DNA from: Prochlorococcus marinus str. MIT 9312
GTDB taxonomy: Bacteria > Cyanobacteriota > Cyanobacteriia > PCC-6307 > Cyanobiaceae
Assembly: GCF_000012645.1 (NCBI RefSeq)
Contig: NC_007577.1
Location: 992,001 to 1,056,000 of the forward strand
DNA: 64,000 nt
Reading direction: 5' to 3'
The position numbers and the translations under genes are program-made. The notes under the pieces are model-generated. The model was not told where the DNA came from, ran no database searches, and saw only the letters and a list, made by a program, of their open reading frames with translations. This document shows, piece by piece, positions 1 to 64,000 of this stretch; the stretch's first letter is position 1; each line of letters starts with the position of its first letter.

Positions 1-818
1 CCCTAGGCCCTGAAAATCCTGAAATACTTAGAGAGTCAATGAGATATTCTCTTTTAGCTGGAGGGAAAAGAATACGTCCAATTTTATGTTTAGCCTCTTG
101 TTCGCTGGCAGGAGGAGAACCTTCTTTAGCTGTTCCTACGGCTGTAGCTATAGAAATGATTCATACAATGTCTTTAATTCATGATGATTTGCCCGCTATG
201 GACAATGATGACTTAAGAAGAGGTAGGCCAACAAACCATAAAGTATATGGAGATGCAATAGCTATTCTCGCAGGCGATGCTTTATTAACTAGAGCCTTTG
301 AAATGGTCTCTTTAAGAAGTCCAGGAGTTGATCCAACCAGATTATTAAATGTAATTGGTGAACTTTCCTTAGTAGCAGGTGCACCGGGTTTAGTTGGAGG
401 ACAAGTTGTTGATTTAGAATGTGAAGGGAAAGAAGTTGACCTTGAAACCTTAGAGTATATTCATCTTCACAAGACTGGGGCTTTATTGAAAGCTTGCGTA
501 AGAACAGGCGCGATGATCGCAGGAGCTAACGAAGAAACATTACAAGCTCTGACAACATATGCAGAGGGAATTGGATTAGCCTTCCAAATAATAGATGATA
601 TTCTTGATTTAACTTCAAGCAGTGAAAAGCTTGGCAAAACTGCCGGCAAAGATCTTTTAGCTGACAAAACTACTTACCCTAAATTACTTGGAATGGAGGA
701 GTCAAAGAAAAGAGCATTTGATTTAGTAGAAAACGCAAAAAAAGCAATTAAACCTTGGGGGGCAGATGCAAAGTATTTAATATCATTAGCCGACTTTATT
801 ACAAATAGAGACAGGTAA
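1..818 (+). CDS. crtE: Geranylgeranyl diphosphate synthase (5' end outside window)
   Basis: This is a trans-prenyltransferase that condenses IPP with allylic diphosphates to make GGPP for carotenoids, the chlorophyll phytyl tail and quinones. The frame is open from base 3, with 12 residues ([12 protein letters not shown]) before the first visible ATG at 39, so the gene starts upstream of the window. Counting from that ATG, the first aspartate-rich motif ([10 protein letters not shown]) is at about residues 49-58 and the second (IIDDILD) at about 184-190. GGKRIRP (8-14) is the IPP-binding stretch. The next gene follows after 13 bases on the same strand. Chain length specificity (GGPP rather than FPP) is inferred from cyanobacterial context. 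Confidence 0.95.
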
Positions 819-831
819 ATAGTTTTAATTT

Positions 832-1311
832 ATGTCTGAGTTTTTTGCCTTTTTTAATAATTCAGTTCTTTTCTGGAGTTTATTATCCTGTTTACTAGCT
901 CAATTTTTTAAAATTGTATTCAATTTCTTTTCAACTGGAGAGATAAGATTTGGAATTGTATTCGAGACAGGTGGTATGCCTTCAAGTCATTCCGCATTAA
1001 TAACTGGTGCTACATCCGGTATAGGTTATGAATTAGGATTTGATAGCTCGATATTCGCATTAGCTGTTGCTGTAGCACTTATAATTATGTATGACGCTAG
1101 TGGTGTTAGAAAATCAGCTGGAATTCAAGCTGCAGAAATAAATAAACTATCAAAGAAACTAGACCCTCAATCTGAATTACTTTTAAAAGAAACCCTAGGC
1201 CATACAAAAATTGAAGTTATGGTGGGTAGTTTTTTAGGACCATTAATTACTTTGCCTGGAATATTTTTTTTAGGTTCCCCTCTCAAGATATTTGATTTGA
1301 TAATAAATTAA
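832..1311 (+). CDS. DUF212 / YuiD-like acid phosphatase-haloperoxidase-related membrane protein
   Basis: The product is 159 residues, small and hydrophobic. The GGMPSSHSA motif (residues 47-55) is the PAP2-like signature of the DUF212 (YuiD) family, which is annotated as related to acid phosphatase and vanadium haloperoxidase. Several membrane segments are visible (about 10-32, 75-90, 130-150). The real substrate of this family is not established. It lies 13 bases after crtE and is probably co-transcribed, so a role with lipid diphosphates is possible but only inferred. Its 3' end overlaps the convergent cobB-like gene by 4 bases. Confidence 0.85.
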   Translation: MSEFFAFFNNSVLFWSLLSCLLAQFFKIVFNFFSTGEIRFGIVFETGGMPSSHSALITGATSGIGYELGFDSSIFALAVAVALIIMYDASGVRKSAGIQAAEINKLSKKLDPQSELLLKETLGHTKIEVMVGSFLGPLITLPGIFFLGSPLKIFDLIIN

Positions 1312-2699
1312 GAATCCTTTGAATAAGCAATTTGGGTAGCATCTATAAAGTTTTTTGCAACTTCTGGAGAACTTGGAAAATGTAAGTGAATCCAACTTGC
1401 ATGTAATTTGTTATCAAAAAAGCCTTCATTTTTATATTTAGTTTCCCAAGATTTAATTTTCCATGGAGGAGAGAGTTTTTTCTGAGGCTCATCTTTTTTT
1501 AAATCAAATTCAAATAAATTATTTTCAATTTCCCAATAATGAAATTCATGTCCTCTAATTAATTGATTTTGTTTAATGATCGGAGTATCTTTTAAACCCT
1601 TAATGTATCTATACCCTACTGAAAGCTTACGTTTTTTCGATCTAAAAGGTAGGATTCCACTCATTTTATGATAATTACCATTTTCATCTTTTATGAAGTC
1701 TCCTAATATCATCATCCCTCCGCACTCTGCATATATAAATCCATTTTTGCGGAATTTCCTTAACGAATTTAAACTTTTCCTAGAATTACTTATATGATCA
1801 GCATATTTTTCAGGAAATCCCCCCGGAATAATTAAAGAAGAAGCTTCATTAGGTATTTCTTGATCTTCATAAATACTCCATGAAATCAAAGGTATTCCTA
1901 TTTCACTCAAAAACTCCTTAGTTTCAGGGTATTGAAAGTGAAAGATTTTATCTTCTGCAATTGCGATAGGTTTAGTTTTATCAATTTTAAAATCTTTAAA
2001 ACTAACAGAATTAAATATTTTCTTTTGAGGAGATTTCAAGAATTTAATAAGAGAAAATACATCAAGATTTCTTTCGGCGAAATTTGCAAAATATTCAACA
2101 TCAATTTCTTTACCATTATCCAATGGAGATATCAAACCTAAATTAGCTTTGTTTAAAGTTATGTTTGAATCAGAAGGTAAAAAACCAAGAATTTCGATAT
2201 CTTCATTTTTGAAAACCTCTTCTATTAATTTTTTATGTCTATCTGAATTAACGTTGTTAAATATAATTCCTACTATTGACAACTCACTATCGAAATCTCT
2301 AAAACCTCGAATAGTCGCCAAAAGAGAAGCTACTTGACCTCTAGCATTAACAATAAAAATTACTGGAGCATTGAGAAGTTTAGAGATATTTGCTGTACTT
2401 GAATAGGTTGTTGAACCTAATCCATCAAATAAGCCCATTGCCCCTTCAATTAATGAGAATTCATATTTCAAAGAATGTTTAAAAAAACTTTCTTGAACCC
2501 ATGCCTCACCACTTAAAAAAATATCTAAATTCCTACAAATAGGTTGACCAATTGAACTAAGTTGTTGTTGATCAAGATAATCTGGGCCAACCTTGAAAGT
2601 TTGTATCTTAATACCTTTTGAAAACGCCCAACAAGATATCAAAAGCGATAATGTAGTTTTCCCACTATCAGTTGAAGGAGAAGATATTACACAAGGCAT
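1308..2699 (-). CDS. cobB: Cobyrinate a,c-diamide synthase (CbiA/CobB family)
   Basis: This ATP-dependent enzyme amidates side chains a and c of cobyrinate during B12 synthesis. The 463-residue length is normal. An N-terminal P-loop-like dethiobiotin-synthetase fold starts with SSPSTDSGKTT (about 6-16). The C-terminal class I glutamine amidotransferase domain carries the nucleophile in YAECGGMM (Cys326), and GHEFHYWE supplies the distal His/Glu region. Marine picocyanobacteria make pseudocobalamin, consistent with this gene. It follows opcA by 3 bases, so it is the distal gene of a zwf-opcA-cobB operon; the link to sugar oxidation looks like gene packing rather than pathway logic. Confidence 0.9.
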   Translation of the reverse strand: MPCVISSPSTDSGKTTLSLLISCWAFSKGIKIQTFKVGPDYLDQQQLSSIGQPICRNLDIFLSGEAWVQESFFKHSLKYEFSLIEGAMGLFDGLGSTTYSSTANISKLLNAPVIFIVNARGQVASLLATIRGFRDFDSELSIVGIIFNNVNSDRHKKLIEEVFKNEDIEILGFLPSDSNITLNKANLGLISPLDNGKEIDVEYFANFAERNLDVFSLIKFLKSPQKKIFNSVSFKDFKIDKTKPIAIAEDKIFHFQYPETKEFLSEIGIPLISWSIYEDQEIPNEASSLIIPGGFPEKYADHISNSRKSLNSLRKFRKNGFIYAECGGMMILGDFIKDENGNYHKMSGILPFRSKKRKLSVGYRYIKGLKDTPIIKQNQLIRGHEFHYWEIENNLFEFDLKKDEPQKKLSPPWKIKSWETKYKNEGFFDNKLHASWIHLHFPSSPEVAKNFIDATQIAYSKDS

Positions 2700-2702
2700 T
2701 TA

Positions 2703-4004
2703 TTAGTTATTAAAACCATTAAATATTTGAAGAGCTATTTTAATAGAATTTTCAAAAAGAGGACTTGTATTACCTCTACTACTTCCCAATAATTTACTAA
2801 CATCATACTCTGATGAAGAAAAAGAATTTGGAACAACTTGTTCTATTAATTCCATATTAGCCATTCCCCCTGCTTCAAGTCTCATACATTCCACTGATTC
2901 ACATCCAAGTATTACACAAGTGTTGTTTTTTTGAACATCACTAATTCTTGAAATCAACCTCAATCCAATAACTTGTCCTAAATGAATACTTGGATTTCCC
3001 AAAGATAAAGGATTAATTGATGCAGAAATTTTTTCACCATTAATTCTTTCAAATTCTATTTTTGTTGATTCTGTATCCCTTTCAACTCTTAGAAAAGACC
3101 AACCAAGTTTATCACTAATCCATGAGATCAAAAACAAAGCTTGAATCATATGATCTCCTGCGATATCAATATCAATATCAGAAATATGATCTAAAATTGG
3201 TCTCCTCGATGGGGGATCAAAAATCATTGCCAATGATTCCCTCCAATTTTTCAACCTAACCCAATTTAGATCATTAATAGCTTTATTTGATTTCTTTAGT
3301 TGATCTAAAACTTTTAAACATCTGTTAGGCGATCCAAGCGCAGTATCAATTATTAACCTTAAACCATAATTAATAAAATATTCGAAAATTTCAGGCGATT
3401 CATCCAAGCTCCCATTCCACCACAACCAAGAAGGTAATTGATCAATAGATAATTGATCAATTATTTTTAATCCTTTATGGGTTATTGAGGCAGAGTCTCC
3501 CCTAATAACAACTAAATCTCCACATATAGGTTGCATAGCTGGAGTATCACTTAATGGACAGTAAGCGGACACAAAAGTTTTGATATCTGAATTTTTATTT
3601 AACGTTGGCGCTAGAGTTATTAATCTTCTTGGATTTAATGTACTTATTGATGATTCAAAAAATTGTCCTCTAAAGTCTTCAAAGTCTTTATTAGATAAAT
3701 CTTCTTTCAACAAATTCAATAATTCTTCACTATTAAGGGAAGTAGTGATAGGAAGTCCTTGATCTAATATAAATTTTTTAGCTACTTCAATTATCTCTGG
3801 ACTTAAGTTTCCAGTAATTGGTCCATTTACTAATCCTTTTTGTACCAAACATTGTTCTAGCCAAGCAGGCTGCCAGACCATTAACGTAAAAGTATTAGCT
3901 CCTGTATTATCTTTATCTTCCGAAATCCATAACTTATTAAGGTAATTAGAAACCTCCTGATAAGGAAGCTCTAATGGGGTTTGGAGTGTTAGTTGAGGTT
4001 TCAT
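2703..4004 (-). CDS. opcA: Glucose-6-phosphate dehydrogenase assembly protein OpcA
   Basis: OpcA is the cyanobacterial effector that activates glucose-6-phosphate dehydrogenase and links it to thioredoxin redox state. The 433-residue product has the OpcA-type arrangement: an N-terminal part beginning TLQTPLELPYQEV, and a central region with GDLVVIRGDSAS and LPSWLWWNG. Recognition rests on overall similarity and on its place directly downstream of zwf (2-base gap), the universal cyanobacterial arrangement. Cysteines such as those in CVILGCESVEC near the C-terminus could be redox-active, which is inference. No truncation is seen. Confidence 0.92.
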   Translation of the reverse strand: MKPQLTLQTPLELPYQEVSNYLNKLWISEDKDNTGANTFTLMVWQPAWLEQCLVQKGLVNGPITGNLSPEIIEVAKKFILDQGLPITTSLNSEELLNLLKEDLSNKDFEDFRGQFFESSISTLNPRRLITLAPTLNKNSDIKTFVSAYCPLSDTPAMQPICGDLVVIRGDSASITHKGLKIIDQLSIDQLPSWLWWNGSLDESPEIFEYFINYGLRLIIDTALGSPNRCLKVLDQLKKSNKAINDLNWVRLKNWRESLAMIFDPPSRRPILDHISDIDIDIAGDHMIQALFLISWISDKLGWSFLRVERDTESTKIEFERINGEKISASINPLSLGNPSIHLGQVIGLRLISRISDVQKNNTCVILGCESVECMRLEAGGMANMELIEQVVPNSFSSSEYDVSKLLGSSRGNTSPLFENSIKIALQIFNGFNN

Positions 4005-4006
4005 TT

Positions 4007-5530
4007 TTAAGGTCTGCGCCAGAAAATATTATCTTTTGAAAGTAATTGATCAGACTCAGGAGGTCCCCACGTCATAGATTCATAATTATAAATAGGTAAC
4101 TTCCAAGGAGAATTATCCATCAATTCTATTAATGGCGTATAAAGTTTCCAAGCTGCCTCTACTTCATCACTTCGTGTAAATAAGGTTGGATCAGAAAGCA
4201 TTGCATCAGCTAGTAATCTTACATAGCCTTCATCTGAGGGTTCTCCAAATGATTCATCATAAGAAAATTCCATCTCAACAGGTCTGGATTTCATCCCAGA
4301 ACCAGGGGATTTTACCTCAAAGTTAAAAGTAGCACCTTCATTTGGCTGAATTCTTAGGATAAGTTGATTTGGAGCAGGATTTATTATTGTTGATTCAAAT
4401 AAATGAACAGGAACGTCTTTAAAAGTCAAGACTATTTCTCCAAGTCTTTTAGGTAGTCTTTTCCCAGTTCTTAAATAAAAAGGTACCCCTTGCCAACGCC
4501 AGTTATCAACGAAAACTTTTGTCGCAATATAAGTTTCTGTTGTGCTATTACAATTAACACCATCTTCCTGCCTATATCCTTTGAGAAGATTTGAGATATT
4601 TCCTCCCTCCCCATATTGACCTCTTATACAACAATTCCACGGTTCATTTTCGTCAGCAAGTTTTGAAGCTTGAAGAACCTTAGCTTTTTCATTTCTTATA
4701 GCTTCTGGTTCAAATTTCCCAGGAGGTTCCATAGCAGTAACAGCGAGCATTTGAGTCATATGATTTTGAAGCATATCTCTTAAAGCACCAGAGCTTTCGT
4801 AATAACCTGCTCTATCTTCAACACCTACTGTTTCAGATGAAGTAATTTGAACACTTGATATATAATTTCTGTTCCAGATTGGTTCAAAAATAGTATTAGC
4901 AAACCTCATAACAAGAATGTTTTGAACTGTCTCTTTACCTAAATAATGATCAATCCTATAAATCTGACTTTCTTCAGCACAACTTTGAACGATCTTGTTC
5001 AATTTTTTTGCACTTGAATAATCTCTTCCAAAAGGTTTTTCAATCACTAAACGACTTTTCTTAGGGTCATCTAAAAGGCCAGCTATTTTAAGAGCTTTAC
5101 ATCCACTTGCATAGAAATTTGGAGATACTGATAAATAAAATGTTCTATTTCCATGAGTAGCTTGTCTTTTATCAATTTTATTTAATCTTTTAGAAAGCCT
5201 TACGACATGATCGCTTTGTTGTAAGTCAACTGGTTCATAAAAAAGATAATTGGAAAATTGTTCCCACTCCTTTTCCTTACCAGAAATTTGAGTGGATAGC
5301 TTTACTTTCATCTTTTCTCTAAATTCATTATCAGTCCAAGGTCTTCTCGCACAACCAACTATTCCAAATTCACTAGGAATTCTTCTTTGCAAATAGAGTT
5401 CAAATAAGGCTGGTATTAATTTTCTATGAGTAAGGTCTCCACTAGCACCAAATATTACTAAGCATTGTGGAGATATAACTCTTTCCTGCCGTAAACCTAA
5501 TCTTAGAGGATTACTTAAAGTTGAAGGCAT
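4007..5530 (-). CDS. zwf: Glucose-6-phosphate 1-dehydrogenase
   Basis: Zwf catalyses the first step of the oxidative pentose phosphate pathway: glucose 6-phosphate plus NADP+ gives 6-phosphogluconolactone and NADPH, the main night-time reductant source. It has 507 residues, the usual length. The Rossmann motif IFGASGDLTHRKL is at 27-39, and the substrate/active-site motif RIDHYLGK is at residues 192-199 with the catalytic His just before YLGK. The start at MPSTLSNPL agrees with cyanobacterial homologues. It is first in an operon with opcA and cobB; the 109-base gap to petH is room for its promoter. Confidence 0.97.
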   Translation of the reverse strand: MPSTLSNPLRLGLRQERVISPQCLVIFGASGDLTHRKLIPALFELYLQRRIPSEFGIVGCARRPWTDNEFREKMKVKLSTQISGKEKEWEQFSNYLFYEPVDLQQSDHVVRLSKRLNKIDKRQATHGNRTFYLSVSPNFYASGCKALKIAGLLDDPKKSRLVIEKPFGRDYSSAKKLNKIVQSCAEESQIYRIDHYLGKETVQNILVMRFANTIFEPIWNRNYISSVQITSSETVGVEDRAGYYESSGALRDMLQNHMTQMLAVTAMEPPGKFEPEAIRNEKAKVLQASKLADENEPWNCCIRGQYGEGGNISNLLKGYRQEDGVNCNSTTETYIATKVFVDNWRWQGVPFYLRTGKRLPKRLGEIVLTFKDVPVHLFESTIINPAPNQLILRIQPNEGATFNFEVKSPGSGMKSRPVEMEFSYDESFGEPSDEGYVRLLADAMLSDPTLFTRSDEVEAAWKLYTPLIELMDNSPWKLPIYNYESMTWGPPESDQLLSKDNIFWRRP

Positions 5531-5639
5531 ATTTTTAATATTCTTTTTTTAAAATCCTCTTTTTTTCTAAGATTAGCTACATATTGTGTCTAAACCAAAA
5601 AGTATTTAGTAGGAGAAACTTATATCTAAATCTTATGAT

Positions 5640-6755
<1,116 letters not shown>

Positions 6756-6934
6756 TTAGTTTTCTTTATATAAAAGATTATCAATTTGTAGTTTAATTTG
6801 TAGTGATTTTATAAAAATGGTTACGTTTTGAGATCGGAATAATTTAATCAAATTATTTTTATTTTTCAATATTTGTTGTTTTTATCTGTATAGTTACACA
6901 GAAATAATTTTTTATCTAATTAAAAAATTCATTT

Positions 6935-7462
6935 ATGATTAATCCTCAAGAATCAGTAGATCATTCTAAAAATAGTGATTACAGGACAATTGAGCAAACG
7001 ATGGAAAAGCTTTCTGACGGGACAAGAAGACTTGCAGCTCAACTAACTACTTCTGCAAGTTTGGATTCTTTATGGAATGTTTTAACAGATTATGATCGAT
7101 TAAATCTATACATCCCAAATCTACTTTCAAGCAAAAAAATATATCAAAAGAACAATAATGTCCATTTGAAACAAGTTGGGGCACAAGATTTTCTTGGCAT
7201 GAAATTTTCAGCTGAAGTAACTATAGATTTATTTGAAGATAAAGAGCTTGGCATTTTAAAATTTAATTTGATTAAAGGAGATTTCAGAAAATTTGAAGGT
7301 AGTTGGAAAATTCAAAACATTAAAAATACTTCAAAAAATTCGTTAATTTATGATCTTACTGTTCAAGGTTGTCAGTGGATGCCAATCGGCATGATAGAGA
7401 AAAGACTAAAAAAAGATCTTTCAGAAAATTTGATTGCCGTAGATAGGCAAGCGAAATCATAA
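6935..7462 (+). CDS. SRPBCC / START-like cyclase-dehydrase family protein
   Basis: This 175-residue soluble protein has the helix-grip layout of the polyketide cyclase/dehydrase (COQ10-like) family. The stretch RRLAAQLTTSASLDSLWNVL near residue 31 begins the domain, followed by TDYDRLNLYIPNL and a strand-rich middle, ending in a C-terminal amphipathic helix (MIEKRLKKDLSENLIAVDRQ). Such proteins bind hydrophobic ligands such as quinones, lipids or tetrapyrroles; which one cannot be told here. It stands alone between petH (divergent) and tRNA-Glu, and is conserved in cyanobacteria as far as I recall. Confidence 0.75.
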   Translation: MINPQESVDHSKNSDYRTIEQTMEKLSDGTRRLAAQLTTSASLDSLWNVLTDYDRLNLYIPNLLSSKKIYQKNNNVHLKQVGAQDFLGMKFSAEVTIDLFEDKELGILKFNLIKGDFRKFEGSWKIQNIKNTSKNSLIYDLTVQGCQWMPIGMIEKRLKKDLSENLIAVDRQAKS

Positions 7463-7488
7463 GAAAAATAGTATAAGAGTTTAAATAA

Positions 7489-7561
7489 TAGCCCCAAGGG
7501 GATTCGAACCCCTGTCGCCTCCGTGAAAGGGAGGTGTCCTAGGCCTCTAGACGATGGGGCC
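7489..7561 (-). tRNA. trnE: tRNA-Glu (anticodon TTC)
   Basis: Read on the minus strand, the gene folds as a 73-base cloverleaf. The acceptor is GGCCCCA/TGGGGCT, the D arm GTCTAGAGGCCTAGGAC, the anticodon loop CTTTCAC gives TTC, and the T arm is AGGGG-TTCGAAT-CCCCT, with discriminator A. CCA is not encoded. Glu-tRNA is also the substrate for tetrapyrrole (ALA) synthesis in cyanobacteria. It lies between the gene ending at 7462 and sasA. Confidence 0.97.
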
Positions 7562-7601
7562 AGGAAATTAGCATAACAGCTTATTAAAATTAAGAGTAAG
7601 G

Positions 7602-8720
7602 CTAGCCTTTCGTCAAGTAGTGTTGCTCTTTATTTTGTCCTTGCCACACGGGAACCGTAAAATGGAAGCAAGAACCTACACCAATTTCAGATACAACCCA
7701 TATTCTTCCTCCATGGACTTGTACTATTCTCCTGCATACAGACAACCCAATACCAAATCCTGAGGTTCCTTCAGAAGTCTGTGGCAGCCTAACTCTATCG
7801 AGAAAAATTCTTTTCTGTTCGTTCAAAGGAATACCTGCACCTTTGTCACAAATTGTTATTTCTACCCATTGATTTGTCTTATGAATCATTGTAATTTTTA
7901 TTGATCCATAGTCTTTAGAAAATTTAATAGCATTTTCAATTAAATTTAAAAATACCTGCCTCATTCTTCTTTGATCCGCAAATACACTTGGCAGATCAGA
8001 TGGAATATCAGTATCAATTTCAATATCCCTCAATCTCCAGAATTTTTCTAATTCGAGTATTGCTTCAGCACTAATGTTACCTAAGTCAATTTTCTGAGGA
8101 TTAAACAACGCTTCCCATTTTGTTGTTCCAACCTCTAAAAGATCCTGAGATAAGAGTTCAATCTCTTCTAAACGTCTTTTAATAACCTCTTGCAATTTCG
8201 CAATGTCTATTTGTCCAAGTTTTTGACTTTGAACAGCCAAAGTTGCAGCAGTCAAGGGAGTTCTTAATTCATGCGCGACCATTCTTAATAATCTTTCCTG
8301 AGATTCTATTCTTTTTGTTAAAGTCTCATTTTCTTGTCTTAAAACGAGAAGTTCGTCCTCCAGAAGGTATTCTTTTTGAGTTCTTATGGAATCAATTTTG
8401 GATGGTTGCAAATTAATCCCTAGATTTTTTGTTAAGCCTTCCTGGTTCCACCTTGGCAACCATTTCTGCAACTGTGAGAAAATATTACTTCCAGCAAATA
8501 TTTGCTTTGGAGCTGGAGAAACCTTTATGAGAGCGGGAATAGCAACTAATCTATGTAATTCAAGTAATTCAGGCTGTTCTGTGGGCTCGGAAATCTGAAG
8601 AGATATCTCAAAATTACAATCATCTGATTCTAAATAAGCTATCAGAGATTTGATATCACTACTAGAAAGTTGATTTCTAGCTGCTACAAGTATTAATTTA
8701 AGCTCTTTTTTATCATTCAA
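7602..8720 (-). CDS. sasA: Adaptive-response sensory histidine kinase SasA
   Basis: SasA reads the KaiC phosphorylation state and phosphorylates RpaA, giving clock-controlled transcription. Residues 1 to about 100 form a KaiB-like thioredoxin-fold sensor, including LRxL-type helices and [16 protein letters not shown] coiled linker (115-145) leads to the HisKA box [14 protein letters not shown] with phospho-acceptor His150. The C-terminal ATPase shows the N box ([11 protein letters not shown]), G1 (DKGAGIPL) and G2 (GFGIGLSV) motifs. The 372-residue length is normal. Prochlorococcus lacks KaiA and has a reduced clock (established), yet this SasA looks intact. Confidence 0.95.
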
Positions 8721-8826
8721 ATGATTACCCCTGAAGTGTTGAAAAGCTGTTAATCCTTATAAACACATTAAGATATTTAATTTTATTCTACAGATAAGCT
8801 ATGAAATAAATAGGTCTTATTTATAT

Positions 8827-9369
8827 ATGGTTGCTATTAATCAAAAGAAAAATCTAAATTTTGGCGAAAATAATTCCCCAGAAATTAATTTAAATAGTAA
8901 TTTAAAAAGATGGTTTTCTAGAAATATTGGATTGTGGAAATCTAATAGAACATATTTTCTTGATGAGGTTCAAAAAACTTATAATCTATGCATGAATATA
9001 AACATTCAATCTGTTGAAAGCAAATCTGAATGGGAGTCGCATTATAAATTCACATGGTATCCAGAAAAAGCATATAACTTTTTTGATGAAAATCCGCAAT
9101 ATCAAGAACGAGGAGAAATGCGTGCAATCTTAAAGGGGCATCAACTTATTAGAGAAAGTTTTTATTTAAGTAATGATGAAGGGATTTCAAATATTAAACA
9201 AGTCGATGAACACGAAATGATTTTTGAATCTTCTTATAAAGATTGGTATATTGTTGAACATACAAGACTAGTGGATTCTGATAATTATAGATTTAGGGTT
9301 ATATATTCATGGAACAAAAATAAGCTGAAAATAGTAGAGAATCATCACGAAATAAAAATTATTAAGTAA
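8827..9369 (+). CDS. Conserved cyanobacterial protein, possible lipocalin-fold (CpcS/CpeS-like)
   Basis: The product is 180 residues with no signal peptide or membrane span. After a polar tail (1-25) comes KRWFSRNIGLWKSNRTYFL, then an alternating beta-rich body with many aromatic residues (WESHYKFTWYP, EHTRLVDSDNYRFRVIYSW). W-x-S-x-R-T-Y followed by strands, with R-x-R-V near the end, recalls the CpcS/CpeS bilin lyase lipocalin family, but the resemblance is weak and I would not assign that activity. It may instead bind another tetrapyrrole or lipid. A 24-base palindrome follows its stop codon. Confidence 0.6.
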   Translation: MVAINQKKNLNFGENNSPEINLNSNLKRWFSRNIGLWKSNRTYFLDEVQKTYNLCMNINIQSVESKSEWESHYKFTWYPEKAYNFFDENPQYQERGEMRAILKGHQLIRESFYLSNDEGISNIKQVDEHEMIFESSYKDWYIVEHTRLVDSDNYRFRVIYSWNKNKLKIVENHHEIKIIK

Positions 9370-9376
9370 GATCTTT

Positions 9377-9400
9377 TTAACTATTAATATTAATAGTTAA
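9377..9400. repeat. Perfect 24-bp AT-only palindrome between two plus-strand genes
   Basis: TTAACTATTAAT is followed directly by its exact reverse complement ATTAATAGTTAA. It starts 7 bases after the stop of the preceding gene and ends just before the next gene's possible ATG at 9402. It could be a weak terminator hairpin or a dimeric operator site; no T-run follows on the plus strand. Confidence 0.8.
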
Positions 9401-9431
9401 AATGTTATCTTGTAGGAAAGATTATCAGTTA

Positions 9432-9872
9432 ATGGGTATTATTTTTCCTTCAAATAGAATTCTTAAATTGTTAAGTATTGGCTTTATTATATCCTTTTCG
9501 CTTTCTGAGATTAATGCAATAAATAAACAAATTAAAGCTGAACAAAATTTGATCGCTGCCTCTGAAAAAGATCTTTTCCTATATAGGCAAATGGGGGCAT
9601 CTTATCTTTGTATAGCTTCAAAAGCTAAGGTAGATTTTGATAAAGGTCTTGGCATTGCCAGTGCTACTTTTGCAAATGTAATAATTGGCAAACATGGTGG
9701 TGCTATTAAAGAGTTAGGAAATGAAAAGCTTGACAAAAAAAAATTATATAACGCAGGCACATTTCAAATTGTTGGAAGTGCTCTTAAAATTTGCCCTGAG
9801 AGCATTCCAAATAATATCAAAAAAGATTATGAAAAAAGTTTAAAGCAACTTGTAAAGCAAAGTAAAAAATAA
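9432..9872 (+). CDS. Secreted conserved picocyanobacterial protein of unknown function
   Basis: I do not recognise a named family. The frame is open from an ATG at 9402, but starting at 9432 (MGIIFPSNRILKLL) gives a clean signal peptide with hydrophobic core SIGFIISFSL and cleavage near EINA. An AGGA box (about 9413) precedes this ATG. The mature part (about 120 residues) is basic and helical, with ASYLCIASKAKVDFDKG and a second Cys in ALKICPES, perhaps a periplasmic disulfide. The 3' end lies 9 bases from the convergent prs gene. The function is unknown. Confidence 0.7.
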   Translation: MGIIFPSNRILKLLSIGFIISFSLSEINAINKQIKAEQNLIAASEKDLFLYRQMGASYLCIASKAKVDFDKGLGIASATFANVIIGKHGGAIKELGNEKLDKKKLYNAGTFQIVGSALKICPESIPNNIKKDYEKSLKQLVKQSKK

Positions 9873-9881
9873 TTTCGTTAA

Positions 9882-10877
9882 TTATCTGAACATTGAACTA
9901 ACCGAACTTTCTTCGTGGATTCTCCAAATGGCTTCACCCAACATATTTGCGACAGAAAGGACTTTTAACTGCGGGAAATCATCTTTAACAATAACAGGTA
10001 TGCTATTGGTAACAATAACTTGTTCGAATAAATCCTTAGTACTTAATCTTTCATAAGAAGGAGGAGAAAATACAGCATGTGAGGCACATGCGAATATTCT
10101 ATTAGCGCCTTCTTTTTTTAATAAATGAGCTCCAGAACAAATTGTGCCTCCAGTATCTATCATATCGTCTATGAGAATAGCCGTTTTACCTTTAACTTCA
10201 CCAATAACCGTTAGACTTTCAGCAATATTATGAGCTGATCTCCTTTTATCAATTATAGCCAAAGGTGCATCTTTCATTAATTTTGCAAAGGCTCTTGCTC
10301 TAGATACCCCACCTACATCGGGAGAGACAACCACAACTTCCTCTAAATTTAAACTTTCTAAATAATCAATTAATACAGGTGATCCGTAAATATGATCGCA
10401 CGGTATATCAAAATAACCTTGTATTTGAGCAGAATGCAAATCCATTGCAAGAACTCTATCGACTCCTGACTTCTCTAGTAAATTAGCAGTAAGTTTTGCA
10501 GTTATAGATTCTCTTCCTGAAGTCTTTCTATCTGCCCTTGCATATCCAAAATAAGGGATTACGGCCGTTATTTGTCTTGCAGATGCCCTCTTGCAAGCAT
10601 CAACCATTATCATAAGTTCCATTAAACTATCGTTTACTGGAGCAGATGTAGGTTGAATTAAGAATACATCGCAACCTCTAATAGATTGCTGAATCTGAAC
10701 ATAAAGTTCACCATCAGCAAATCTTTTTGATATCAGAGGTACATTTTCAATCCCTAAGTATGATGCAATTTCTTCAGCTAATTTAGGATTTGTTGTTCCA
10801 CTTACTAACCTTAATCTACTATTAGTTAGATTAAAATTGGATTCTTTATTCTGCACCGCCGTGATAAAACTTGTCAC
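9882..10877 (-). CDS. prs: Ribose-phosphate pyrophosphokinase (PRPP synthase)
   Basis: Prs makes PRPP from ribose 5-phosphate and ATP for nucleotide, His, Trp and NAD synthesis. At 331 residues it has both domains. Visible motifs are RLVSGTTNPKLAEEIA at the N-terminus, DLHSAQIQGYFDIP (catalytic flexible region), VVVSPDVGGVSRAR, and the PRPP/ribose-phosphate loop ILIDDMIDTGGTI. The N-terminal 15 residues before RLRLVSG are longer than the minimal family start but normal for cyanobacteria. It is divergent from malQ across a 254-base AT-rich gap that includes a 15-A tract (11051-11065). Confidence 0.97.
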   Translation of the reverse strand: MTSFITAVQNKESNFNLTNSRLRLVSGTTNPKLAEEIASYLGIENVPLISKRFADGELYVQIQQSIRGCDVFLIQPTSAPVNDSLMELMIMVDACKRASARQITAVIPYFGYARADRKTSGRESITAKLTANLLEKSGVDRVLAMDLHSAQIQGYFDIPCDHIYGSPVLIDYLESLNLEEVVVVSPDVGGVSRARAFAKLMKDAPLAIIDKRRSAHNIAESLTVIGEVKGKTAILIDDMIDTGGTICSGAHLLKKEGANRIFACASHAVFSPPSYERLSTKDLFEQVIVTNSIPVIVKDDFPQLKVLSVANMLGEAIWRIHEESSVSSMFR

Positions 10878-11131
10878 GAAATTAGCACTATAAAACTATA
10901 TCTTTATCGTAGTCGGTTATGTGAATTTCGCAAAAGATAATCACTAGATCTGTTCAAAAGTCACAACTCTTAAGCAAAATGTAAACTTAAGTCGATTAAA
11001 AATCAGAATTTTTAAAATTAAGTTAAAAAACATTTAGGGTATTATTTGTCAAAAAAAAAAAAAAAGTATATCGTTGAATTTAGAGAATCAATAACAATCT
11101 AATTGTAAAGAATCAAAATATAATTAAAAAA

Positions 11132-12652
11132 ATGTCTATTCAAACAGCTCTTAAAAAAAAATCATTAGGTGTACTCATGCATCCTTCATGTATCCCAGGA
11201 GGAAGAGTATGTGGAACCTTTGGTAAAGGGGCTAAAGATTGGATAAAAAAGCTTCATAAGCATGGGATCGAATACTGGCAATTTTTACCTCTTACACCAA
11301 CTGATTCTACTGGGTCTCCATATAGTTCACCATCTAGCTTTGCACTGAATCCATGGTTTCTTGACGTAGATTATTTAATCGAAGAAGGTTTTATCTTCAT
11401 TTCTAATTTAGAAGAATTAGGACCCTCAAATAAAAATAAGAATCATTTTGATTTTGATATTGCGACTAATTTAACAAAAAAATTAGGTCGCCTCCTTTTG
11501 CAAGGTTGGACTTCTCAATCTGAAGAGAGAAAACTTGATTTCAATCAATGGATTAGCAAGAATTCTTGGGTTGAGGATTATGCAACATTTGTTGTTATCA
11601 GGGAGGAATTTAATATGTTGCCTTGGTGGCAATGGCCTAAAGAATTTAAAAAAAAAAATAACAAGTTTTTAAAATCATGGATTTATACAAAAAGTGAAGA
11701 AATACTTACTAAAAAATTAATACAGTGGCATTTAGATAAGCAATGGAGATCTATTAAAAATTATGCGAAATCATATAATATTAAGTTAATTGGAGATTTA
11801 CCCTTTTATGTTTCTAGGGACAGCGCCGACGTATGGAGTAATAAATCACTATTTTCAATTTTTAAAAATGGAGATTTAATCTTTCAAAGTGGTGTGCCTC
11901 CTGATTATTTTTCATCAACAGGACAATTATGGGGGACCCCAACTTACTTTTGGTCAAAACATAAGAGTACTAATTTCGATTGGTGGAGAAAAAGATTTAA
12001 AAGGCAATTTGAACTTGTTGACTTGTTGAGATTAGATCATTTCAGGGGTTTGGCAGGTTACTGGAGAGTCAATGGCAATTCTAAAACAGCAATTTCTGGT
12101 AAATGGATAAATTCTCCAGGAAGAACATTATTAAATAAACTAAAAATTGATTTAGGGACTACCTACCTACCAATTATCGCTGAAGATCTAGGAGTAATTA
12201 CACCTGATGTAGAAAAATTAAGGATAAATTTTGAACTACCTGGCATGAAAATATTACAATTTGCTTTTGATGGAAATGAAGATAACCCATATTTACCCAA
12301 GAATATTGACGGAGAAAATTGGGTTGTTTATACAGGCACCCATGACAACTCTACTTCCATCTCATGGTGGGAATGTTTAGAAAATAACTCCAAAAAACTA
12401 ATAAAAGATGAGTATAAATTTTCGGAAGATCCTTCATGGAGTTTAATAAAAATGGGCATGGAAACAAATGCTAATCTCTTTATCGCTCCAATCCAAGATA
12501 TATTATCTTTAGATGACTCAAGTAGATTAAATATACCTGGTACTACAAAAAATAACTGGAAATGGAAGTTAAATCGCCCTTTAGGAGAAATAGAAAACAA
12601 TATTAGAAGATTTAGTGAGCTAGGAAATAATTTTGGCAGGACAAGAAAATAG
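11132..12652 (+). CDS. malQ: 4-alpha-glucanotransferase (amylomaltase)
   Basis: MalQ is a GH77 enzyme that transfers alpha-1,4-glucan segments between maltodextrins, part of glycogen turnover. The 506-residue product has family landmarks: GVLMHPSCIPGG near the start, LPLTPTDSTGSPYSS (substrate loop), LIGDLPFYVSRDSADVW, the catalytic-nucleophile region RLDHFRG, IAEDLGVI (acid/base Glu region), and TGTHDNSTSISWW. These are all intact. It is a single gene facing away from prs, and its stop is close to the convergent HTH gene. Confidence 0.95.
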   Translation: MSIQTALKKKSLGVLMHPSCIPGGRVCGTFGKGAKDWIKKLHKHGIEYWQFLPLTPTDSTGSPYSSPSSFALNPWFLDVDYLIEEGFIFISNLEELGPSNKNKNHFDFDIATNLTKKLGRLLLQGWTSQSEERKLDFNQWISKNSWVEDYATFVVIREEFNMLPWWQWPKEFKKKNNKFLKSWIYTKSEEILTKKLIQWHLDKQWRSIKNYAKSYNIKLIGDLPFYVSRDSADVWSNKSLFSIFKNGDLIFQSGVPPDYFSSTGQLWGTPTYFWSKHKSTNFDWWRKRFKRQFELVDLLRLDHFRGLAGYWRVNGNSKTAISGKWINSPGRTLLNKLKIDLGTTYLPIIAEDLGVITPDVEKLRINFELPGMKILQFAFDGNEDNPYLPKNIDGENWVVYTGTHDNSTSISWWECLENNSKKLIKDEYKFSEDPSWSLIKMGMETNANLFIAPIQDILSLDDSSRLNIPGTTKNNWKWKLNRPLGEIENNIRRFSELGNNFGRTRK

Positions 12653-12667
12653 ATATTTTTTTTAAGA

Positions 12668-13162
12668 TTATTTATCAATCATTTTATTTTCAATATTTTG
12701 AATCTCAATAACATTTACATTCAAAATAAAGTATCTCTTTAATATAAATATAGTTAGTACTAAAATAAAAAAATACAAAAGAGTTCCCTGCCATGTATTT
12801 ATAAGGTCGAATTTGCTGACAAGAAAATCCTTTTTTTCATTCTTAAAAGTTTCTTTTTCTCTAATTACTAATTTTACTAATGTATTTTTTTTTAATACTA
12901 AGCATTCCTCCAATTTAATTAATATGGATCTTATAAAGGGATACTTAGGTCTAATATTTATATTATTATTTTCAATTGAAATTATTGTTTGTTCAGGAAT
13001 TTTTGATATTTGTGAGAGTTCTTTTATTGTTAGGTTTTGTTCGATTCTTGCCTGTTTTACTAACTTAGCAATTTCTATATACTGATCAACTACCCCATTA
13101 CTAAAGTCTTTATTATTTTCAGATTTTTTATTAAATAAAAAAAAGTTTTTCAAAATATACAT
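12668..13162 (-). CDS. RodZ-like membrane protein with N-terminal helix-turn-helix
   Basis: The 164-residue protein has an XRE/HTH_25-type domain at about residues 33-67 (LVKQARIEQNLTIKELSQIS), a basic linker, and one membrane helix at about 127-147 (TLLYFFILVLTIFI). This is the order seen in RodZ, the cytoskeletal adaptor for MreB, but the periplasmic tail is only about 17 residues, so it is much shorter than typical RodZ. A membrane-tethered regulator is the alternative. It is flanked by malQ (convergent) and the UbiB-like gene upstream. Confidence 0.75.
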   Translation of the reverse strand: MYILKNFFLFNKKSENNKDFSNGVVDQYIEIAKLVKQARIEQNLTIKELSQISKIPEQTIISIENNNINIRPKYPFIRSILIKLEECLVLKKNTLVKLVIREKETFKNEKKDFLVSKFDLINTWQGTLLYFFILVLTIFILKRYFILNVNVIEIQNIENKMIDK

Positions 13163-13282
13163 TCCATATTAGCTAATTTATTAATTCTTTAACTACTTAA
13201 TCTTATGAGAAAAATAATTAAATTAATTTAATCTTAATCAATTAAAAATAATAAGTAAATTTATTAGATATTAATATAAAAA

Positions 13283-14950
13283 CTAAACTGGAGAAATAAT
13301 TTTTTGAACTGCACTTTTTGCAATATTCAAAGGGCTAAAAGTATCTCTAATTAAACTTAAGAGTTTTTTCGCATCAGTAAATTCTAATTTGTCATCTTTT
13401 ATAAGACTTAAAAGAAGATTCTTACGAACTTCCGATCCTTGTTTACCGACAAATAATTTCAACCCAGCATTAGCAACTGGTATAAGATCTGAATTAATAT
13501 TTTCAGAATCTTTAAATAAAATATTCAATAAACTTTCAACTTTTTCAATTTGAATTCTACCTTTTTTATCAAAAACAACTTCTAGAAGAATTTCTAAAAT
13601 CTCCTCAGAATTATCGGTAAGTAGTTTTTTGGCAATATAAGGATATGCAATTTTTAAGATTTTAAATTCAGGATCTAGTCTTAGCGCTAATCCTTCTTGA
13701 CTAACAACTGCCCTTATTATTAATGCAAATCTACTAGGGACCCTAAATGGATAAGAATACATTAGCTTTGAGAATTTATCTGTTACGTTTTTAAGATTAA
13801 AATTCCCAACCTCAGCACCTAGAGATCCTCCTAGAACTTCTCTTAATGGTGAAACAAGTTTTTGAAGATCTTGATCTTTGGTTAAAAAACCTAATTTCTG
13901 GAAATCTTTTGCAAGAAGATAATATTCTTCATTTATTATGTGAACAATTGCCTTAATGAGAGTAAGTCTATCTGAGTTTGTAATTTCATCCATCATTCCG
14001 AAATCCACATAAGCTAAATGACCACAATCTGCATTACCTCCTTTTAGAGCAAACATATTGCCAGGATGTGGGTCGGCATGAAAATATCCATATTCAAATA
14101 ATTGCTGTAGACCACTGATTACACAAGTTTTTATAAAAGAGGAGGGTATTAAGTTATTTTCCTCCAATAAATACCGATCTCTTAACTTAACTCCATCAAT
14201 CCAAGAGGTTGTGATAACCCTTTTTGATGAAAACTGTTTTTCAAATTTAGGGATAAAAACATTAGGGTTTTCTTTGAATAAATCTGCAAACTTTAAAGCA
14301 TTTTCGCCTTCTTTTTCGTAGTCAATTTCATCAAAAAGTGACCTGCCAAATTCATCTATTATTTCTCCAATTCCAACACCAATATTTAATGGTAAAAATG
14401 GTGAAAAGAAGGTTGCTAGAAACCTTAAAATTACAACATCTCTTCTTATAAGAAAGTACAAGTTTGGCCTCTGTACTTTCACAGCAAGATAAATATTATT
14501 TTTTATTTTTGCTTTGTAAACTTGACCTAAGCTTGCTGAAGCAATAGGACTATCTGGGAACTCATCAAATAATTCATTAGCAGGAGCTCCAAGTTCTTCT
14601 TCAATAATTTTTAAAGCAATTTTGTGATCAAATGCTGGGAGATTATCCTGTAAGTTTGCTAGTTCTGTAAGCCAATCTTGTCTAACAAGATCCGGTCTAG
14701 TTGAAAGTGCTTGTCCTAATTTTATAAAACAAGGTCCTAAATCAGTTATTACATCAAAAAGATATTTTGAAAGATTTTTTTGTACATTTTTATTTTTACT
14801 GTTACCTTGAAAAAGTATTCTTATAAAAAGAAAAATAAAAGTTAAAACGATATATAAAACTCTTGGGATTAAAATCCATGGTCTCAACATCAACCAAACT
14901 AAGTCACCTTTTGCTGAATATTTCGAATAAGATCTTGTCATTAAAATCAA
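13283..14950 (-). CDS. ABC1/UbiB-family atypical protein kinase-like protein
   Basis: The family (AarF/UbiB/ABC1K) supports quinone and prenyl-lipid metabolism in bacteria and plastids. The 555-residue product shows the ABC1 features: GPCFIKLGQALSTRPDLV (KxGQ motif), AVKVQRPN with the Lys of the kinase fold, FHADPHPGNMF (catalytic-loop equivalent) and YVDFGMMDEI (DFG). Hydrophobic segments occur near the N-terminus (about 30-48). An in-frame ATG at 14941 (MTRSYSKY) is an alternative start. Cyanobacteria usually have several paralogues; which one this is cannot be told. Confidence 0.9.
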   Translation of the reverse strand: MILMTRSYSKYSAKGDLVWLMLRPWILIPRVLYIVLTFIFLFIRILFQGNSKNKNVQKNLSKYLFDVITDLGPCFIKLGQALSTRPDLVRQDWLTELANLQDNLPAFDHKIALKIIEEELGAPANELFDEFPDSPIASASLGQVYKAKIKNNIYLAVKVQRPNLYFLIRRDVVILRFLATFFSPFLPLNIGVGIGEIIDEFGRSLFDEIDYEKEGENALKFADLFKENPNVFIPKFEKQFSSKRVITTSWIDGVKLRDRYLLEENNLIPSSFIKTCVISGLQQLFEYGYFHADPHPGNMFALKGGNADCGHLAYVDFGMMDEITNSDRLTLIKAIVHIINEEYYLLAKDFQKLGFLTKDQDLQKLVSPLREVLGGSLGAEVGNFNLKNVTDKFSKLMYSYPFRVPSRFALIIRAVVSQEGLALRLDPEFKILKIAYPYIAKKLLTDNSEEILEILLEVVFDKKGRIQIEKVESLLNILFKDSENINSDLIPVANAGLKLFVGKQGSEVRKNLLLSLIKDDKLEFTDAKKLLSLIRDTFSPLNIAKSAVQKIISPV

Positions 14951-15005
14951 AAGATATCAAAGAAGAATTCCATTTAGTTCATTCTATATATGTCAATAAT
15001 ACTTT

Positions 15006-16397
15006 ATGAGCATTTCATCTTTTCTAACTAAAAAGTTTTTCAAGTCATTTTTCTTTCCCGCTCATAACAGAGGGGCAGCTTTACCAAAGAAGTTAGTAAA
15101 ATTATTAAAAAATCCCCCTGGTTATTGGGACTTGCCGGAACTGCCAGAGATAGGGTCACCACTATCCCAAAGCGGATTAATTGCTAAATCTCAAAGAGAA
15201 TTCTCTGAAAAATTTGGAGCCAAAGGATGTTTTTATGGAGTTAATGGAGCTTCTGGATTAATACAATCAGCGATAATTGCAATGGCTAATCCAGGCGAAA
15301 CTATCCTGATGCCCAGAAATGTTCATATAAGTGTTATAAAAACCTGTGCAATGCAGAATATACTTCCAATATTCTTTGACCTGGAATTTTCATCAGAAAC
15401 AGGGCATTACAAACCAATAACAAAAATCTGGTTGGAAAAAGTATTTAAAAAATTAAATTTCAATGAGAATAAAATTGTAGGGATAATTCTTGTAAGTCCC
15501 TCTTATCATGGATATGCAGGAGATTTAGAGCCTTTAATAGATCTTTGTCATCAAAAAAATCTACCTGTTTTAGTTGATGAAGCCCATGGTTCTTATTTCC
15601 TTTTTTGTGAAAATCTTAATTTACCAAAATCCGCTTTATCATCAAACGCTGATTTAGTCGTTCAATCATTGCATAAGTCGCTCAATGGTTTAACTCAAAC
15701 GGCTGTACTCTGGTACAAAGGGGATCTAGTAAATGAATATAATTTAATCAAGAGTATTAATTTGTTGCAAACTACTAGTCCAAGTTCCTTATTACTTTCT
15801 TCTTGTGAAGAGTCTATTAAAGACTGGCTTAATAAAAAAAGTTTATCAAAATATCAAAAAAGAATTTCAGAAGCAAAAAGTATTTACAAAAAATTAATGC
15901 ACAAGAATATTCCTCTCATAGAAACCCAAGACCCCTTAAAAATTGTAGTAAATACCTCTAAGGCTGGAATTGATGGTTTTACTGCTGATAAATTTTTTTA
16001 TAGAAATGGTCTTATTGCTGAATTACCAGAAATGATGACTCTCACTTTTTGCTTAGGATTTGCAAATCAAAAAGATTTTATTAATTTATTTGAAAATTTG
16101 TGGAATAAATTACTATTAAATTCTAATAAATTAAAAAGTTTAGAAGTGCTCCAATCCCCCTTTAAATTAGTTCAAGCACCCGAAATTGAAATTGGAATTG
16201 CTTGGAGAAGTGAGACTCGTAGTATTCCTTTCTCACAATCATTAAATAAAATATCTGGAGATATTATTTGCCCTTATCCTCCTGGGATACCTCTACTAGT
16301 TCCTGGAGAAAAAATTGATAAAGATAGGTTTAATTGGATAAATAATCAAAGTTTATGCAACAAAGATCTGGTAAATTTTAATATAAGAGTCATATAA
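15006..16397 (+). CDS. Orn/Lys/Arg decarboxylase family PLP enzyme
   Basis: This 463-residue protein has a fold-type I PLP decarboxylase layout. Visible are the NGASGLIQSAIIA cofactor region, ILVSPSYHGYAGDL, VDEAHGSYF (PLP-binding Asp) and the Schiff-base lysine in QSLHKSLNG (Lys224). It is shorter than the large inducible lysine/arginine decarboxylases and resembles the cyanobacterial SpeA/Cad-like group III short forms. Whether it makes cadaverine, agmatine or another amine is undetermined. It is followed after 15 bases by cdsA, and faces away from the UbiB-like gene. Confidence 0.88.
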   Translation: MSISSFLTKKFFKSFFFPAHNRGAALPKKLVKLLKNPPGYWDLPELPEIGSPLSQSGLIAKSQREFSEKFGAKGCFYGVNGASGLIQSAIIAMANPGETILMPRNVHISVIKTCAMQNILPIFFDLEFSSETGHYKPITKIWLEKVFKKLNFNENKIVGIILVSPSYHGYAGDLEPLIDLCHQKNLPVLVDEAHGSYFLFCENLNLPKSALSSNADLVVQSLHKSLNGLTQTAVLWYKGDLVNEYNLIKSINLLQTTSPSSLLLSSCEESIKDWLNKKSLSKYQKRISEAKSIYKKLMHKNIPLIETQDPLKIVVNTSKAGIDGFTADKFFYRNGLIAELPEMMTLTFCLGFANQKDFINLFENLWNKLLLNSNKLKSLEVLQSPFKLVQAPEIEIGIAWRSETRSIPFSQSLNKISGDIICPYPPGIPLLVPGEKIDKDRFNWINNQSLCNKDLVNFNIRVI

Positions 16398-16412
16398 GCA
16401 TAGAAATTTGAT

Positions 16413-17270
16413 ATGAGATTAAGAAGCGGATTACTTATAGGAATTTTTGGTTTAATTGTTGTTTTGTTGGGGGGATGGTTTTTTACATTAGCAACAGCTT
16501 TGCTTACTTATTTAGCATTATTGGAATTTTTTAGAATGGCAGAATTTAAAGGAATAAAACCAGCTACAAAAACAACATTATTTTCATCTTTCGCTATTAT
16601 AATTTCGACTTATCTTGAGACCATTGGTTTGCTTGAAGGAGAAATATCAAATTCAATTTTGCCAATCTGTTCAGTTGGGATATGCACTTGGTTGCTTTTG
16701 CAACCAAAACCTGGGACAATTTCAGACATTGCCGCCTCTATTTTTGGGTTATTCTATTTAGGTTTTTTACCTAGTTACTGGATTAAGTTAAGGGGATTAG
16801 ATTCAGTGATAATAAGTTCTAATAATGGTTTTATTTCGTTTGAAAACTTATCAGATACTACAGGTATTCATTTAACTTTAACTTCTTGTTTTTTAATTGT
16901 AGCTAGTGATATTGGTTCTTATTTCATTGGGAAGTTATTTGGTAAAACATCTCTTTCTCCAATATCTCCCAGCAAAACTATAGAAGGTTTAATTGGAGGA
17001 ATATCCTGTTCAATTTTACTTGCAATATTTTTCGCATTTCTACTGAATTGGGAAAAACCATTATTAGTTGGTATCTTGTATGGAATTTTAATTTCTCTTA
17101 TGGCATTGGTTGGAGATTTAATTGAGTCAATGATGAAGAGAGATGCAAAAATAAAAGATTCCGGAACTTTTTTACCCGGACATGGAGGTATTCTTGACAG
17201 AATTGACAGTTACATCTTTACTCCATCTGTTTTATATTATATTTTTATAATTCTCAAATATCTAAATTAA
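16413..17270 (+). CDS. cdsA: Phosphatidate cytidylyltransferase
   Basis: CdsA makes CDP-diacylglycerol from phosphatidate and CTP, the branch to phosphatidylglycerol, which photosystems need. The 285-residue product is an integral membrane protein with about seven or eight hydrophobic segments. The family signature is near the C-terminus: LVGDLIESMMKRDAKIKDSG, then FLPGHGGILDRIDS. SPSKTIEGLIGG is the preceding conserved block. The start codon follows the decarboxylase by 15 bases. Confidence 0.95.
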   Translation: MRLRSGLLIGIFGLIVVLLGGWFFTLATALLTYLALLEFFRMAEFKGIKPATKTTLFSSFAIIISTYLETIGLLEGEISNSILPICSVGICTWLLLQPKPGTISDIAASIFGLFYLGFLPSYWIKLRGLDSVIISSNNGFISFENLSDTTGIHLTLTSCFLIVASDIGSYFIGKLFGKTSLSPISPSKTIEGLIGGISCSILLAIFFAFLLNWEKPLLVGILYGILISLMALVGDLIESMMKRDAKIKDSGTFLPGHGGILDRIDSYIFTPSVLYYIFIILKYLN

Positions 17271-17281
17271 TTAAAAATCTT

Positions 17282-18181
17282 TTATTCCAAAAAATAATCT
17301 TGGATAATTTTACTAGATAATGATGGTAGATCGACATGAGGAAGATGACCACAATTTTGCAAGCCTACAAAATTTAATTTTTCAATTTTACTTATATTTT
17401 TAATCTCTTTTTTTCCTAGAATGCGATCATTTTCTCCACATAATGTTTTAATAGGGATGTTTTGGATATATTTATGTGTTCCAGCAAACCCTCCACTTTT
17501 TGCAAATGATGCAAGTGAATTCCTCCATCCTTTACAACCTAAATGAATTGAAGCAATTTGCTCTTCCATCTCACCAACACATTCATCTGGAAAAGCAAAT
17601 GCTTGCCTACAAAGACTTTTTCTGACCTGCGGCAATCCAAGAAATGAGGCCCCAATTTGGTTAAGAGGGAAAGGGATACTCTTAGGTTCTCCGAATAATC
17701 CAGCCGGGGATAAAAGGATAATTTTATCAATAGAATCAGGAATTTCGAAAGCAAGTTTTAAAGATGTTGAGCCACCCATAGAGGCACCAATAATTTTTAG
17801 ATTCTTAGTTATTTGTAAGGTCTTAAGAAGATCAATTAAATACGAAATTATTTTCGAGGAATTGTATTCATTTGTTGCGCACCTAGGACTAAAACCAAAA
17901 CCTAATAGATCAGGAATTATAACTTGGAAATTTCTTTTTAATGATTTATATATTCTCCTAAACTCTAAAAAACTACTATCAAAGCCATGTAGAAGAAGTA
18001 TAGGTTGACCTTCTCCTCCCATAACCACAGGAAATTTTAAAGAGTTCCAATTTTCATTGAGTTTTATCCACTTAACATCATTTGCCAAATAAAGACCTAA
18101 TGGGTCTAATAGTGACAATTTGGCACTTTCGAAAAATTCCACATTTAAATTATTTAATTGTTCAAAATGGTTTTTAGTCAA
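17282..18181 (-). CDS. Alpha/beta-hydrolase fold protein
   Basis: The 299-residue product has the hydrolase fold: oxyanion-hole motif LLLHGFDSS (about 62-70), nucleophile elbow GASMGG with Ser134, an acid residue probably in CGENDRILGKKE, and the catalytic His in NCGHLPHVD. No signal peptide is present. The substrate is unknown; homologues in cyanobacteria are annotated as haloalkane dehalogenase-like or esterase-like, without evidence. It is the last gene of a clpC-dehydrogenase-hydrolase run on the minus strand (8-base gap to the upstream gene). Confidence 0.85.
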   Translation of the reverse strand: MTKNHFEQLNNLNVEFFESAKLSLLDPLGLYLANDVKWIKLNENWNSLKFPVVMGGEGQPILLLHGFDSSFLEFRRIYKSLKRNFQVIIPDLLGFGFSPRCATNEYNSSKIISYLIDLLKTLQITKNLKIIGASMGGSTSLKLAFEIPDSIDKIILLSPAGLFGEPKSIPFPLNQIGASFLGLPQVRKSLCRQAFAFPDECVGEMEEQIASIHLGCKGWRNSLASFAKSGGFAGTHKYIQNIPIKTLCGENDRILGKKEIKNISKIEKLNFVGLQNCGHLPHVDLPSLSSKIIQDYFLE

Positions 18182-18189
18182 AAAAATGA

Positions 18190-19281
18190 TTATATTTTAA
18201 TTTTTTGTTGTTCAAAATTTGTAATGACCTCTATTATGTCCTGTTTAAAAATTTCAAAAGGCAAAAAATGAATCTCAGATTTATCTCGACAAGTAAAATC
18301 AGCAATTTTCTCTAAATTATTATTTTCAAAAACATTTATTCCAAGTTGTGCAATAGTAGTTGGTAATTTCAATTCTTTCATGAGTACCAATAATTGTTTA
18401 ATCGATTGATCAGCTAATTTATTATTATTTTTAATTTCTTCTAGTCTTAATTGCAATAATAATCCTACTCCAACAATCTCACCATGTAAGAATTTATTAG
18501 GGGTAATTATCTGAGTAATTGCATTATGAATAGCATGTGCTGCGGCAGTCCTACACTTTTCTCCACCAATACCTCCGATTAATCCTGCTGTAAGTCCACA
18601 AGCTTCTACAGTATTTCGCCAAGAAGGATTATTTTCGAATTGTCCTTTAAAAGCTTTTTCTCCATCTATTAATAGTTGATCTCTTAAAACTCTTGATATC
18701 TGAATCGCTTGTTGAACAAGTCCATCATCTATTGTTGAACTTGTTATTGAGGATTCATACCATTTTGCCAAAGCATCAGCTATGCCACTAGCAAGTGTTC
18801 TAGATGGGGCTTTTTGAATAAATTTATGATCATATACTAGGATTCTTGGACAAGATCCTAATGCAACATCCTTTATGAATTGGCCATCTTTTGTATAAAT
18901 ATTCGATAAGGCTGTCCAACCTGCACATGTAGAGGCGCTAAGAGGCACTGTAATACAAGGGATATTAAGACACTCTGCTATATATTTCCCAGAATCTAGA
19001 ACCTTGCCACCTCCAGCAGCGATAACAGAATCATTATTATTCTTTAAAATGATATTCTTTACTCTTGAAATGTCTTCATAACAACAATCAAATTGTAAAT
19101 TAGCAGAATTAACAATAAGGTTTTGATTTTTTAAATCATTAAATATTTTATTTCTCAGATTATTTGTATGAATCCCCCTACCTAAAATTAATGGACTTTT
19201 GGTTAATTTAGTAATTTGAGGTAAAGCTTTTTCCCAAGCATCTTTCCCCCTAAATACAATTTCTGGAGAAATTAACTGCAT
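18190..19281 (-). CDS. Iron-containing alcohol dehydrogenase family (glycerol dehydrogenase-like)
   Basis: The 363-residue product belongs to the GldA/dehydroquinate-synthase-like superfamily. The NAD-binding glycine motif AAGGGKVLDSGK is at about 89-100, followed by ITVPLSASTCAGWTALS. Metal ligands are expected at ASGIADALAKWYE (Asp), HAIHNAI and FLHGEIVGVG (His). Commonly annotated glycerol dehydrogenase in Prochlorococcus, but glycerol use has not been shown and another polyol or polyol phosphate is possible. It lies 14 bases downstream of clpC, and 8 bases before the hydrolase. Confidence 0.85.
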   Translation of the reverse strand: MQLISPEIVFRGKDAWEKALPQITKLTKSPLILGRGIHTNNLRNKIFNDLKNQNLIVNSANLQFDCCYEDISRVKNIILKNNNDSVIAAGGGKVLDSGKYIAECLNIPCITVPLSASTCAGWTALSNIYTKDGQFIKDVALGSCPRILVYDHKFIQKAPSRTLASGIADALAKWYESSITSSTIDDGLVQQAIQISRVLRDQLLIDGEKAFKGQFENNPSWRNTVEACGLTAGLIGGIGGEKCRTAAAHAIHNAITQIITPNKFLHGEIVGVGLLLQLRLEEIKNNNKLADQSIKQLLVLMKELKLPTTIAQLGINVFENNNLEKIADFTCRDKSEIHFLPFEIFKQDIIEVITNFEQQKIKI

Positions 19282-19295
19282 ATTTGTTTTAATGC

Positions 19296-21824
19296 CTAAA
19301 AGTTAGCACTTGCTAACTCTTGAGAAGACTCTTCAGAAGAAATATTGATTGTAACTTTTTTATTATCGTCTATATCAACTAAAGCCTTGTCTCCATCTTT
19401 TATTCTTCCTGAAAGAACTTCTTCAGCCAAACTATCCTCTAATAATCGCATAACAGCTCTTCTTAAGGGTCGTGCTCCATATGAAGGATTATAGCCTTCT
19501 TCAACAAGTCTTTCTTTGAAAGCATCAGTTACGCTTAATTTAATGCCCTTATCTTCTAGTCTTGCAAAAACCTCTTGTAACATAATTTCAGCAATTTCTT
19601 TAACCTCGTTTTTAGATAGTTGCCTGAATACAATTATTTCATCAAGTCTATTTAAAAATTCAGGTCTGAAGTATTGCTTTAGTTCTTCATTAACTAAAGA
19701 TTTAATTCTATTGTATTGACTATCTTCAACAGAATCACCAGAAAACTCAAATCCTAAGCCGCCTCCACCTTTCTCAATCACTTTTGAACCAATATTAGAA
19801 GTCATTATTAGCAAAGTATTTTTAAAATCTACAGTTCTACCTTTGGAATCTGTTAGTCTACCGTCCTCAAGAAGTTGTAATAACAAATTGAATACATCTG
19901 GATGAGCTTTCTCTACTTCATCAAATAAAACAACGGTATAAGGTCTTCTTCTAACCGCCTCAGTAAGTTGACCACCTTCATTAAAACCGACATATCCCGG
20001 AGGGGAACCTATAAGTTTACTAACAGTATGTCTTTCCATAAATTCTGACATATCTAATCTAATCATGGCTTCTTCGCTACCGAAGAAGTAGGAAGCTAAT
20101 GATTTAGTCAATTCAGTTTTTCCTACACCAGTAGGTCCTGAAAAGATAAAACTTGCGATGGGCCTATTTGGATTTTTTAAACCAACTCTTGCTCTTCTGA
20201 TAGCTCTAGAAACAGCTTTTACAGCTTCATCTTGTCCAATTAGCCTTTGGTGAAGTGTTTCCTCCATATTGAGTAGCTTGACTGATTCAGTTTCAGTTAA
20301 TTTTTGAACAGGTACACCAGTCCAAGATGCAACAATATGTGCTACGTCCTCTTCATTAACCATAGGGTTTTGTAAAAGTTTTGAATCATTTTTTACTGAG
20401 TTTGTATCAACACTAGATTCATCCTCAGTTGTAGATTCTTTTTTATTTTCAAGAACCTCTTTAATTTTTGCAGATAATTCGATCTCCTTTTCTCTTAATT
20501 GGCCAGCTTGATCAAAATTTTGATCTCTGACAGATTCTTCCTTTTGTTTTTGAATTTGTCTCAGTTCTTTGTCTATTTGTTTTGCTTCAGGTGGAAGTTT
20601 AGAGTTTATTAAACGTACTCTACTTCCTGCCTCATCGATAAGGTCTATAGCTTTATCGGGCAAGAACCTATCGGATATATATCGATCTCCTAGGTGCGCT
20701 GCAGCTTCTAAAGCTTCATCAGTAATTTTTAAGCGATGATGTTGTTCATAACGTTCTCGAAGACCTTTTAAGATTTCGATCGTATCTTCAATAGATGGTT
20801 CACCAACCATTACAGGTTGGAATCTTCTCTCTAGAGCGGCATCTCTTTCAATATGTTTTCTATATTCATCGAGTGTTGTTGCTCCAATACATTGGAGTTC
20901 TCCTCGGGCTAAGGCTGGCTTCAGAATATTTGCTGCATCTATAGCACCTTCAGCAGCTCCAGCACCAATTAAAGTATGCACTTCATCTATAACAAGTATT
21001 ACATTACCGGCAGATTTAATTTCTTCCATTATCTTTTTCAATCTTTCCTCAAATTCTCCTCTATATTTTGTTCCAGCGACCAAGAGTCCTATATCAAGAG
21101 TTAAAACTCTTTTATCTTCAAGTATGTCAGGAATATCTCCTAGCTGTATTCTTTGAGCTAAACCCTCTGCAATAGCAGTTTTACCTACGCCAGGTTCACC
21201 GATAAGAACGGGATTATTTTTAGTCCTTCTACCTAATATTTGGACTACGCGATCTATTTCTGCATAACGGCCAACTACTGGATCGAGTTTTGATTCACTA
21301 GCAAGCTTTGTTAAATTTGTTCCAAATTCATCAAGAGTTGCCGTTTTTAAATTACCCTTGCTTGAATTAGCTCCACTTCCGACTTCAGCTGTTTCACCAA
21401 GCATCCTTATGACTTGAGTTCTCACTTTAGTGAGATCAATACTTAGATTTTCTAGCACCCTTGCAGCTACGCCCTCACCTTCTCTTATTAAACCCAGTAA
21501 AAGATGTTCAGTCCCTATATAATTATGACCCAATTGACGCGCTTCTTCAAGAGATAATTCTAAGACTCTTTTCGCCCTAGGGGTAAAGGGTATTTCTACA
21601 GCTACAAATCCTGAACCTCTACCAATTATTTTTTCTACTTCTATTCTTGAATCTTTTAAATTGACACCTAGTGATTTAAGAACCTTTGCCGCAACTCCTG
21701 TACCCTCACCAATTAGACCTAATAAAATCTGTTCTGTTCCAACGAAATTATGACCAAGTCTTCTCGCTTCCTCTTGGGCAAGCATAATGACTTTTATAGC
21801 CTTTTCTGTAAACCTTTCAAACAT
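19296..21824 (-). CDS. clpC: ATP-dependent Clp protease ATP-binding subunit ClpC
   Basis: ClpC is the HSP100 unfoldase that feeds ClpP/ClpR in cyanobacteria and handles protein quality control. At 842 residues it is full length. Two N-terminal Clp repeats ([16 protein letters not shown] and the related block after 75) precede AAA domain 1 (Walker A GEPGVGKT), the UVR-containing middle domain ([16 protein letters not shown]) and AAA domain 2 ([12 protein letters not shown]). The IGF-type ClpP loop region GLGFEFSGD lies in domain 2. It begins a minus-strand run with a dehydrogenase and hydrolase; 179 bases upstream are free for its promoter. Confidence 0.97.
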
Positions 21825-22003
21825 TAGAAGATTAAAATCCTACTAATAACCTACCAGTAATATGTCAATTTTGTGTTCAGAATGAGCTTTTGTGAATACC
21901 CAAAAGTATATTTTATTGAATTAAATTTAACTTTTTTAATGATATAGCAATAAATTATAGTAATTTCAAGCATTCTGGTTATCCGCACAATTAAATTTTT
22001 AAA

Positions 22004-22444
22004 TTATTTGGTTGTTAATTTTTTTTCTTTTAATAAAGCATCTGAACCGTCTTTATAATAATTTCTTCTTATTCCTACAGTACAAAAATCAAATCTACTA
22101 TAAAATTTCTCAGCCACGACATTAGTCTGGGAGACTTCTAAAAATAATTTATTTATATTTAATTTTTCACATTGTTTTATTAAATAGCTCATAAGGTAAG
22201 ATCCAAAACCTCTTTCCCTATATTTCTGATTTACTACAAAAAAATTTATTTGCGCTTCATCAAGAACCACATGAAAAACACATATCCCTATTACTAAATT
22301 TGACAGTAATAACCCAAAGACTTTTATACCTTCTTTTTTAAATTCGTTAGCCCATTGCTTTTTACTCCACAAAGAAATTGTATTTGAATCTAATTCATAA
22401 CATAAATCAATATCTTTCTCATTTATATCTTTAATGGATATCAT
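22004..22444 (-). CDS. rimI: GNAT acetyltransferase, probable ribosomal-protein-alanine N-acetyltransferase
   Basis: The 146-residue GNAT protein has the acetyl-CoA motif QKYRERGFGSYLMSYLI (R/Q-x-x-G-x-G) preceded by strand INFFVVNQ, and the RimI-like ending LEVSQTNVVAEKFYSRFDF with GIRRNYYKDGSDALL. RimI acetylates the N-terminus of ribosomal protein S18; in bacteria this architecture (about 145 residues) is typical. The assignment is by family likeness. It is divergent from lysA, with an 88-base AT-rich gap. Confidence 0.82.
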   Translation of the reverse strand: MISIKDINEKDIDLCYELDSNTISLWSKKQWANEFKKEGIKVFGLLLSNLVIGICVFHVVLDEAQINFFVVNQKYRERGFGSYLMSYLIKQCEKLNINKLFLEVSQTNVVAEKFYSRFDFCTVGIRRNYYKDGSDALLKEKKLTTK

Positions 22445-22532
22445 TTTATAATAAATATAAAACTTAAAAAATTTGAAATTAAAGTCATTATATATATGAC
22501 AATTTTAGAATAACTCTACTTGAAATTCTCCC

Positions 22533-23906
22533 ATGGAAGAAAAAAAATCCTTTTTAAAAAAAAAGATTGACCTCAAAAGTCCTAATAAAAATATTGTACC
22601 TATTACTACAACCATTGGAAATGATGGGAAGTTATCAGTTGGTGGATGTTCTATTGAAGAATTAGTTAAAAAATATGATTCTCCTCTTTATATATTGGAT
22701 GAAATCACTTTAAGAAACTCATGTAGAGCTTACAAAAATGCCTTGGAAAAATATTACCCAGGGAAATCTCTGCCAATATATGCCTCGAAGGCAAATAGTT
22801 CTATCTTTATGAGTAACCTTGTTTCCTCAGAAGGATTAGGACTTGATGCGGTTTCAGAAGGAGAACTATTAACTGCTCTTAAAGGTGGGGTACCAAATGA
22901 AAAAATTGTTTTTCATGGTAACAATAAATCAGACAAAGAGATAGAGTTTGCAGTTAGAAATAATATTCAAGTAATTGTAGATAATGATTATGACTTAGAA
23001 AGATTAGAGGGCATTTCAAATTCATTTAATCGTGATTTAGAAATAATGATTCGCTTTACTCCCGGAATAGAATGCCATACACATGAATACATAAGAACGG
23101 GATCATTTGATAGCAAATTTGGTTTCGGAATTGAATATTTAAATATTTTATTTGACAGAATCAATAATACAAAACATTTAAAATTAAAAGGATTACATGC
23201 TCATATTGGTTCCCAGATTTTTGAATTAGACCCACACAAGGATCTGGGAGAAATAATGGTAAATGTTATTTTAGATGCCAAAAAATTTGGCCATAATATT
23301 CAAAAATTGAATCTAGGTGGAGGTTTAGGTATTAAATATACAGAGAATGACGATCCTCCTTCAATTGATGAATGGGTAAAAACAATTTCCACATCCGTTG
23401 TTAAAGCTTGTAAAAAACACAATTTAGATTTACCTACATTGATGTGTGAGCCTGGAAGATCTATCGTATCTACAGCAGGAATAACAATTTACAAAATAGG
23501 TGCCTTTAAAGAAATCCCCGGGATCAGAACGTATTTGTCAGTTGATGGTGGCATGAGTGACAATCCAAGACCAATAACATATCAATCGAATTATTCTGCA
23601 TGTTTGGTAAGTAATCCCTTTAATATTAATTCCAAAAATAAATATACTATTGCTGGCAAGCACTGCGAATCAGGAGATGTATTGTTTAAGGAAATAGAAC
23701 TAGCAGATTGCAAAACAGGAGATCTTATATGTGTTTTTGGTACTGGTGCATACAATAATTCAATGAGTTCTAACTACAACAGAATTCCAAGACCTGCCGC
23801 TCTCTTAGTTTGTAATGGTGAAGCAGAAATCATTCAAAAAAGAGAAAGTCCATTTGATCTTTTAAAATATGATGTCTTGCCTGATCGCTTTCTCAAACAA
23901 AATTAG
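22533..23906 (+). CDS. lysA: Diaminopimelate decarboxylase
   Basis: LysA carries out the last step of lysine synthesis, decarboxylating meso-diaminopimelate. The 457-residue product is a fold-type III PLP enzyme: PLP lysine in YASKANSS (Lys86), HIGSQIFELDP, the phosphate-binding GGGLGIKY, MCEPGRSIV, and the active-site Cys/Glu block AGKHCESGDVL. The N-terminus has a Lys-rich extension of about 20 residues. It is first in a plus-strand run with the diadenylate cyclase gene (28-base gap), uppS and bioB. Confidence 0.96.
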   Translation: MEEKKSFLKKKIDLKSPNKNIVPITTTIGNDGKLSVGGCSIEELVKKYDSPLYILDEITLRNSCRAYKNALEKYYPGKSLPIYASKANSSIFMSNLVSSEGLGLDAVSEGELLTALKGGVPNEKIVFHGNNKSDKEIEFAVRNNIQVIVDNDYDLERLEGISNSFNRDLEIMIRFTPGIECHTHEYIRTGSFDSKFGFGIEYLNILFDRINNTKHLKLKGLHAHIGSQIFELDPHKDLGEIMVNVILDAKKFGHNIQKLNLGGGLGIKYTENDDPPSIDEWVKTISTSVVKACKKHNLDLPTLMCEPGRSIVSTAGITIYKIGAFKEIPGIRTYLSVDGGMSDNPRPITYQSNYSACLVSNPFNINSKNKYTIAGKHCESGDVLFKEIELADCKTGDLICVFGTGAYNNSMSSNYNRIPRPAALLVCNGEAEIIQKRESPFDLLKYDVLPDRFLKQN

Positions 23907-23934
23907 GTACATTTAAATTAAATTTGTTTTTAAT

Positions 23935-24840
23935 GTGAATTTCTGGGGGATTATAAATTTAAAGCTTTTATTAGATGTTTTATTCGCTGTCGGTTTCGGA
24001 CTTTTATTATTTTCTAGAGTAAAAGAACAGCGGACATTATGGCTTTTAAGGGGATATTTATTTTTAGTCTCATCCGCATGGTTTATTCAAAGATATGCAT
24101 ATCTTCCATTAACATCAAAATTAATTGATGCTGTAGTTCTAGCTTGCTCTCTCTCTTTAGCAATTCTTTGGCAAGGAGAGCTAAGAAGATTAATGGAATT
24201 ATTAGGCACTGGCAGGTTAGCTGTATTACTAGGAAATCCAACAAAGGAATTTAGGGCAACATCCACTACTATTACTCAGTTAGTTGATACTGCAGGTAAA
24301 CTTTCTCAGAATAGGAGAGGTGCTTTAATCGTTGTGGATTTGGGGAGTGATTTAAGGCCTGAAGATTTTTTATATTCAGGTACAAATATTCAGGCACAAT
24401 TATCAACTGACCTTTTAATAAATCTTTTTGCAACAGATACGCCTTTACACGATGGAGCAGTTCTTGTGAAAGGTAACAAAATAATATCTGCTGGTGTAAT
24501 ACTTCCGCTCTCAAGACAAGGAATCAGCAGATACGGCACAAGACATTTAGCTGCATTGGGAATTACAGAAAGATTTGACAGGTGTATTTGCATTGTTGTT
24601 TCTGAAGAAACAGGTACATTATCATTAGCAAACCAAGGGAAACTTGAAAGACCAATTACCAGTAGTAGATTACAAGAACTTCTTGTAAATTTAATAGGGA
24701 ATCAAAACTCAATAGGAATAAATAAAACATCTTTAAGTAAAAATGCTTTGTCCCAAAAGACAAATCCAAGTGATATTATTAGTGATATCAATGAAGAAGA
24801 GTCCAATAAATCAGAAATCATTACCGCCAAAAAGGATTAA
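23935..24840 (+). CDS. cdaA: Diadenylate cyclase (CdaA/DisA_N family), GTG start
   Basis: This enzyme makes c-di-AMP from two ATP; in cyanobacteria c-di-AMP controls osmotic and night-time physiology. Three N-terminal membrane helices (about 8-26, 40-58, 64-80) precede the DAC domain with the DGA motif at residues 173-175. The usual RHR motif reads R-H-L (203-205, in GTRHLAALG). The Ser/Asn/Lys-rich tail after 260 is variable. The start is the GTG at 23935, which lies inside an out-of-frame ATG. It is immediately followed by uppS (3-base gap). Confidence 0.9.
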   Translation: MNFWGIINLKLLLDVLFAVGFGLLLFSRVKEQRTLWLLRGYLFLVSSAWFIQRYAYLPLTSKLIDAVVLACSLSLAILWQGELRRLMELLGTGRLAVLLGNPTKEFRATSTTITQLVDTAGKLSQNRRGALIVVDLGSDLRPEDFLYSGTNIQAQLSTDLLINLFATDTPLHDGAVLVKGNKIISAGVILPLSRQGISRYGTRHLAALGITERFDRCICIVVSEETGTLSLANQGKLERPITSSRLQELLVNLIGNQNSIGINKTSLSKNALSQKTNPSDIISDINEEESNKSEIITAKKD

Positions 24841-24843
24841 CTA

Positions 24844-25647
24844 ATGAGTTTAGAGAAAATAATAGACAATAAAAATAATGACTTATCCATTAAAATAGAT
24901 AAGCAAAAAGTGCCAAAACATGTAGCAATAATTATGGACGGCAATGGGAGATGGGCGACTAGAAAAGGTTTACCCCGATCATTTGGACATAAACAGGGCG
25001 TTAGTGTATTAAAAAAAATCCTCAAAGCTGCCAAAAATTTAGGTTGTAAGGTAATTACTGTTTATGCTTTTTCAACTGAGAATTGGACAAGACCAACAAA
25101 AGAAGTTAATTTTCTTATAAATCTATTTAGCGAAGTTTTAAAAAACGAAATTAAAGAGATACATGAAGAATCAACAAAAATAAAATTTATTGGAGATTTA
25201 ACTCCTTTCCCAAAAAATTTAAAAGAAATAATCTCTAGTTCAGAATCACTTACTAAAAACAACAATAAATTTTTATTCAATGTTTGTGTTAATTACGGCG
25301 GTAGACAAGAAATCGTAAAAGTTGCAAAAGAACTAGCATTAAAATCTTCTTCTGGGGAAATAAAACCAAGTGAAATTAATGAAGAATTATTTAATTCAGA
25401 ACTATTAACTGGAGGGATAAAGGATCCAGAATTACTAATAAGAACTAGTGGCGAAAAAAGGATCAGTAATTTTCTTTTATGGCAATTAGCATATTCAGAA
25501 ATTTATATATCTGACGTACTTTGGCCAGAGTTCAATGAGCATGAATTTCTTAAAGCAATAATTGATTACCAATCAAGAAATAGACGTTTCGGCGGTATAG
25601 AATCATTACCAAATGAATCTTTTGAAGATTCTCAATATTCTATCTAA
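24844..25647 (+). CDS. uppS: Isoprenyl transferase (undecaprenyl diphosphate synthase)
   Basis: UppS makes the C55 lipid carrier for peptidoglycan and polysaccharide from FPP and IPP. The 267-residue product has the cis-prenyltransferase blocks: IIMDGNGRWATRKG with the catalytic Asp, GHKQGV, TVYAFSTENWTRP, and the C-terminal RTSGEKRISNFLLWQ with IYISDVLWPEF. Length is standard apart from an extended, low-complexity N-terminus of about 25 residues. It sits between the diadenylate cyclase and bioB with 3- and 6-base gaps, so co-transcription is likely. Confidence 0.96.
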   Translation: MSLEKIIDNKNNDLSIKIDKQKVPKHVAIIMDGNGRWATRKGLPRSFGHKQGVSVLKKILKAAKNLGCKVITVYAFSTENWTRPTKEVNFLINLFSEVLKNEIKEIHEESTKIKFIGDLTPFPKNLKEIISSSESLTKNNNKFLFNVCVNYGGRQEIVKVAKELALKSSSGEIKPSEINEELFNSELLTGGIKDPELLIRTSGEKRISNFLLWQLAYSEIYISDVLWPEFNEHEFLKAIIDYQSRNRRFGGIESLPNESFEDSQYSI

Positions 25648-25653
25648 TAAAAA

Positions 25654-26661
25654 ATGCCTAATTCGAATAATCAGTTATTAAAAGAAATTAGGTTCGATTG
25701 GAATAAAGAGGAGATATTGGAAATACTTGATATGCCTCTTATTGATTTAATGTGGGAATCACAAACTGTTCACAGGAAATTTAACAAATACAACATTCAA
25801 TTAGCATCTTTGTTCAGCGTAAAAACTGGTGGATGTGAGGAAAATTGTTCGTACTGTAGCCAATCAATTTATAGTGCTAGCGAAATCAAAAGTCATCCAC
25901 AATTTCAAGTTGAGGAGGTTATGGCAAGAGCTAAAATAGCAAAAAATGAGGGCGCAGATAGATTTTGTATGGGTTGGGCGTGGAGAGAAATTAGAGATGG
26001 GAAATCTTTTAATGCAATGTTAGAGATGGTTAGCGGTGTAAGAGATTTAGGGATGGAAGCATGCGTTACTGCTGGGATGCTTACAGAAGAACAAGCTTCC
26101 AGGCTGGCTGATGCAGGTTTGACCGCTTATAACCACAATCTTGATACTAGTCCTGAGCATTATAAAAATATTATTACTACTAGAACTTATCAAGATAGAC
26201 TAGATACTATAAAAAGAGTAAGGAATGCAGGAATAAATGTTTGTTGTGGAGGGATAATAGGCTTGGGTGAAACTAATGGCGATAGAGCATCCCTTTTGGA
26301 AGTACTTTCAAACATGAATCCACACCCTGAAAGTGTTCCTATAAATTCATTAGTAGCTATTGAAGGTACTGGTTTAGAAGATAATCAAGAAATTGATTCG
26401 ATTGAAATGATAAGGATGATAGCTACGGCAAGAATTCTTATGCCTAAAAGTAAAATAAGATTAAGTGCAGGGCGAGAGAAGCTTTCAAAAGAAGCCCAAA
26501 TTTTATGTTTTCAATGTGGGGCAAATTCAATTTTCTATGGAGATGAGTTACTCACAACTTCAAATCCATCATTTCAATCAGACAGAAAACTTCTTAAAGA
26601 GGTAGGAGTATCATTTAACAAAGATTTTGAAACTCGTGAAAAAACATTATTTTCTTTATGA
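25654..26661 (+). CDS. bioB: Biotin synthase
   Basis: BioB is a radical SAM enzyme inserting sulfur into dethiobiotin. The 335-residue product has the SAM [4Fe-4S] triad CEENCSYC (Cys61, Cys65, Cys68), the block [24 protein letters not shown], and the [2Fe-2S]/substrate region [13 protein letters not shown], with RLSAGREKL near the end. The family's conserved set is intact. Its stop overlaps the trhO start by 4 bases (ATGA-type coupling). Confidence 0.97.
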
Positions 26662-27590
26662 AAGGCAAAAATTATAAAATAGTTTCTCTTTACTCTTTCT
26701 TCCCATTTCAAGAAAACTTAATTATTGATCTAAAAAGTAAATTATTAGAAATCGGATATGAAAACGATCTTTCAGGATTATTAATTTTTGCAAGTGAGGG
26801 CATTAATGGAACTATTTGTGCTGAGAAAAATGTAATTGATATTGTGATCAATTTACTTAATAAATATGCAGATAATAGAAATTTAAATATTAAAGTAAAC
26901 TTTTCAAAAAAGAAAGTCTTCAAAAAATTAAAAATAAAAATCAAGAAAGAAATAGTTACCATGGGTGTCCCTGAAATAAACCCTTCAGAAAATAATGGGA
27001 CCTATATTGACTCAGCTAATTGGAATAAGTTAATTAAAAATCAAAATACAATAGTCATTGATACTAGAAATCATTATGAGGTTTCTGTAGGTACATTTCA
27101 GAACTCTATAAACCCAAATACAAGAAACTTTAGCGAATTCCCCAAGTGGGTAGATGATCAATTAGATACCCATTTAGAAAATAAAGAGTCTACAAATATA
27201 GCAATGTTTTGTACCGGAGGAATAAGATGTGAAAAAGCTACTAGTTTGCTTAAAAAGAAAGGTTATAAAAATATTTATCACCTACAAGGGGGCATCCTTC
27301 AATACCTAGATGATATACCAAAAGAAAAAAACTTATTTGAAGGTGAATGTTATGTTTTTGATAAAAGAGTTGCTTTAGATCAAGAATTAGAAAAAGGCTC
27401 CTACTCAATTTGTCATGCATGTGGAATGCCAGTTTCAATTCAAGATCAAGAAAGAAAAGAATATAGAAAGGGTATCCAATGTCATTTCTGCATAGACCAA
27501 TTCAGTGATGATGATAGGAAAAGATTTGAAGAAAGACAAAAACAAATCGATAGATTAAAAGTGGGAAATCATAAAATCTTTAAGGACTAA
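26658..27590 (+). CDS. trhO: tRNA uridine(34) hydroxylase (rhodanese-domain protein)
   Basis: TrhO (YceA) hydroxylates U34 of tRNAs as the first step to cmo5U/mo5U. The 310-residue product has an N-terminal acylphosphatase-like UPF0176 domain (1-100), the rhodanese domain (about 120-225) with the active-site Cys185 in [12 protein letters not shown], and a C-terminal Cys cluster ([15 protein letters not shown]). This is the full family layout. The start overlaps bioB by 4 bases. Sulfur-transferase names given to it in older annotations are less specific. Confidence 0.9.
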
Positions 27591-27601
27591 TTTTCAAAAT
27601 C

Positions 27602-28102
27602 ATGAAAGTTGAAGAATTAGAAAAATTAGCAGGTAACATTGGATTATTAATTAAAATTCAAGTTAGAGAAACTCTGGGATTATGTTTCTTTAGAATCGTT
27701 ATAGCAGAACAGAAAGATAACATAATTAAGATTTGGGCAGAAATGAAAGGTTGGACTTATTTAAATAAACAAGGTATTCAGCTTGATACATTAAGAATCC
27801 TTAGTAAGGCTCCTGCTTTTGTTTCGGAATTAATATGGGCAACAACAATGGCTTGGGCAATTGAAAAAAAATCAAGCAACAAAGTAAGACTTTTAGCTAT
27901 TTTTGATAGTGAAGGATATAGTAAAAAACTTGTAAGATATTTCAAGTTAATAGGATTCAAAATTGTAAAAGAAGTTGGTTCTAGCCCAGTAGATCTTTTA
28001 TTAAGATTGGTTTGGGGAGGTGCAGGTACACTTATGAACGGGGAATGTATTTCCATATTGAAAAAATTTGAAAAGAAACTCTCTTTAATTGAAAAAAGTT
28101 AA
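27602..28102 (+). CDS. Conserved cyanobacterial protein, possible GNAT-like fold
   Basis: The product is 166 residues, soluble. I do not recognise a named family. The mid-region (KIWAEMKGWTYLNKQGIQLDTLRI) and the C-terminal YSKKLVRYFKLIGFKIVKEVG suggest the last helix-strand of a GNAT-like domain, but no acetyl-CoA loop is evident. The C-terminal WGGAGTLMNGECISIL is a distinctive conserved stretch. It follows trhO by 11 bases, and its stop overlaps the convergent lipA stop by 4 bases. Function unknown. Confidence 0.7.
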   Translation: MKVEELEKLAGNIGLLIKIQVRETLGLCFFRIVIAEQKDNIIKIWAEMKGWTYLNKQGIQLDTLRILSKAPAFVSELIWATTMAWAIEKKSSNKVRLLAIFDSEGYSKKLVRYFKLIGFKIVKEVGSSPVDLLLRLVWGGAGTLMNGECISILKKFEKKLSLIEKS

Positions 28103-28998
28103 CCCGCATGATAACTGCTTCTAACTAAAGGGCCAGAAGATACTTTTTTGAATCCTAATTCCTTAGAGAAGCGATATAAATATTCAAACTCTGATGGATC
28201 CCAATATTTCTTAACTTCCAAATGATTGAATGAGGGCCTTAAATATTGGCCAATTGTAATTTGATCACAATCTATTTTTTTAAGATCATGAATTGTATTT
28301 TTTATTTCATCCAATGTTTCACCAAGACCTAACATAATGCCTGATTTAGTTTGAATATGAGGAGCAATATCTTTTGACTTTTTTAGTAAACTAAGGGATT
28401 TTTTGTAATTTGCACCCCTCCTAACTTCTTTTTGCAGTCTTTCAACAGTTTCAAGGTTATGATTAAAGCATATTGGATCTTTTTCTAAAATCATCTTCAA
28501 TCTCTCAGTCTGAAGGTTATTAGTTTCATCAAAATTTTTGCCCCCACCCCATAAATCAGGAGTTAAAACCTCTATTTTAATTGTTGAATCAATTTTTCTG
28601 ATCTCATCAATTGTAGATATAAATAAATTTGCACCATGATCAGGGAGATCGTCTCTAGCTACAGATGTCAAAACAACATATTTTAAATTTAGTACTTTCA
28701 CTGCTTCAGCGACTTGAGTACATTCATCAATATTGACAGAACTAGGTCTACCTTTATTTACCTGACAAAAAGCACATGAACGAGAACATATCGATCCACC
28801 CAGTAAGAAAGTGGCTGTTCCTGAGGCATAACATTCTGCTCTATTAGGACATCTTGCTTCTTCACAAATAGTATGAAAATTTGATTTTTTGATGAGTGTT
28901 TGTATTTTTTCGAATTCTGAAGCTTTACTAATAGGAAATTTAATCCAAGAGGGAAGTCTTAAGATTTTTTCTTTCTTGATTAGATTATTGTCTCTCAT
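28099..28998 (-). CDS. lipA: Lipoyl synthase
   Basis: LipA is a radical SAM enzyme that inserts two sulfurs into protein-bound octanoyl groups. It has both cluster motifs: auxiliary CEEARCPNRAEC (Cys45, 50, 56) and the SAM cluster CSRSCAFC (Cys71, 75, 78). The C-terminal RSSYHAG with the conserved Arg-Ser-Ser is intact. Length 299 is standard. It directly follows recR (3-base gap). Cyanobacteria often have two lipA genes; which copy this is cannot be decided here. Confidence 0.96.
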   Translation of the reverse strand: MRDNNLIKKEKILRLPSWIKFPISKASEFEKIQTLIKKSNFHTICEEARCPNRAECYASGTATFLLGGSICSRSCAFCQVNKGRPSSVNIDECTQVAEAVKVLNLKYVVLTSVARDDLPDHGANLFISTIDEIRKIDSTIKIEVLTPDLWGGGKNFDETNNLQTERLKMILEKDPICFNHNLETVERLQKEVRRGANYKKSLSLLKKSKDIAPHIQTKSGIMLGLGETLDEIKNTIHDLKKIDCDQITIGQYLRPSFNHLEVKKYWDPSEFEYLYRFSKELGFKKVSSGPLVRSSYHAG

Positions 28999-29001
28999 TG
29001 T

Positions 29002-29601
29002 CTAATTAAGTTTTGTTCTTCCTTCTAACGCCCTTGCAAGTGTAACTTCATCTACATATTCAAGTTCACTGCCCATTGGTAGGCCATATGCAATCCTCGT
29101 AACTTTAGTAAAAGGAGCTAACAATTTTCCAATATAAAGACTTGTTGTATCTCCCTCAACACTGGGGGTCAATGCCAATATGATCTCATCTATTTCAGAT
29201 TTACTAACTCTTTCTACCAAACTTCTTATTTCTAAGAGTTCGGGACCAACAGAATCCATTGGAGATATTAAACCACCAATAACATGGTAAACACCTTTAA
29301 ATTCTCTGGCGCGCTCCAAAGCAAGCAAATCTTTAGTTTCTGCTACTACACAGATTAGTTTTTGATTTCTTTCAGTATTTTTACAAATTTCACATTCATC
29401 TTCTGAAGTAAAATTGAAACATTTTTTGCAACGACCAACATTACTATGTGCTTCTAACAGAGCCTTTGAAAAATCTCTTATTGTACTTTCAGGTTGTTTT
29501 AAAACAAACAGGGCTAATCGTTGCGCTGTTCTTGGACCAATCCCTGGGAATTTCTCAAAATGACCAATTAATTTTGAAAGCGGTTTGGTATAAGTAATCA
29601 A
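29002..29601 (-). CDS. recR: Recombination mediator protein RecR
   Basis: RecR acts with RecF/RecO to load RecA at gaps. The 199-residue product contains the helix-hairpin-helix [15 protein letters not shown] (about 18-32), a zinc finger (Cys58, 61, 70, 73 in CKKC...CEIC), the Toprim domain ([16 protein letters not shown]) and the Walker-like end [10 protein letters not shown]. All are intact. It is divergent from psbP across 103 bases and is the promoter-proximal gene of recR-lipA. Confidence 0.96.
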
Positions 29602-29704
29602 AATTAAACTATTTCTAGGGATAATTTAGACGCAAAATTATGAATTGCCATAATTGTTTGCTTTTAATGTCTTATTATGTTTTTAATTAGTAATTTCAAA
29701 CAAA

Positions 29705-30262
29705 ATGAAAAATATTAAATTTAACCCTTTCAAATATTTATTTTTGATTTTTTTGTGTTTAACACTTAGTGCTTGTAGTGGCGGACTCAATGCGGGATTA
29801 GAAGCTTATCAAAGTCCAGATGGAAGATATGCCTTTTTGTATCCAACAGGATGGACGAGAGTAAAAGTCGATGGAGGACCTGAAATTATTTATCATGACT
29901 TAATAAATAGTAATGAGACCTTAAGTTTAGTTATTTCTGATGTAAATAAAGAGGTTCAATTAGAGCAATTAGGAAGCCCAAGTGAAGTAGGTCAAACATT
30001 AATTGATAAAGTAATTGCTCCCGAAGGTTCAGGTAGAAATGTAAAACTTATAAATGCCAATCAGAGGGAGGCATCCAATCATATTTTCTATGATTTAGAG
30101 TATGAATTAAATTTAAATGAAAAGGCCAGACACGAATTAGCTACTGTCGTAATTGATAGAGGAACACTTTACACTTTTGCTGTGGGAACAAATGAAGAGA
30201 GATGGAATAAAGTTGACGGCATGTTTAGTAATGTAATTGAGTCATTTAAATTTTTAATATAG
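29705..30262 (+). CDS. psbP: Photosystem II lipoprotein PsbP (CyanoP)
   Basis: CyanoP binds the lumenal side of photosystem II and helps its early assembly. The 185-residue product has a lipoprotein signal: hydrophobic core YLFLIFLCLTLSAC with lipobox LSAC and lipidated Cys24. The PsbP domain follows, with YQSPDGRYAFLYPTGWTRV and EYELNLNEKARHELATVV typical of the family. The end (NVIESFKFL) is complete. It is a single gene convergent with the ABC transporter gene. Confidence 0.93.
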   Translation: MKNIKFNPFKYLFLIFLCLTLSACSGGLNAGLEAYQSPDGRYAFLYPTGWTRVKVDGGPEIIYHDLINSNETLSLVISDVNKEVQLEQLGSPSEVGQTLIDKVIAPEGSGRNVKLINANQREASNHIFYDLEYELNLNEKARHELATVVIDRGTLYTFAVGTNEERWNKVDGMFSNVIESFKFLI

Positions 30263-30277
30263 TTTAGAAATTCTATA

Positions 30278-32050
30278 CTAGATTCCTAATTGAACAATCC
30301 ACAAATCAGCATATATTTTGTTCTGATCTAATAGTTTTTCATGTTTTCCACTTTCAACTATTTTACCCTTATCAATAACAATAATATTATCCGCATTTTT
30401 TATAGTGCTTAATCTATGAGCTATTACTATAGTGGTTCTTTCTTTTGTAATTTTAGATAATGATTTTTGAATTAAAGCCTCTGTTTCATTATCAACTGAG
30501 GCCGTAGCCTCATCTAATATTAATATTGGAGCATCCTTTAAAACAGCTCTAGCCAAGGCAATTCTTTGGCGTTGACCTCCTGAGAGCCTTTGCCCCCTTT
30601 CTCCTACTATAGTTTTATAACCATCTGGCAATTGTTCAATAAATTTATGAGCTTCAGCAATCTTTGACGCTTTAATGATATCTTTAAAACTTGGGTTAAT
30701 TGAGCCATAAGCAATATTTTCTTGTACGCTGCCATGAAATAAATAAGTTTCTTGACTTACTAAAGATATGCACTTTCTTAAATTCCTCAAATTTATTTCT
30801 TTAATAGAAATGTCATCCAAGGTTATTGAGCCATTATTACTATCATAAATCCTAAGAAGAAGTTTTATTATTGTACTTTTCCCAGAACCTGTTAAACCAA
30901 CAATTCCTAATGTTGAGTTTTTTTCAATTTTGAAATTTATGTTTTTTAAAGTTAAATCTCGTCCAGGATAATTAAAATTTACATTATTAAAAATAATTTC
31001 TCCTTTAATATCTTTAGGTTCAATTTTTATTTTCCCATCTTTTATTTTTATAGGTGTATCTATGAGATCAATTACTCTATCTATTGATGCCATAGATCTC
31101 TGAAAATCATCTAAAACATGTCCCAAAGTAGTTAGAGGCCATAATAGTCTTTGTGTAATAAATACTAAGAAACTATAAGTACCTACATTAAGTGTCTTAT
31201 TCCAAGTTTGGAAACCTCCAATTAGTAGAATTGCTATAAAGGCAAATAATATTGCAAATCTTATAAGAGGGATAAAAGCTGAAGATAATTTTATCGCAGC
31301 CTTATTACTTCTTTGATAAGCGAGACTTTCTTTATTTAATCTATTTAGTTCCCATTTTTCCTTAGTAAAACTTTTAATGGTCAGAATTCCACTTAAATTA
31401 TTATTAAGTCTTGATGCCAACAGCCCAGCTTTATTTCTTACATCTCTGTATTTTGGAGCGAGCTTCCTTTGAAATTTAATTGATCCTAAAAATATGATTG
31501 GAATAGGAAAGAAAGCAAACAAAGCAATTTTTGGGGCAACAAAAATCATAGTGCCCCCAATTATTAACACAGTTATAAATAACTGAATAATCTGATTAGC
31601 CCCTTGGTCTAGAAATCTCTCGAGTTGATTTATATCATCATTCAAAATAGATAATAGTCTTCCAGTATTATCATTTTCAAAAAAATCCATATCTAATTCC
31701 TGTATATGCTCATAAGCTTTTATTCTTAGTTTATGTTGCGATAGCTGAGCCAAATTTCTCCATAAAATCGAATATAAATATTCAAAAGAAGATTCACCAG
31801 ACCAAACTATTCCTGATGCAAATGCAAGAAAAATTAATTGTGCTGGAACTGCTTTTATCCCAAAACCAGAAATCCATGAATTCTGTTCTTTTACAACGAT
31901 ATCCACTGCAAGACCAATTATTACAGGGGGGGCTAAATCTAATATTTTATTAATTATGGAACTAAAAAAAGCAAAAAATAGTAATCTTCTTTCTTCAATA
32001 AGATTCAAATAAAGTCTAATTATTGGATTTTGATTGTTCTTAGACCTCAT
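30278..32050 (-). CDS. ABC transporter, fused membrane and ATPase domains (MsbA/MDR type)
   Basis: The 590-residue half-transporter has six predicted membrane helices (about 20-330) followed by the ATPase. Visible in the ATPase are Walker A GLTGSGKST, Q-loop SLVSQETYLFHG, the signature LSGGQRQRIALARA, Walker B ILILDEATASVD and the H-loop IVIAHRLST. It should work as a homodimeric exporter, perhaps of lipids, lipid-linked intermediates or a peptide; the substrate is not readable. It is followed upstream (on the minus strand) by a 96-residue Cys-containing secreted protein. Confidence 0.93.
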   Translation of the reverse strand: MRSKNNQNPIIRLYLNLIEERRLLFFAFFSSIINKILDLAPPVIIGLAVDIVVKEQNSWISGFGIKAVPAQLIFLAFASGIVWSGESSFEYLYSILWRNLAQLSQHKLRIKAYEHIQELDMDFFENDNTGRLLSILNDDINQLERFLDQGANQIIQLFITVLIIGGTMIFVAPKIALFAFFPIPIIFLGSIKFQRKLAPKYRDVRNKAGLLASRLNNNLSGILTIKSFTKEKWELNRLNKESLAYQRSNKAAIKLSSAFIPLIRFAILFAFIAILLIGGFQTWNKTLNVGTYSFLVFITQRLLWPLTTLGHVLDDFQRSMASIDRVIDLIDTPIKIKDGKIKIEPKDIKGEIIFNNVNFNYPGRDLTLKNINFKIEKNSTLGIVGLTGSGKSTIIKLLLRIYDSNNGSITLDDISIKEINLRNLRKCISLVSQETYLFHGSVQENIAYGSINPSFKDIIKASKIAEAHKFIEQLPDGYKTIVGERGQRLSGGQRQRIALARAVLKDAPILILDEATASVDNETEALIQKSLSKITKERTTIVIAHRLSTIKNADNIIVIDKGKIVESGKHEKLLDQNKIYADLWIVQLGI

Positions 32051-32060
32051 AAGATCGCAA

Positions 32061-32351
32061 TTAAATTTTCCTATTATGATTTAAACTTTCTTTAGTTTCT
32101 AATTTACATTTTGTTTTTGCATCTTGATGACTTGCAGTTTGCGTGAATTCTTTGTAGTAACATTCACAAGTTTCATTTGCAATTTCTTCACTATATACCA
32201 TTTCTGCTTTCATCATCTCCTCTTTAACACTCTGAATACAAAATAATTTGATGATTGAATTATTTTTTGTTTGAGCCAAATATTGATTAAAAGAGTTGAA
32301 TAAAATCATTAAATTCAACAAAATAAAGAATTTATATTTGCTTGCTTTCAT
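32061..32351 (-). CDS. Small secreted Cys-containing protein of unknown function
   Basis: The 96-residue product has a signal peptide (hydrophobic core FFILLNLMILF, cleavage near YLAQ). The mature part of about 70 residues has four Cys (LFCIQSV, ETCECYYKE, TKCKLET), helical charged segments and a short basic end. No family is recognised. It sits between deaD (10-base gap) and the ABC exporter (10-base gap), all on the minus strand, so it may be co-transcribed with them. Confidence 0.65.
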   Translation of the reverse strand: MKASKYKFFILLNLMILFNSFNQYLAQTKNNSIIKLFCIQSVKEEMMKAEMVYSEEIANETCECYYKEFTQTASHQDAKTKCKLETKESLNHNRKI

Positions 32352-32360
32352 TATCTATTA

Positions 32361-34142
32361 TTAGTTTCTTACTTTAATTTTTTTTAATTTATTTTTAGTT
32401 TCTCTATGCAGATCTCTAGGTAAATCAACCAAACTATAATCATTAAAAATCTGTATCTTACCTATGGATCTACCATTTATATTAGTTGAATTACAGATTG
32501 AGGATATAATATTTGCTACTCTAACACCATCAAATTTACCAAAGTCAAATTTGTAGGTTTCAAAAGAATCATTTTGAAAATTATTTCTTCTATTTGAATT
32601 TCTCATACGATTATTACCATTTCTATTTGATCTATTTCTATCAGTATTATTTTGTTTATGAATCCAAGAATCATCTTCATTAACAAAAAATGCTTTATTA
32701 CCTATTACTAAATTAATCGCAGCCATTGCAATATTTGAGTCATCCATAGAGTGTTTTTCTTTTAAATTATCTAGTACATCAATAATCAAAGCTTTATTTT
32801 CTTCATTATCTTCTTTAGCTAAAGAACTCTCATTAACGTTCTCTATAAGTTTCTCCATCCTTTTTTCATTTATTATTTTATTGCTTGGTATATTAATTTC
32901 TTCAATCTTAGTTCTTGTTGAGTTTTCTAAGTTTCTTAGAAAATGTTTTTCTCTATGATTAACGAATAAAATTGCCTCTCCGGATCTGCCTGCCCTTCCA
33001 GTCCTTCCAATTCTATGAGTATATGTTTCCTTATCAAAAGGAAAATCGTAATTAACAACTAGTTTTATCCTCTCTACATCTAATCCTCTAGCTGCAACAT
33101 CAGTTGCAACAAGAATATCAATAAATCCTTTTTTTAATCTATCTACAGTATTTTCTCTTTGATTTTGAGGAATATCTCCATTAAGCACTGCCACACTATG
33201 ACCTAAATTTTCTAAAGCTTCTGCTATTGAAGTAGTAAGTAGTTTTGTCCTTACAAAAATTATTACTCCCTCGTTATTAAGTTCTAATATTCTTTTTAAA
33301 GCATCTAATTTATGATGCCTTTGGACGTAAAGAAATTTTTGCGAAATTAATTGGGTTTCTTTTTTGACACTTTTGATTAATATTTCGGCGGGATCATTTA
33401 GATATTTTTTTGCTATGTTTCTAATCTCATTAGGCATTGTTGCTGAAAACAATACCATCTGCTTATTTTTAGGTAGTTGATCTATTATCCATTCAATATC
33501 TTCAAGAAAACCCATATTTAACATTTCATCGGCCTCATCTAAAACAAGACAATTTATGCTATTAACTTTAAAGGTTCCCTGCCTTATATGATCCATTATT
33601 CGGCCAGGGGTTCCAACTACTACGTCAACTTTTCTTTTTAACGCATAAATTTGATTTCGATAGTCGGTGCCTCCATATATTGCAATTGTCTTAAAATTAG
33701 TAGATTCAGAACTATAACTTTTAAAAGATTCTGCAACTTGAGTTGCCAACTCTCTAGTAGGGGTCATAACTAAAACCTTGGCATTTAATTCTTTATTATC
33801 TGCAAGTTTTTCTATTAATGGTAATGCGAAAGCTGCAGTCTTTCCTGTTCCAGTTTGAGCTTGGCCTAATAAATCTCTGCCTAACATTAGTTCCGGAATT
33901 GCAGCTTTTTGGATAGGAGTTGGATTTTTATATCCTTTATTGCTTAACGAATTTAAGATCGATTGATTAAACCCAAAATCGAGAAACCCATTCTCATTAT
34001 CATTTCCTATTGATATTTCCAATGGTTGAGATTTAATATCTGTTTTGTTTTCTAAGTTCTTTATCTCGAGAAGGGACGCGTCATCATGCTGAGATTTTTC
34101 CTGCCCATTATCAACTGAGTTGCCATCTTTTTTTAAAGCCAT
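32361..34142 (-). CDS. deaD: DEAD-box ATP-dependent RNA helicase (DeaD/CsdA type)
   Basis: This 593-residue helicase unwinds RNA in ribosome assembly and cold or stress conditions. Motifs in order: Q motif region FNQSILNSLSNKGYKNPTPI, Walker A AQTGTGKT, PTRELATQ, DEAD in VLDEADEML, SAT, and HRIGRTGRAGRSG. The C-terminus has the DbpA-like RNA-binding domain (VRVANIISSICNSTNINGRS) after an Asn/Arg-rich linker (NRSNRNGNNRMRNSNRRNN). It starts a run with the 96-residue gene and the ABC exporter. Confidence 0.95.
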   Translation of the reverse strand: MALKKDGNSVDNGQEKSQHDDASLLEIKNLENKTDIKSQPLEISIGNDNENGFLDFGFNQSILNSLSNKGYKNPTPIQKAAIPELMLGRDLLGQAQTGTGKTAAFALPLIEKLADNKELNAKVLVMTPTRELATQVAESFKSYSSESTNFKTIAIYGGTDYRNQIYALKRKVDVVVGTPGRIMDHIRQGTFKVNSINCLVLDEADEMLNMGFLEDIEWIIDQLPKNKQMVLFSATMPNEIRNIAKKYLNDPAEILIKSVKKETQLISQKFLYVQRHHKLDALKRILELNNEGVIIFVRTKLLTTSIAEALENLGHSVAVLNGDIPQNQRENTVDRLKKGFIDILVATDVAARGLDVERIKLVVNYDFPFDKETYTHRIGRTGRAGRSGEAILFVNHREKHFLRNLENSTRTKIEEINIPSNKIINEKRMEKLIENVNESSLAKEDNEENKALIIDVLDNLKEKHSMDDSNIAMAAINLVIGNKAFFVNEDDSWIHKQNNTDRNRSNRNGNNRMRNSNRRNNFQNDSFETYKFDFGKFDGVRVANIISSICNSTNINGRSIGKIQIFNDYSLVDLPRDLHRETKNKLKKIKVRN

Positions 34143-34280
34143 TTTAAATGCCCAATGATCTTCTGATTAGGCACTCAACAAATATCTAAATTTACTTAAA
34201 TTGTTGACTAGCCTTGCAGAGCCGAGTCATTAATCTAACATCTTGAGGTTAAAATCTTACTAATTTCTCAAAAATAAGAT

Positions 34281-35981
34281 TTAATTTAAATAATATATAT
34301 TTAGAAACTTTTTCGCTCTTGTAACAGCAGTATAAAGTAACCTTCTTTCAAAATTATCTCTGCAAAAGATATTTTCATTATCTTTCTTTTCTTTTACAGC
34401 ATATTGATTTCTTCTATATTTTTGTGACCACAAAATGCTTACTTTCTCAGATTCACTTCCTTGAGATTTATGAATAGTAATGGCTATTGCTGGCACAACA
34501 TTTTCTAAATTAGATGGATCAATTAATGCGACAATTTCTTCGTTATTATCATTAAATTTTCTAAAAAGATATTTTCTTTTATTTTTTAAACCTATAATTA
34601 CTCCGATATCACCATTTGACAATCCAAGTTCAATATTATTTTTTGTACACATTATCGGAACACCCTCGTTAAGAGTTTTAAGGTCATATGGTTTTTTTTG
34701 ACCAAAAACAATTTCATTCAAATATTCAACACTCCATATTCCAGAATTTTTTTCACATAAAATCAAGTAACTTTGTAAATCCAGAAATATCTTATCTACT
34801 AAATCTTTTTCATTAAGCAATAAATTATCAATACCCTCATCAAATATATATTTTTTTTTACTTAAATTTGAAGTTGAAAGATTTAACTTATTTAGATGAC
34901 TTGTAATAGAAAAAAATAGATCTTTTGGAATATCTTTTTCTGTACTTTTTGAAATAGTAACTTCTTTTGAATTGTTATCTTTTTCTAATTCTTTTATCTT
35001 TTGATTAAGTAAGGAACAATCATTATTAAATATTAAACTACTAATTAATGCTATATCTCCAATATTTCTATAAGTTTTTTCTAAATTTACTACAGATGAT
35101 TTAATTGAACTATTTTCACCATATTCAAACAAATAATTCCAGATAGAACAGTTATTTACTGGAGACAATTGATTTTTATCTCCAACTAAAATAATTTTAC
35201 AGTCCTTTGCTAGCAAACTTAAAACTGATTCAATCAAATCAATATTAACCATTGACATTTCATCAATTATAAAAATATCAAGTTCTTTTAGTTTAAATTT
35301 CAACTTAAGAGATTTATTTTGAGAATTTAAAATCCATCTATGTAAAGTTTGAAATTCTATTTGGTCTAGAAATTTGCTAAAGGAAATATTTTTATCATTA
35401 AGAGCTTCTTTTAGACGAGCTGTAGCTTTACCTGTTGGAGCAGACAAACCAATATTTAAAAAGTTATCCATTCGAAGGAGTTCTAGTATTAAGTTTATTA
35501 TTAAAGTGGTTTTACCCGTACCTGGTCCTCCTTGAAGGAAAACTAAGTTTGAATATTTAAATATATTTTTAATTTGATCAATTTTATTATCATCTTTATA
35601 AATTATCGGGTTCATTAAATTATCGGTATCTATTTTTTTTAAAAATAAATTCATAACTCTTTCTATCTTTTTTGACCATTTTGATAGGGATAATTTTCTA
35701 TTTACTAATACGAATGGAGAATTAAGGGAACCTATCAAGCCTATATTTTTTAGAACATCTATATGTTTATTAGGCCAGCCATCTTCAAAAAATTCAAAGA
35801 TTATTAAACTATTATCTACATCAATAATAGTTTCACCATTTTTTTCAACCTCTAATAAAATTCTTATTGCATCTTTTACGAAATTTCCATATTTTTTTTC
35901 ATTGAATTTGAAAATACCTAAGATTAAATTAAATATATGATAATATTCGAACTTTTCAATATCCGTAGTAGTTTTAGTCAT
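34281..35981 (-). CDS. recD: Exodeoxyribonuclease V alpha subunit
   Basis: RecD is the fast 5'-3' helicase of RecBCD. The 566-residue product has Walker A GGPGTGKTT (residues 151-159), FIIDEMSMVN (motif II), LVGDKNQLSPV (motif III) and the C-terminal VPAIAITIHKSQGSESEKVS with LLYTAVTRAKK (motifs V-VI). The N-terminal 120 residues form the RecB-contact domain. It starts 1 base after recB ends, so translation is likely coupled. It is the last gene of the pdxJ-ycf54-recC-methyltransferase-recB-recD run. Confidence 0.93.
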   Translation of the reverse strand: MTKTTTDIEKFEYYHIFNLILGIFKFNEKKYGNFVKDAIRILLEVEKNGETIIDVDNSLIIFEFFEDGWPNKHIDVLKNIGLIGSLNSPFVLVNRKLSLSKWSKKIERVMNLFLKKIDTDNLMNPIIYKDDNKIDQIKNIFKYSNLVFLQGGPGTGKTTLIINLILELLRMDNFLNIGLSAPTGKATARLKEALNDKNISFSKFLDQIEFQTLHRWILNSQNKSLKLKFKLKELDIFIIDEMSMVNIDLIESVLSLLAKDCKIILVGDKNQLSPVNNCSIWNYLFEYGENSSIKSSVVNLEKTYRNIGDIALISSLIFNNDCSLLNQKIKELEKDNNSKEVTISKSTEKDIPKDLFFSITSHLNKLNLSTSNLSKKKYIFDEGIDNLLLNEKDLVDKIFLDLQSYLILCEKNSGIWSVEYLNEIVFGQKKPYDLKTLNEGVPIMCTKNNIELGLSNGDIGVIIGLKNKRKYLFRKFNDNNEEIVALIDPSNLENVVPAIAITIHKSQGSESEKVSILWSQKYRRNQYAVKEKKDNENIFCRDNFERRLLYTAVTRAKKFLNIYYLN

Positions 35982-35982
35982 T

Positions 35983-38900
35983 CTAAAAAAGGTTATCTAA
36001 ATAATTAATTCTCTTTAAAGGTGCTTTGCCAATAAAAATACCTGGCGATATATCTTTCGACTTAGATTTTTCAAATAATTCAAAATCTGGCAATCCCTTT
36101 AAAAACAAATAAATATATCCTCCTAGATGTATATGTGGTTGATAATTTTTAAGTCGCCACTTTAATAATCTATGCAATGCTAATAAATAAAGGTGAGATT
36201 GCAATGGATAATGATGTTTAATCATTTCATTTCTCATATTTTCATAGTTATAGTTTCTTGGTAAACAATCACTATTATCAATTCCAGAAATAAAATTACT
36301 TTTCCAATCAATTACCCACCATTTACTATCTTCTAATTTATTACCTACAGGGAAAACACAATCAATACATCCTGAATGAAAGCCTTTATTCATGATTTGA
36401 AGATCATTTATTTTGTTTGCATATTCTTCACCAAATTCATATTCCTGATCTAAAAGAAAGCATTTTGATATATCATAAGAATTAATATTTCTACCTTCAT
36501 AAGATAGAGTTAAATCATATTTAAGCTCCTTAATTAAGTAATCATTTGGAATATCCACTAGTTTCTTGTTTTGTAATTCACTTCCTAAAGATAAATTTAT
36601 AATTCTCAAAATCGCATCTTTTACTTTAAAAGCCAAAGAAGTATCGATTTGATGAAAGTTCAATTCCTCAATAATTAAATCAATTAATTCTTGATTATTA
36701 TTATTTCTAAATTCAAATCTTTCTATTATTTTGTGCAGACAAGTCCCAGCAATAGTTCCTTTTGGGAATTCACTTAAGGGATTTGGATAAGAAAAATAAT
36801 TAGGATAATTCATTGATTTCCTAAGATTAGACTCTTTGATAATTGATATATTATCTTCATAATCCTTATATTGATTAATGACTGCATCAATATTTTTATC
36901 TTTACTTATCCAAGAAGAATAACTTGAATAAGAAATAAATTGATCAGAATTAAATTCTTTAGATATCTTTTTATTAAAGTTATGGATTTTCCAAAGATTA
37001 TTATTCAATCTCTTGGTTTGGAACTTAGCAAAAATTTCTTTTATTTTCTCTTTTTCTATCCTATCTTCAAAAGTAGACTTATAATTATTAATATTTTCTA
37101 AATTATTAAGTAAATCGATATTTAAAATATTATTTGTATCTTCCAAATCATTAAAAACTATAAGTTTATATTTGCTCCTTGTAAGTGCCACATAAATTAA
37201 CCTTTCACTCTCTTTAAATAAATCTTCTTCTTCTATTAATTTAAATTTTTCAACCTTCGCGTAATTATTAGAAATATTAATGTATATGTTTCTATCAATA
37301 TTTGATTTCCAAAGAGGGCCTTTAATTTTATTTGACTTATTTGAAATAATTGATAGATATGGACATAGGACTATTTCAAATTCTAGGCCTTTACTACTAT
37401 GAATGGTAGAAAGATTTATTCCATTTTGAAGATTATAATCTTTCGTCAAAAAATCTTCTCCACTACAAATTCTTAGAATATGATCTAACTGATTTTTATA
37501 CCAGTTAAAAACTTTATTGAGATTAAAATCATTATTCATTAATTCTATTTCAACAATTTCTGAAAGTTGAAATAAATTTGAATTTAAATCTAGATCTTGA
37601 ATAATCGAGGATGAATTGTAATTTATAAGGAGTTCATTAACAATATTTAAAAAACCTTTTTCTTTTAGTTCCTGGGACCAAGTAATGCATTTATTAATTA
37701 AAATTTCTAAATTATTACTAATTCCATCATCAAGTAATTCTTCTAATTCTATTTCTATAAACTTTGAAGCAGCAAGTAAAGTTATATTTTTTAAAAACCT
37801 CGGATTTAATAAACATTCAATGAATAAAAATAGTAGAGAACTTGCTTCTGTATCAAAAATATTTTGTTTATTTTGAATTTTGCATGGGAGGTTAAACTGA
37901 TTTAATTTTTTTTTTAAATCTAAGCATTGCGAATTATTTAATGTAAGAATCGCAATTTTATTAATATCAATTTCTTTATTATTTAAAATAAAGTTAACTA
38001 TGTAATGAGTTACAAGATCCTCTATATCAGTCTCCTTTTTTGAAAATTCTACAATTTCAAATACATCCTTAAATTTAAATTCAGAATTAATATTTTCATT
38101 AATTCTAGAGGTTAATTTCCTATAGTTTAGTTTTGATTGTTTAAGTCCATTCTTATAAAGTTTATTAAGAACATCAATTAAATTTTTTGAGGATCTATAG
38201 TTATCTGTAAGACTAAAAACTTCGATTGCATTAGATCTTGCATCTAAGTAAGTTTCAATATCTCCACCTCTAAATTTGTAGATCGCTTGTTTTGGATCAC
38301 CTACACAAAGTAAAAAATGATTTTTAGTATTAAAGAACTTTTTTATTAAATTCCATTGGGTATTATCTGTATCTTGAAACTCATCTACTAAGACACATTT
38401 AAAATTTTTTTGAATTTTAGATAGAGTAATACTATTACTAATTTCTGAATCTAGAAATTTATTTTCTACAGTCTTTATAAGATCATTGAAGTTGAAAATA
38501 GAAAAACTTTTCTTTAATTCAATTAATTTTATATAAGCTAATTGGGTAAATATTCTTACAAATTCGGTATAGAAACCTTCTTTTATTTTATAAATTTTAT
38601 CTTGTAATAAATTAAATTTAGTAAAATCTAATTTTAGATTATATTTATTAATTTCTTTAGATATATTTTCATTGTAAAAATATTTAGATAAAAGATCATC
38701 TTTAGAAATATCATATACAAAATCAATCACATTTTTAGAATTAAGCCTTTTGTTAATATTTTCAATCCAACAATTTATTTGATTAAACTTATCATTTCTT
38801 GGTTTTGCTGCATATATTTGACTTTTACCACCACTCTCCTTAATTAATTTTCCCAACTCTATGAGTTGTAAAAATAATTCCTTACCTTTCTTATTCCATT

Positions 38901-39609
38901 CAACACAAAACTCGTTCCAATTTAAATAAAAAAAATCATTAAAATAGTTATTTAAATCAATAATCTGATATTTATTATTTATTTCAAATTTATAGATATT
39001 TTCTTGATCTATATTTTTTAAAATTCCTACAAAAAATGACTTATTGATCCTACTGCCAAATCTAGAACTTATTTTTTTTTGGTTAACTGCCGAAATAAGC
39101 TCATGATTAAGATTAAGAAAAGAATCAATCCACAAATTATCTATTACATCTTTATACAAATTATCTATATTATTCTCAATGTATGGATCTTGAGTTACAC
39201 CTATTTCAATACTATATTCATTAATAATATTATTACAAAAAGAATGGAATGTAGTTACTTGTAACTTGTAAATTTCATTAACAAAATTATCAATTTCGGA
39301 TATAATTTTTTTCTTGGATTTTTCCTTCTCCTTAAATTTTAGATACCAATCCTTAAGGGTATTATCTATCTTACTTTCATTATGATTTTGCAAATATAAT
39401 TTTAAATCCTGAAATCTCAAAAGTATTTTATCTCGTAATTCAGAACACGTATTTTTTGTAAAACTTAATAAGAGTATCTCATCTGGTTTAATTTTTTTCT
39501 CCAAAACATTTCTTAAAACCAGGTGAGCTAAAGTGAAACTTTTGCCAGTTCCTGCACTTGCTTCTACTAATTTAAATTTGTTATCTAAATTAATTTGATT
39601 AATATCCAT
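35983..39609 (-). CDS. recB: Exodeoxyribonuclease V beta subunit
   Basis: RecB is a 3'-5' helicase and the nuclease of RecBCD. The 1208-residue product begins with Walker A EASAGTGKSFTLAH (16-29), and shows VLVDEFQDTDNTQW (motif II), GDPKQAIYKFRGGD, and the motif V-VI region STIHSSKGLEFEIVL with RLIYVALTRSK. The C-terminal nuclease domain is present: GTCLHKIIERFEF and WVIDWKSNF with catalytic Asp1101 and Lys1103. So the enzyme should be both helicase and nuclease. It has much poly-Asn/Lys content, common in this genome. Confidence 0.94.
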   Translation of the reverse strand: MDINQINLDNKFKLVEASAGTGKSFTLAHLVLRNVLEKKIKPDEILLLSFTKNTCSELRDKILLRFQDLKLYLQNHNESKIDNTLKDWYLKFKEKEKSKKKIISEIDNFVNEIYKLQVTTFHSFCNNIINEYSIEIGVTQDPYIENNIDNLYKDVIDNLWIDSFLNLNHELISAVNQKKISSRFGSRINKSFFVGILKNIDQENIYKFEINNKYQIIDLNNYFNDFFYLNWNEFCVEWNKKGKELFLQLIELGKLIKESGGKSQIYAAKPRNDKFNQINCWIENINKRLNSKNVIDFVYDISKDDLLSKYFYNENISKEINKYNLKLDFTKFNLLQDKIYKIKEGFYTEFVRIFTQLAYIKLIELKKSFSIFNFNDLIKTVENKFLDSEISNSITLSKIQKNFKCVLVDEFQDTDNTQWNLIKKFFNTKNHFLLCVGDPKQAIYKFRGGDIETYLDARSNAIEVFSLTDNYRSSKNLIDVLNKLYKNGLKQSKLNYRKLTSRINENINSEFKFKDVFEIVEFSKKETDIEDLVTHYIVNFILNNKEIDINKIAILTLNNSQCLDLKKKLNQFNLPCKIQNKQNIFDTEASSLLFLFIECLLNPRFLKNITLLAASKFIEIELEELLDDGISNNLEILINKCITWSQELKEKGFLNIVNELLINYNSSSIIQDLDLNSNLFQLSEIVEIELMNNDFNLNKVFNWYKNQLDHILRICSGEDFLTKDYNLQNGINLSTIHSSKGLEFEIVLCPYLSIISNKSNKIKGPLWKSNIDRNIYINISNNYAKVEKFKLIEEEDLFKESERLIYVALTRSKYKLIVFNDLEDTNNILNIDLLNNLENINNYKSTFEDRIEKEKIKEIFAKFQTKRLNNNLWKIHNFNKKISKEFNSDQFISYSSYSSWISKDKNIDAVINQYKDYEDNISIIKESNLRKSMNYPNYFSYPNPLSEFPKGTIAGTCLHKIIERFEFRNNNNQELIDLIIEELNFHQIDTSLAFKVKDAILRIINLSLGSELQNKKLVDIPNDYLIKELKYDLTLSYEGRNINSYDISKCFLLDQEYEFGEEYANKINDLQIMNKGFHSGCIDCVFPVGNKLEDSKWWVIDWKSNFISGIDNSDCLPRNYNYENMRNEMIKHHYPLQSHLYLLALHRLLKWRLKNYQPHIHLGGYIYLFLKGLPDFELFEKSKSKDISPGIFIGKAPLKRINYLDNLF

Positions 39610-39621
39610 ATCTTTATTTAA

Positions 39622-40095
39622 TTAATATTTGACCTCATTTTTATAAAGTAAGTAATTCTTATATTTATTGTTTAAATATTGTTCTTCTAAATCAATCTTA
39701 AATTTAATTATTAAAACCAGACTTATTGATAAAAATAAGTAATAAATAGATAGCTTGGTTATAAAAACGCCAAAGGAAATAAATATTAAAGAATAGTACA
39801 TAGGATGACGCGTAAATCGATAAATACCTGTAGTTACAAGATCACTATTGTTTAAAGGTCTTGGGAAAGGGGATAAATTTTTACCTAAGTCTTTAATTGC
39901 AACTAACAATATTATGAAAGCGATTATGATAATTAAAAACCCCACTAAATAAGATAAAGGACTAACTTGAATTATTTGTTTTTGTGGAATAAATTCCCAT
40001 TGAAAAAAATGGAGACTAATAATAAAGAACTGTAAAAAAACAAGGATTATTTGATAAGCACCTTTATGAAAAATTTTCAAATTAAATATAGTCAT
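39622..40095 (-). CDS. Membrane methyltransferase-like protein (PEMT/ICMT superfamily)
   Basis: The 157-residue product has four hydrophobic segments (about 15-30, 48-68, 98-115, 120-138). The motif TGIYRFTRHPMYYSLIFISFG matches the phospholipid/isoprenylcysteine methyltransferase superfamily (the RHPMY block). The Glu-rich C-terminal LEEQYLNNKYKNYLLYKNEVKY is also typical. The substrate is unknown. It is inserted between recC and recB in one operon (3- and 12-base gaps), which splits the otherwise normal recCBD order and is worth notice. Confidence 0.8.
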   Translation of the reverse strand: MTIFNLKIFHKGAYQIILVFLQFFIISLHFFQWEFIPQKQIIQVSPLSYLVGFLIIIIAFIILLVAIKDLGKNLSPFPRPLNNSDLVTTGIYRFTRHPMYYSLIFISFGVFITKLSIYYLFLSISLVLIIKFKIDLEEQYLNNKYKNYLLYKNEVKY

Positions 40096-40098
40096 TTT

Positions 40099-43000
40099 TT
40101 ATTTCTTTAATGCATTAATAAGAGGAGCATATAATCTTAACGATAATTTATCAAAATTATTATTTCCCAAAAAGAAATCTTGTTCTTTTTCATTGCCAAA
40201 ACATAATTTCATTTCGATATTATCTCTTTCTCCTTTAGAAAAAAATTTATTACCAATCCATCTATCCGTAAAAGCTTTTTTCTCATTTTTTGATTTTATT
40301 TTAGCTTCTACGTATTTATAAGAACTTTCTGGAGGGAGAGGAAAACATTTTTCAGAATAATTTTTAAAAATATTTATGTATTCCTCCAAAATTAAATTTG
40401 ACTCAATTAATCCAGGTGATTGAATAATTTGCGATTTATAATAATTTTCTGTTCTAAAAATTACTTTAGTCTTTTTTATATTCTTCTTTAAAGAAGAAAT
40501 GAAGAGTGTTTTTATCCAAGCCTCTGTCAAACGACTAAAACTTAGTTTCGAATGAATTAATTCAATTACGGTATCGTCAGCAATGAAATATTCTTCTTTA
40601 TTTGCATTTGACTTAACATAAATTCTATTAATCTTATTATGTTCACTCAAACTTATTGATAGACTTTCTAATAAATCTTTGATTTCTTTTTCTTTTATAA
40701 AAATACTATTTTTAGGCATAATAATCCCATTTTCAACCAATTGAGCATTGATATTCAGATTTTTTAAATCATCAATAACATTATGATTATCAATCTCTAA
40801 TTCCTGGATTATTTTTGTAATTAGTTGCGACTTCTGCAGATTACTTACATACTCCTCATCTGGATGATGAATAAATATTTCCTTGGGAGAAATATTTTTT
40901 TTATTTAGCCAATATTTTTGTGGAGTCTTGAACCAATAAATCAGTTCTGATAATTTATAATTTTTAATATCAGATTTTTTTTCATTCCAATCTATATCTT
41001 CTACTAAAGAATAATTACTTTTAATTATCTCAGAACTATCAAGATCAATTATTTCTTTTTTATTTAAATCAGAATATTTAATTATTAGTTCTCTTTGGGC
41101 TTGGTTTAAAAAACTATCAAAAAAAGAAATCAACTCTTTTATAGGAAAAGAAACATCTAATTTTTTATTGTTTTTGTCATTCCTTACCCAAGTAACTATA
41201 AATTTATCTCTACAGGAAATTAACAACTCAAGAAATGAATATTTCTCTCTTTCAAAAACGGATGGATCGCCAAGGTGATATTTATTATTTAATAAATTAA
41301 TATTTTCATTCTTTGATAATTTTGGATAATAAACACTATTCATATCTATTAAGAAGATAACCTTGTGTGGAATATGCCTTGAACTTTCAATATCACTTAC
41401 AAGGATCTTGTTGATACGTGATTTGCTTTGATATTTAGCTTCATTTATACAAGAAATTAATATCTCTCTAAAAACATTTAACAAAATAAGATCATCAGGT
41501 ATTAAAGGTATTGCGTGATTATCAAGAATTCTAATTATTTCAGTTATTTTTAAATTGAAATTTGCATTAGAATTAGAAATGCTTTTTAATATAAACTTTA
41601 TCTTTTCAACCCAACTTGAGTAAGAAAAAGATCCTCTTAGCAAATTAATATATTTTTTAAAATCAAGTAATAATTTAACCCATTTATTCAAATCCAAACT
41701 TATATTTTTTAAGCTAAATGGTTTTAAATTAAAAGTACCTAAATTGACTTCTTTTTCATAAATTAGGCCTAAAGTAATTCTATTTATACACCAGTCTAGA
41801 GTATTTTTTTCTTCGCCTAATCTTTCATTAGCATCTAATCCCCAATGAAAACCAACTTGGGTAAGTAAGAAAATAATTTCATCCTTTTCAGTAATATCAA
41901 AATCAAAAATGTTCTGAGTTACTTTTTTTGAAAGAATATAATCTATTTTTTCAAGTGTAATTTTCTCATTTGCTATTTCAGTGATGTCAATTAAAAATTT
42001 ATAAATGTCTGGAAAATCATAATTATCATCATCAATAAAAAAATAAGGTATCTTCTCACCATTAATTAATTCATTATTAAAGATATACTTTAGATATGGT
42101 TTGATTAGATTAATTTGTGGAGATAAAACAGCAATATCACTATATTTAATATTCTCACAAGAATTTATTATTTCTATAATTTTATTTCTTATATATTCTA
42201 ATTGACTATTCTGATTGAAATGCTCACGAAGTAATATTGAATCATCCCTTTCATTTACTATAAAATCATTGTTATTATTATCAATTAGTCTTTTTTGTAT
42301 TTGATTAAGAAGAGGAATATCTTTCTTCTTATTAAAATTAGTTGTTGGATCAATATATATTAAATTATTTTTTAAATTTATACCTTCTTTATTAATATTT
42401 TCCTCAATTAATTTCTGAAAATTTGCTCCATACTTACCAAATATTTTCTCTATATTTGTATTTTTTAAATTCAAATTACTTTCAAAATTATCAAATTCCA
42501 ACTCACCTTCAAGATAATTAATTCTATTCCATAAATCATCTCCTGCAGATAATAAATATAAATTTACATTAGTAAATTTTGAAAGTTCTGAATAAAAGTT
42601 AATATGCAGTTTAGATAAGTTATTATCGGAAATAATATAAATTTGATTTGGGACTTTAATTTGAAGTTTTTTAACTTTTCTTAAATTCTTTATTAATTGA
42701 ATCATGTATAAACATGAGGGCTTTTCAGATACCTTTTTCTCTAATAATTTATATAAAATGGGTTGCCAAAATTGATCTGAATTCAAATTCTTAAATAGAT
42801 TAATTGAATTAATTTCATATCTATTCCATTCAGCAATCATTTCAGGTCTAAAAATTAGATAATCAATAAAATTATTCGCGATCTTTTTTGTCAGATTATA
42901 TATGTCTCCATCAATTGTTTTTTCATTATCCAAATATTTATTAATCCAATTTCTAAGCGGAAATGATTCTTTAAAGCTATTTAATTCTTCTAATGAATCA

Positions 43001-43281
43001 ATAATGCCCCATTTAATTGACTCAAAATTCCATAAACCCATATCAATTCCAGGGAAAAAATTTGTCAATAATGATTCGGTGTAACTTGATATTGTCTTGA
43101 ATTCATAAAGTGCACTTATTTTGTTTCTTATAGTTATTTGTTCACTTAACCACTTCCCCAAAAAATAATTAGGAACAGCTATTTCTAAATTATCAGTTAT
43201 AAGAGGAGGACATATTTTTAATTCTTCTGCCAAAAGCTCACTAATTACTTCAATTTTGTTTGACTTATATAGATTGAGCAA
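40099..43281 (-). CDS. recC: Exodeoxyribonuclease V gamma subunit
   Basis: RecC is the Chi-recognising, inactivated helicase-like subunit of RecBCD. At 1060 residues its size and position beside recB/recD fit. Recognisable segments are LNLYKSNKIEVISELLAEEL at the N-terminus, the NYFLGKWLSEQI block and, in the middle, SDIAVLSPQINLIKPYLKYI plus HIPHKVIFLIDMNSVYYPKL (helicase-like remnants), with SFSRLTEAW near the end. The sequence is much diverged in composition, but the operon makes the call firm. It starts 17 bases after ycf54. Confidence 0.92.
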   Translation of the reverse strand: MLNLYKSNKIEVISELLAEELKICPPLITDNLEIAVPNYFLGKWLSEQITIRNKISALYEFKTISSYTESLLTNFFPGIDMGLWNFESIKWGIIDSLEELNSFKESFPLRNWINKYLDNEKTIDGDIYNLTKKIANNFIDYLIFRPEMIAEWNRYEINSINLFKNLNSDQFWQPILYKLLEKKVSEKPSCLYMIQLIKNLRKVKKLQIKVPNQIYIISDNNLSKLHINFYSELSKFTNVNLYLLSAGDDLWNRINYLEGELEFDNFESNLNLKNTNIEKIFGKYGANFQKLIEENINKEGINLKNNLIYIDPTTNFNKKKDIPLLNQIQKRLIDNNNNDFIVNERDDSILLREHFNQNSQLEYIRNKIIEIINSCENIKYSDIAVLSPQINLIKPYLKYIFNNELINGEKIPYFFIDDDNYDFPDIYKFLIDITEIANEKITLEKIDYILSKKVTQNIFDFDITEKDEIIFLLTQVGFHWGLDANERLGEEKNTLDWCINRITLGLIYEKEVNLGTFNLKPFSLKNISLDLNKWVKLLLDFKKYINLLRGSFSYSSWVEKIKFILKSISNSNANFNLKITEIIRILDNHAIPLIPDDLILLNVFREILISCINEAKYQSKSRINKILVSDIESSRHIPHKVIFLIDMNSVYYPKLSKNENINLLNNKYHLGDPSVFEREKYSFLELLISCRDKFIVTWVRNDKNNKKLDVSFPIKELISFFDSFLNQAQRELIIKYSDLNKKEIIDLDSSEIIKSNYSLVEDIDWNEKKSDIKNYKLSELIYWFKTPQKYWLNKKNISPKEIFIHHPDEEYVSNLQKSQLITKIIQELEIDNHNVIDDLKNLNINAQLVENGIIMPKNSIFIKEKEIKDLLESLSISLSEHNKINRIYVKSNANKEEYFIADDTVIELIHSKLSFSRLTEAWIKTLFISSLKKNIKKTKVIFRTENYYKSQIIQSPGLIESNLILEEYINIFKNYSEKCFPLPPESSYKYVEAKIKSKNEKKAFTDRWIGNKFFSKGERDNIEMKLCFGNEKEQDFFLGNNNFDKLSLRLYAPLINALKK

Positions 43282-43298
43282 TTTAATGATTGGTTATA

Positions 43299-43616
43299 TT
43301 ACTCAACTTTAAATGGATCAGTTATTTCTGCATTAGGAAATTCGAATTCCCCAACAGCAACAAATTCTAAACGCAGCTTTAAGAAAGTTATAAATTTTTT
43401 ATCCGTCGATAAAATAGCTGCTGGGGGTGATGGAATCTTTGCTTTTAGATCAATAAATTGGTTGGTTTGCAAAAAGGATGGATTTTTTAAAAGCCAAAAA
43501 TCTATTTCTTTATTATTTTCTTTATAGTTCCTCATCCTCTCTTTCAAAATCTCCTCAATTGGTTCTTCAACAGTTAAAAACTTTTCACTTGCCGCGACGA
43601 AAAAGTATGTTGTCAT
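43299..43616 (-). CDS. ycf54: Ycf54, Mg-protoporphyrin IX monomethyl ester cyclase accessory protein
   Basis: Ycf54 assists the oxidative cyclase AcsF in making the fifth ring of chlorophyll. The 105-residue product matches it throughout: MTTYFFVAASEKFLTVEEP, the block LKERMRNYKENNKEIDFWLL with LKNPSFL, PPAAILSTDKKFITFLKLRL and EFVAVGEFE. Length is typical. It lies 8 bases after pdxJ and 17 bases before recC, all on the minus strand. No other chlorophyll gene is nearby. Confidence 0.93.
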   Translation of the reverse strand: MTTYFFVAASEKFLTVEEPIEEILKERMRNYKENNKEIDFWLLKNPSFLQTNQFIDLKAKIPSPPAAILSTDKKFITFLKLRLEFVAVGEFEFPNAEITDPFKVE

Positions 43617-43624
43617 TTTGAAAT

Positions 43625-44341
43625 TTAATTTGATGTAATAAGGGACTTCATTTCACGTACAGACTTTTCTAATCCTATCGCTAAAGCCCTTGCAACAATA
43701 CTATGACCTATGTTCAACTCGTTCATATTGTTAATTGATGCAATTTTTTTAACATTATTGTAGTTAAGGCCATGACCAGCATTAACAACTAATCCAAGAT
43801 CATTTGCTAAATGTGTAGACTCTATAATCCTTTGGAGCTCTTTATACTGTTCAGATCCTGATAGTTCAGCATATTTTCCAGTATGTAATTCTATAAAATC
43901 AAACCCTATTTCTTTGGAATAATTTATCTGTTCACCAAGAGGATCAATGAATGCACTTACTTCTATATTTGAATGCTTTAAATTTTCAACAAAATTCTTA
44001 AGGTATTGCGCATTACTTTTTAAATCCAACCCGCCTTCAGTAGTAACTTCCTCTCTTTTCTCGGGTACAAGTGTTACATAATCGGGTAGAGTTTTTTTAG
44101 CAATTTCTAACATTTCTTCTGTAGCAGCCATCTCTAAATTGAGTTTTGTTTTTATAGTCTCCTTCAGAAGGAATACGTCTCTATCTTGTATATGTCTTCT
44201 ATCTTCTCTTAGATGAACTGTTATGGAGTCTGCACCTCCTAATTCAGCTAAAAAAGCAAATTGCACAGGGTCAGGCTCCACAGTTTTCCTTGCTTGCCTT
44301 ACATTTGCAATATGATCAATGTTTACTCCTAAAGTTGCCAT
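43625..44341 (-). CDS. pdxJ: Pyridoxine 5'-phosphate synthase
   Basis: PdxJ condenses 3-amino-2-oxopropyl phosphate with deoxyxylulose phosphate to make vitamin B6. I place the start at 44341 (MATLGVNIDHIAN), giving 238 residues, the normal length. The open frame extends about 100 residues further upstream (to 44644), but that stretch has no family similarity and would overlap plsC, which is divergent. Motifs: GVNIDHIANVRQARKTVEPDP, SITVHLREDRRHIQDRD, LELHTGKYAEL and VNAGHGLNY, all intact. Confidence 0.95.
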   Translation of the reverse strand: MATLGVNIDHIANVRQARKTVEPDPVQFAFLAELGGADSITVHLREDRRHIQDRDVFLLKETIKTKLNLEMAATEEMLEIAKKTLPDYVTLVPEKREEVTTEGGLDLKSNAQYLKNFVENLKHSNIEVSAFIDPLGEQINYSKEIGFDFIELHTGKYAELSGSEQYKELQRIIESTHLANDLGLVVNAGHGLNYNNVKKIASINNMNELNIGHSIVARALAIGLEKSVREMKSLITSN

Positions 44342-44441
44342 AATTTTGAAAATCTTAGTTTCTAGACAATCTAGTAACCGCCCAATAATAGCTAATAAAA
44401 AAAGGCAAACACTTAAATTATTAATATATAGTAAATAGAAC

Positions 44442-45116
44442 TTGAAGAAGAATTCCTTAGATATTTGGCATAAAATCAACCCTCTATTGGGATTTATTGC
44501 AATGTTCGTTACCCAGGACGTTGTTTTGAGATTCTTTTTTAGAAAAAAGAAAATATTAAAAAATGGTTTTTCGATTCCTATGAATTCCTCTATTATTTTG
44601 GCTCCAACCCACAGATCAAGATGGGACGGCTTAATACTCACCATGGCAATGGGTAGAAGGGTAACAAAAAAGGATTGTAGATTTATGGTTACTAAATCTG
44701 AAATGAGAGGAATACAAGGTTGGTTTTTAAAAAGACTTGGATGTTTTTCGATAAATCAATTTTCGCCATCTCTCTCAGCGTTAAGATATGCGATTGATCT
44801 TATAGAGAAAAGAGAACAACTTGTAATTTTTCCCGAAGGTAAAATCAATAAATATGGGAAAAAATTAATTCTAAAAGAAGGACTATACAGATTAGCTCGA
44901 TTAGCTACAAAAAAGACAGAATCTATTATTATCATTCCAATCGGAATTGCCTATAGCAAAATATCTCCAAATTTTAGGAGCGAATTTTGTTTATCCTTTG
45001 GACAACCAATAGCAATGAATGATTACTTAAACTTTACCATCAAGGAATTTAATAAATTTCTAAATGAGAAAATGCTCAAAGAGGAAGAAATAGCATTAAA
45101 AAATGTAGGTAGATGA
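44442..45116 (+). CDS. plsC: 1-acyl-sn-glycerol-3-phosphate acyltransferase family protein (TTG start)
   Basis: PlsC makes phosphatidic acid by acylating lysophosphatidate. The 224-residue product has the HX4D motif HRSRWD (57-62), the block FMVTKSEMRGIQGWF, and the FPEGKIN motif. A TTG at 44442 gives MKKNSLDIW, while no in-frame ATG comes before residue 20, so TTG seems right; the Shine-Dalgarno region is not clear. It is divergent from pdxJ (100-base gap). It heads a plus-strand run with a TPR-like protein, bolA and grxD. Confidence 0.88.
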   Translation: MKKNSLDIWHKINPLLGFIAMFVTQDVVLRFFFRKKKILKNGFSIPMNSSIILAPTHRSRWDGLILTMAMGRRVTKKDCRFMVTKSEMRGIQGWFLKRLGCFSINQFSPSLSALRYAIDLIEKREQLVIFPEGKINKYGKKLILKEGLYRLARLATKKTESIIIIPIGIAYSKISPNFRSEFCLSFGQPIAMNDYLNFTIKEFNKFLNEKMLKEEEIALKNVGR

Positions 45117-45159
45117 ATCCGTAATAAGTTACTATTAATTTTAATAATTTAATGAAAAT

Positions 45160-45675
45160 ATGAAATTTTTAAAATTAATCTCAATTTTTTTAATATTTTT
45201 TGGAAATTTTTCTTATAAAAATTTAGTTCACGCAGAAATTAAGAATGCAAAAGACTATAAGGTACTTTCAAAACTTAGTAATCAGCTCTCCATATCAAAC
45301 GTAGACTATTATCTAAAACAGGGCGATAAATCTATAAAAAATGGTGATTTTGACAAAGCTAAGGATTTCTATCTAGATGCAAGAAATTTAGCAAAGCAAC
45401 TGGCTTCGTTTTATTCCGATCTTAATACTTCGTTCAAAGGAATTGATGCAAGGATACCAAATGAAATGCAGAGGAAAGGTAAGCAAACATTACAAATTTT
45501 GGCAGAATCAAATGAAAGATTAGCTTCTTTATATATAAAAACTGAAAAACCTGATGTTGCAGTACCCTTACTTGTAGAAACAATTAGAATAATGTCTCCT
45601 AATAGCCAAGAAGGTAAAGAAGCTTATGAAAGATTGATCCAACTAGGATTTGTTGAAACTAAATACAAAGGTTAA
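45160..45675 (+). CDS. Secreted TPR-like protein of unknown function
   Basis: The 171-residue product has a signal peptide (MKFLKLISIFLIFFG, cleavage near LVHA-E at about 26-28). The mature part looks alpha-helical with a TPR-like pair: YYLKQGDKSIKNGDFDKAKD near residues 50-72 and NERLASLYIKTEKPDVAVPL at about 115-140. It is conserved in marine picocyanobacteria to my knowledge, without a known function. It precedes bolA by 12 bases. A periplasmic or thylakoid-lumen scaffolding role is only an inference. Confidence 0.75.
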   Translation: MKFLKLISIFLIFFGNFSYKNLVHAEIKNAKDYKVLSKLSNQLSISNVDYYLKQGDKSIKNGDFDKAKDFYLDARNLAKQLASFYSDLNTSFKGIDARIPNEMQRKGKQTLQILAESNERLASLYIKTEKPDVAVPLLVETIRIMSPNSQEGKEAYERLIQLGFVETKYKG

Positions 45676-45687
45676 TTTAAATTAATT

Positions 45688-45918
45688 ATGATCACGAAAA
45701 AAGAAGTTATTAATTTAATTACAAAGAAATTACCAAGTTCCCAAGTTTTTGTTGAGAACCTTAAGGGAAATGATCATTTGCAGGTAACTGTAATTGCAAC
45801 TCAATTCAATGGATTATCATTAGTTAAACAACATCAGCTAGTCTATTCTGCATTAAAGGAAGAATTAGCTTCAGAGGCTATCCATGCACTGGCATTAAAA
45901 ACAGAAACACCTAATTGA
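45688..45918 (+). CDS. bolA: BolA-family protein
   Basis: BolA proteins pair with monothiol CGFS glutaredoxins to handle [2Fe-2S] clusters. The 76-residue protein has the family core VENLKGNDHLQVTVIATQFNG followed by KQHQLVYSALKEEL and the C-terminal IHALALKTETP, with the His ligand in HALAL. The gene sits 3 bases upstream of the CGFS glutaredoxin gene, the most telling context. It is short relative to E. coli BolA, as in most cyanobacteria. Confidence 0.93.
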   Translation: MITKKEVINLITKKLPSSQVFVENLKGNDHLQVTVIATQFNGLSLVKQHQLVYSALKEELASEAIHALALKTETPN

Positions 45919-45921
45919 ATT

Positions 45922-46245
45922 ATGGACAACTTAACAAAAGATAAAATACAAAAACTGATTGACTCTAATCCAGTTATGGTATTCATGAAAGGGACTAAAT
46001 TAATGCCTCAATGCGGTTTCTCCAACAATGTAGTTCAAATACTTAATTCCCTAGGTATTGAATTTGGTACTTTTGATGTTTTAAGCGATTTCGAAGTACG
46101 AGAAGGTATTAAAAAATATTCCGATTGGCCAACAATTCCTCAAGTTTATTTAAAAGGAGAATTTCTTGGTGGATCAGACATTCTTATCGAAATGTACAAC
46201 TCAGGAGCTCTGAAAGAAAAAATAGAAATTGAATTAGCGTCTTAA
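45922..46245 (+). CDS. grxD: Monothiol CGFS glutaredoxin (Grx4 type)
   Basis: The protein delivers or buffers [2Fe-2S] clusters with BolA. The 107-residue product contains the CGFS active site (Cys31-Ser34, in [10 protein letters not shown]), the glutathione-binding [12 protein letters not shown] (Thr-Ile-Pro) and GGSDILIEM. Length is typical of single-domain monothiol glutaredoxins. It is the last gene of plsC-TPR-bolA-grxD, and ends 48 bases before the convergent DUF6761 gene. Confidence 0.96.
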
Positions 46246-46293
46246 CACATTTAATAAGTATAAATACTGATTTGATTAATAAAAATTAATATT

Positions 46294-46563
46294 TTAAATC
46301 CTTTTTTTATCAAAAAAACCCTTATTTTCGTCTCCTTCTGGATCAATAAAACTTGATGGATCTAAAATCCATCTTTCAATTAATCTTTCTAATTTCTCTT
46401 GATCTCTTTGCTCTAAACCACTGCAATTCCTTAATGCTTGGAGATAACCATCACTATATAATTTAAGATCAGATGGGGTATGAAAACGAGTAACCAAGTC
46501 TTGGCAACTATCGCAAATTGATTGAAAATGACGAATTGCTTTAGGATTTTCAAATGATGTCAT
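46294..46563 (-). CDS. DUF6761-family small cyanobacterial protein
   Basis: The product is 89 residues, soluble, all helical. The N-terminal AIRHFQSICDSCQDLVTRFH and the Y-S-D-G-Y-LQALRNC stretch are the pattern I associate with the cyanobacteria-specific DUF6761 family, of unknown function. It has a Cys pair (CDSC) and a third Cys in RNCSG. It is flanked by grxD (convergent) and by the response regulator (divergent, 86-base gap). Confidence 0.8.
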   Translation of the reverse strand: MTSFENPKAIRHFQSICDSCQDLVTRFHTPSDLKLYSDGYLQALRNCSGLEQRDQEKLERLIERWILDPSSFIDPEGDENKGFFDKKRI

Positions 46564-46649
46564 AATTCGATAAGTTCCGATTTTTATTTAGCATTTGTTA
46601 TACCTTATTAAGGATGATAAAAAATTGCCTGGTCAAACAGTAATTAAGA

Positions 46650-47387
46650 ATGCAATCAACTGAGCAAATCTTAGCTTCAACTCCTGGCAGTTCACAATTG
46701 CCTGCGAGCTCTCAAACCCCCTCAAGAGTTCTTGTTGTTGAACCACACCCCACACTTAGAACGGTCCTTGTACAAAGGCTTCGTCAAGATGGCCATCTAG
46801 CTGCTGCAGTCGGATCAGCAGCAGAAGCTGTTGACCTATGTAGAGAACAATCACCTGACCTACTAGTTAGTGCTGAAATCCTTGAGCAGAACACTGCAAT
46901 GAGACTTGCCCAACAGTTGGGTTCTTCAGTAATAGTACTAACAGCAAGATCAGGTGTTGAAGCATTAGTTAATCTATTAGACGAAGGGGCAGATGATGTT
47001 CTTAGAAAACCGTTTGGATTAGAAGAGCTTGCAGCAAGATGTAGAACGCTTTTAAAAAGAGGGAGAATAGGGTTACAAGAAAAAGTTGAGGTTGGGCCTC
47101 TAGAAGTTCATCTTCTTTTAAGGCAAGTAACTCTTAGTGAGAAGCCTGTAGAATTAAGTCCTAGGGAGTTTGCACTGCTTTGCGCTCTTCTGATGCCGCC
47201 AGGCATGGTTAGAAGTCGTCAAGAGCTCCTAAGGATGGCATGGCCCCCTTTCAGCGGAGGGCCAAGATCTGTAGATACTCAAGTGCTAACATTGCGAAGA
47301 AAATTAGAGCAAGCAGGCCTGGGAGAAGGTGGTGGAATAACTACTGTTAGACAACAAGGATATCGATTTAGTATCGACAATATTTAA
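46650..47387 (+). CDS. OmpR-type response regulator with degenerate receiver domain
   Basis: The 245-residue product has an N-terminal Ser/Pro tail (1-24), a receiver domain (about 26-135) and a winged-helix DNA-binding domain (145-245; LSPREFALLCALL, RSRQELLRMAWPP, VRQQGYRF). The receiver's phospho-acceptor Asp is replaced by Ala75 (LLVSAEILEQ), and the acidic pair is reduced to Glu31-Pro32; Thr98 and Lys120 remain. So phosphorylation is unlikely. Codon use is visibly richer in G and C than in neighbours (CTGGGAGAAGGTGG-type runs). No cognate kinase is adjacent. The exact orthologue group is uncertain. Confidence 0.9.
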   Translation: MQSTEQILASTPGSSQLPASSQTPSRVLVVEPHPTLRTVLVQRLRQDGHLAAAVGSAAEAVDLCREQSPDLLVSAEILEQNTAMRLAQQLGSSVIVLTARSGVEALVNLLDEGADDVLRKPFGLEELAARCRTLLKRGRIGLQEKVEVGPLEVHLLLRQVTLSEKPVELSPREFALLCALLMPPGMVRSRQELLRMAWPPFSGGPRSVDTQVLTLRRKLEQAGLGEGGGITTVRQQGYRFSIDNI

Positions 47388-47890
47388 TTCAAAAAAGCAA
47401 AAAGCTCACCAATAATCATCGTAACCGAGAGTAAAGTCAATAACTTATAAGTCCAAAGAGGGGATATATAAGATAATTCATTAATAGCAATACCAGTATT
47501 TTTGGAAACAATTGAAAGGAATTTTTCAAGATTTTCTAACCTTTGTGGAATAAGAAAATGATTACCTCTATTCGTATTAAAGTAATAAACTTTACTACCC
47601 TGACTGGTGGGTAGAGATTTTATTAAATTAATATCTTTCCAAGGAATTTCCCAATTTTTTCTCCCTAGGGCTTTAGAAATAAAGCTAGTTTTATATGAAA
47701 TTTTATTATTACAAGTTTCTACATAATCACTTGTGATATTAAAGATCAAAAAAAGGCCTAAGACAAATGCAGCAATAGAAGGGATTCTTAATTTATCAAT
47801 TGCTATAAACGGAATAGGAATTGTAAGCGCTAGATATAAAGCAATTAACGAACTTTTTACAAAAAAAAGAGTTTTAAACTTTTCTTTCAT
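47384..47890 (-). CDS. Membrane protein with PH-like middle region, unknown function
   Basis: The 168-residue product has two N-terminal membrane helices (about 13-30 and 36-54), a soluble middle (60-140) that looks like a PH/bacterial-PH beta-rich domain (ISYKTSFISKALGRKNWEIP, PWKDINLIKSL, YYFNTNRGNHFLIP), and a final helix (148-166). This resembles DUF-type membrane PH proteins, but I cannot name the family. Its end overlaps the response-regulator end by 4 bases (convergent). It lies 11 bases after crtISO on the minus strand. Confidence 0.7.
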   Translation of the reverse strand: MKEKFKTLFFVKSSLIALYLALTIPIPFIAIDKLRIPSIAAFVLGLFLIFNITSDYVETCNNKISYKTSFISKALGRKNWEIPWKDINLIKSLPTSQGSKVYYFNTNRGNHFLIPQRLENLEKFLSIVSKNTGIAINELSYISPLWTYKLLTLLSVTMIIGELFAFLN

Positions 47891-47901
47891 TTAAGAATCC
47901 T

Positions 47902-49446
47902 TTAATTTGGTAATTTAAAACTATTTATATTTAATTTTGCACCTATTTTATGTGCGCAAGCGTACCCACTAAAAGCTACAGCATTTAGGCCTTGACCTGG
48001 AAAGCACGAATCGCCTACGCAATAAAGATTTTTAATTTTTGTCGTATTAAAAGGCATTGGCAAAAGCCCAAGTAACTTTTTGCTAGGAATTGGTCCATAA
48101 CTACCTTCATATCTTCCAAGAAACTTTTTATGGGTTTTTGGAGTGCCAATTTCTTTGTGATCAATATTTTGTTCAAGGTTAGGCAAAATAATTGAAATCT
48201 TGTCAATAAGAAATGAAAAATATTTTTCTTTCTTTTGCAGATATTCTTTCCTTGATAATCCTTCCCATTCACTCATTGATGAAGGAGTAAATGCATGGAC
48301 GATATGTTTACCTTCAGGAGCTAAAGATGAGTCCAGCAAAGTAGGTATAGAAACAAAAATGACTCCTTTTTCACTTTCTAATTCATCCCAATTCTCGACA
48401 ATTATGTGATGACAGTTAAAGGTATTGCTTATTAGATTTTTTTCTACCCCGAGGTGAATAGACACAAAAGAAGGGGAAGGTTGATATGTCTCAGACCACT
48501 TATATTCACTTTTTGGCACATTTTTACTTGAAATTAATCCTTTCTTCTTATCTTTAAGTCCAAATGTATCCCATCTTGTGGAATTAGATACGATAATATT
48601 TGAGTAAATTTCTTCCCCATTTGAAAGCTTAACTCCTACCGCTTTCTCATCCTTTAAAATTATTTCAGTAACATTGGCTTTATAACGAATTTGACTTCCT
48701 AATTTTTCGATACCAGCAACTAACTTCTCTGCTATTGTTCCTACTCCTCCTTTTGGATAATTTATACCCCCTGCATGCCTATCTGTAAAAACCATTCCCG
48801 CATTAATCATAGGAGTTTTGAGAGCTGGCATTACTGACCAGCAAAAACATTCGATATCTATAAATTTTAAAAGTTCAGGATCTTTTATAAACTTTCTGGC
48901 AACATCTCCTGCATTTACTGGCAACCATCTAGCCAAACCTAAACAGGAAAATGGAGCTTTAAAGAAAACTTTAAAAAGATAACTTGGATCCTCAATGGAT
49001 AAAAGAGGCATTGAATCTAAACATTTAAATACACTTGCACAAGTATCGTAGAATTTCTTGATACCTTCTTTTTCCTTCGGGAAACTAGCTGATAATTTAC
49101 TGATAAATTGTTCGTAATTTTTATCTACAGAAATATGAAAGTTATTTGGAAGGTGATATTCCAGTTGCACCGGATCAGGAATAGTTTCACATTTCTCATT
49201 TACATCTTTTAGAGCACGAGTTAATAAATTGGTATAACCTTCCTTTCCAAATCCAAAAATCATTGAAGCGCCCACATCAAAGGTATAACCTTTTCTTTTA
49301 AAGGATCCTCCACTTCCTCCTGGAATAATATATTTTTCAAGAACTAAAACTTGAGCTCCTTTAGCTGCTAATTGTGATGCAGTTACTAACCCCCCAATTC
49401 CTGAGCCGATAATAATTGCATCGAAATTTCTATTATTTGATTTCAT
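47902..49446 (-). CDS. crtH: Prolycopene (carotenoid cis-trans) isomerase
   Basis: CrtISO/CrtH turns poly-cis lycopene into all-trans lycopene before cyclisation. The 514-residue product starts with the FAD-binding AIIIGSGIGGLVTASQLA (about 10-27), EKYIIPGGSGGSFKRKGYTFDVGAS and ends with the family block NLYCVGDSCFPGQGLNAVAFSGY. The middle KYPKGGVG-type segment (GGINYPKGGVGTIAEKL) is characteristic of CrtISO versus phytoene desaturase. It is in a minus-strand run with trmFO (24-base gap). Confidence 0.94.
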   Translation of the reverse strand: MKSNNRNFDAIIIGSGIGGLVTASQLAAKGAQVLVLEKYIIPGGSGGSFKRKGYTFDVGASMIFGFGKEGYTNLLTRALKDVNEKCETIPDPVQLEYHLPNNFHISVDKNYEQFISKLSASFPKEKEGIKKFYDTCASVFKCLDSMPLLSIEDPSYLFKVFFKAPFSCLGLARWLPVNAGDVARKFIKDPELLKFIDIECFCWSVMPALKTPMINAGMVFTDRHAGGINYPKGGVGTIAEKLVAGIEKLGSQIRYKANVTEIILKDEKAVGVKLSNGEEIYSNIIVSNSTRWDTFGLKDKKKGLISSKNVPKSEYKWSETYQPSPSFVSIHLGVEKNLISNTFNCHHIIVENWDELESEKGVIFVSIPTLLDSSLAPEGKHIVHAFTPSSMSEWEGLSRKEYLQKKEKYFSFLIDKISIILPNLEQNIDHKEIGTPKTHKKFLGRYEGSYGPIPSKKLLGLLPMPFNTTKIKNLYCVGDSCFPGQGLNAVAFSGYACAHKIGAKLNINSFKLPN

Positions 49447-49470
49447 TTTCTATTATGCAAGTAGCTTATT

Positions 49471-50883
49471 TTAATTAATTTTGACAAGTGTGTGATCTTT
49501 ATTAAAAATATAATCTAATTTTCTTTTAAAAATATTTAGTACGTCAACAGATCTCTGTTGATAAGCAATATACCTTGATCTTTTATCTTTTATTCGTTTA
49601 GTTAATTCTGGAACCAAGCCAAATGAAGCAGGGATAGGTTGAAATTTGTTTTTTTTCTGACTAGACATTATTTTATTTCTATTACTTATAAAGTTCATAA
49701 GAGAGCCAATCATTGATTCATCAGGAAAAGTTACAGCTATTTCACCCTTAGCAATTAAAGATGCATTAATACCTGCTAACAGTCCTCCTGCCGCTGCTGC
49801 TGCATAACCCTCAGTACCCGTTATTTGACCAGCTGCGAAAAGACTTTCCCTTTTCATAAATTGTAATGTTGGCAAAAGCAATTTTGGAGACTCTAAAAAG
49901 GTATTTCTATGCATTACTCCAAAACGAACAAATTCAGCCTTTTCTAAACCAGGAATAATCCTAAATATTCTTTTCTGCTCTGACCACTTAAGGTTTGTTT
50001 GAAAGCCTACCATATTAAGTAATTTCCCCTCTAAATCTTCTTTCCTCAATTGAACAATTGCATGGGGTCTTTTTTTTAATCTATTATCCCTATCAAATAG
50101 ATCTCCCCATTTTGGATTCCACAACCCAATAGATTTCAAAGGTCCATATCTCATGGTGTCAATTCCTCTTCTGGCAATTTCTTCTATTGGCAAACAAGCT
50201 TCAAAGAAATTAGCAGATTCTTTTTCAAAATCTTTTAAATTAGCTTGCTCTCCTTCAATTAATTGGTTTCTGAAATTGGTGTACTCATATTTATCCATAG
50301 GGCAATTCAAATATGCCGGATCTCCTTTATCATATCTACTTGCTTTGAAGACAATCTCGTGATCAATAGAATCTCCATAAATAATTGGACTAGCCGCATC
50401 AAAAAAATGACAGTCATCAATACCTGTAAAATCTTGAATTTTATATGCCAAATCATCTGAAGTTAATGGACCAGTAGCGAGGATGGTTATATTTTCTTTG
50501 CTAGGGAGATCAAGTTGTTCAATTCTTTTTATATTAATTAAAGGATGATTAGATAAAGTTTCAGTCAAAGCATTACTAAATTTAGATCTATCTACAGCCA
50601 AGGCACCTCCAGCTGGAACCGCAAATTTATCTGCTGTTTGAACTATTAATGAATTAAAAATTCTTAATTCTTTTTGCAATAAACCTGCAGCTCTATCCGC
50701 ACTTATTGCACCAAAACTATTACTACAAACCAATTCTCCAAATTCACCAGTATGATGAGCTGGAGTTGATTTGTAAGGCCTCATTTCAACTAGTTTAACT
50801 GGTACTCCAGCATTTGCTATCTGCCAAGCAGCCTCAGAACCTGCAAGACCTGCTCCTATTACAATTACCTCTTTATCTATCAA
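49471..50883 (-). CDS. trmFO: Methylenetetrahydrofolate-tRNA-(uracil-5-)-methyltransferase
   Basis: TrmFO makes m5U54 in tRNA using methylenetetrahydrofolate and FAD. The 470-residue product has FAD motif [16 protein letters not shown] (8-23), [20 protein letters not shown], the signature [30 protein letters not shown], and [20 protein letters not shown]. The normal length and all blocks are intact. The start lies 11 bases from the psbY stop, so psbY and trmFO may share a transcript. Confidence 0.96.
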
Positions 50884-50894
50884 TTAATTAATTT

Positions 50895-51008
50895 TTATTT
50901 CTCTCCGAATTGTCTATCCCATTGCTCTCTTGCTGGTTTTTGAATATTGAAAACAACCCATGCAACTGCAGCAATTATTGGGGCAAAAACGACAATAGCT
51001 CTTAACAT
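50895..51008 (-). CDS. psbY: Photosystem II protein Y
   Basis: PsbY is a small single-helix subunit of photosystem II near cytochrome b559. A 37-codon frame on the minus strand begins at 51008: [20 protein letters not shown] gives the membrane helix (residues 5-20), then [17 protein letters not shown] is the stroma-side tail, as in picocyanobacterial PsbY. No canonical Shine-Dalgarno is obvious. It is upstream of trmFO by 11 bases and is too short for usual ORF cut-offs. Confidence 0.85.
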
Positions 51009-51184
51009 CTGAAAAAATTCTGTTATTTAAAAATATCTTACCTATTAACTTCAAATAAAGAGAGAATTCTTAATTTTTTAGTTAATAAGTTAAGAAATGT
51101 ATTTCAATTGTTCAAGTTACGATAATAAGTTGTTTTTTTTACCTTAAAAAGGGATAATTTCATATGTACTCAATTTTACAAAAT

Positions 51185-51256
51185 GGGTCGCTAGCTCAGT
51201 GGTAGAGCATCCGGCTTTTAACCGGCTGGTCCTGAGTTCGAATCTCAGGCGACCCA
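51185..51256 (+). tRNA. trnK: tRNA-Lys (anticodon TTT)
   Basis: The 72-base cloverleaf has acceptor GGGTCGC/GCGACCC, D arm GCTC-GAGC, anticodon loop CTTTTAA (TTT), T arm CTGAG-TTCGAAT-CTCAG and discriminator A. The first anticodon-stem pair (T-C) is a mismatch, which is tolerated. CCA is not encoded. It lies at the boundary between core genes and the small-gene/porin region. Confidence 0.97.
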
Positions 51257-51778
51257 CATTTCATATATTTGAGTTCTTTTTTTAATTAACCTATAAAAAT
51301 AAATTCAAACTTTTACAAAACTGGAACTTATTACTTCCTGCAAATATACAAAATAAATTGATCTATAAAAAAGATTTGATCTGTTTATTTGCTCCACAAG
51401 AATTTATAAAAATTGAAAAAGGCAAAACAATCAATTTATTAAGGCATAGCTCTAAAATACAATACATCGCTAATTCCAATTAAATGGAAAAGGAATCATT
51501 ATAGACAAGGCAATAAATATAAAAAAAGCGATAAACCTCAACCATAAATAGAAAGATACTTATCTTATTTCATTTAATACAAAAAATGCTCTAACAAATG
51601 AAGAGTTTTAATAAATTCTTCTGATGATTAGAACAGTGGCACATTTATGTGTCAATATTGCTATATTCCAGGGCTTTCGACAAATTAAAATAAATACTTA
51701 TAAGAATGAAACTGCAAAATACTTTACAAAGCTTCATAAATGCTGTTACAATCATTTACAAATATTATTTTTTTCATC
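51257..51778 (+). other. Gene-poor 522-bp stretch with possible relic frame
   Basis: No confident gene. One frame is open from 51286 to the stop at 51481-51483 (65 codons, no ATG; a TTG at 51358 would give 41 residues including LICLFAPQEFIKIEKGKT). It reads somewhat like protein, perhaps a decayed gene, but no family fits. The rest (51484-51778) is AT-rich without a clear start-plus-RBS, and may hold the hli promoter. Confidence 0.3.
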
Positions 51779-51886
51779 ATGACTCCAGAAGCAGAACGTT
51801 TTAATGGTTGGGCAGCAATGTTAGGTTTTGTAGCAGCTGTTGGTGCTTACGTAACAACTGGCCAAATCATCCCTGGCTGGTTCTAA
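51779..51886 (+). CDS. hli: High-light-inducible protein (Hli/Scp family, 35 residues)
   Basis: Hli proteins are single-helix relatives of plant light-harvesting proteins that bind chlorophyll and carotenoid and protect photosystems under stress. The 35-residue product contains the ERFNGWAAMLGF motif, with the chlorophyll-ligating Glu and Asn, then AAVGAYVTTGQIIPGWF. This short MTPEAERFNGWAAM form is the multi-copy type of high-light Prochlorococcus and its phages. An in-frame ATG at 51740 would add 13 hydrophobic residues and is less likely. A strong terminator hairpin follows at 51910. Confidence 0.93.
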   Translation: MTPEAERFNGWAAMLGFVAAVGAYVTTGQIIPGWF

Positions 51887-51909
51887 ATCATAAGGACATT
51901 AGTCGTTTA

Positions 51910-51953
51910 AATTGATAGATTACAAAAAAATAAATATTTGTAGTCTATCAATT
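51910..51953 (+). terminator. Stem-loop after hli
   Basis: A 16-bp stem with one G-U wobble (ATTGATAGATTACAAA pairing with the complement at 51937-51952) and a 10-base loop begins 24 bases past the hli stop. ATTTTGAATAAT follows. The T-run is short, so termination is likely but not proven. Confidence 0.65.
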
Positions 51954-52080
51954 ATTTTGAATAATCTAAAAAAGGTGAATAGATAATGTTTTAACAAACC
52001 CTATCCTTTCCCTATGTTTAGATTTTTTTTTATTTTAATTTACTCGAAGATAATTTATTAACAATACTGGTCTTTTTTTT

Positions 52081-52165
52081 AACTTAAGAAGAGTTTACTA
52101 ATAACTTTCAAATTATTTTTTTTTAACTTAAGAAGAGTTTACTAATAACTTTCAAATTATTTTTT
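52081..52165. repeat. Two-copy tandem repeat, period 44 bp
   Basis: The unit from AACTTAAGAAGAGTTTACTA through AACTTTCAAATTAT plus a T-run occurs at 52081-52124 and again from 52125, identical for at least 41 bases. A T-run also precedes copy 1. The stretch 51954-52274 holds no gene that I can support; this tandem duplication is its only feature. Recent slippage or duplication is the likely origin. Confidence 0.9.
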
Positions 52166-52274
52166 AATCTAATAATTTAATAAGTTCACTTTTTGTAATT
52201 TTCTCTTATCAAATATCTCTCTATATTTATAAGGTTGGATTATTTTTAGACAAACAAAATTAAGATAAATTAGA

Positions 52275-52409
52275 TTATTCTTTTCCATATTTTTCATGCA
52301 TTTGATCTAAACAAGTCGAACATAACAAATGTCCCTTTTTATTCCAATATGATTTAGTAGATCTTTCTATATCTTTCCTACAAATTAAACATCTAAATAT
52401 AGGAGACAT
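52275..52409 (-). CDS. Small zinc-ribbon-like protein (two CxxC), unknown function
   Basis: Starting at the ATG at 52409 gives 44 residues: MSPIFRCLICRKDIERST then a basic middle and LLCSTCLDQMHEKYGKE. The two CxxC pairs, 20-odd residues apart, suggest one bound zinc. The frame also opens 27 residues upstream (52490), but that extension is hydrophobic and lacks a good start context. It lies just downstream of porin 1 terminator on the minus strand. The family is unnamed, to my knowledge. Confidence 0.65.
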   Translation of the reverse strand: MSPIFRCLICRKDIERSTKSYWNKKGHLLCSTCLDQMHEKYGKE

Positions 52410-52475
52410 GTAACAAACTTTTCTATAAACATTAATAATAATAGCAATTATATGCCTAGATATTTTTTGAAAAAT

Positions 52476-53475
52476 AAAAAAGACCTGCATAAGCAGGTCT
52501 TTTCTGTGTATTGGAGGTTTCTAAATTAAACTAATAAATTTAGAATTTGAATGATGTCTTGACCATCATTCCAGTTGTGTCATCTAAATCACCCGCAGCA
52601 TCTTGAGTATAGATTAATGGAGTAATTGTCATACTATCGTTTACTGGGTAAGCATAGTATGCTTCGTACTGATACAACTCATCAGCACTTTCATTAGTAT
52701 TACTGTGACCAGCAGCAATTCCAGCAGATCCTGGACCTACTTCAGCCCATGTTAAACCAACAAAGAAGCTTGACTGTTCATCAGCACCATCTGCTGCTCC
52801 ACCTATGTCTCCGAATTCATAACCAACACTTATTGAAGGAAGATTACCATCAGGAGTGTAGTAAGCCTGCAGTGCTGTGAATTTATTCTCGTCTGTTAGA
52901 GCGGCATTTTCATCAACACCATAGGTTACTGAAAGAGCGTACTTATCAGCTGTATAAGCTGCGTTAATTGCGTATTGATCATCACCCTCTTCAGTGAATA
53001 CATTAGCTTGTACTGTTTGAGCTCCGGCAGCCATTGTAAAGCCATTACCGAAGTCATAAGAACCTCCAAGACCTACTGCACCACCAGTGATTCCAGCATT
53101 TACGTTTCCGCAATCATCTAGCAAGTCACTTGGTCCACCGTATACACAAGCTTGAGTAAATAGCTTGTTACCATCAGTATTTTGACCGAAGAAAGCTGTT
53201 GCTTTGTCGCCAACTGGGAAAGTGTAAGTTACGCCATCAACAGTAAGGCCATCGCCAGCTGAGTTTAAGTCTAATAGATCGTTAATACTGCCAGCACCTG
53301 GGTTACCAGCGTCTATAGCGATGTCAAGTGAATCTTCACCTGTAAAACTTGTATTTAGATCGATCTGGAAAGCGTAACCAGCTTGGACAGCATCGTCTGT
53401 ATCAACACCTGCGTCATCGTCATCGTTAGAACCAATGGCGAAGTCAACAGAGAAAGATGCTGATGTTGTTTCTGA
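52476..53475 (-). repeat. 1000-bp perfect direct repeat, copy 1 (in porin gene 1)
   Basis: This block is base-for-base identical to 53796-54795 (offset 1320), as read line by line. It covers the terminator, 3' UTR and all the porin 1 coding sequence downstream of the codons for FSETTSASF. Boundaries are sharp: AAAAT versus AGACA on the left, GAAAACC versus GAGAAGC on the right. Gene conversion, very recent duplication or an assembly collapse could each explain it. Confidence 0.93.
52481..52500 (-). terminator. Rho-independent terminator of porin gene 1
   Basis: On the minus strand an 8-bp stem AGACCTGC/GCAGGTCT with a 4-base loop is followed by a T-rich run (TTTTTTATTTT). It begins 39 bases after the porin stop. 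It is palindromic enough to also work on the plus strand. An identical copy lies at 53801. Confidence 0.9.
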
Positions 53476-53694
53476 AAACCCACCGTCATGACTATGATCA
53501 TCAACTAATCCTTCTCCACCAGCAAGTAGTGTATTGTTTGAATCTTCATTGCCAAACGAATTAGCAAACTCAATACTCTCAAGATTAGAGTAGTTTGAAA
53601 TTTCACTGAGATTTACTTCACTAGCGCTTACAGAAAAAGGTGATAATAGGCCTAAAGTTGCAGGAGCTACTAGTAAGCTCTTAAAAAGTTTCAT
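52540..53694 (-). CDS. Outer-membrane porin, copy 1
   Basis: The 384-residue beta-barrel begins with a signal peptide (MKLFKSLLVAPATLGLLSPFSVSA, cleaved after SA), then a variable Asp/Asn-rich segment (25-75), then a barrel identical to the second copy from FSETTSASFSVDF on, ending in the aromatic KTSFKF. The two Cys (QACVYGG, DDCGNV) may form a disulfide. It looks like the Som-type porins of Prochlorococcus but lacks an SLH domain. The leader matches the known target region of Yfr1 (see 53701). It is in tandem with copy 2. Confidence 0.9.
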   Translation of the reverse strand: MKLFKSLLVAPATLGLLSPFSVSASEVNLSEISNYSNLESIEFANSFGNEDSNNTLLAGGEGLVDDHSHDGGFSETTSASFSVDFAIGSNDDDDAGVDTDDAVQAGYAFQIDLNTSFTGEDSLDIAIDAGNPGAGSINDLLDLNSAGDGLTVDGVTYTFPVGDKATAFFGQNTDGNKLFTQACVYGGPSDLLDDCGNVNAGITGGAVGLGGSYDFGNGFTMAAGAQTVQANVFTEEGDDQYAINAAYTADKYALSVTYGVDENAALTDENKFTALQAYYTPDGNLPSISVGYEFGDIGGAADGADEQSSFFVGLTWAEVGPGSAGIAAGHSNTNESADELYQYEAYYAYPVNDSMTITPLIYTQDAAGDLDDTTGMMVKTSFKF

Positions 53695-53700
53695 AAAAAT

Positions 53701-53709
53701 TCCTCACAC
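53701..53709 (-). promoter_or_regulatory. Predicted Yfr1 sRNA binding site in porin 1 leader
   Basis: The mRNA reads GUGUGAGGA just 6 bases before the ATG, overlapping the Shine-Dalgarno. It is the exact complement of UCCUCACAC inside the conserved unpaired motif ACUCCUCACAC of the cyanobacterial sRNA Yfr1. Yfr1 is known to repress two porin mRNAs in Prochlorococcus MED4 (PMM1119, PMM1121). Confidence 0.8.
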
Positions 53710-53795
53710 AGAAATTAAATATACTTAAAGTTAAATGATAAATAAAATAATAACAAGTAGTTATAGACAAAAAGAAATTTGTCCCTTTGAAGACA

Positions 53796-54795
53796 AAAAA
53801 AGACCTGCATAAGCAGGTCTTTTCTGTGTATTGGAGGTTTCTAAATTAAACTAATAAATTTAGAATTTGAATGATGTCTTGACCATCATTCCAGTTGTGT
53901 CATCTAAATCACCCGCAGCATCTTGAGTATAGATTAATGGAGTAATTGTCATACTATCGTTTACTGGGTAAGCATAGTATGCTTCGTACTGATACAACTC
54001 ATCAGCACTTTCATTAGTATTACTGTGACCAGCAGCAATTCCAGCAGATCCTGGACCTACTTCAGCCCATGTTAAACCAACAAAGAAGCTTGACTGTTCA
54101 TCAGCACCATCTGCTGCTCCACCTATGTCTCCGAATTCATAACCAACACTTATTGAAGGAAGATTACCATCAGGAGTGTAGTAAGCCTGCAGTGCTGTGA
54201 ATTTATTCTCGTCTGTTAGAGCGGCATTTTCATCAACACCATAGGTTACTGAAAGAGCGTACTTATCAGCTGTATAAGCTGCGTTAATTGCGTATTGATC
54301 ATCACCCTCTTCAGTGAATACATTAGCTTGTACTGTTTGAGCTCCGGCAGCCATTGTAAAGCCATTACCGAAGTCATAAGAACCTCCAAGACCTACTGCA
54401 CCACCAGTGATTCCAGCATTTACGTTTCCGCAATCATCTAGCAAGTCACTTGGTCCACCGTATACACAAGCTTGAGTAAATAGCTTGTTACCATCAGTAT
54501 TTTGACCGAAGAAAGCTGTTGCTTTGTCGCCAACTGGGAAAGTGTAAGTTACGCCATCAACAGTAAGGCCATCGCCAGCTGAGTTTAAGTCTAATAGATC
54601 GTTAATACTGCCAGCACCTGGGTTACCAGCGTCTATAGCGATGTCAAGTGAATCTTCACCTGTAAAACTTGTATTTAGATCGATCTGGAAAGCGTAACCA
54701 GCTTGGACAGCATCGTCTGTATCAACACCTGCGTCATCGTCATCGTTAGAACCAATGGCGAAGTCAACAGAGAAAGATGCTGATGTTGTTTCTGA
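53796..54795 (-). repeat. 1000-bp perfect direct repeat, copy 2 (in porin gene 2)
   Basis: Identical to 52476-53475 across the entire length. It ends inside porin gene 2, just before codons that differ (SFSETTSASF region shared; upstream N-terminal residues differ). Between the copies lie the 5' part of porin 1 and 86 bases of intergenic DNA. Confidence 0.93.
53801..53820 (-). terminator. Rho-independent terminator of porin gene 2
   Basis: Same hairpin as at 52481 (AGACCTGC/GCAGGTCT, loop ATAA in plus sense), followed on the minus strand by seven T. It sits between the two porin genes, so they are likely independent transcription units. Confidence 0.9.
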
Positions 54796-54975
54796 GAAGC
54801 TACCAGCTTCAAAGTTATTAAATCTTGCTTCTAAACCATCTACGCGGCTATTTGTAATAGCAAGTTCTTCAGCAGGGTTAAAGTCATTAATAGTGACTTC
54901 GTTTGCTGTAGCAGCCATAGGAGCTAGAAGTCCTAAAGTGGCTGGTGCTACTAGCAAGCTTTTGAAAAGCTTCAT
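53860..54975 (-). CDS. Outer-membrane porin, copy 2
   Basis: I start at the ATG at 54975 (MKLFKSLLVAPATLG), giving 371 residues; an in-frame ATG at 55038 adds a non-secretory leader and lacks an RBS, whereas 54975 has GAGGA 7 bases upstream. The signal peptide cleaves near MAATA-N. Residues about 25-57 (EVTINDFNPAEELAITNSRV, a short coiled segment) differ from copy 1; all following residues are identical. Expressed copies differing only at the mature N-terminus would have the same pore. Confidence 0.9.
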   Translation of the reverse strand: MKLFKSLLVAPATLGLLAPMAATANEVTINDFNPAEELAITNSRVDGLEARFNNFEAGSFSETTSASFSVDFAIGSNDDDDAGVDTDDAVQAGYAFQIDLNTSFTGEDSLDIAIDAGNPGAGSINDLLDLNSAGDGLTVDGVTYTFPVGDKATAFFGQNTDGNKLFTQACVYGGPSDLLDDCGNVNAGITGGAVGLGGSYDFGNGFTMAAGAQTVQANVFTEEGDDQYAINAAYTADKYALSVTYGVDENAALTDENKFTALQAYYTPDGNLPSISVGYEFGDIGGAADGADEQSSFFVGLTWAEVGPGSAGIAAGHSNTNESADELYQYEAYYAYPVNDSMTITPLIYTQDAAGDLDDTTGMMVKTSFKF

Positions 54976-54979
54976 AAAT

Positions 54980-54988
54980 TCCTCACAC
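54980..54988 (-). promoter_or_regulatory. Predicted Yfr1 sRNA binding site in porin 2 leader
   Basis: GUGUGAGGA precedes this start by 4 bases, complementary to 9 bases of the Yfr1 motif. Both porin leaders share it although it lies outside the 1000-bp repeat, arguing for selection. Confidence 0.8.
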
Positions 54989-55181
54989 GAAATTTTAGAG
55001 TACACCTCAAGATAGTGTATTTGGGCATACAAAATCAAGTATCAAAGACTACATTTTTGAAAGATTTGTGCCAGTTTCTTAAGTTAAACAATCAAAATCT
55101 ATAAAATTTTTTTTACAGAATGGGGGTATTTATACAAATGTATATGCAGATTTGGATGGTAAATTATTGGAAAAAATTATA

Positions 55182-55346
55182 TTATATTTTTTTTGAAATT
55201 TTAAACGAGACTTTTTTTGTTCTATATTTTTTCTTTTTACTATTATCAACTGAATCAACGTACCACCCAGAAGCTAGTCTGGTATCAATCTCTTCATAGC
55301 TTGAATTATTAGATAATTTATTTAAGGATTTCTTCTTATAATCCAT
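55182..55346 (-). CDS. Small basic protein, unknown function
   Basis: A 54-codon frame from the ATG at 55346 gives a very Lys-rich product: MDYKKKSLNKLSNNSSYEEI, then a central stretch with SGWYVDSVDNS and the end YRTKKVSFKISKKI. It contains no Cys or membrane helix. Its composition is protein-like and the frame is uninterrupted in AT-rich DNA. No clear Shine-Dalgarno was seen. The rest of the 54976-55568 gap shows no other gene. Function unknown. Confidence 0.45.
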   Translation of the reverse strand: MDYKKKSLNKLSNNSSYEEIDTRLASGWYVDSVDNSKKKKYRTKKVSFKISKKI

Positions 55347-55568
55347 ACGAGATTTTTGATTATTAGAAATATAGCATTTAAAAAGATTTTCAGCAGTAAC
55401 GTTTATATAAGATTTTTAATTAAGGTTTTTTTAGTTATCTCTGCATTTTTAAGAGTTATTTTTTTGAAATCTTTAGAAAAAAGAAAAAAACTCTTATTTA
55501 CTCCTCAATAGAAAAAATTATTAGTTATATTTTCAGAAATTCTAAAAACCTGAGGAGCACAAGGTAAA

Positions 55569-55673
55569 ATGACTCAATTTAATTTAATTTTTAATTCATT
55601 ACCAAGAGATTTACTTGAATTTATTTTTTTTGTTGTTGTAGGTTACACTGCTGGATCAATAGGAATGATTTAA
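55569..55673 (+). CDS. 34-residue single-helix membrane protein with strong RBS
   Basis: The frame ATGACTCAATTT... encodes a 34-residue protein: MTQFNLIFNSLPRDLLEF followed by a hydrophobic helix IFFVVVGYTAGSIGMI that runs to the stop. The upstream sequence GAGGAGCACAAGGTAAA has two purine-rich boxes (GAGGAG and AAGGT) at sensible distance, which is rare in this genome and supports translation. The size and membrane helix recall small photosystem or Hli-associated peptides, but it matches none that I know. Confidence 0.6.
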   Translation: MTQFNLIFNSLPRDLLEFIFFVVVGYTAGSIGMI

Positions 55674-55787
55674 TCTATTGAAGTTAGTAATCCTAACCTT
55701 ATTAATTATTTAAATCAAACTTAGATAAGCTTTAAATAAGCTGATTTATTATCCATATAGAGTAAATGTTAATTTAAACTAACTTTA

Positions 55788-56477
55788 TTAAGTTCTTAGG
55801 GTTTTGGTGATTATAACTTTTTTAAAATTTTTTAAACAATGAAAAAAAACTCCGCTTGACAATAAGAACTCAAATATTTCCTGGTCATTTCTTATTTGTT
55901 CTGTTGTTGAAGCCCAAGAAATATCAAAATAAAAGTAAAACAATGCGACAAATAAAAAAAATAAAGATAAATCTTTAGAAGGGAAGGCATTAATCCTCTT
56001 GAATTTTCTCCACCCAAACCATCCAAGAAATATACAACTTATTTCAAAAATTGGATCTAACAAATAATTATGAAAGAAAGGTAAATTATGAAAATTAGTT
56101 TCCCCTTGAACATTTAAATTTGCTATTGAATTAATTCCAATGCCAGTTAATCTTTCACCCCAGCTTATTTCCTCTCCGGCAATTAAAAATGATAAAAAAG
56201 CAATCAAAAACCAAATAATACTATTAACTTCTTTCTTTTTTTTTTGTCTAAAGAAAATCAAAAAGGCTAATAAAGATGAAAAAGCATATTCGATAAACTG
56301 AATCCACTCAAGCGGGCCATCTTCGCTTCTAAGCCAATCAAACCAACTTATTCCAATATAAAATTTCCCATAAGGAAGGATATATACAAAACAATAAATA
56401 AACAGCAAATAATATATAGGAAATAGATTAACTTCTGGAATTATTTTCCCCCAGGGAGTTTTAATTTCTTTAGTCAT
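55788..56477 (-). CDS. Multi-pass membrane protein with EEISWG motif, unknown function
   Basis: The 229-residue product has about six hydrophobic segments (20-40, 60-76, 86-100, 142-155, 172-190, 208-220). Between helices is AGEEISWGERLTGI, followed by NVQGETNFHN: the E-E-x-S-W-G-x-R ... Q-x-E-x-N-x-H-N pattern recurs in a bacterial membrane-protein family with no known function. It is preceded by a 141-base gap from apt, and may be monocistronic. Confidence 0.75.
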   Translation of the reverse strand: MTKEIKTPWGKIIPEVNLFPIYYLLFIYCFVYILPYGKFYIGISWFDWLRSEDGPLEWIQFIEYAFSSLLAFLIFFRQKKKKEVNSIIWFLIAFLSFLIAGEEISWGERLTGIGINSIANLNVQGETNFHNLPFFHNYLLDPIFEISCIFLGWFGWRKFKRINAFPSKDLSLFFLFVALFYFYFDISWASTTEQIRNDQEIFEFLLSSGVFFHCLKNFKKVIITKTLRT

Positions 56478-56618
56478 TCAAAATAAAGAATTGAAATGTA
56501 AATTAAATTTATTAGTAAGTTCATATTAGATTTACACTATGTGTTTTTCAAGACTTTTTAAAAACTTCAATATTGATCTTCATGATTAAATTTTTTAAAT
56601 TGAAAACTTTATTTATTT

Positions 56619-57131
56619 TCAAAAAAGAATTGATGATTCGACTGGGAAATTAAATCTCGATCTTCCATCAAACTTGCTTAATTCAGCCACTACTAAAAGA
56701 CCTACAACTTTCTTATTATTATTATTTATTAGCTCAGAAACGCAATTAACTGTTCCCCCAGTTGCTAATAGATCATCAATAATTGCAAAAGAGTTATATT
56801 TTTTAAGTGCTTTTTTCTGAATTGAAAGGGAATTCTCGCCATACTCTAAACTATATTTTTTTGTAACTAATTCTCCTGGAAGTTTGCCAGGTTTTCTTGC
56901 AACTATCATTGGTTTTGCAGCCTGTATAGATATTGCGGAACCAAAAATAAAACCTCTTGCGTCTATAGAAATTAATGCTTCAGCTTCTTTTATGATTTTA
57001 CTTTTCGCCATTTCTAAAATTAATTGTCGAAAAATTGAAGGGTGTTGAACAATTTCAATAACATCCTTAAAACTCACCCCGGCTTTTGGATAGTTTTCAT
57101 AAGTAGAAATCAATTTCTCAAGTTTTTCCAT
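56619..57131 (-). CDS. apt: Adenine phosphoribosyltransferase
   Basis: Apt salvages adenine to AMP using PRPP. The 170-residue product shows YPKAGVSFKDVIEIV at the N-terminus, the base-contact region SIDARGFIFG, VARKPGKLPGELV, and the PRPP loop FAIIDDLLATGGT. The length and motifs are normal. It is the last recognisable core gene before the tRNA-Pro island begins at about 57.28 kb. Confidence 0.95.
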   Translation of the reverse strand: MEKLEKLISTYENYPKAGVSFKDVIEIVQHPSIFRQLILEMAKSKIIKEAEALISIDARGFIFGSAISIQAAKPMIVARKPGKLPGELVTKKYSLEYGENSLSIQKKALKKYNSFAIIDDLLATGGTVNCVSELINNNNKKVVGLLVVAELSKFDGRSRFNFPVESSILF

Positions 57132-57282
57132 AAATTAATTTGAGAATCTTTATGACCTATCTAATATAAATCTTACTTTCATGTAATTCTAGCGAAAATT
57201 ATTTTTTCAACCTTAAAAAATAGTGTTGAAATAATTTTATATTTTAATAGAAAAGGTAATCAATTTTTTCAAGAATAGATAT

Positions 57283-57391
57283 TCATACCTAAAAATATCT
57301 ATAGCAGTTTGGTCTTTTATGGATGATTTTTAAATACAATCATATGAGTCAGGCCTGGCGCAACTTGGTAGCTCGGCTTCTTTGGAAGCAT
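57283..57391 (+). pseudogene. Decayed leader plus 5' half of tRNA-Pro(TGG)
   Basis: From about 57283 the sequence parallels the leader of the intact tRNA-Pro gene (ttGGTCTTTTATgGATG versus ttGGTCTTTTATaGATG). From 57349 it parallels the tRNA itself: 33 of 43 positions match 60661-60703, including CTTGGTAGC and an anticodon-loop TTTGGAA with TGG. Stem pairs are broken (for example T/C at tRNA positions 1-3), and matching stops at 57391 before ACTTTTTAC. It is an old integration scar. The following 57392-57582 has no gene except a possible frameshifted tail of the next gene. Confidence 0.85.
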
Positions 57392-57582
57392 ACTTTTTAC
57401 AAAATAGACTGATTCAAATAAAAACCTTCTTATTTTGTTTACGAGCTATAAAGCGAGAGAAAAAAAACTTTTGTAGCGTGGGTGCCTTTGCTATAAAGTG
57501 ATATTTATTATTAACACGACTCGAAATACGTTGACTCTGTTGTCCCAACTTTATTTCCAGACTAACTCCGAGGCTTGGAACT

Positions 57583-59262
57583 CTATTTTGAGGTCCTAAA
57601 ACGCCAAACCAGATTAGCTTCAAAGATATTGGCATCAAGATTGCCATTTTTAGAAATCACTTTTCCTATGCCAGTTTGCAGGCTGTAGTCCTTAGTTAGT
57701 TTGTACTCTAACCCGACACTAGGTTTATACAACAAGGCGCTACCGCTATCAACGCCTCCTCCCCCTCCGGCACCTATTAGCATTTCGCCATAGAGTTGCC
57801 AGTTCTTCCAGCTCGGGCTAAGAACACCTACACCCCAGTGTCCCTCTGAATAGCCACCGGCTCCTCCTGCATACGCGCTTAATCCTTGTCCTGTTAAATA
57901 CCCCCAATCACCTATCATCCAGTCGATTTTACCTCCTAATAGTTGCATATCGCGAGAAGATCCATATCTACGTTGCGCATTAAAATACCATTGGTGCGCA
58001 GGGCGAAAACGCCATTTGGTAGTTTGTATAAGTTCTGATTCCGTTAAGGGATCTCCTTTTTGATCCTGAGCAAATGTTTCCATAACATATGCCAAATTGA
58101 ATCCGGCATATGGTGCTTCATAATTGCCATCTGGAGCGGATAGATAACCGCCATCCATAATTAGACTGAGATGAGGAGAAAATCGGTATTCTAATCCTAG
58201 ATTTGCTCGGGCAACAAATCCTCCCCCGGTTTCGACCTCCCCGCCACCGGCACCTCCTATGGTTAGGGCGGGAAGTAGAGCTAAACGATCATCTTTAGTT
58301 AGCGGGAGGCGATAGCCTAGCCCAGCCAAAAGTTCAGCGTACCCACCCACCCCACCTGATAAGGCACCGGCAGTTTCAAAGGTAGCAAACCAGTTATCAT
58401 CAAGGAAGTAAGAATACTCTACTCCGACCAGTCCCAATGAATCATCAAGCGATGCACCTGAGGTGGTTCTGCTGCCGCTGGAGGGAGAATAGGTGCGAAA
58501 ACGGGCGGCTAGATGTGATCGATGGCGGCTTAAATTTCTCCAGTCGGATCCAAAATAATCGACAGCAGTAAGCCCATCATTTTCCCAACTGAATATCGGT
58601 GAACTGAAGGGGAAATCGAGCGAAAGAGCAATTGCATCGCTGGAAATGTCTCCGTTAGGGAAGTCTACATAGCTATAATTCAGGCCTAGTAAGCTCCAGA
58701 TAAAGTCGTACTTGAGACCGATATGGGGTCGGATATGCAACCCTCCTCCTTGCGCTGCGGCGCCCCCGCCGCCGGCACCCACATAGCCTCCGGCATCAAG
58801 AATTAAGTTATCAGTTAATTGACTTTCCACACCCAAGGTATAGCCCCCAGTAAAGAACCCGCCACGGCGTCCGCTAGCAGCACCGTAAAGAGTTATGCCA
58901 CCATACAGCCAAGGGTTGAGACGATCGTAAGCCCCTATACCATACAAACCCATGTGTTCGCCAGCATCGGGCATGTCAATTTCCTCAAAGGAAAACCGCA
59001 AGGTACGATCTTGCCAAGTTGGAGGTTCCATCCACGCTCCTTTGCCTCCCATAGACTGAAAATCTTCTTCATTTTTAAAATAATTTTCTTCCCCTTTGTA
59101 AGGATTCCAAATAATATCTCCTTCTGGTTTATATTTATTTTTTTTTACCTTTTCCCAATTAATTGAATTAAATTCAGAAGAACCTTTTTTAACTTTTTCT
59201 GCAAACACAACCAGAGAGTTTAAAATTTGAGCAATTATGAAGAAATAAAATGCAAACTTCAT
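57583..59262 (-). CDS. GC-rich triplicated Gly-rich outer-membrane beta-barrel protein
   Basis: The 559-residue product has a signal peptide (MKFAFYFFIIAQILNS...FA-E), an AT-rich, Lys/Asn-rich stretch to about residue 75, then GC-rich DNA to the end. Three related blocks of 65-70 residues occur at about 152-219, 328-394 and 488-555, each with G-A-G-G-G-(G), then G-G-G/S, P-x-x/L-G-L-x-Y and a closing N-x-Y-type beta strand. They look like paired beta strands of a barrel. The family is not known to me. The base composition and the abrupt change suggest horizontal transfer with a native 5' end. A possible frameshift lies near its 3' end. Confidence 0.8.
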   Translation of the reverse strand: MKFAFYFFIIAQILNSLVVFAEKVKKGSSEFNSINWEKVKKNKYKPEGDIIWNPYKGEENYFKNEEDFQSMGGKGAWMEPPTWQDRTLRFSFEEIDMPDAGEHMGLYGIGAYDRLNPWLYGGITLYGAASGRRGGFFTGGYTLGVESQLTDNLILDAGGYVGAGGGGAAAQGGGLHIRPHIGLKYDFIWSLLGLNYSYVDFPNGDISSDAIALSLDFPFSSPIFSWENDGLTAVDYFGSDWRNLSRHRSHLAARFRTYSPSSGSRTTSGASLDDSLGLVGVEYSYFLDDNWFATFETAGALSGGVGGYAELLAGLGYRLPLTKDDRLALLPALTIGGAGGGEVETGGGFVARANLGLEYRFSPHLSLIMDGGYLSAPDGNYEAPYAGFNLAYVMETFAQDQKGDPLTESELIQTTKWRFRPAHQWYFNAQRRYGSSRDMQLLGGKIDWMIGDWGYLTGQGLSAYAGGAGGYSEGHWGVGVLSPSWKNWQLYGEMLIGAGGGGGVDSGSALLYKPSVGLEYKLTKDYSLQTGIGKVISKNGNLDANIFEANLVWRFRTSK

Positions 59263-59427
59263 TTCATAAATCTCTTAATGTTTGATTAATTATCTTTCTA
59301 TAATATTACTCCTATTACATAGATAAATTTAAAAAAGATGAAAGGATTTCTCAAAATCAAGACCTTTTAGTGAGATTAAAGAAATAAGAAAATATCTTAC
59401 TGAAGTTTAAAATTACTTAATTCTTAT

Positions 59428-59463
59428 TTATAAAATATTTAGGAACTTGGTCTTTTATAGATG
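59428..59463 (+). repeat. Copy of the tRNA-Pro leader without tRNA
   Basis: 36 bases match 60599-60634 with 2 mismatches (TTATAAAATATTTAG then TTGGTCTTTTATAGATG), then diverge. It may still act as a promoter. The remaining bases to the gene at 59556, together with 59263-59427, show only AT-rich DNA and a 28-codon frame at 59461-59547. Confidence 0.88.
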
Positions 59464-59555
59464 ACTCAACCAGTAAAACGTAAGTATGATGTTCTGCTAG
59501 AAAGATCAGCAGGTGGGGTTTTCCAGAATAGGGCTAAAGGAGTTTAATTTAATCT

Positions 59556-60521
59556 ATGAACTACTCAAAATTATCAAAAAAATTATTTTTGTCTCTAAGC
59601 ATCTTAGGACTTCTTTTGAATGCTGAACCCTCTAAATCTAATGAGTGGGAAGAGAATGCCGAAACGGTTTCTTGTACTACTGGACATGCAGACATGAGTA
59701 ATGCTGCAGTTGGTGCAGATCACTCCCAACCCTTTTCAATTGTTTCCAATGCAGTTAATCCACATAAAGCTTGTCTGCAAACACCAGAAGGTTATGAAAT
59801 AACTCTATACAAAGTAGGAATGTGCAAAAATAATCCATTTGACGAAACTAATGATAATGTTAATCTCGCCTTTACTGAAGCAAATGGTTGCGTATGGACA
59901 ATGGAATCCTCTGCGGGGGCAACTGTAGACTTAGCAGCGAGTTTAGGTCAATCATCTGCACTACCATCAGCAAGTAGTAGACCACCTTCAGGTACTTATA
60001 AATATTTTCTTATTGTAATGAATCCAAATATCAAATTAAAAGGATCTTTTATAACTACAGACGCTACTAACGGGGGGACTTTCCATACAAAACCAGGGAC
60101 TTCAGAGGTTGATACAGAGGGAGAATTTGATAGCAGCTTATCTTCATCTCAATTTTTTACAGCTGATTTTAGTGATGCGCTTGGATTCAATAATAGAGAT
60201 GAATGTAGGTATTCCTATCAAAGAACAGTTTCAACTGGTTCTAATCAAGGAGTGATACAAGCTGTTTTAACAAATGATCTGTTTGAAACTGCAACCACTT
60301 GTAGTGGGATAACTAAATTAGTTGGTCAATTTAAAGCTACAACTCCAGTTGTGATTAGTGATGAAACTAATGGATTAGAAATTGCATTTAGTATTTCAGG
60401 AGCAGGACTTTGGGTTGAAGGCGGCGGTGGCGGTGGCGGTGCAGGTCATCCAAGAAGCTTACATAATCAGCCAATATATGCTTACGCAGGTGACTTTGTA
60501 CCCAAATTCAAAAAGTTTTAG
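59556..60521 (+). CDS. Secreted protein with C-terminal Gly-rich run, unknown function
   Basis: The 321-residue product has a signal peptide (MNYSKLSKKLFLSLSILGLL, cleavage near SKS-N at about 28). The mature part is acidic, Ser/Thr-rich and probably beta-rich, with six Cys (VSCTTGH, KACLQT, MCKNN, NGCVWT, DECRYS, TTCSG) that may pair. Near the C-terminus seven or eight consecutive Gly (WVEGGGGGGGAG) precede a basic tail. No family is recognised; a surface or extracellular role is inferred. It lies between the leader copy and the intact tRNA-Pro in the island. Its neighbour at 57583 is also Gly-rich. Confidence 0.75.
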   Translation: MNYSKLSKKLFLSLSILGLLLNAEPSKSNEWEENAETVSCTTGHADMSNAAVGADHSQPFSIVSNAVNPHKACLQTPEGYEITLYKVGMCKNNPFDETNDNVNLAFTEANGCVWTMESSAGATVDLAASLGQSSALPSASSRPPSGTYKYFLIVMNPNIKLKGSFITTDATNGGTFHTKPGTSEVDTEGEFDSSLSSSQFFTADFSDALGFNNRDECRYSYQRTVSTGSNQGVIQAVLTNDLFETATTCSGITKLVGQFKATTPVVISDETNGLEIAFSISGAGLWVEGGGGGGGAGHPRSLHNQPIYAYAGDFVPKFKKF

Positions 60522-60598
60522 TAAAAAGCGACAAATCACTAACTTTTCAAACGACAAAATAGCTGCAAAAATAGTTTTCTAGCCTTAAAAGTGATTTT

Positions 60599-60634
60599 TT
60601 ATAAAATATTTAGCAATTTGGTCTTTTATAGATG
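60599..60634 (+). promoter_or_regulatory. Native tRNA-Pro leader / promoter region
   Basis: This 36-bp segment, 26 bases before the tRNA, occurs three times in the window (57.29, 59.43 and 60.60 kb). TTATAAAAT and TTTTATAGAT look like -10 type elements. The recurrence of the leader is the key to seeing the scars. Confidence 0.6.
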
Positions 60635-60660
60635 TCTTTTATGAACTAAGATCTTATGAG

Positions 60661-60737
60661 CGGGGCGTGGCGCAGCTTGGTAGCGCGGGTGCTTTGGGAG
60701 CACTAGGTCGCAGGTTCGAATCCTGTCGCCCCGACCA
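60661..60737 (+). tRNA. trnP: tRNA-Pro (anticodon TGG), intact
   Basis: The cloverleaf has acceptor CGGGGCG/CGCCCCG, D arm GCGC-GCGC, anticodon stem GGTGC/GCACT with loop TTTGGGA (TGG), T arm GCAGG-TTCGAAT-CCTGT, and discriminator A at 60734. CCA is encoded (60735-60737). It is the only complete copy of the tRNA in the window, and the attachment point of the island. Confidence 0.98.
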
Positions 60738-60756
60738 TTTAAAAACCAAGTCATAC

Positions 60757-60785
60757 AAGAGAGTTTCCCAGACTCTCTTTTTTAT
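60757..60785 (+). terminator. Rho-independent terminator after tRNA-Pro
   Basis: An 8-bp stem AAGAGAGT/ACTCTCTT with loop TTCCCAG is followed by TTTTTATT. Starts 19 bases past the encoded CCA. A related hairpin with compensatory pair changes lies at 62741. Confidence 0.92.
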
Positions 60786-60808
60786 TGCCAAGTATAAGAA
60801 AAATAAGA

Positions 60809-60835
60809 CTTAGCGATTATATAGCGATTATTTGC
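60809..60835 (+). repeat. 27-bp direct repeat, copy 1
   Basis: CTTAGCGATTATATAGCGATTATTTGC; 26 of 27 bases are identical to 62521-62547. Internally it is itself a tandem pair of TAGCGATTAT. Located 72 bases downstream of the tRNA. It may be an integrase arm site or a recombination border; in the same orientation as copy 2. Confidence 0.85.
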
Positions 60836-60875
60836 TATACCTTGCATAACCTTGCCGACTTAATCGCTCATACTT

Positions 60876-60897
60876 GTGCAAGTAGTAAGCGTTTCAT
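60876..60897 (-). pseudogene. Start fragment of a MKRLLLA-type secretory gene
   Basis: On the minus strand ATGAAACGCTTACTACTTGC encodes MKRLLLA, then AQV and a stop. The 22 bases are identical to 61267-61288. Its ATG overlaps the stop of the 104-residue gene (ATGA), as if a secretory gene once followed in the same operon and was cut away. Matches the start expected for the gene at the window's end. Confidence 0.7.
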
Positions 60898-61208
60898 TTG
60901 TTTTCTTCAATATATTGTTCGATTTTCTTAATAACCCTTTTTAATATTTCTTTATTTTCTTCTGTATAGTTTTCATATTCAGATTTCCCAGGAGAAAGAT
61001 TCAGCCTCCAATCTGTCTGAGCCTTGATTCTTTGTATTTCCTCTTCTGCATTTGGGTGTACCAAAATGGCGTCGGCATATCTAGCTATTAAAAACTTAAC
61101 TTGGTTCTCAAGTTTTTCTTGTGGAACTTTTACAAATCCATCCCAAAGAAATTTAATTACAAAACCAATTAATGCAAGTTTTAAAAGAGCATCTAAAAAA
61201 GGACTCAT
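60894..61208 (-). CDS. Small N-terminally anchored membrane protein, unknown function
   Basis: The 104-residue product has an N-terminal membrane helix (about 5-22, LDALLKLALIGFVIKFLW), followed by a charged helical soluble region (KVPQEKLENQVKFLIARYAD, then AEEEIQRIKAQTDWRLN) and a Glu/Lys-rich coiled tail (NKEILKRVIKKIEQYIEENK). No family is recognised. A promoter-like cassette lies 12 bases upstream of the start, and the stop codon overlaps the MKRLLLA fragment. Confidence 0.7.
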   Translation of the reverse strand: MSPFLDALLKLALIGFVIKFLWDGFVKVPQEKLENQVKFLIARYADAILVHPNAEEEIQRIKAQTDWRLNLSPGKSEYENYTEENKEILKRVIKKIEQYIEENK

Positions 61209-61220
61209 AAAAAAGAGGGT

Positions 61221-61250
61221 TTTATCCCTCTATTTTAGATCGACTGTCAA
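61221..61250 (-). promoter_or_regulatory. Promoter-like 30-bp cassette, copy 1
   Basis: Minus strand: perfect -35 TTGACA, then an 18-base spacer, then GATAAA as -10. The start of the 104-residue gene is about 12 bases after the -10. Within the same stretch, AGAGGG-CCCTCT forms a hairpin followed by six T, so a terminator-like leader may also be present. 29 of 30 bases match 62437-62466; 26 of 30 match 62903-62932. Confidence 0.6.
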
Positions 61251-61288
61251 TTAATAACTCTTAGCGGTGCAAGTAGTAAGCGTTTCAT
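61247..61288 (-). pseudogene. Start fragment of a MKRLLLA-type secretory gene, second copy
   Basis: ATGAAACGCTTACTACTTGCA runs into codons PLRVIN and a stop that lies within the TTGACA of the promoter cassette. This junction looks like a recombination joint. Only 7 codons match the signal peptide; the rest of the gene is absent. Confidence 0.7.
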
Positions 61289-61411
61289 GTTTTTAAAAAT
61301 CAAGAAATATAAAAATACTTTAAACGCTTATAACTATTGACTTAACAATACTAAAAAATAAAACTTATTTTGGTAATTTTATTAGATTAGTTAATTTAAT
61401 AAAAGATTGAT

Positions 61412-61798
61412 ATGGCTAGGAGAAGTTTTAGTTTTGGTGCATCAGAAGAACTTAAATGTTTAGATGGTTTGAAAAGATTTGAAATTGAAACTGATTCTGG
61501 AGCAGTAGATGTTTGCTATGCAGCAAGAGTTGTGACCGATTCTATTTTTCTTCCTTGGCGAATTTATGTGAAGGATTACGTGTTTTCGAAAGATGGTGAT
61601 ACATACTATGTTCCTTCTGAAGATAATATTAATTATTTTCAAGCTAATGGTGAACTTCCAAATACTATTCCTGAATATTCACTAACTAAGGTTGATATAG
61701 TTTCAGGAAATTTTCTTTGGATTGGATTAGGATTCTTATTGTTATATGTAGGAATTAGTAGCTTTTTTGAAAAGGACGAAACTAAAGATAAAGATTAG
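61412..61798 (+). CDS. Small protein with C-terminal membrane helix, unknown function
   Basis: The 128-residue product begins MARRSFSFGASEELKCLDGL, has a beta-rich soluble part (about 20-100, with VDVCYAARVVTDSIFLPWRI and GDTYYVPSED) and a membrane helix (104-120, FLWIGLGFLLLYVGI) near a short acidic tail (EKDETKDKD). No family is recognised. It is the only plus-strand gene in this part of the island. Its stop overlaps a minus-strand relic of a signal-peptide gene. Confidence 0.7.
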   Translation: MARRSFSFGASEELKCLDGLKRFEIETDSGAVDVCYAARVVTDSIFLPWRIYVKDYVFSKDGDTYYVPSEDNINYFQANGELPNTIPEYSLTKVDIVSGNFLWIGLGFLLLYVGISSFFEKDETKDKD

Positions 61799-61857
61799 AC
61801 AACAACAGCAGTAGTTAAAGCTTGAGCTGCTAGTAGTGCTAGAAGTAAGCGTTTTGT
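61795..61857 (-). pseudogene. Relic of a MKRLLLA-type signal peptide without start codon
   Basis: Minus-strand codons read (T)KRLLLALLAAQALTTAVVV then a stop. The position of the usual Met has ACA, with an in-frame stop two codons before it, so it is not translated as is. Compared with the window-end gene (LAALALPAAVNA) the same leader is recognisable. Confidence 0.65.
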
Positions 61858-61893
61858 TTCTTATTCAGTTTTTGTAATATTCACAAAAAACTC

Positions 61894-62415
61894 TTATCCT
61901 TTTTTATTTATGCTTTCCTTAAAAAAACAATATACCGCTGCATCCTTGACACCTAGTTTTTTAGCTGCCTCTTTATCACTAAGATCAGACGTTGCCCATG
62001 CATAACAAATATTTCTTTTGCTTGCTCGAGTAATTATGGCGAATAGAAGAATTAATGCCACAGAAACATACACAACTAAACTCATCAAAGCAACTTGATC
62101 TTTTCCTTTAGCCTTTTCTTTCCTTGAATTCTTATTTTGTGAACTAACGCTATCATCATTTCTCTTGGTTGATTTTTTGTTTATATCGTTGACACTAATA
62201 TTTTCAACTTTAGTAAATTCTTGTTTTTTATAACCACTTAGAAATTCATATGCATCATTTATTAGCTTTAACCTTTCTTCGGCATTAACATCATTTTTAT
62301 TTAAATCAGGATGCCATTTCTTAGCCTCTTTTCTATATGCTTGCTTTAGTTCATTCTCGTCAAAATCGGATTGTAAACCTAAAATCAATAAATAATAAGC
62401 TATGTCTTTTGTCAA
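61894..62415 (-). CDS. J-domain (DnaJ-like) membrane protein, TTG start
   Basis: J-domain proteins recruit and stimulate Hsp70. The 173-residue product has an N-terminal J domain (about 3-60; AYYLLILGLQSDFDENELKQ, HPD in KKWHPDLNKN at 35-37, KLINDAYEFLSGYK). A Lys/Ser-rich linker follows, then one membrane helix (about 108-128; VALMSLVVYVSVALILLFAI), then a short Cys-containing end. The start is TTG at 62415 with AGGA 8 bases upstream, and the promoter cassette lies 22 bases away. An island-encoded DnaK adaptor is unusual; the target is unknown. Confidence 0.8.
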   Translation of the reverse strand: MTKDIAYYLLILGLQSDFDENELKQAYRKEAKKWHPDLNKNDVNAEERLKLINDAYEFLSGYKKQEFTKVENISVNDINKKSTKRNDDSVSSQNKNSRKEKAKGKDQVALMSLVVYVSVALILLFAIITRASKRNICYAWATSDLSDKEAAKKLGVKDAAVYCFFKESINKKG

Positions 62416-62436
62416 ATAATTCCTAAAAAGAAAGTT

Positions 62437-62466
62437 TTTATCCCTCTATGTTAGATCGACTGTCAA
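62437..62466 (-). promoter_or_regulatory. Promoter-like 30-bp cassette, copy 2
   Basis: TTGACA, an 18-base spacer and GATAAA on the minus strand, 22 bases before the TTG start of the J-domain gene. 29 of 30 bases equal copy 1. Two unrelated genes thus share one promoter sequence. Confidence 0.6.
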
Positions 62467-62502
62467 CTTGAACCACTGTAAAAAGATGAGACCTGGTACC
62501 TA

Positions 62503-62520
62503 TGTAGCACTAGGTTGCAG
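62503..62520 (+). pseudogene. Possible second tRNA-Pro fragment
   Basis: TGTAGCACTAGGTTGCAG resembles GGAGCACTAGGTCGCAG of the tRNA (anticodon stem to T stem), with about three differences. It lies immediately before the 27-mer copy 2, as does the downstream flank in copy 1 order. A chance match is possible for so short a stretch. Confidence 0.35.
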
Positions 62521-62547
62521 CTTAGCGATTATTTAGCGATTATTTGC
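62521..62547 (+). repeat. 27-bp direct repeat, copy 2
   Basis: CTTAGCGATTATTTAGCGATTATTTGC; one mismatch to 60809-60835. The two copies flank a 1.7-kb block with the 104-residue gene, the 128-residue gene and the J-domain gene, as expected for an inserted unit. Confidence 0.85.
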
Positions 62548-62670
62548 ACATCTATGCTAAACATTGCTGCAGATTGGAGCAATATTGAGACTCAAGTAAA
62601 TCCTAGTATTACCAACTCATAAGCTATAGCCTCACTTGTTTCTTATGGGTACTGTCGCAAATTGCGTACT

Positions 62671-62719
62671 GGGTGCTTTGGGAGCACTAGGTCGCAGGTT
62701 CGAATCCTGTCGCCCCGAC
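62671..62719 (+). pseudogene. 3' part of tRNA-Pro(TGG), undecayed
   Basis: 49 bases identical to the intact tRNA from its anticodon stem through the discriminator and first C of CCA (60687-60735). The 5' acceptor and D arm are absent, and upstream sequence is unrelated. Perfect identity suggests a recent event or gene conversion from the intact gene. Confidence 0.93.
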
Positions 62720-62740
62720 TCTTAAAAACCAAGTCATGCT

Positions 62741-62767
62741 AGCGAGTTACCCAGACTCGCTTTTTTA
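62741..62767 (+). terminator. Terminator linked to the 3' tRNA remnant
   Basis: A 7-bp stem AGCGAGT/ACTCGCT, loop TACCCAG, then TTTTTT. Related to 60757 but with A-T pairs changed to G-C on both sides (compensatory), so both hairpins have been kept functional in separate lineages. Confidence 0.9.
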
Positions 62768-62902
62768 TTGGAAATTATGTCGGTTACTTCAGCCGACAAA
62801 AAGCCGACAATTGCATGATTTTTCTTAGTTGTTCATAGGTGTACTCAGTTATTCAATCCGACAGTTATGAACTAAAAATACATTTATAAGTTTTGGTGCT
62901 AC

Positions 62903-62932
62903 TTTACCCCTCTAATATAGATCGGCTGTCAA
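62903..62932 (-). promoter_or_regulatory. Promoter-like cassette, copy 3 (orphan)
   Basis: 26 of 30 bases match copy 1. TTGACA is kept, while the -10 is GGTAAA. No gene starts downstream on the minus strand before the tRNA remnant, so it probably lost its gene. The 62416-62935 gap otherwise holds only the scars listed here. Confidence 0.5.
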
Positions 62933-62935
62933 CAG

Positions 62936-63295
62936 TTAAAAAGATATTTGGTTCTTTTTCCATTCGTTAAACCATTTCATAGCTAATCTAGCTTTTTCTT
63001 TTTCAGTCCTTTCCTCTGGTGGCCATTGCCACGGAACTAAACCACCTAATGCAGCAATATTTCTATCGGTGTCTTTAAAAAATGCAGCGTCACATTTACG
63101 GCAGCCCCAAGTTCTATGAATTGGCATATCTGGTTGGCATCCCGCAATATGCCATTTTCCAGAATGAGCAGCTTCAGCAGTTGGCATCCCAAACATTGAA
63201 GGCCTAACTTCTCTAGTCTTGCAAAGTGGACAGACTATGGGTTTTCTTGAACAGATAAACCAATCTTGTCTTTCTGGTATTGGATTGCAAGTCAT
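62936..63295 (-). CDS. Putative zinc-binding protein with Cys/His cluster, unknown function
   Basis: Starting at 63295 gives 119 residues (MTCNPIPERQDWF). Possible metal ligands are CPLCKTREVRPSMFG, KWHIAGC and GCRKCDAAFF: a split zinc-ribbon layout, with two CxxC pairs. The C-terminal part (GGLVPWQWPPEERTEKEKAR) is Trp/Pro-rich. The start is 1 base after the preceding gene's stop, so the pair is likely coupled. This layout recalls phage or mobile-element proteins, but I cannot name it. An earlier in-frame ATG at 63331 lies within the upstream gene. Confidence 0.65.
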   Translation of the reverse strand: MTCNPIPERQDWFICSRKPIVCPLCKTREVRPSMFGMPTAEAAHSGKWHIAGCQPDMPIHRTWGCRKCDAAFFKDTDRNIAALGGLVPWQWPPEERTEKEKARLAMKWFNEWKKNQISF

Positions 63296-63296
63296 A

Positions 63297-63479
63297 TTAC
63301 ATAAAGTCGTTAAGAATATAGTTCCAATCAACTACACCACCTTGAGCTTTGGTTTCTTTATCCATTCTTCTAAGCTCCTTTCTATACTTTTGTCTTATTG
63401 GGCTATAGTTTTTATCCAAGCTCTCATCAGGGTGGCTTAGATAGTCCATAATGTTTCTTTTAGTCCATAAGTTTTTCAT
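63297..63479 (-). CDS. 60-residue basic protein paired with the zinc-binding gene
   Basis: The product is charged and helical: MKNLWTKRNIMDYLSHPDES, then SPIRQKYRKELRRMDKETKA and the acidic-hydrophobic end VVDWNYILNDFM. It ends 1 base before the start of the next gene (stop TAA then T then ATG), the tight arrangement of a real two-gene operon. No family is recognised. A DNA- or protein-binding accessory is only a guess. Confidence 0.65.
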   Translation of the reverse strand: MKNLWTKRNIMDYLSHPDESLDKNYSPIRQKYRKELRRMDKETKAQGGVVDWNYILNDFM

Positions 63480-63542
63480 GCGTAAATAATTTCTCTTACA
63501 AGTTTGTAACCATTGATGGTATTAGCTTAGAACTTATATAAT

Positions 63543-64000
63543 TTAAATCTTTAATTTTTTTAGATCAAATTTTACAGCCTTTTTAGCAGTTGAATATGGA
63601 CTCCATCCAAAAACTAAGGATTCATGATTTCTCATGTTTTTTATAAATGATTTATGAAATTTAAGCTCATTATCAGTTACGCGTGGGTATGGAAAGTATG
63701 CAGTTCCATCAACTGAATAATTCCAATATGCAATTTTCGGTTCATTTTTATCCCACCTTAATTGAACCTCTAAATTATCAGCATTGTATGTTGGAGTTTT
63801 TATATAAGTATTCAATTTATTTCCATTACAACGTATTCCTATTCTTGCTTGTGCTTCTTGGCCTATGGAATTTAATACAGTCGTCTCTGATAAAAGATCA
63901 ATATTCACTTTGGTGATATCTGTCATAAGATCTTCCTTCGTACTATAAAAAATATTTTTTTCAGCATTAACTGCAGCTGGTAAAGCAAGAGCAGCTAGTA
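63543..64000 (-). CDS. Secreted protein of MKRLLLA-leader type (5' end beyond window)
   Basis: The frame is open to the window's right edge. Before the first ATG at 63926 it reads LAALALPAAVNA-EKNIFYSTKED, a signal peptide with cleavage after AVNA, so the true start is just beyond 64000. The mature part (about 140 residues) is soluble and beta-rich: SIGQEAQARIGIRCNGNKLN, LEVQLRWDKNEPKIAYWNYS, and FVFGWSPYS-like end. It may be periplasmic. Its leader matches the gene fragments at 60876, 61247 and 61795, so the cassette recurs within this island. Confidence 0.75.
   Translation of the reverse strand, partial: LAALALPAAVNAEKNIFYSTKEDLMTDITKVNIDLLSETTVLNSIGQEAQARIGIRCNGNKLNTYIKTPTYNADNLEVQLRWDKNEPKIAYWNYSVDGTAYFPYPRVTDNELKFHKSFIKNMRNHESLVFGWSPYSTAKKAVKFDLKKLKI

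Follow-up and report, generated by a model that had tools for sequence, protein, structure and literature searches.

Small mobile DNA pieces seem to dock on either side of the tRNA-Pro(TGG) gene of Prochlorococcus marinus str. MIT 9312. The window, i.e., the whole stretch of 64,000 nucleotides analyzed here, holds only the left edge of an island that is probably a two-sided array of cassettes, driven by tyrosine integrases and having the anticodon stem-loop of this tRNA gene as the common attachment site. From their sequences, the fragments to the left and right of the gene are best read as products of two kinds of integration, 5′-type and 3′-type, and the comparative data agree with site-specific events at tRNA-Pro that are nested and differ in age, as an earlier note on this DNA proposed. 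The extent of 5.5 kb given there is not borne out. The 3′ part of tRNA-Pro occurs in 14 copies over 38 kb of the MIT 9312 genome, all on the + strand; the first is the one in the window, the last reaches genome position 1,092,894, and most lie beyond the window. Thus, the island measures about 40 kb and the feature runs past 62.8 kb.

The tRNA-Pro gene and its partial copies

The single intact tRNA-Pro(TGG) gene that had been described is present at 60661..60737 (window positions; genes, repeats and scars are on the + strand unless marked otherwise) and would serve both element types as attachment site. Its attachment core lies in the anticodon stem-loop at 60689-60704, its leader, presumed by position to be the promoter region, at 60595..60660, and a terminator-like hairpin, carried too by many 3′ copies, at 60757..60779. 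As described before, the leader is found three times, starting at 57286, 59424 and 60595. These leaders may act as promoters; a sigma-70 promoter was dropped as a candidate, with 17 sites against 17.0 expected in the region and no listed site falling in the intact gene's leader. The decayed leader with the 5′ half was recovered at 57292-57390, and the 49-nt 3′ part at 62671..62719, identical to the intact gene, is followed by a terminator-like hairpin at 62741..62761, both again as first described. Because of E-values of 7e-17 for the decayed leader with the 5′ half and 5.6e-12 for the leader-only copy, each of these pieces is very unlikely to have arisen by chance, and chance similarity of the decayed copies was dropped as an explanation. 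The break in the 5′ half falls at query position 108, immediately past the anticodon loop, and most 3′ copies start around 91-95; fragments of both kinds therefore share the anticodon stem-loop, which is what would be expected of the two sides of a single crossover site.

Our comparisons were mainly made on genomes of the genus, because named genomes, when scanned, yielded 3 loci; the genus genomes were picked by completeness, integrase or label and not randomly. Matching sites were found in 49/49 near-complete genus genomes searched, MIT 9312 included, and at this one locus recurring tRNA 3′ ends bound cargo that varies between strains, as in an additive tRNA genomic island. Among phage records, a near search with 51 nt gave one match (43 nt at 90.7%), and in a distant search ordinary tRNA-Pro genes prevail among the best 40 of 1236 records.

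Downstream units, their repeats, and integrases at matching sites

To the right of the core, a pair of short repeats with a period of 11 is found in 84/158 island copies and 16/19 viral copies, compared with 40/600 random island windows, and its distances to the core are set at 25-34, 49-54 or 70-77 nt. Of 128 non-redundant units (at least 600 nt long, one per cluster), 88 show the repeat pair of their left core again within their right end, 60 of them in at least two copies, against a mean of 11.8 and a maximum of 20 in 200 shuffles. In a random interior stretch the repeat was found in 6/102 units, and in the right end in 66/102. An earlier count of 69/100 (shuffled mean 9.6) is superseded, since its 350-nt search window overlapped the left arms in short units. 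Matching ends are absent in 40/128 units. Judged by these sequences, most downstream units are discrete elements, and the arm repeats are putative integrase binding sites.

Unit 1 of the window (60738-62718) is a complete unit with TAGCGATTA repeats at both ends: TAGCGATTAT twice at 60811..60831 on the left and TTAGCGATTAT twice at 62522..62543 on the right, each spaced 11 bp. Its cargo comprises ORFs of 104 aa (60894..61208, − strand) and 128 aa (61412..61798), both with no Pfam match, and one of 173 aa (61894..62415, − strand) with an N-terminal J domain (PF00226, E 2.6e-16). The 49-nt 3′ part mentioned above would be the right attachment scar of unit 1 and, at the same time, the left end of unit 2, whose left arm repeats bear a different label (AGCCGACAA twice, spaced 11 bp, 62791..62810); unit 2 has TAGCGATTA on its right and is among the units whose ends do not match. 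The TAGCGATTA label occurs in 72/266 genus genomes, MIT 9312 included, at many spacings, the reversed-pattern control giving 0; a spacing of 4,101-4,107 bp is common to 22 genomes, as counted in the label search.

What would move a unit that has no integrase gene? The absence of a recombinase gene from the island holds up, the only two PF00589 matches in the MIT 9312 genome being at 364 and 490 kb and the integrase profile matching at 490 kb only. Since unit 1 has no integrase, movement in trans would be its best reading, and the integrase-in-trans possibility raised earlier fits a unit with matching arm repeats at both ends. Tyrosine integrases do stand beside such tRNA-Pro sites in relatives and in IMG/VR contigs. 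Forty-three integrase ORFs were found; the core lies to the right in 31, at 70-240 bp in 30/31, and 16 aligned integrases show no variation in the presumed catalytic residues. IMG/VR stretches have the 3′ part alone in 18/20 cases, and in 16/20 the core has an integrase ORF beside it, which is truncated or interrupted in some. Beside the core of these 16 viral integrases, the arms of both sides agree in 8, differ in 2 (L021, L028), and the pair of one side is absent in 6. The attP layout of temperate cyanophages (3′ part, arm repeats and integrase) is thus seen in IMG/VR stretches and not in the window. An integrase with TAGCGATTA arms was found neither among viral contigs nor, by comparing coordinates by eye, in genus genomes; in L055, L056, L192 and G209 the TAGCGATTA repeats are to the right of the core and therefore belong to the next unit. 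Among helper patterns, TAGCGATTANNTAGCGATTA was found in 0 viral contigs, while the matches of GCCGACAANNNGCCGACAA (90 stretches, 80 of them listed) name no helper because the pattern is too loose.

The 3′-type element would carry the 3′ half of the tRNA, often with the terminator, beside its paired arm repeats. Its integration would restore the tRNA gene, place the element directly behind it, and push the old 3′ half to the far end of the element. Units of this kind are typically 1-3 kb long, and those which, like unit 1 with its TAGCGATTA label, have no integrase may depend for their movement on one supplied in trans, namely any that reads their arm repeat. Alternatively, the array might have been built by homologous recombination, i.e., unequal crossing-over, between the 3′ tRNA parts alone, with arm repeats as passive passengers. 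Direct copies with 46-49 nt identity could indeed recombine, and genome G030 has the cargo of a 4.33-kb unit, described below, under another label. However, crossing-over leaves unexplained the same repeat at both unit ends, the set distances between repeat and core, and the identical layout of integrase-bearing viral contigs, and we regard it as very improbable.

The earlier note had named, as an observation that would speak against it, the same fragments in identical order in all strains; what we see instead is 192 units in 43 genomes falling into 162 clusters. Differences in left neighbours show turnover, but they are weak evidence for movement of a unit itself, because most neighbours are singletons. 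Decay of the core, measured against the core of the window's gene and not that of each strain's own, increases away from the intact gene (mean rho 0.68, permutation p 0.0005); rho is positive in 11/13 loci and the decay is constant in the other two. Such a gradient, together with the existence of hybrid units and the clear decay of the 5′ half at 57.3 kb, would also suit a graveyard, in which the units are immobile remainders of integrase-bearing phages or satellites and shared units have been spread by homologous recombination in their flanks. On the other hand, many integrase-less units have kept matching arms at both ends, units in slots 1-2 average only 0.08 mismatches, and the 4.33-kb unit directly follows the intact gene in 3/11 genomes and has another position in the rest, its label being unchanged in 10/11. 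A graveyard is, therefore, unlikely in our opinion, and integrase-driven exchange of cassettes is the reading we prefer.

Probable scars and elements upstream of the gene

The decayed leader and 5′ half at 57286..57390 are best read, on the layout of the fragments, as the left scar, attL-like, of a second integration, of the 5′-type. A 5′-type element would bring its own leader and 5′ half, strand the old ones on the left, and rebuild the gene on the right. Three relatives (L188, L196, L197) hold complete elements of this type: a leader with its 5′ half is left behind at the left end, and the other end bears an integrase together with another leader and the intact tRNA, as well as similar repeats. 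The third leader of the window is native-like, unlike the leaders of these three. Break points at q106-108 are found in 11/17 stranded 5′ copies, which are partly orthologous and do not represent 17 events, and a ATTGCAATAACT-like motif follows 21-31 nt past the break in 11/17, within two mismatches. A reading of what adjoins the 5′ halves as unrelated sequence was dropped, as many of these stretches share the ATTGCAATAACT-like motif; they are divergent instead. A period-10 repeat pair is absent in 5/11 5′-side copies, that of the window included, and 10-mers shared on the 5′ side (9/11) were set aside, being uncontrolled and with compared stretches overlapping at two loci.

Could the upstream 5′ half be simply a decayed tandem duplication of the tRNA gene and no integration scar? 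The copy in the window is strongly decayed, only about 115-135 bp separate the 5′ copy from the intact leader in L014 and L050, and L192 holds a near full-length decayed copy (q15-140) that fits plain duplication equally. Nevertheless, duplication does not account for break points recurring in most copies and joined to divergent sequences, many with the ATTGCAATAACT-like motif, nor for the three relatives whose other end bears an integrase, similar repeats and a leader that is not the same, and we consider it a poor candidate.

As for the 5′-type integration that we favor, sequence on the element side of the break (57391..57470) is homologous to the corresponding stretch of L048, L041 and L049 (74% over 78 nt with L048, E 1.4e-10). 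It contains, by eye, a decayed arm-like stretch, AAAGCGAGAG; a repeat pair was sought there and none was detected. Next comes an ORF of 559 aa (57583..59262, − strand), outer-membrane-like by eye and with no Pfam match, which is GC-rich (0.45-0.51 vs 0.27-0.29 on both flanks); in L040 an 80% identical protein is encoded between the 5′ copy and the tRNA, in the opposite orientation. The middle leader copy (59424..59466, 39/43 identical) is present as reported and has no tRNA behind it: it is a scar joined at the ATG to the 3′ end of a porin-like gene, the last 28 codons and stop of which occupy 59461..59547. These 87 nt are identical to a full copy of the porin-like gene at genome 1,093,815-1,094,933, and the junction at ATG 59461 is found in 1/49 genomes, that of MIT 9312 only. 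An ORF of 321 aa follows (59556..60521), with no Pfam or PHROG match, whose homologues, at 28-30% identity, accompany the porin in L035 and L047; the porin/321-aa block may be debris of a further unit. Finally, GCGACAAA and ACGACAAAA at 60528..60559, resembling sequences of L195, L048 and L035, are putative arm sites of the upstream element's right end.

Known systems and meaning

The locus with its repeats is presumably the MIT9312 island ISL3, in which Coleman and colleagues (Science, 2006) reportedly noted repeated tRNA-Pro 3′ ends and inferred repeated remodelling; the arm labels, the unit structure and the 5′-type elements would be additions to that description. Tycheposons of Prochlorococcus (Hackl and colleagues, Cell, 2023) are reportedly elements with a tyrosine recombinase that sit at tRNA genes and remodel islands, some being viral satellites and some having nutrient cargo. 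L188, with its own integrase, a replication gene (VapE-like helicase) and an HK97 capsid, and L041, with integrase, AAA_25 and HupE, look tycheposon-like; by its three genes L188 might also be a capsid-encoding phage satellite. Integration at a tRNA gene is found at the window locus as well; a tyrosine recombinase of its own, reportedly part of the definition, is found in L188, L196, L197 and L041 and not in the unit at 60738-62718. What may set the locus apart from tycheposons is that small integrase-less labelled units are common and that a single tRNA gene serves two element types, each through a different half.

Tycheposons are also mentioned in PMC10872708 and PMC11389934. The siphovirus P-SS2 has a 53-bp match to Prochlorococcus MIT9313 beside int, 36 bp of it tRNA-Met, and five pseudo-tRNA copies lie in an island; the tRNA differs from ours, and the passages on this site describe neither arm labels nor cassette units (PMC2784084). 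For fGI-2 of Methylophilaceae, an additive flexible genomic island, per-cassette labels and upstream events are likewise not among the features reported in the passages of PMC10872708 on it. The island would work like the CALIN cassette arrays of integrons, in which small cassettes lacking an integrase are lined up and mobilized in trans (PMC11389934); its core, however, is a tRNA, the integrases concerned are of phage type, and one array has several labels. Our searches of open-licence literature listings gave no report of per-cassette arm labels at tRNA islands, which is no proof of novelty. While tRNA islands and tycheposons are already known, per-cassette labels and two-sided growth look like a new form of them.

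Taken one step further, the locus may be a tRNA-based analogue of the integron, with a common docking site, address-bearing cassettes, and a tRNA gene rebuilt from mobile halves. We advance this tentatively, at slightly less than even confidence in all its parts together: several distinct integrases would use one tRNA gene as docking site; the paired, mostly 11-bp-spaced address of each integrase-less cassette would name its integrase; the leader and 5′ half would come from upstream elements and the 3′ half and terminator from downstream ones; and an arsenate/phosphate cassette of about 20 strains, its genes named by eye, would use the label of the window's unit.

Prochlorococcus has a small streamlined genome with few recognizable prophages and a large flexible gene pool, and how this pool is kept up is a long-standing question. 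The enzyme-less downstream pieces with paired address repeats suggest a route of gene gain and loss. If each cassette names its mover, sequence alone would tell which phage or satellite can mobilize which gene. And if both the leader and the terminator of a tRNA gene can be supplied by mobile elements, a housekeeping gene would, unusually, depend on its parasites.

Extent of the tRNA-Pro island

An earlier note read 57283-62767 as an island of nested tRNA-Pro integration scars, and all the pieces it named are present. Three copies of the leader, the region before the tRNA gene, start at 57286, 59424 and 60595; the first runs on into a decayed 5′ half of tRNA-Pro (E 7e-17), the second is a leader alone (E 5.6e-12), the intact tRNA-Pro(TGG) gene lies at 60661-60737, and a 49-nt 3′ part identical to it lies at 62671, with terminator-like hairpins after both the gene and this 3′ copy. 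The island is real, and its extent is larger than that note said. In the genome, a single contig of 1,709,204 bases of which the window covers 992,001-1,056,000, there are 14 copies of the 3′ part outside the intact gene, every one on the + strand; they stretch from genome 1,054,671 to 1,092,894, and the window, which is a mere edge of the island, contains the first alone. Matching sites are widespread: among genus genomes of at least 97% completeness, our own among them, all 49 match a 39-mer of the 3′ part (up to 3 mismatches), at 2 to 17 places each if the intact gene is counted, and the reversed 39-mer has 0 matches in them. Among 23 loci from relatives, apt stands left of tRNA-Pro in 16 and has no match within the stretch covered in seven, and the cargo between tRNA-Pro copies is variable in most.

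The middle leader joins, at 59461, the last 87 nt of a porin-like gene, identical to a full copy that lies, with a paralogue of the 321-aa ORF behind it, at genome 1,093.8-1,095.9 kb. Porin and 321-aa homologue lie directly behind the tRNA in one locus (L035) and directly ahead of it in another (L047). On the simplest reading, the junction, which was found in one of 49 genomes, our own, would have arisen by deletion of whatever lay between leader and porin end. Elsewhere in the window, two tandem outer-membrane-like ORFs (52540-53694 and 53860-55038) look near-identical except near the N-terminus, from gene conversion or recent duplication. Beyond the window, the island has a reverse transcriptase ORF (RVT_1, E 1e-25; L010:339-1796, genome 1,067,339-1,068,796).

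Downstream units and their labels

The core, that is, the anticodon stem-loop part of the tRNA and the proposed attachment site, has on its right a direct-repeat pair of period 11 in 84 of the 158 copies from islands and 16 of the 19 from viral contigs; of 600 random windows in the islands, 40 have such a pair. Periods 10 (21/158 against 10/600) and 12 (26/158 against 18/600) are also raised, and period 16 slightly. The pair lies mainly 25-34, 49-54 or 70-77 nt from the core, and since these clusters are roughly 22-23 nt apart, they are taken to reflect helical phasing. When units between consecutive 3′ parts are compared (at least 600 nt, one per similarity cluster), 88 of 128 repeat the left 9-mer, with at most one mismatch, in their final 350 nt, against a mean of 11.8 and a maximum of 20 in 200 shuffles of ends; for units of at least 1,200 nt, 66/102 match at the right end against 6/102 in a random interior stretch. 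There are 61 distinct 9-mers, several of them shifted or variant versions of others, so the true number of labels is smaller. Unit length has a median of 1,710 nt (quartiles 1,161 and 2,605). Most of the units downstream are discrete elements. Unit 2, at genome 1,054,718-1,057,106, is a hybrid with left label AGCCGACAA and right label TAGCGATTA, as if a deletion had fused two elements.

Unit 1 (60738-62718) has two copies each of its arm repeats, TAGCGATTAT starting at 60811 and TTAGCGATTAT at 62522, and three ORFs, one encoding a J-domain protein and none an integrase; the two PF00589 matches in the genome, at 364 kb and 490 kb, lie outside the island. Of 266 genomes, 72 have the label of unit 1, our own among them (control, 0), at many spacings, so that the label is constant and the cargo differs; the spacing is 4,101-4,107 bp in 22 genomes, counted by hand. 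A 4.33-kb unit, grouped into one cluster from 11 of the genomes read, carries this label in 10 and another in G030, and sits directly behind the intact tRNA-Pro in three of the 11, with slots differing among genomes. From its ORFs in two loci (L053, L056), named from translations by eye as arsR, GAPDH, an arsJ-like transporter and pstS, I take it to be an arsenate/phosphate-type cassette. Three repeats in unit 1 (60860-60903, 61251-61294 and the most diverged, 61820-61863), taken on the - strand, resemble decapitated starts of genes: ATGAAACGCTTACTACTTGC, seen in MKRLLLLLLAALALP, is how the signal peptide begins in ORFs that occur longer elsewhere in the island. Near these truncated genes a TAGATCGACTGTCAA stretch recurs at 61198-61250, 62414-62466 and 62906-62935, with a hairpin in two cases.

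Where do new units enter? The farther a copy lies from the intact gene, the more mismatches its 43-nt core has: across the 13 loci with at least four copies, rho averages 0.68 (positive in 11, constant in two; within-locus permutation p 0.0005), and mismatches go from a mean of 0.08 in slots 1-2 to 3.1-4.9 in slots 6 and later. Thus new units probably enter beside the gene.

An exact copy of the 39-mer occurs in 20 IMG/VR stretches, as the 3′ part alone (44-52 nt) in 18 and within a whole tRNA in two. An HMM built from six of their integrases matches 43 ORFs, some of them fragments, in the loci examined; 31 of these, 16 viral and 15 from relatives, have a core on the right, 30 at 70-240 bp and one overlapping by 12, and no core was found right of the other 12. 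Among the viral integrases, eight have matching arms on their two sides (L031, L032, L033, L018, L030, L026, L029, L027), two have unlike arms (L021, L028), and six show no repeat pair on one side. The left end is covered in six of the 15 from relatives, with clear agreement in three (L041, L054, L060); a GTGCAGTCT repeat is instead found between the integrase and its core in seven of the 15. The presumed catalytic residues, which I take to be the R, K, R-H, H and Y positions, do not vary among 16 aligned integrases. A group-2-like sigma factor, recognized by eye, adjoins the attachment site in L026 and L033 and suggests cyanobacterial hosts; these two, L032 and other IMG/VR stretches are probable temperate cyanophages with attP at tRNA-Pro.

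Elements on the upstream side

Not counting the leader-only copy in the window or two matches of E 0.003 or worse, 17 copies of leader plus 5′ half are found across the loci, partly orthologous and therefore not 17 events. In leader-plus-tRNA coordinates they break at q106-108 in 11, earlier in five, and at q114 in one. The sequences joined to the breaks are divergent, yet a ATTGCAATAACT motif (at most 2 mismatches) lies 21-31 nt beyond in 11 of 17 (L035, L040, L048, L188, L196, L197 and others), so these sequences may belong to a single old family of attachment sites, and the motif perhaps a host-factor or integrase site. A period-10 repeat follows 60-65 nt further on in six of 11 copies compared and is absent from five, the window's included.

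Locus L188 begins with apt and three stranded 5′ copies; behind them come 8.5 kb with genes for a ligase, a VapE-like helicase and an HK97 capsid, then an integrase of 462 aa, and last a different leader with the intact tRNA. With its own capsid and an integrase, the element (L188:2323-10615) is a candidate capsid-encoding satellite. The plan is repeated in L196 (426-aa integrase) and L197 (407 aa), and by eye, without a control, like repeats are seen at both element ends (TGTACGCAA in L188, TTAGTGAC in the other two). Six more loci (L185, L186, L187, L189, L190, L191), counted on integrase and tRNA end alone as the left end is outside the stretch or not seen, have a 462-470-aa integrase upstream of the tRNA. 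Such complete elements (L188, L196, L197) would explain the stranded 5′ copies; a near full-length decayed tRNA copy in L192 counts against this reading of upstream integration. In the window, the sequence right of the break in the 5′ copy is homologous to that of L048, L041 and L049, and GCGACAAA-like repeats precede the leader of the intact gene. This third leader resembles a native one and there is no integrase, so the upstream element either was integrase-less from the start or has since lost the gene. At the end of the broken 5′ half, an anticodon-stem hairpin and T run (57376-57389) scan as a terminator, which could silence the stranded leader. Anticodon-arm fragments resembling GCGGGTGC, possibly accessory integrase half-sites, lie beside arm repeats at 57468-57492, at the integrase starts of L195 and L196, and at L197:3746-3785.

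Proposed use of one tRNA gene from both sides

The best explanation of the locus is that tyrosine-integrase elements of two kinds use a single tRNA gene, one kind on each side, and that many of the downstream cassettes are moved in trans. tRNA islands, tycheposons and phage attachment are already known kinds; I would regard as new, subject to the tycheposon literature, the labels that serve as addresses and the rebuilding of the tRNA gene from two sides.
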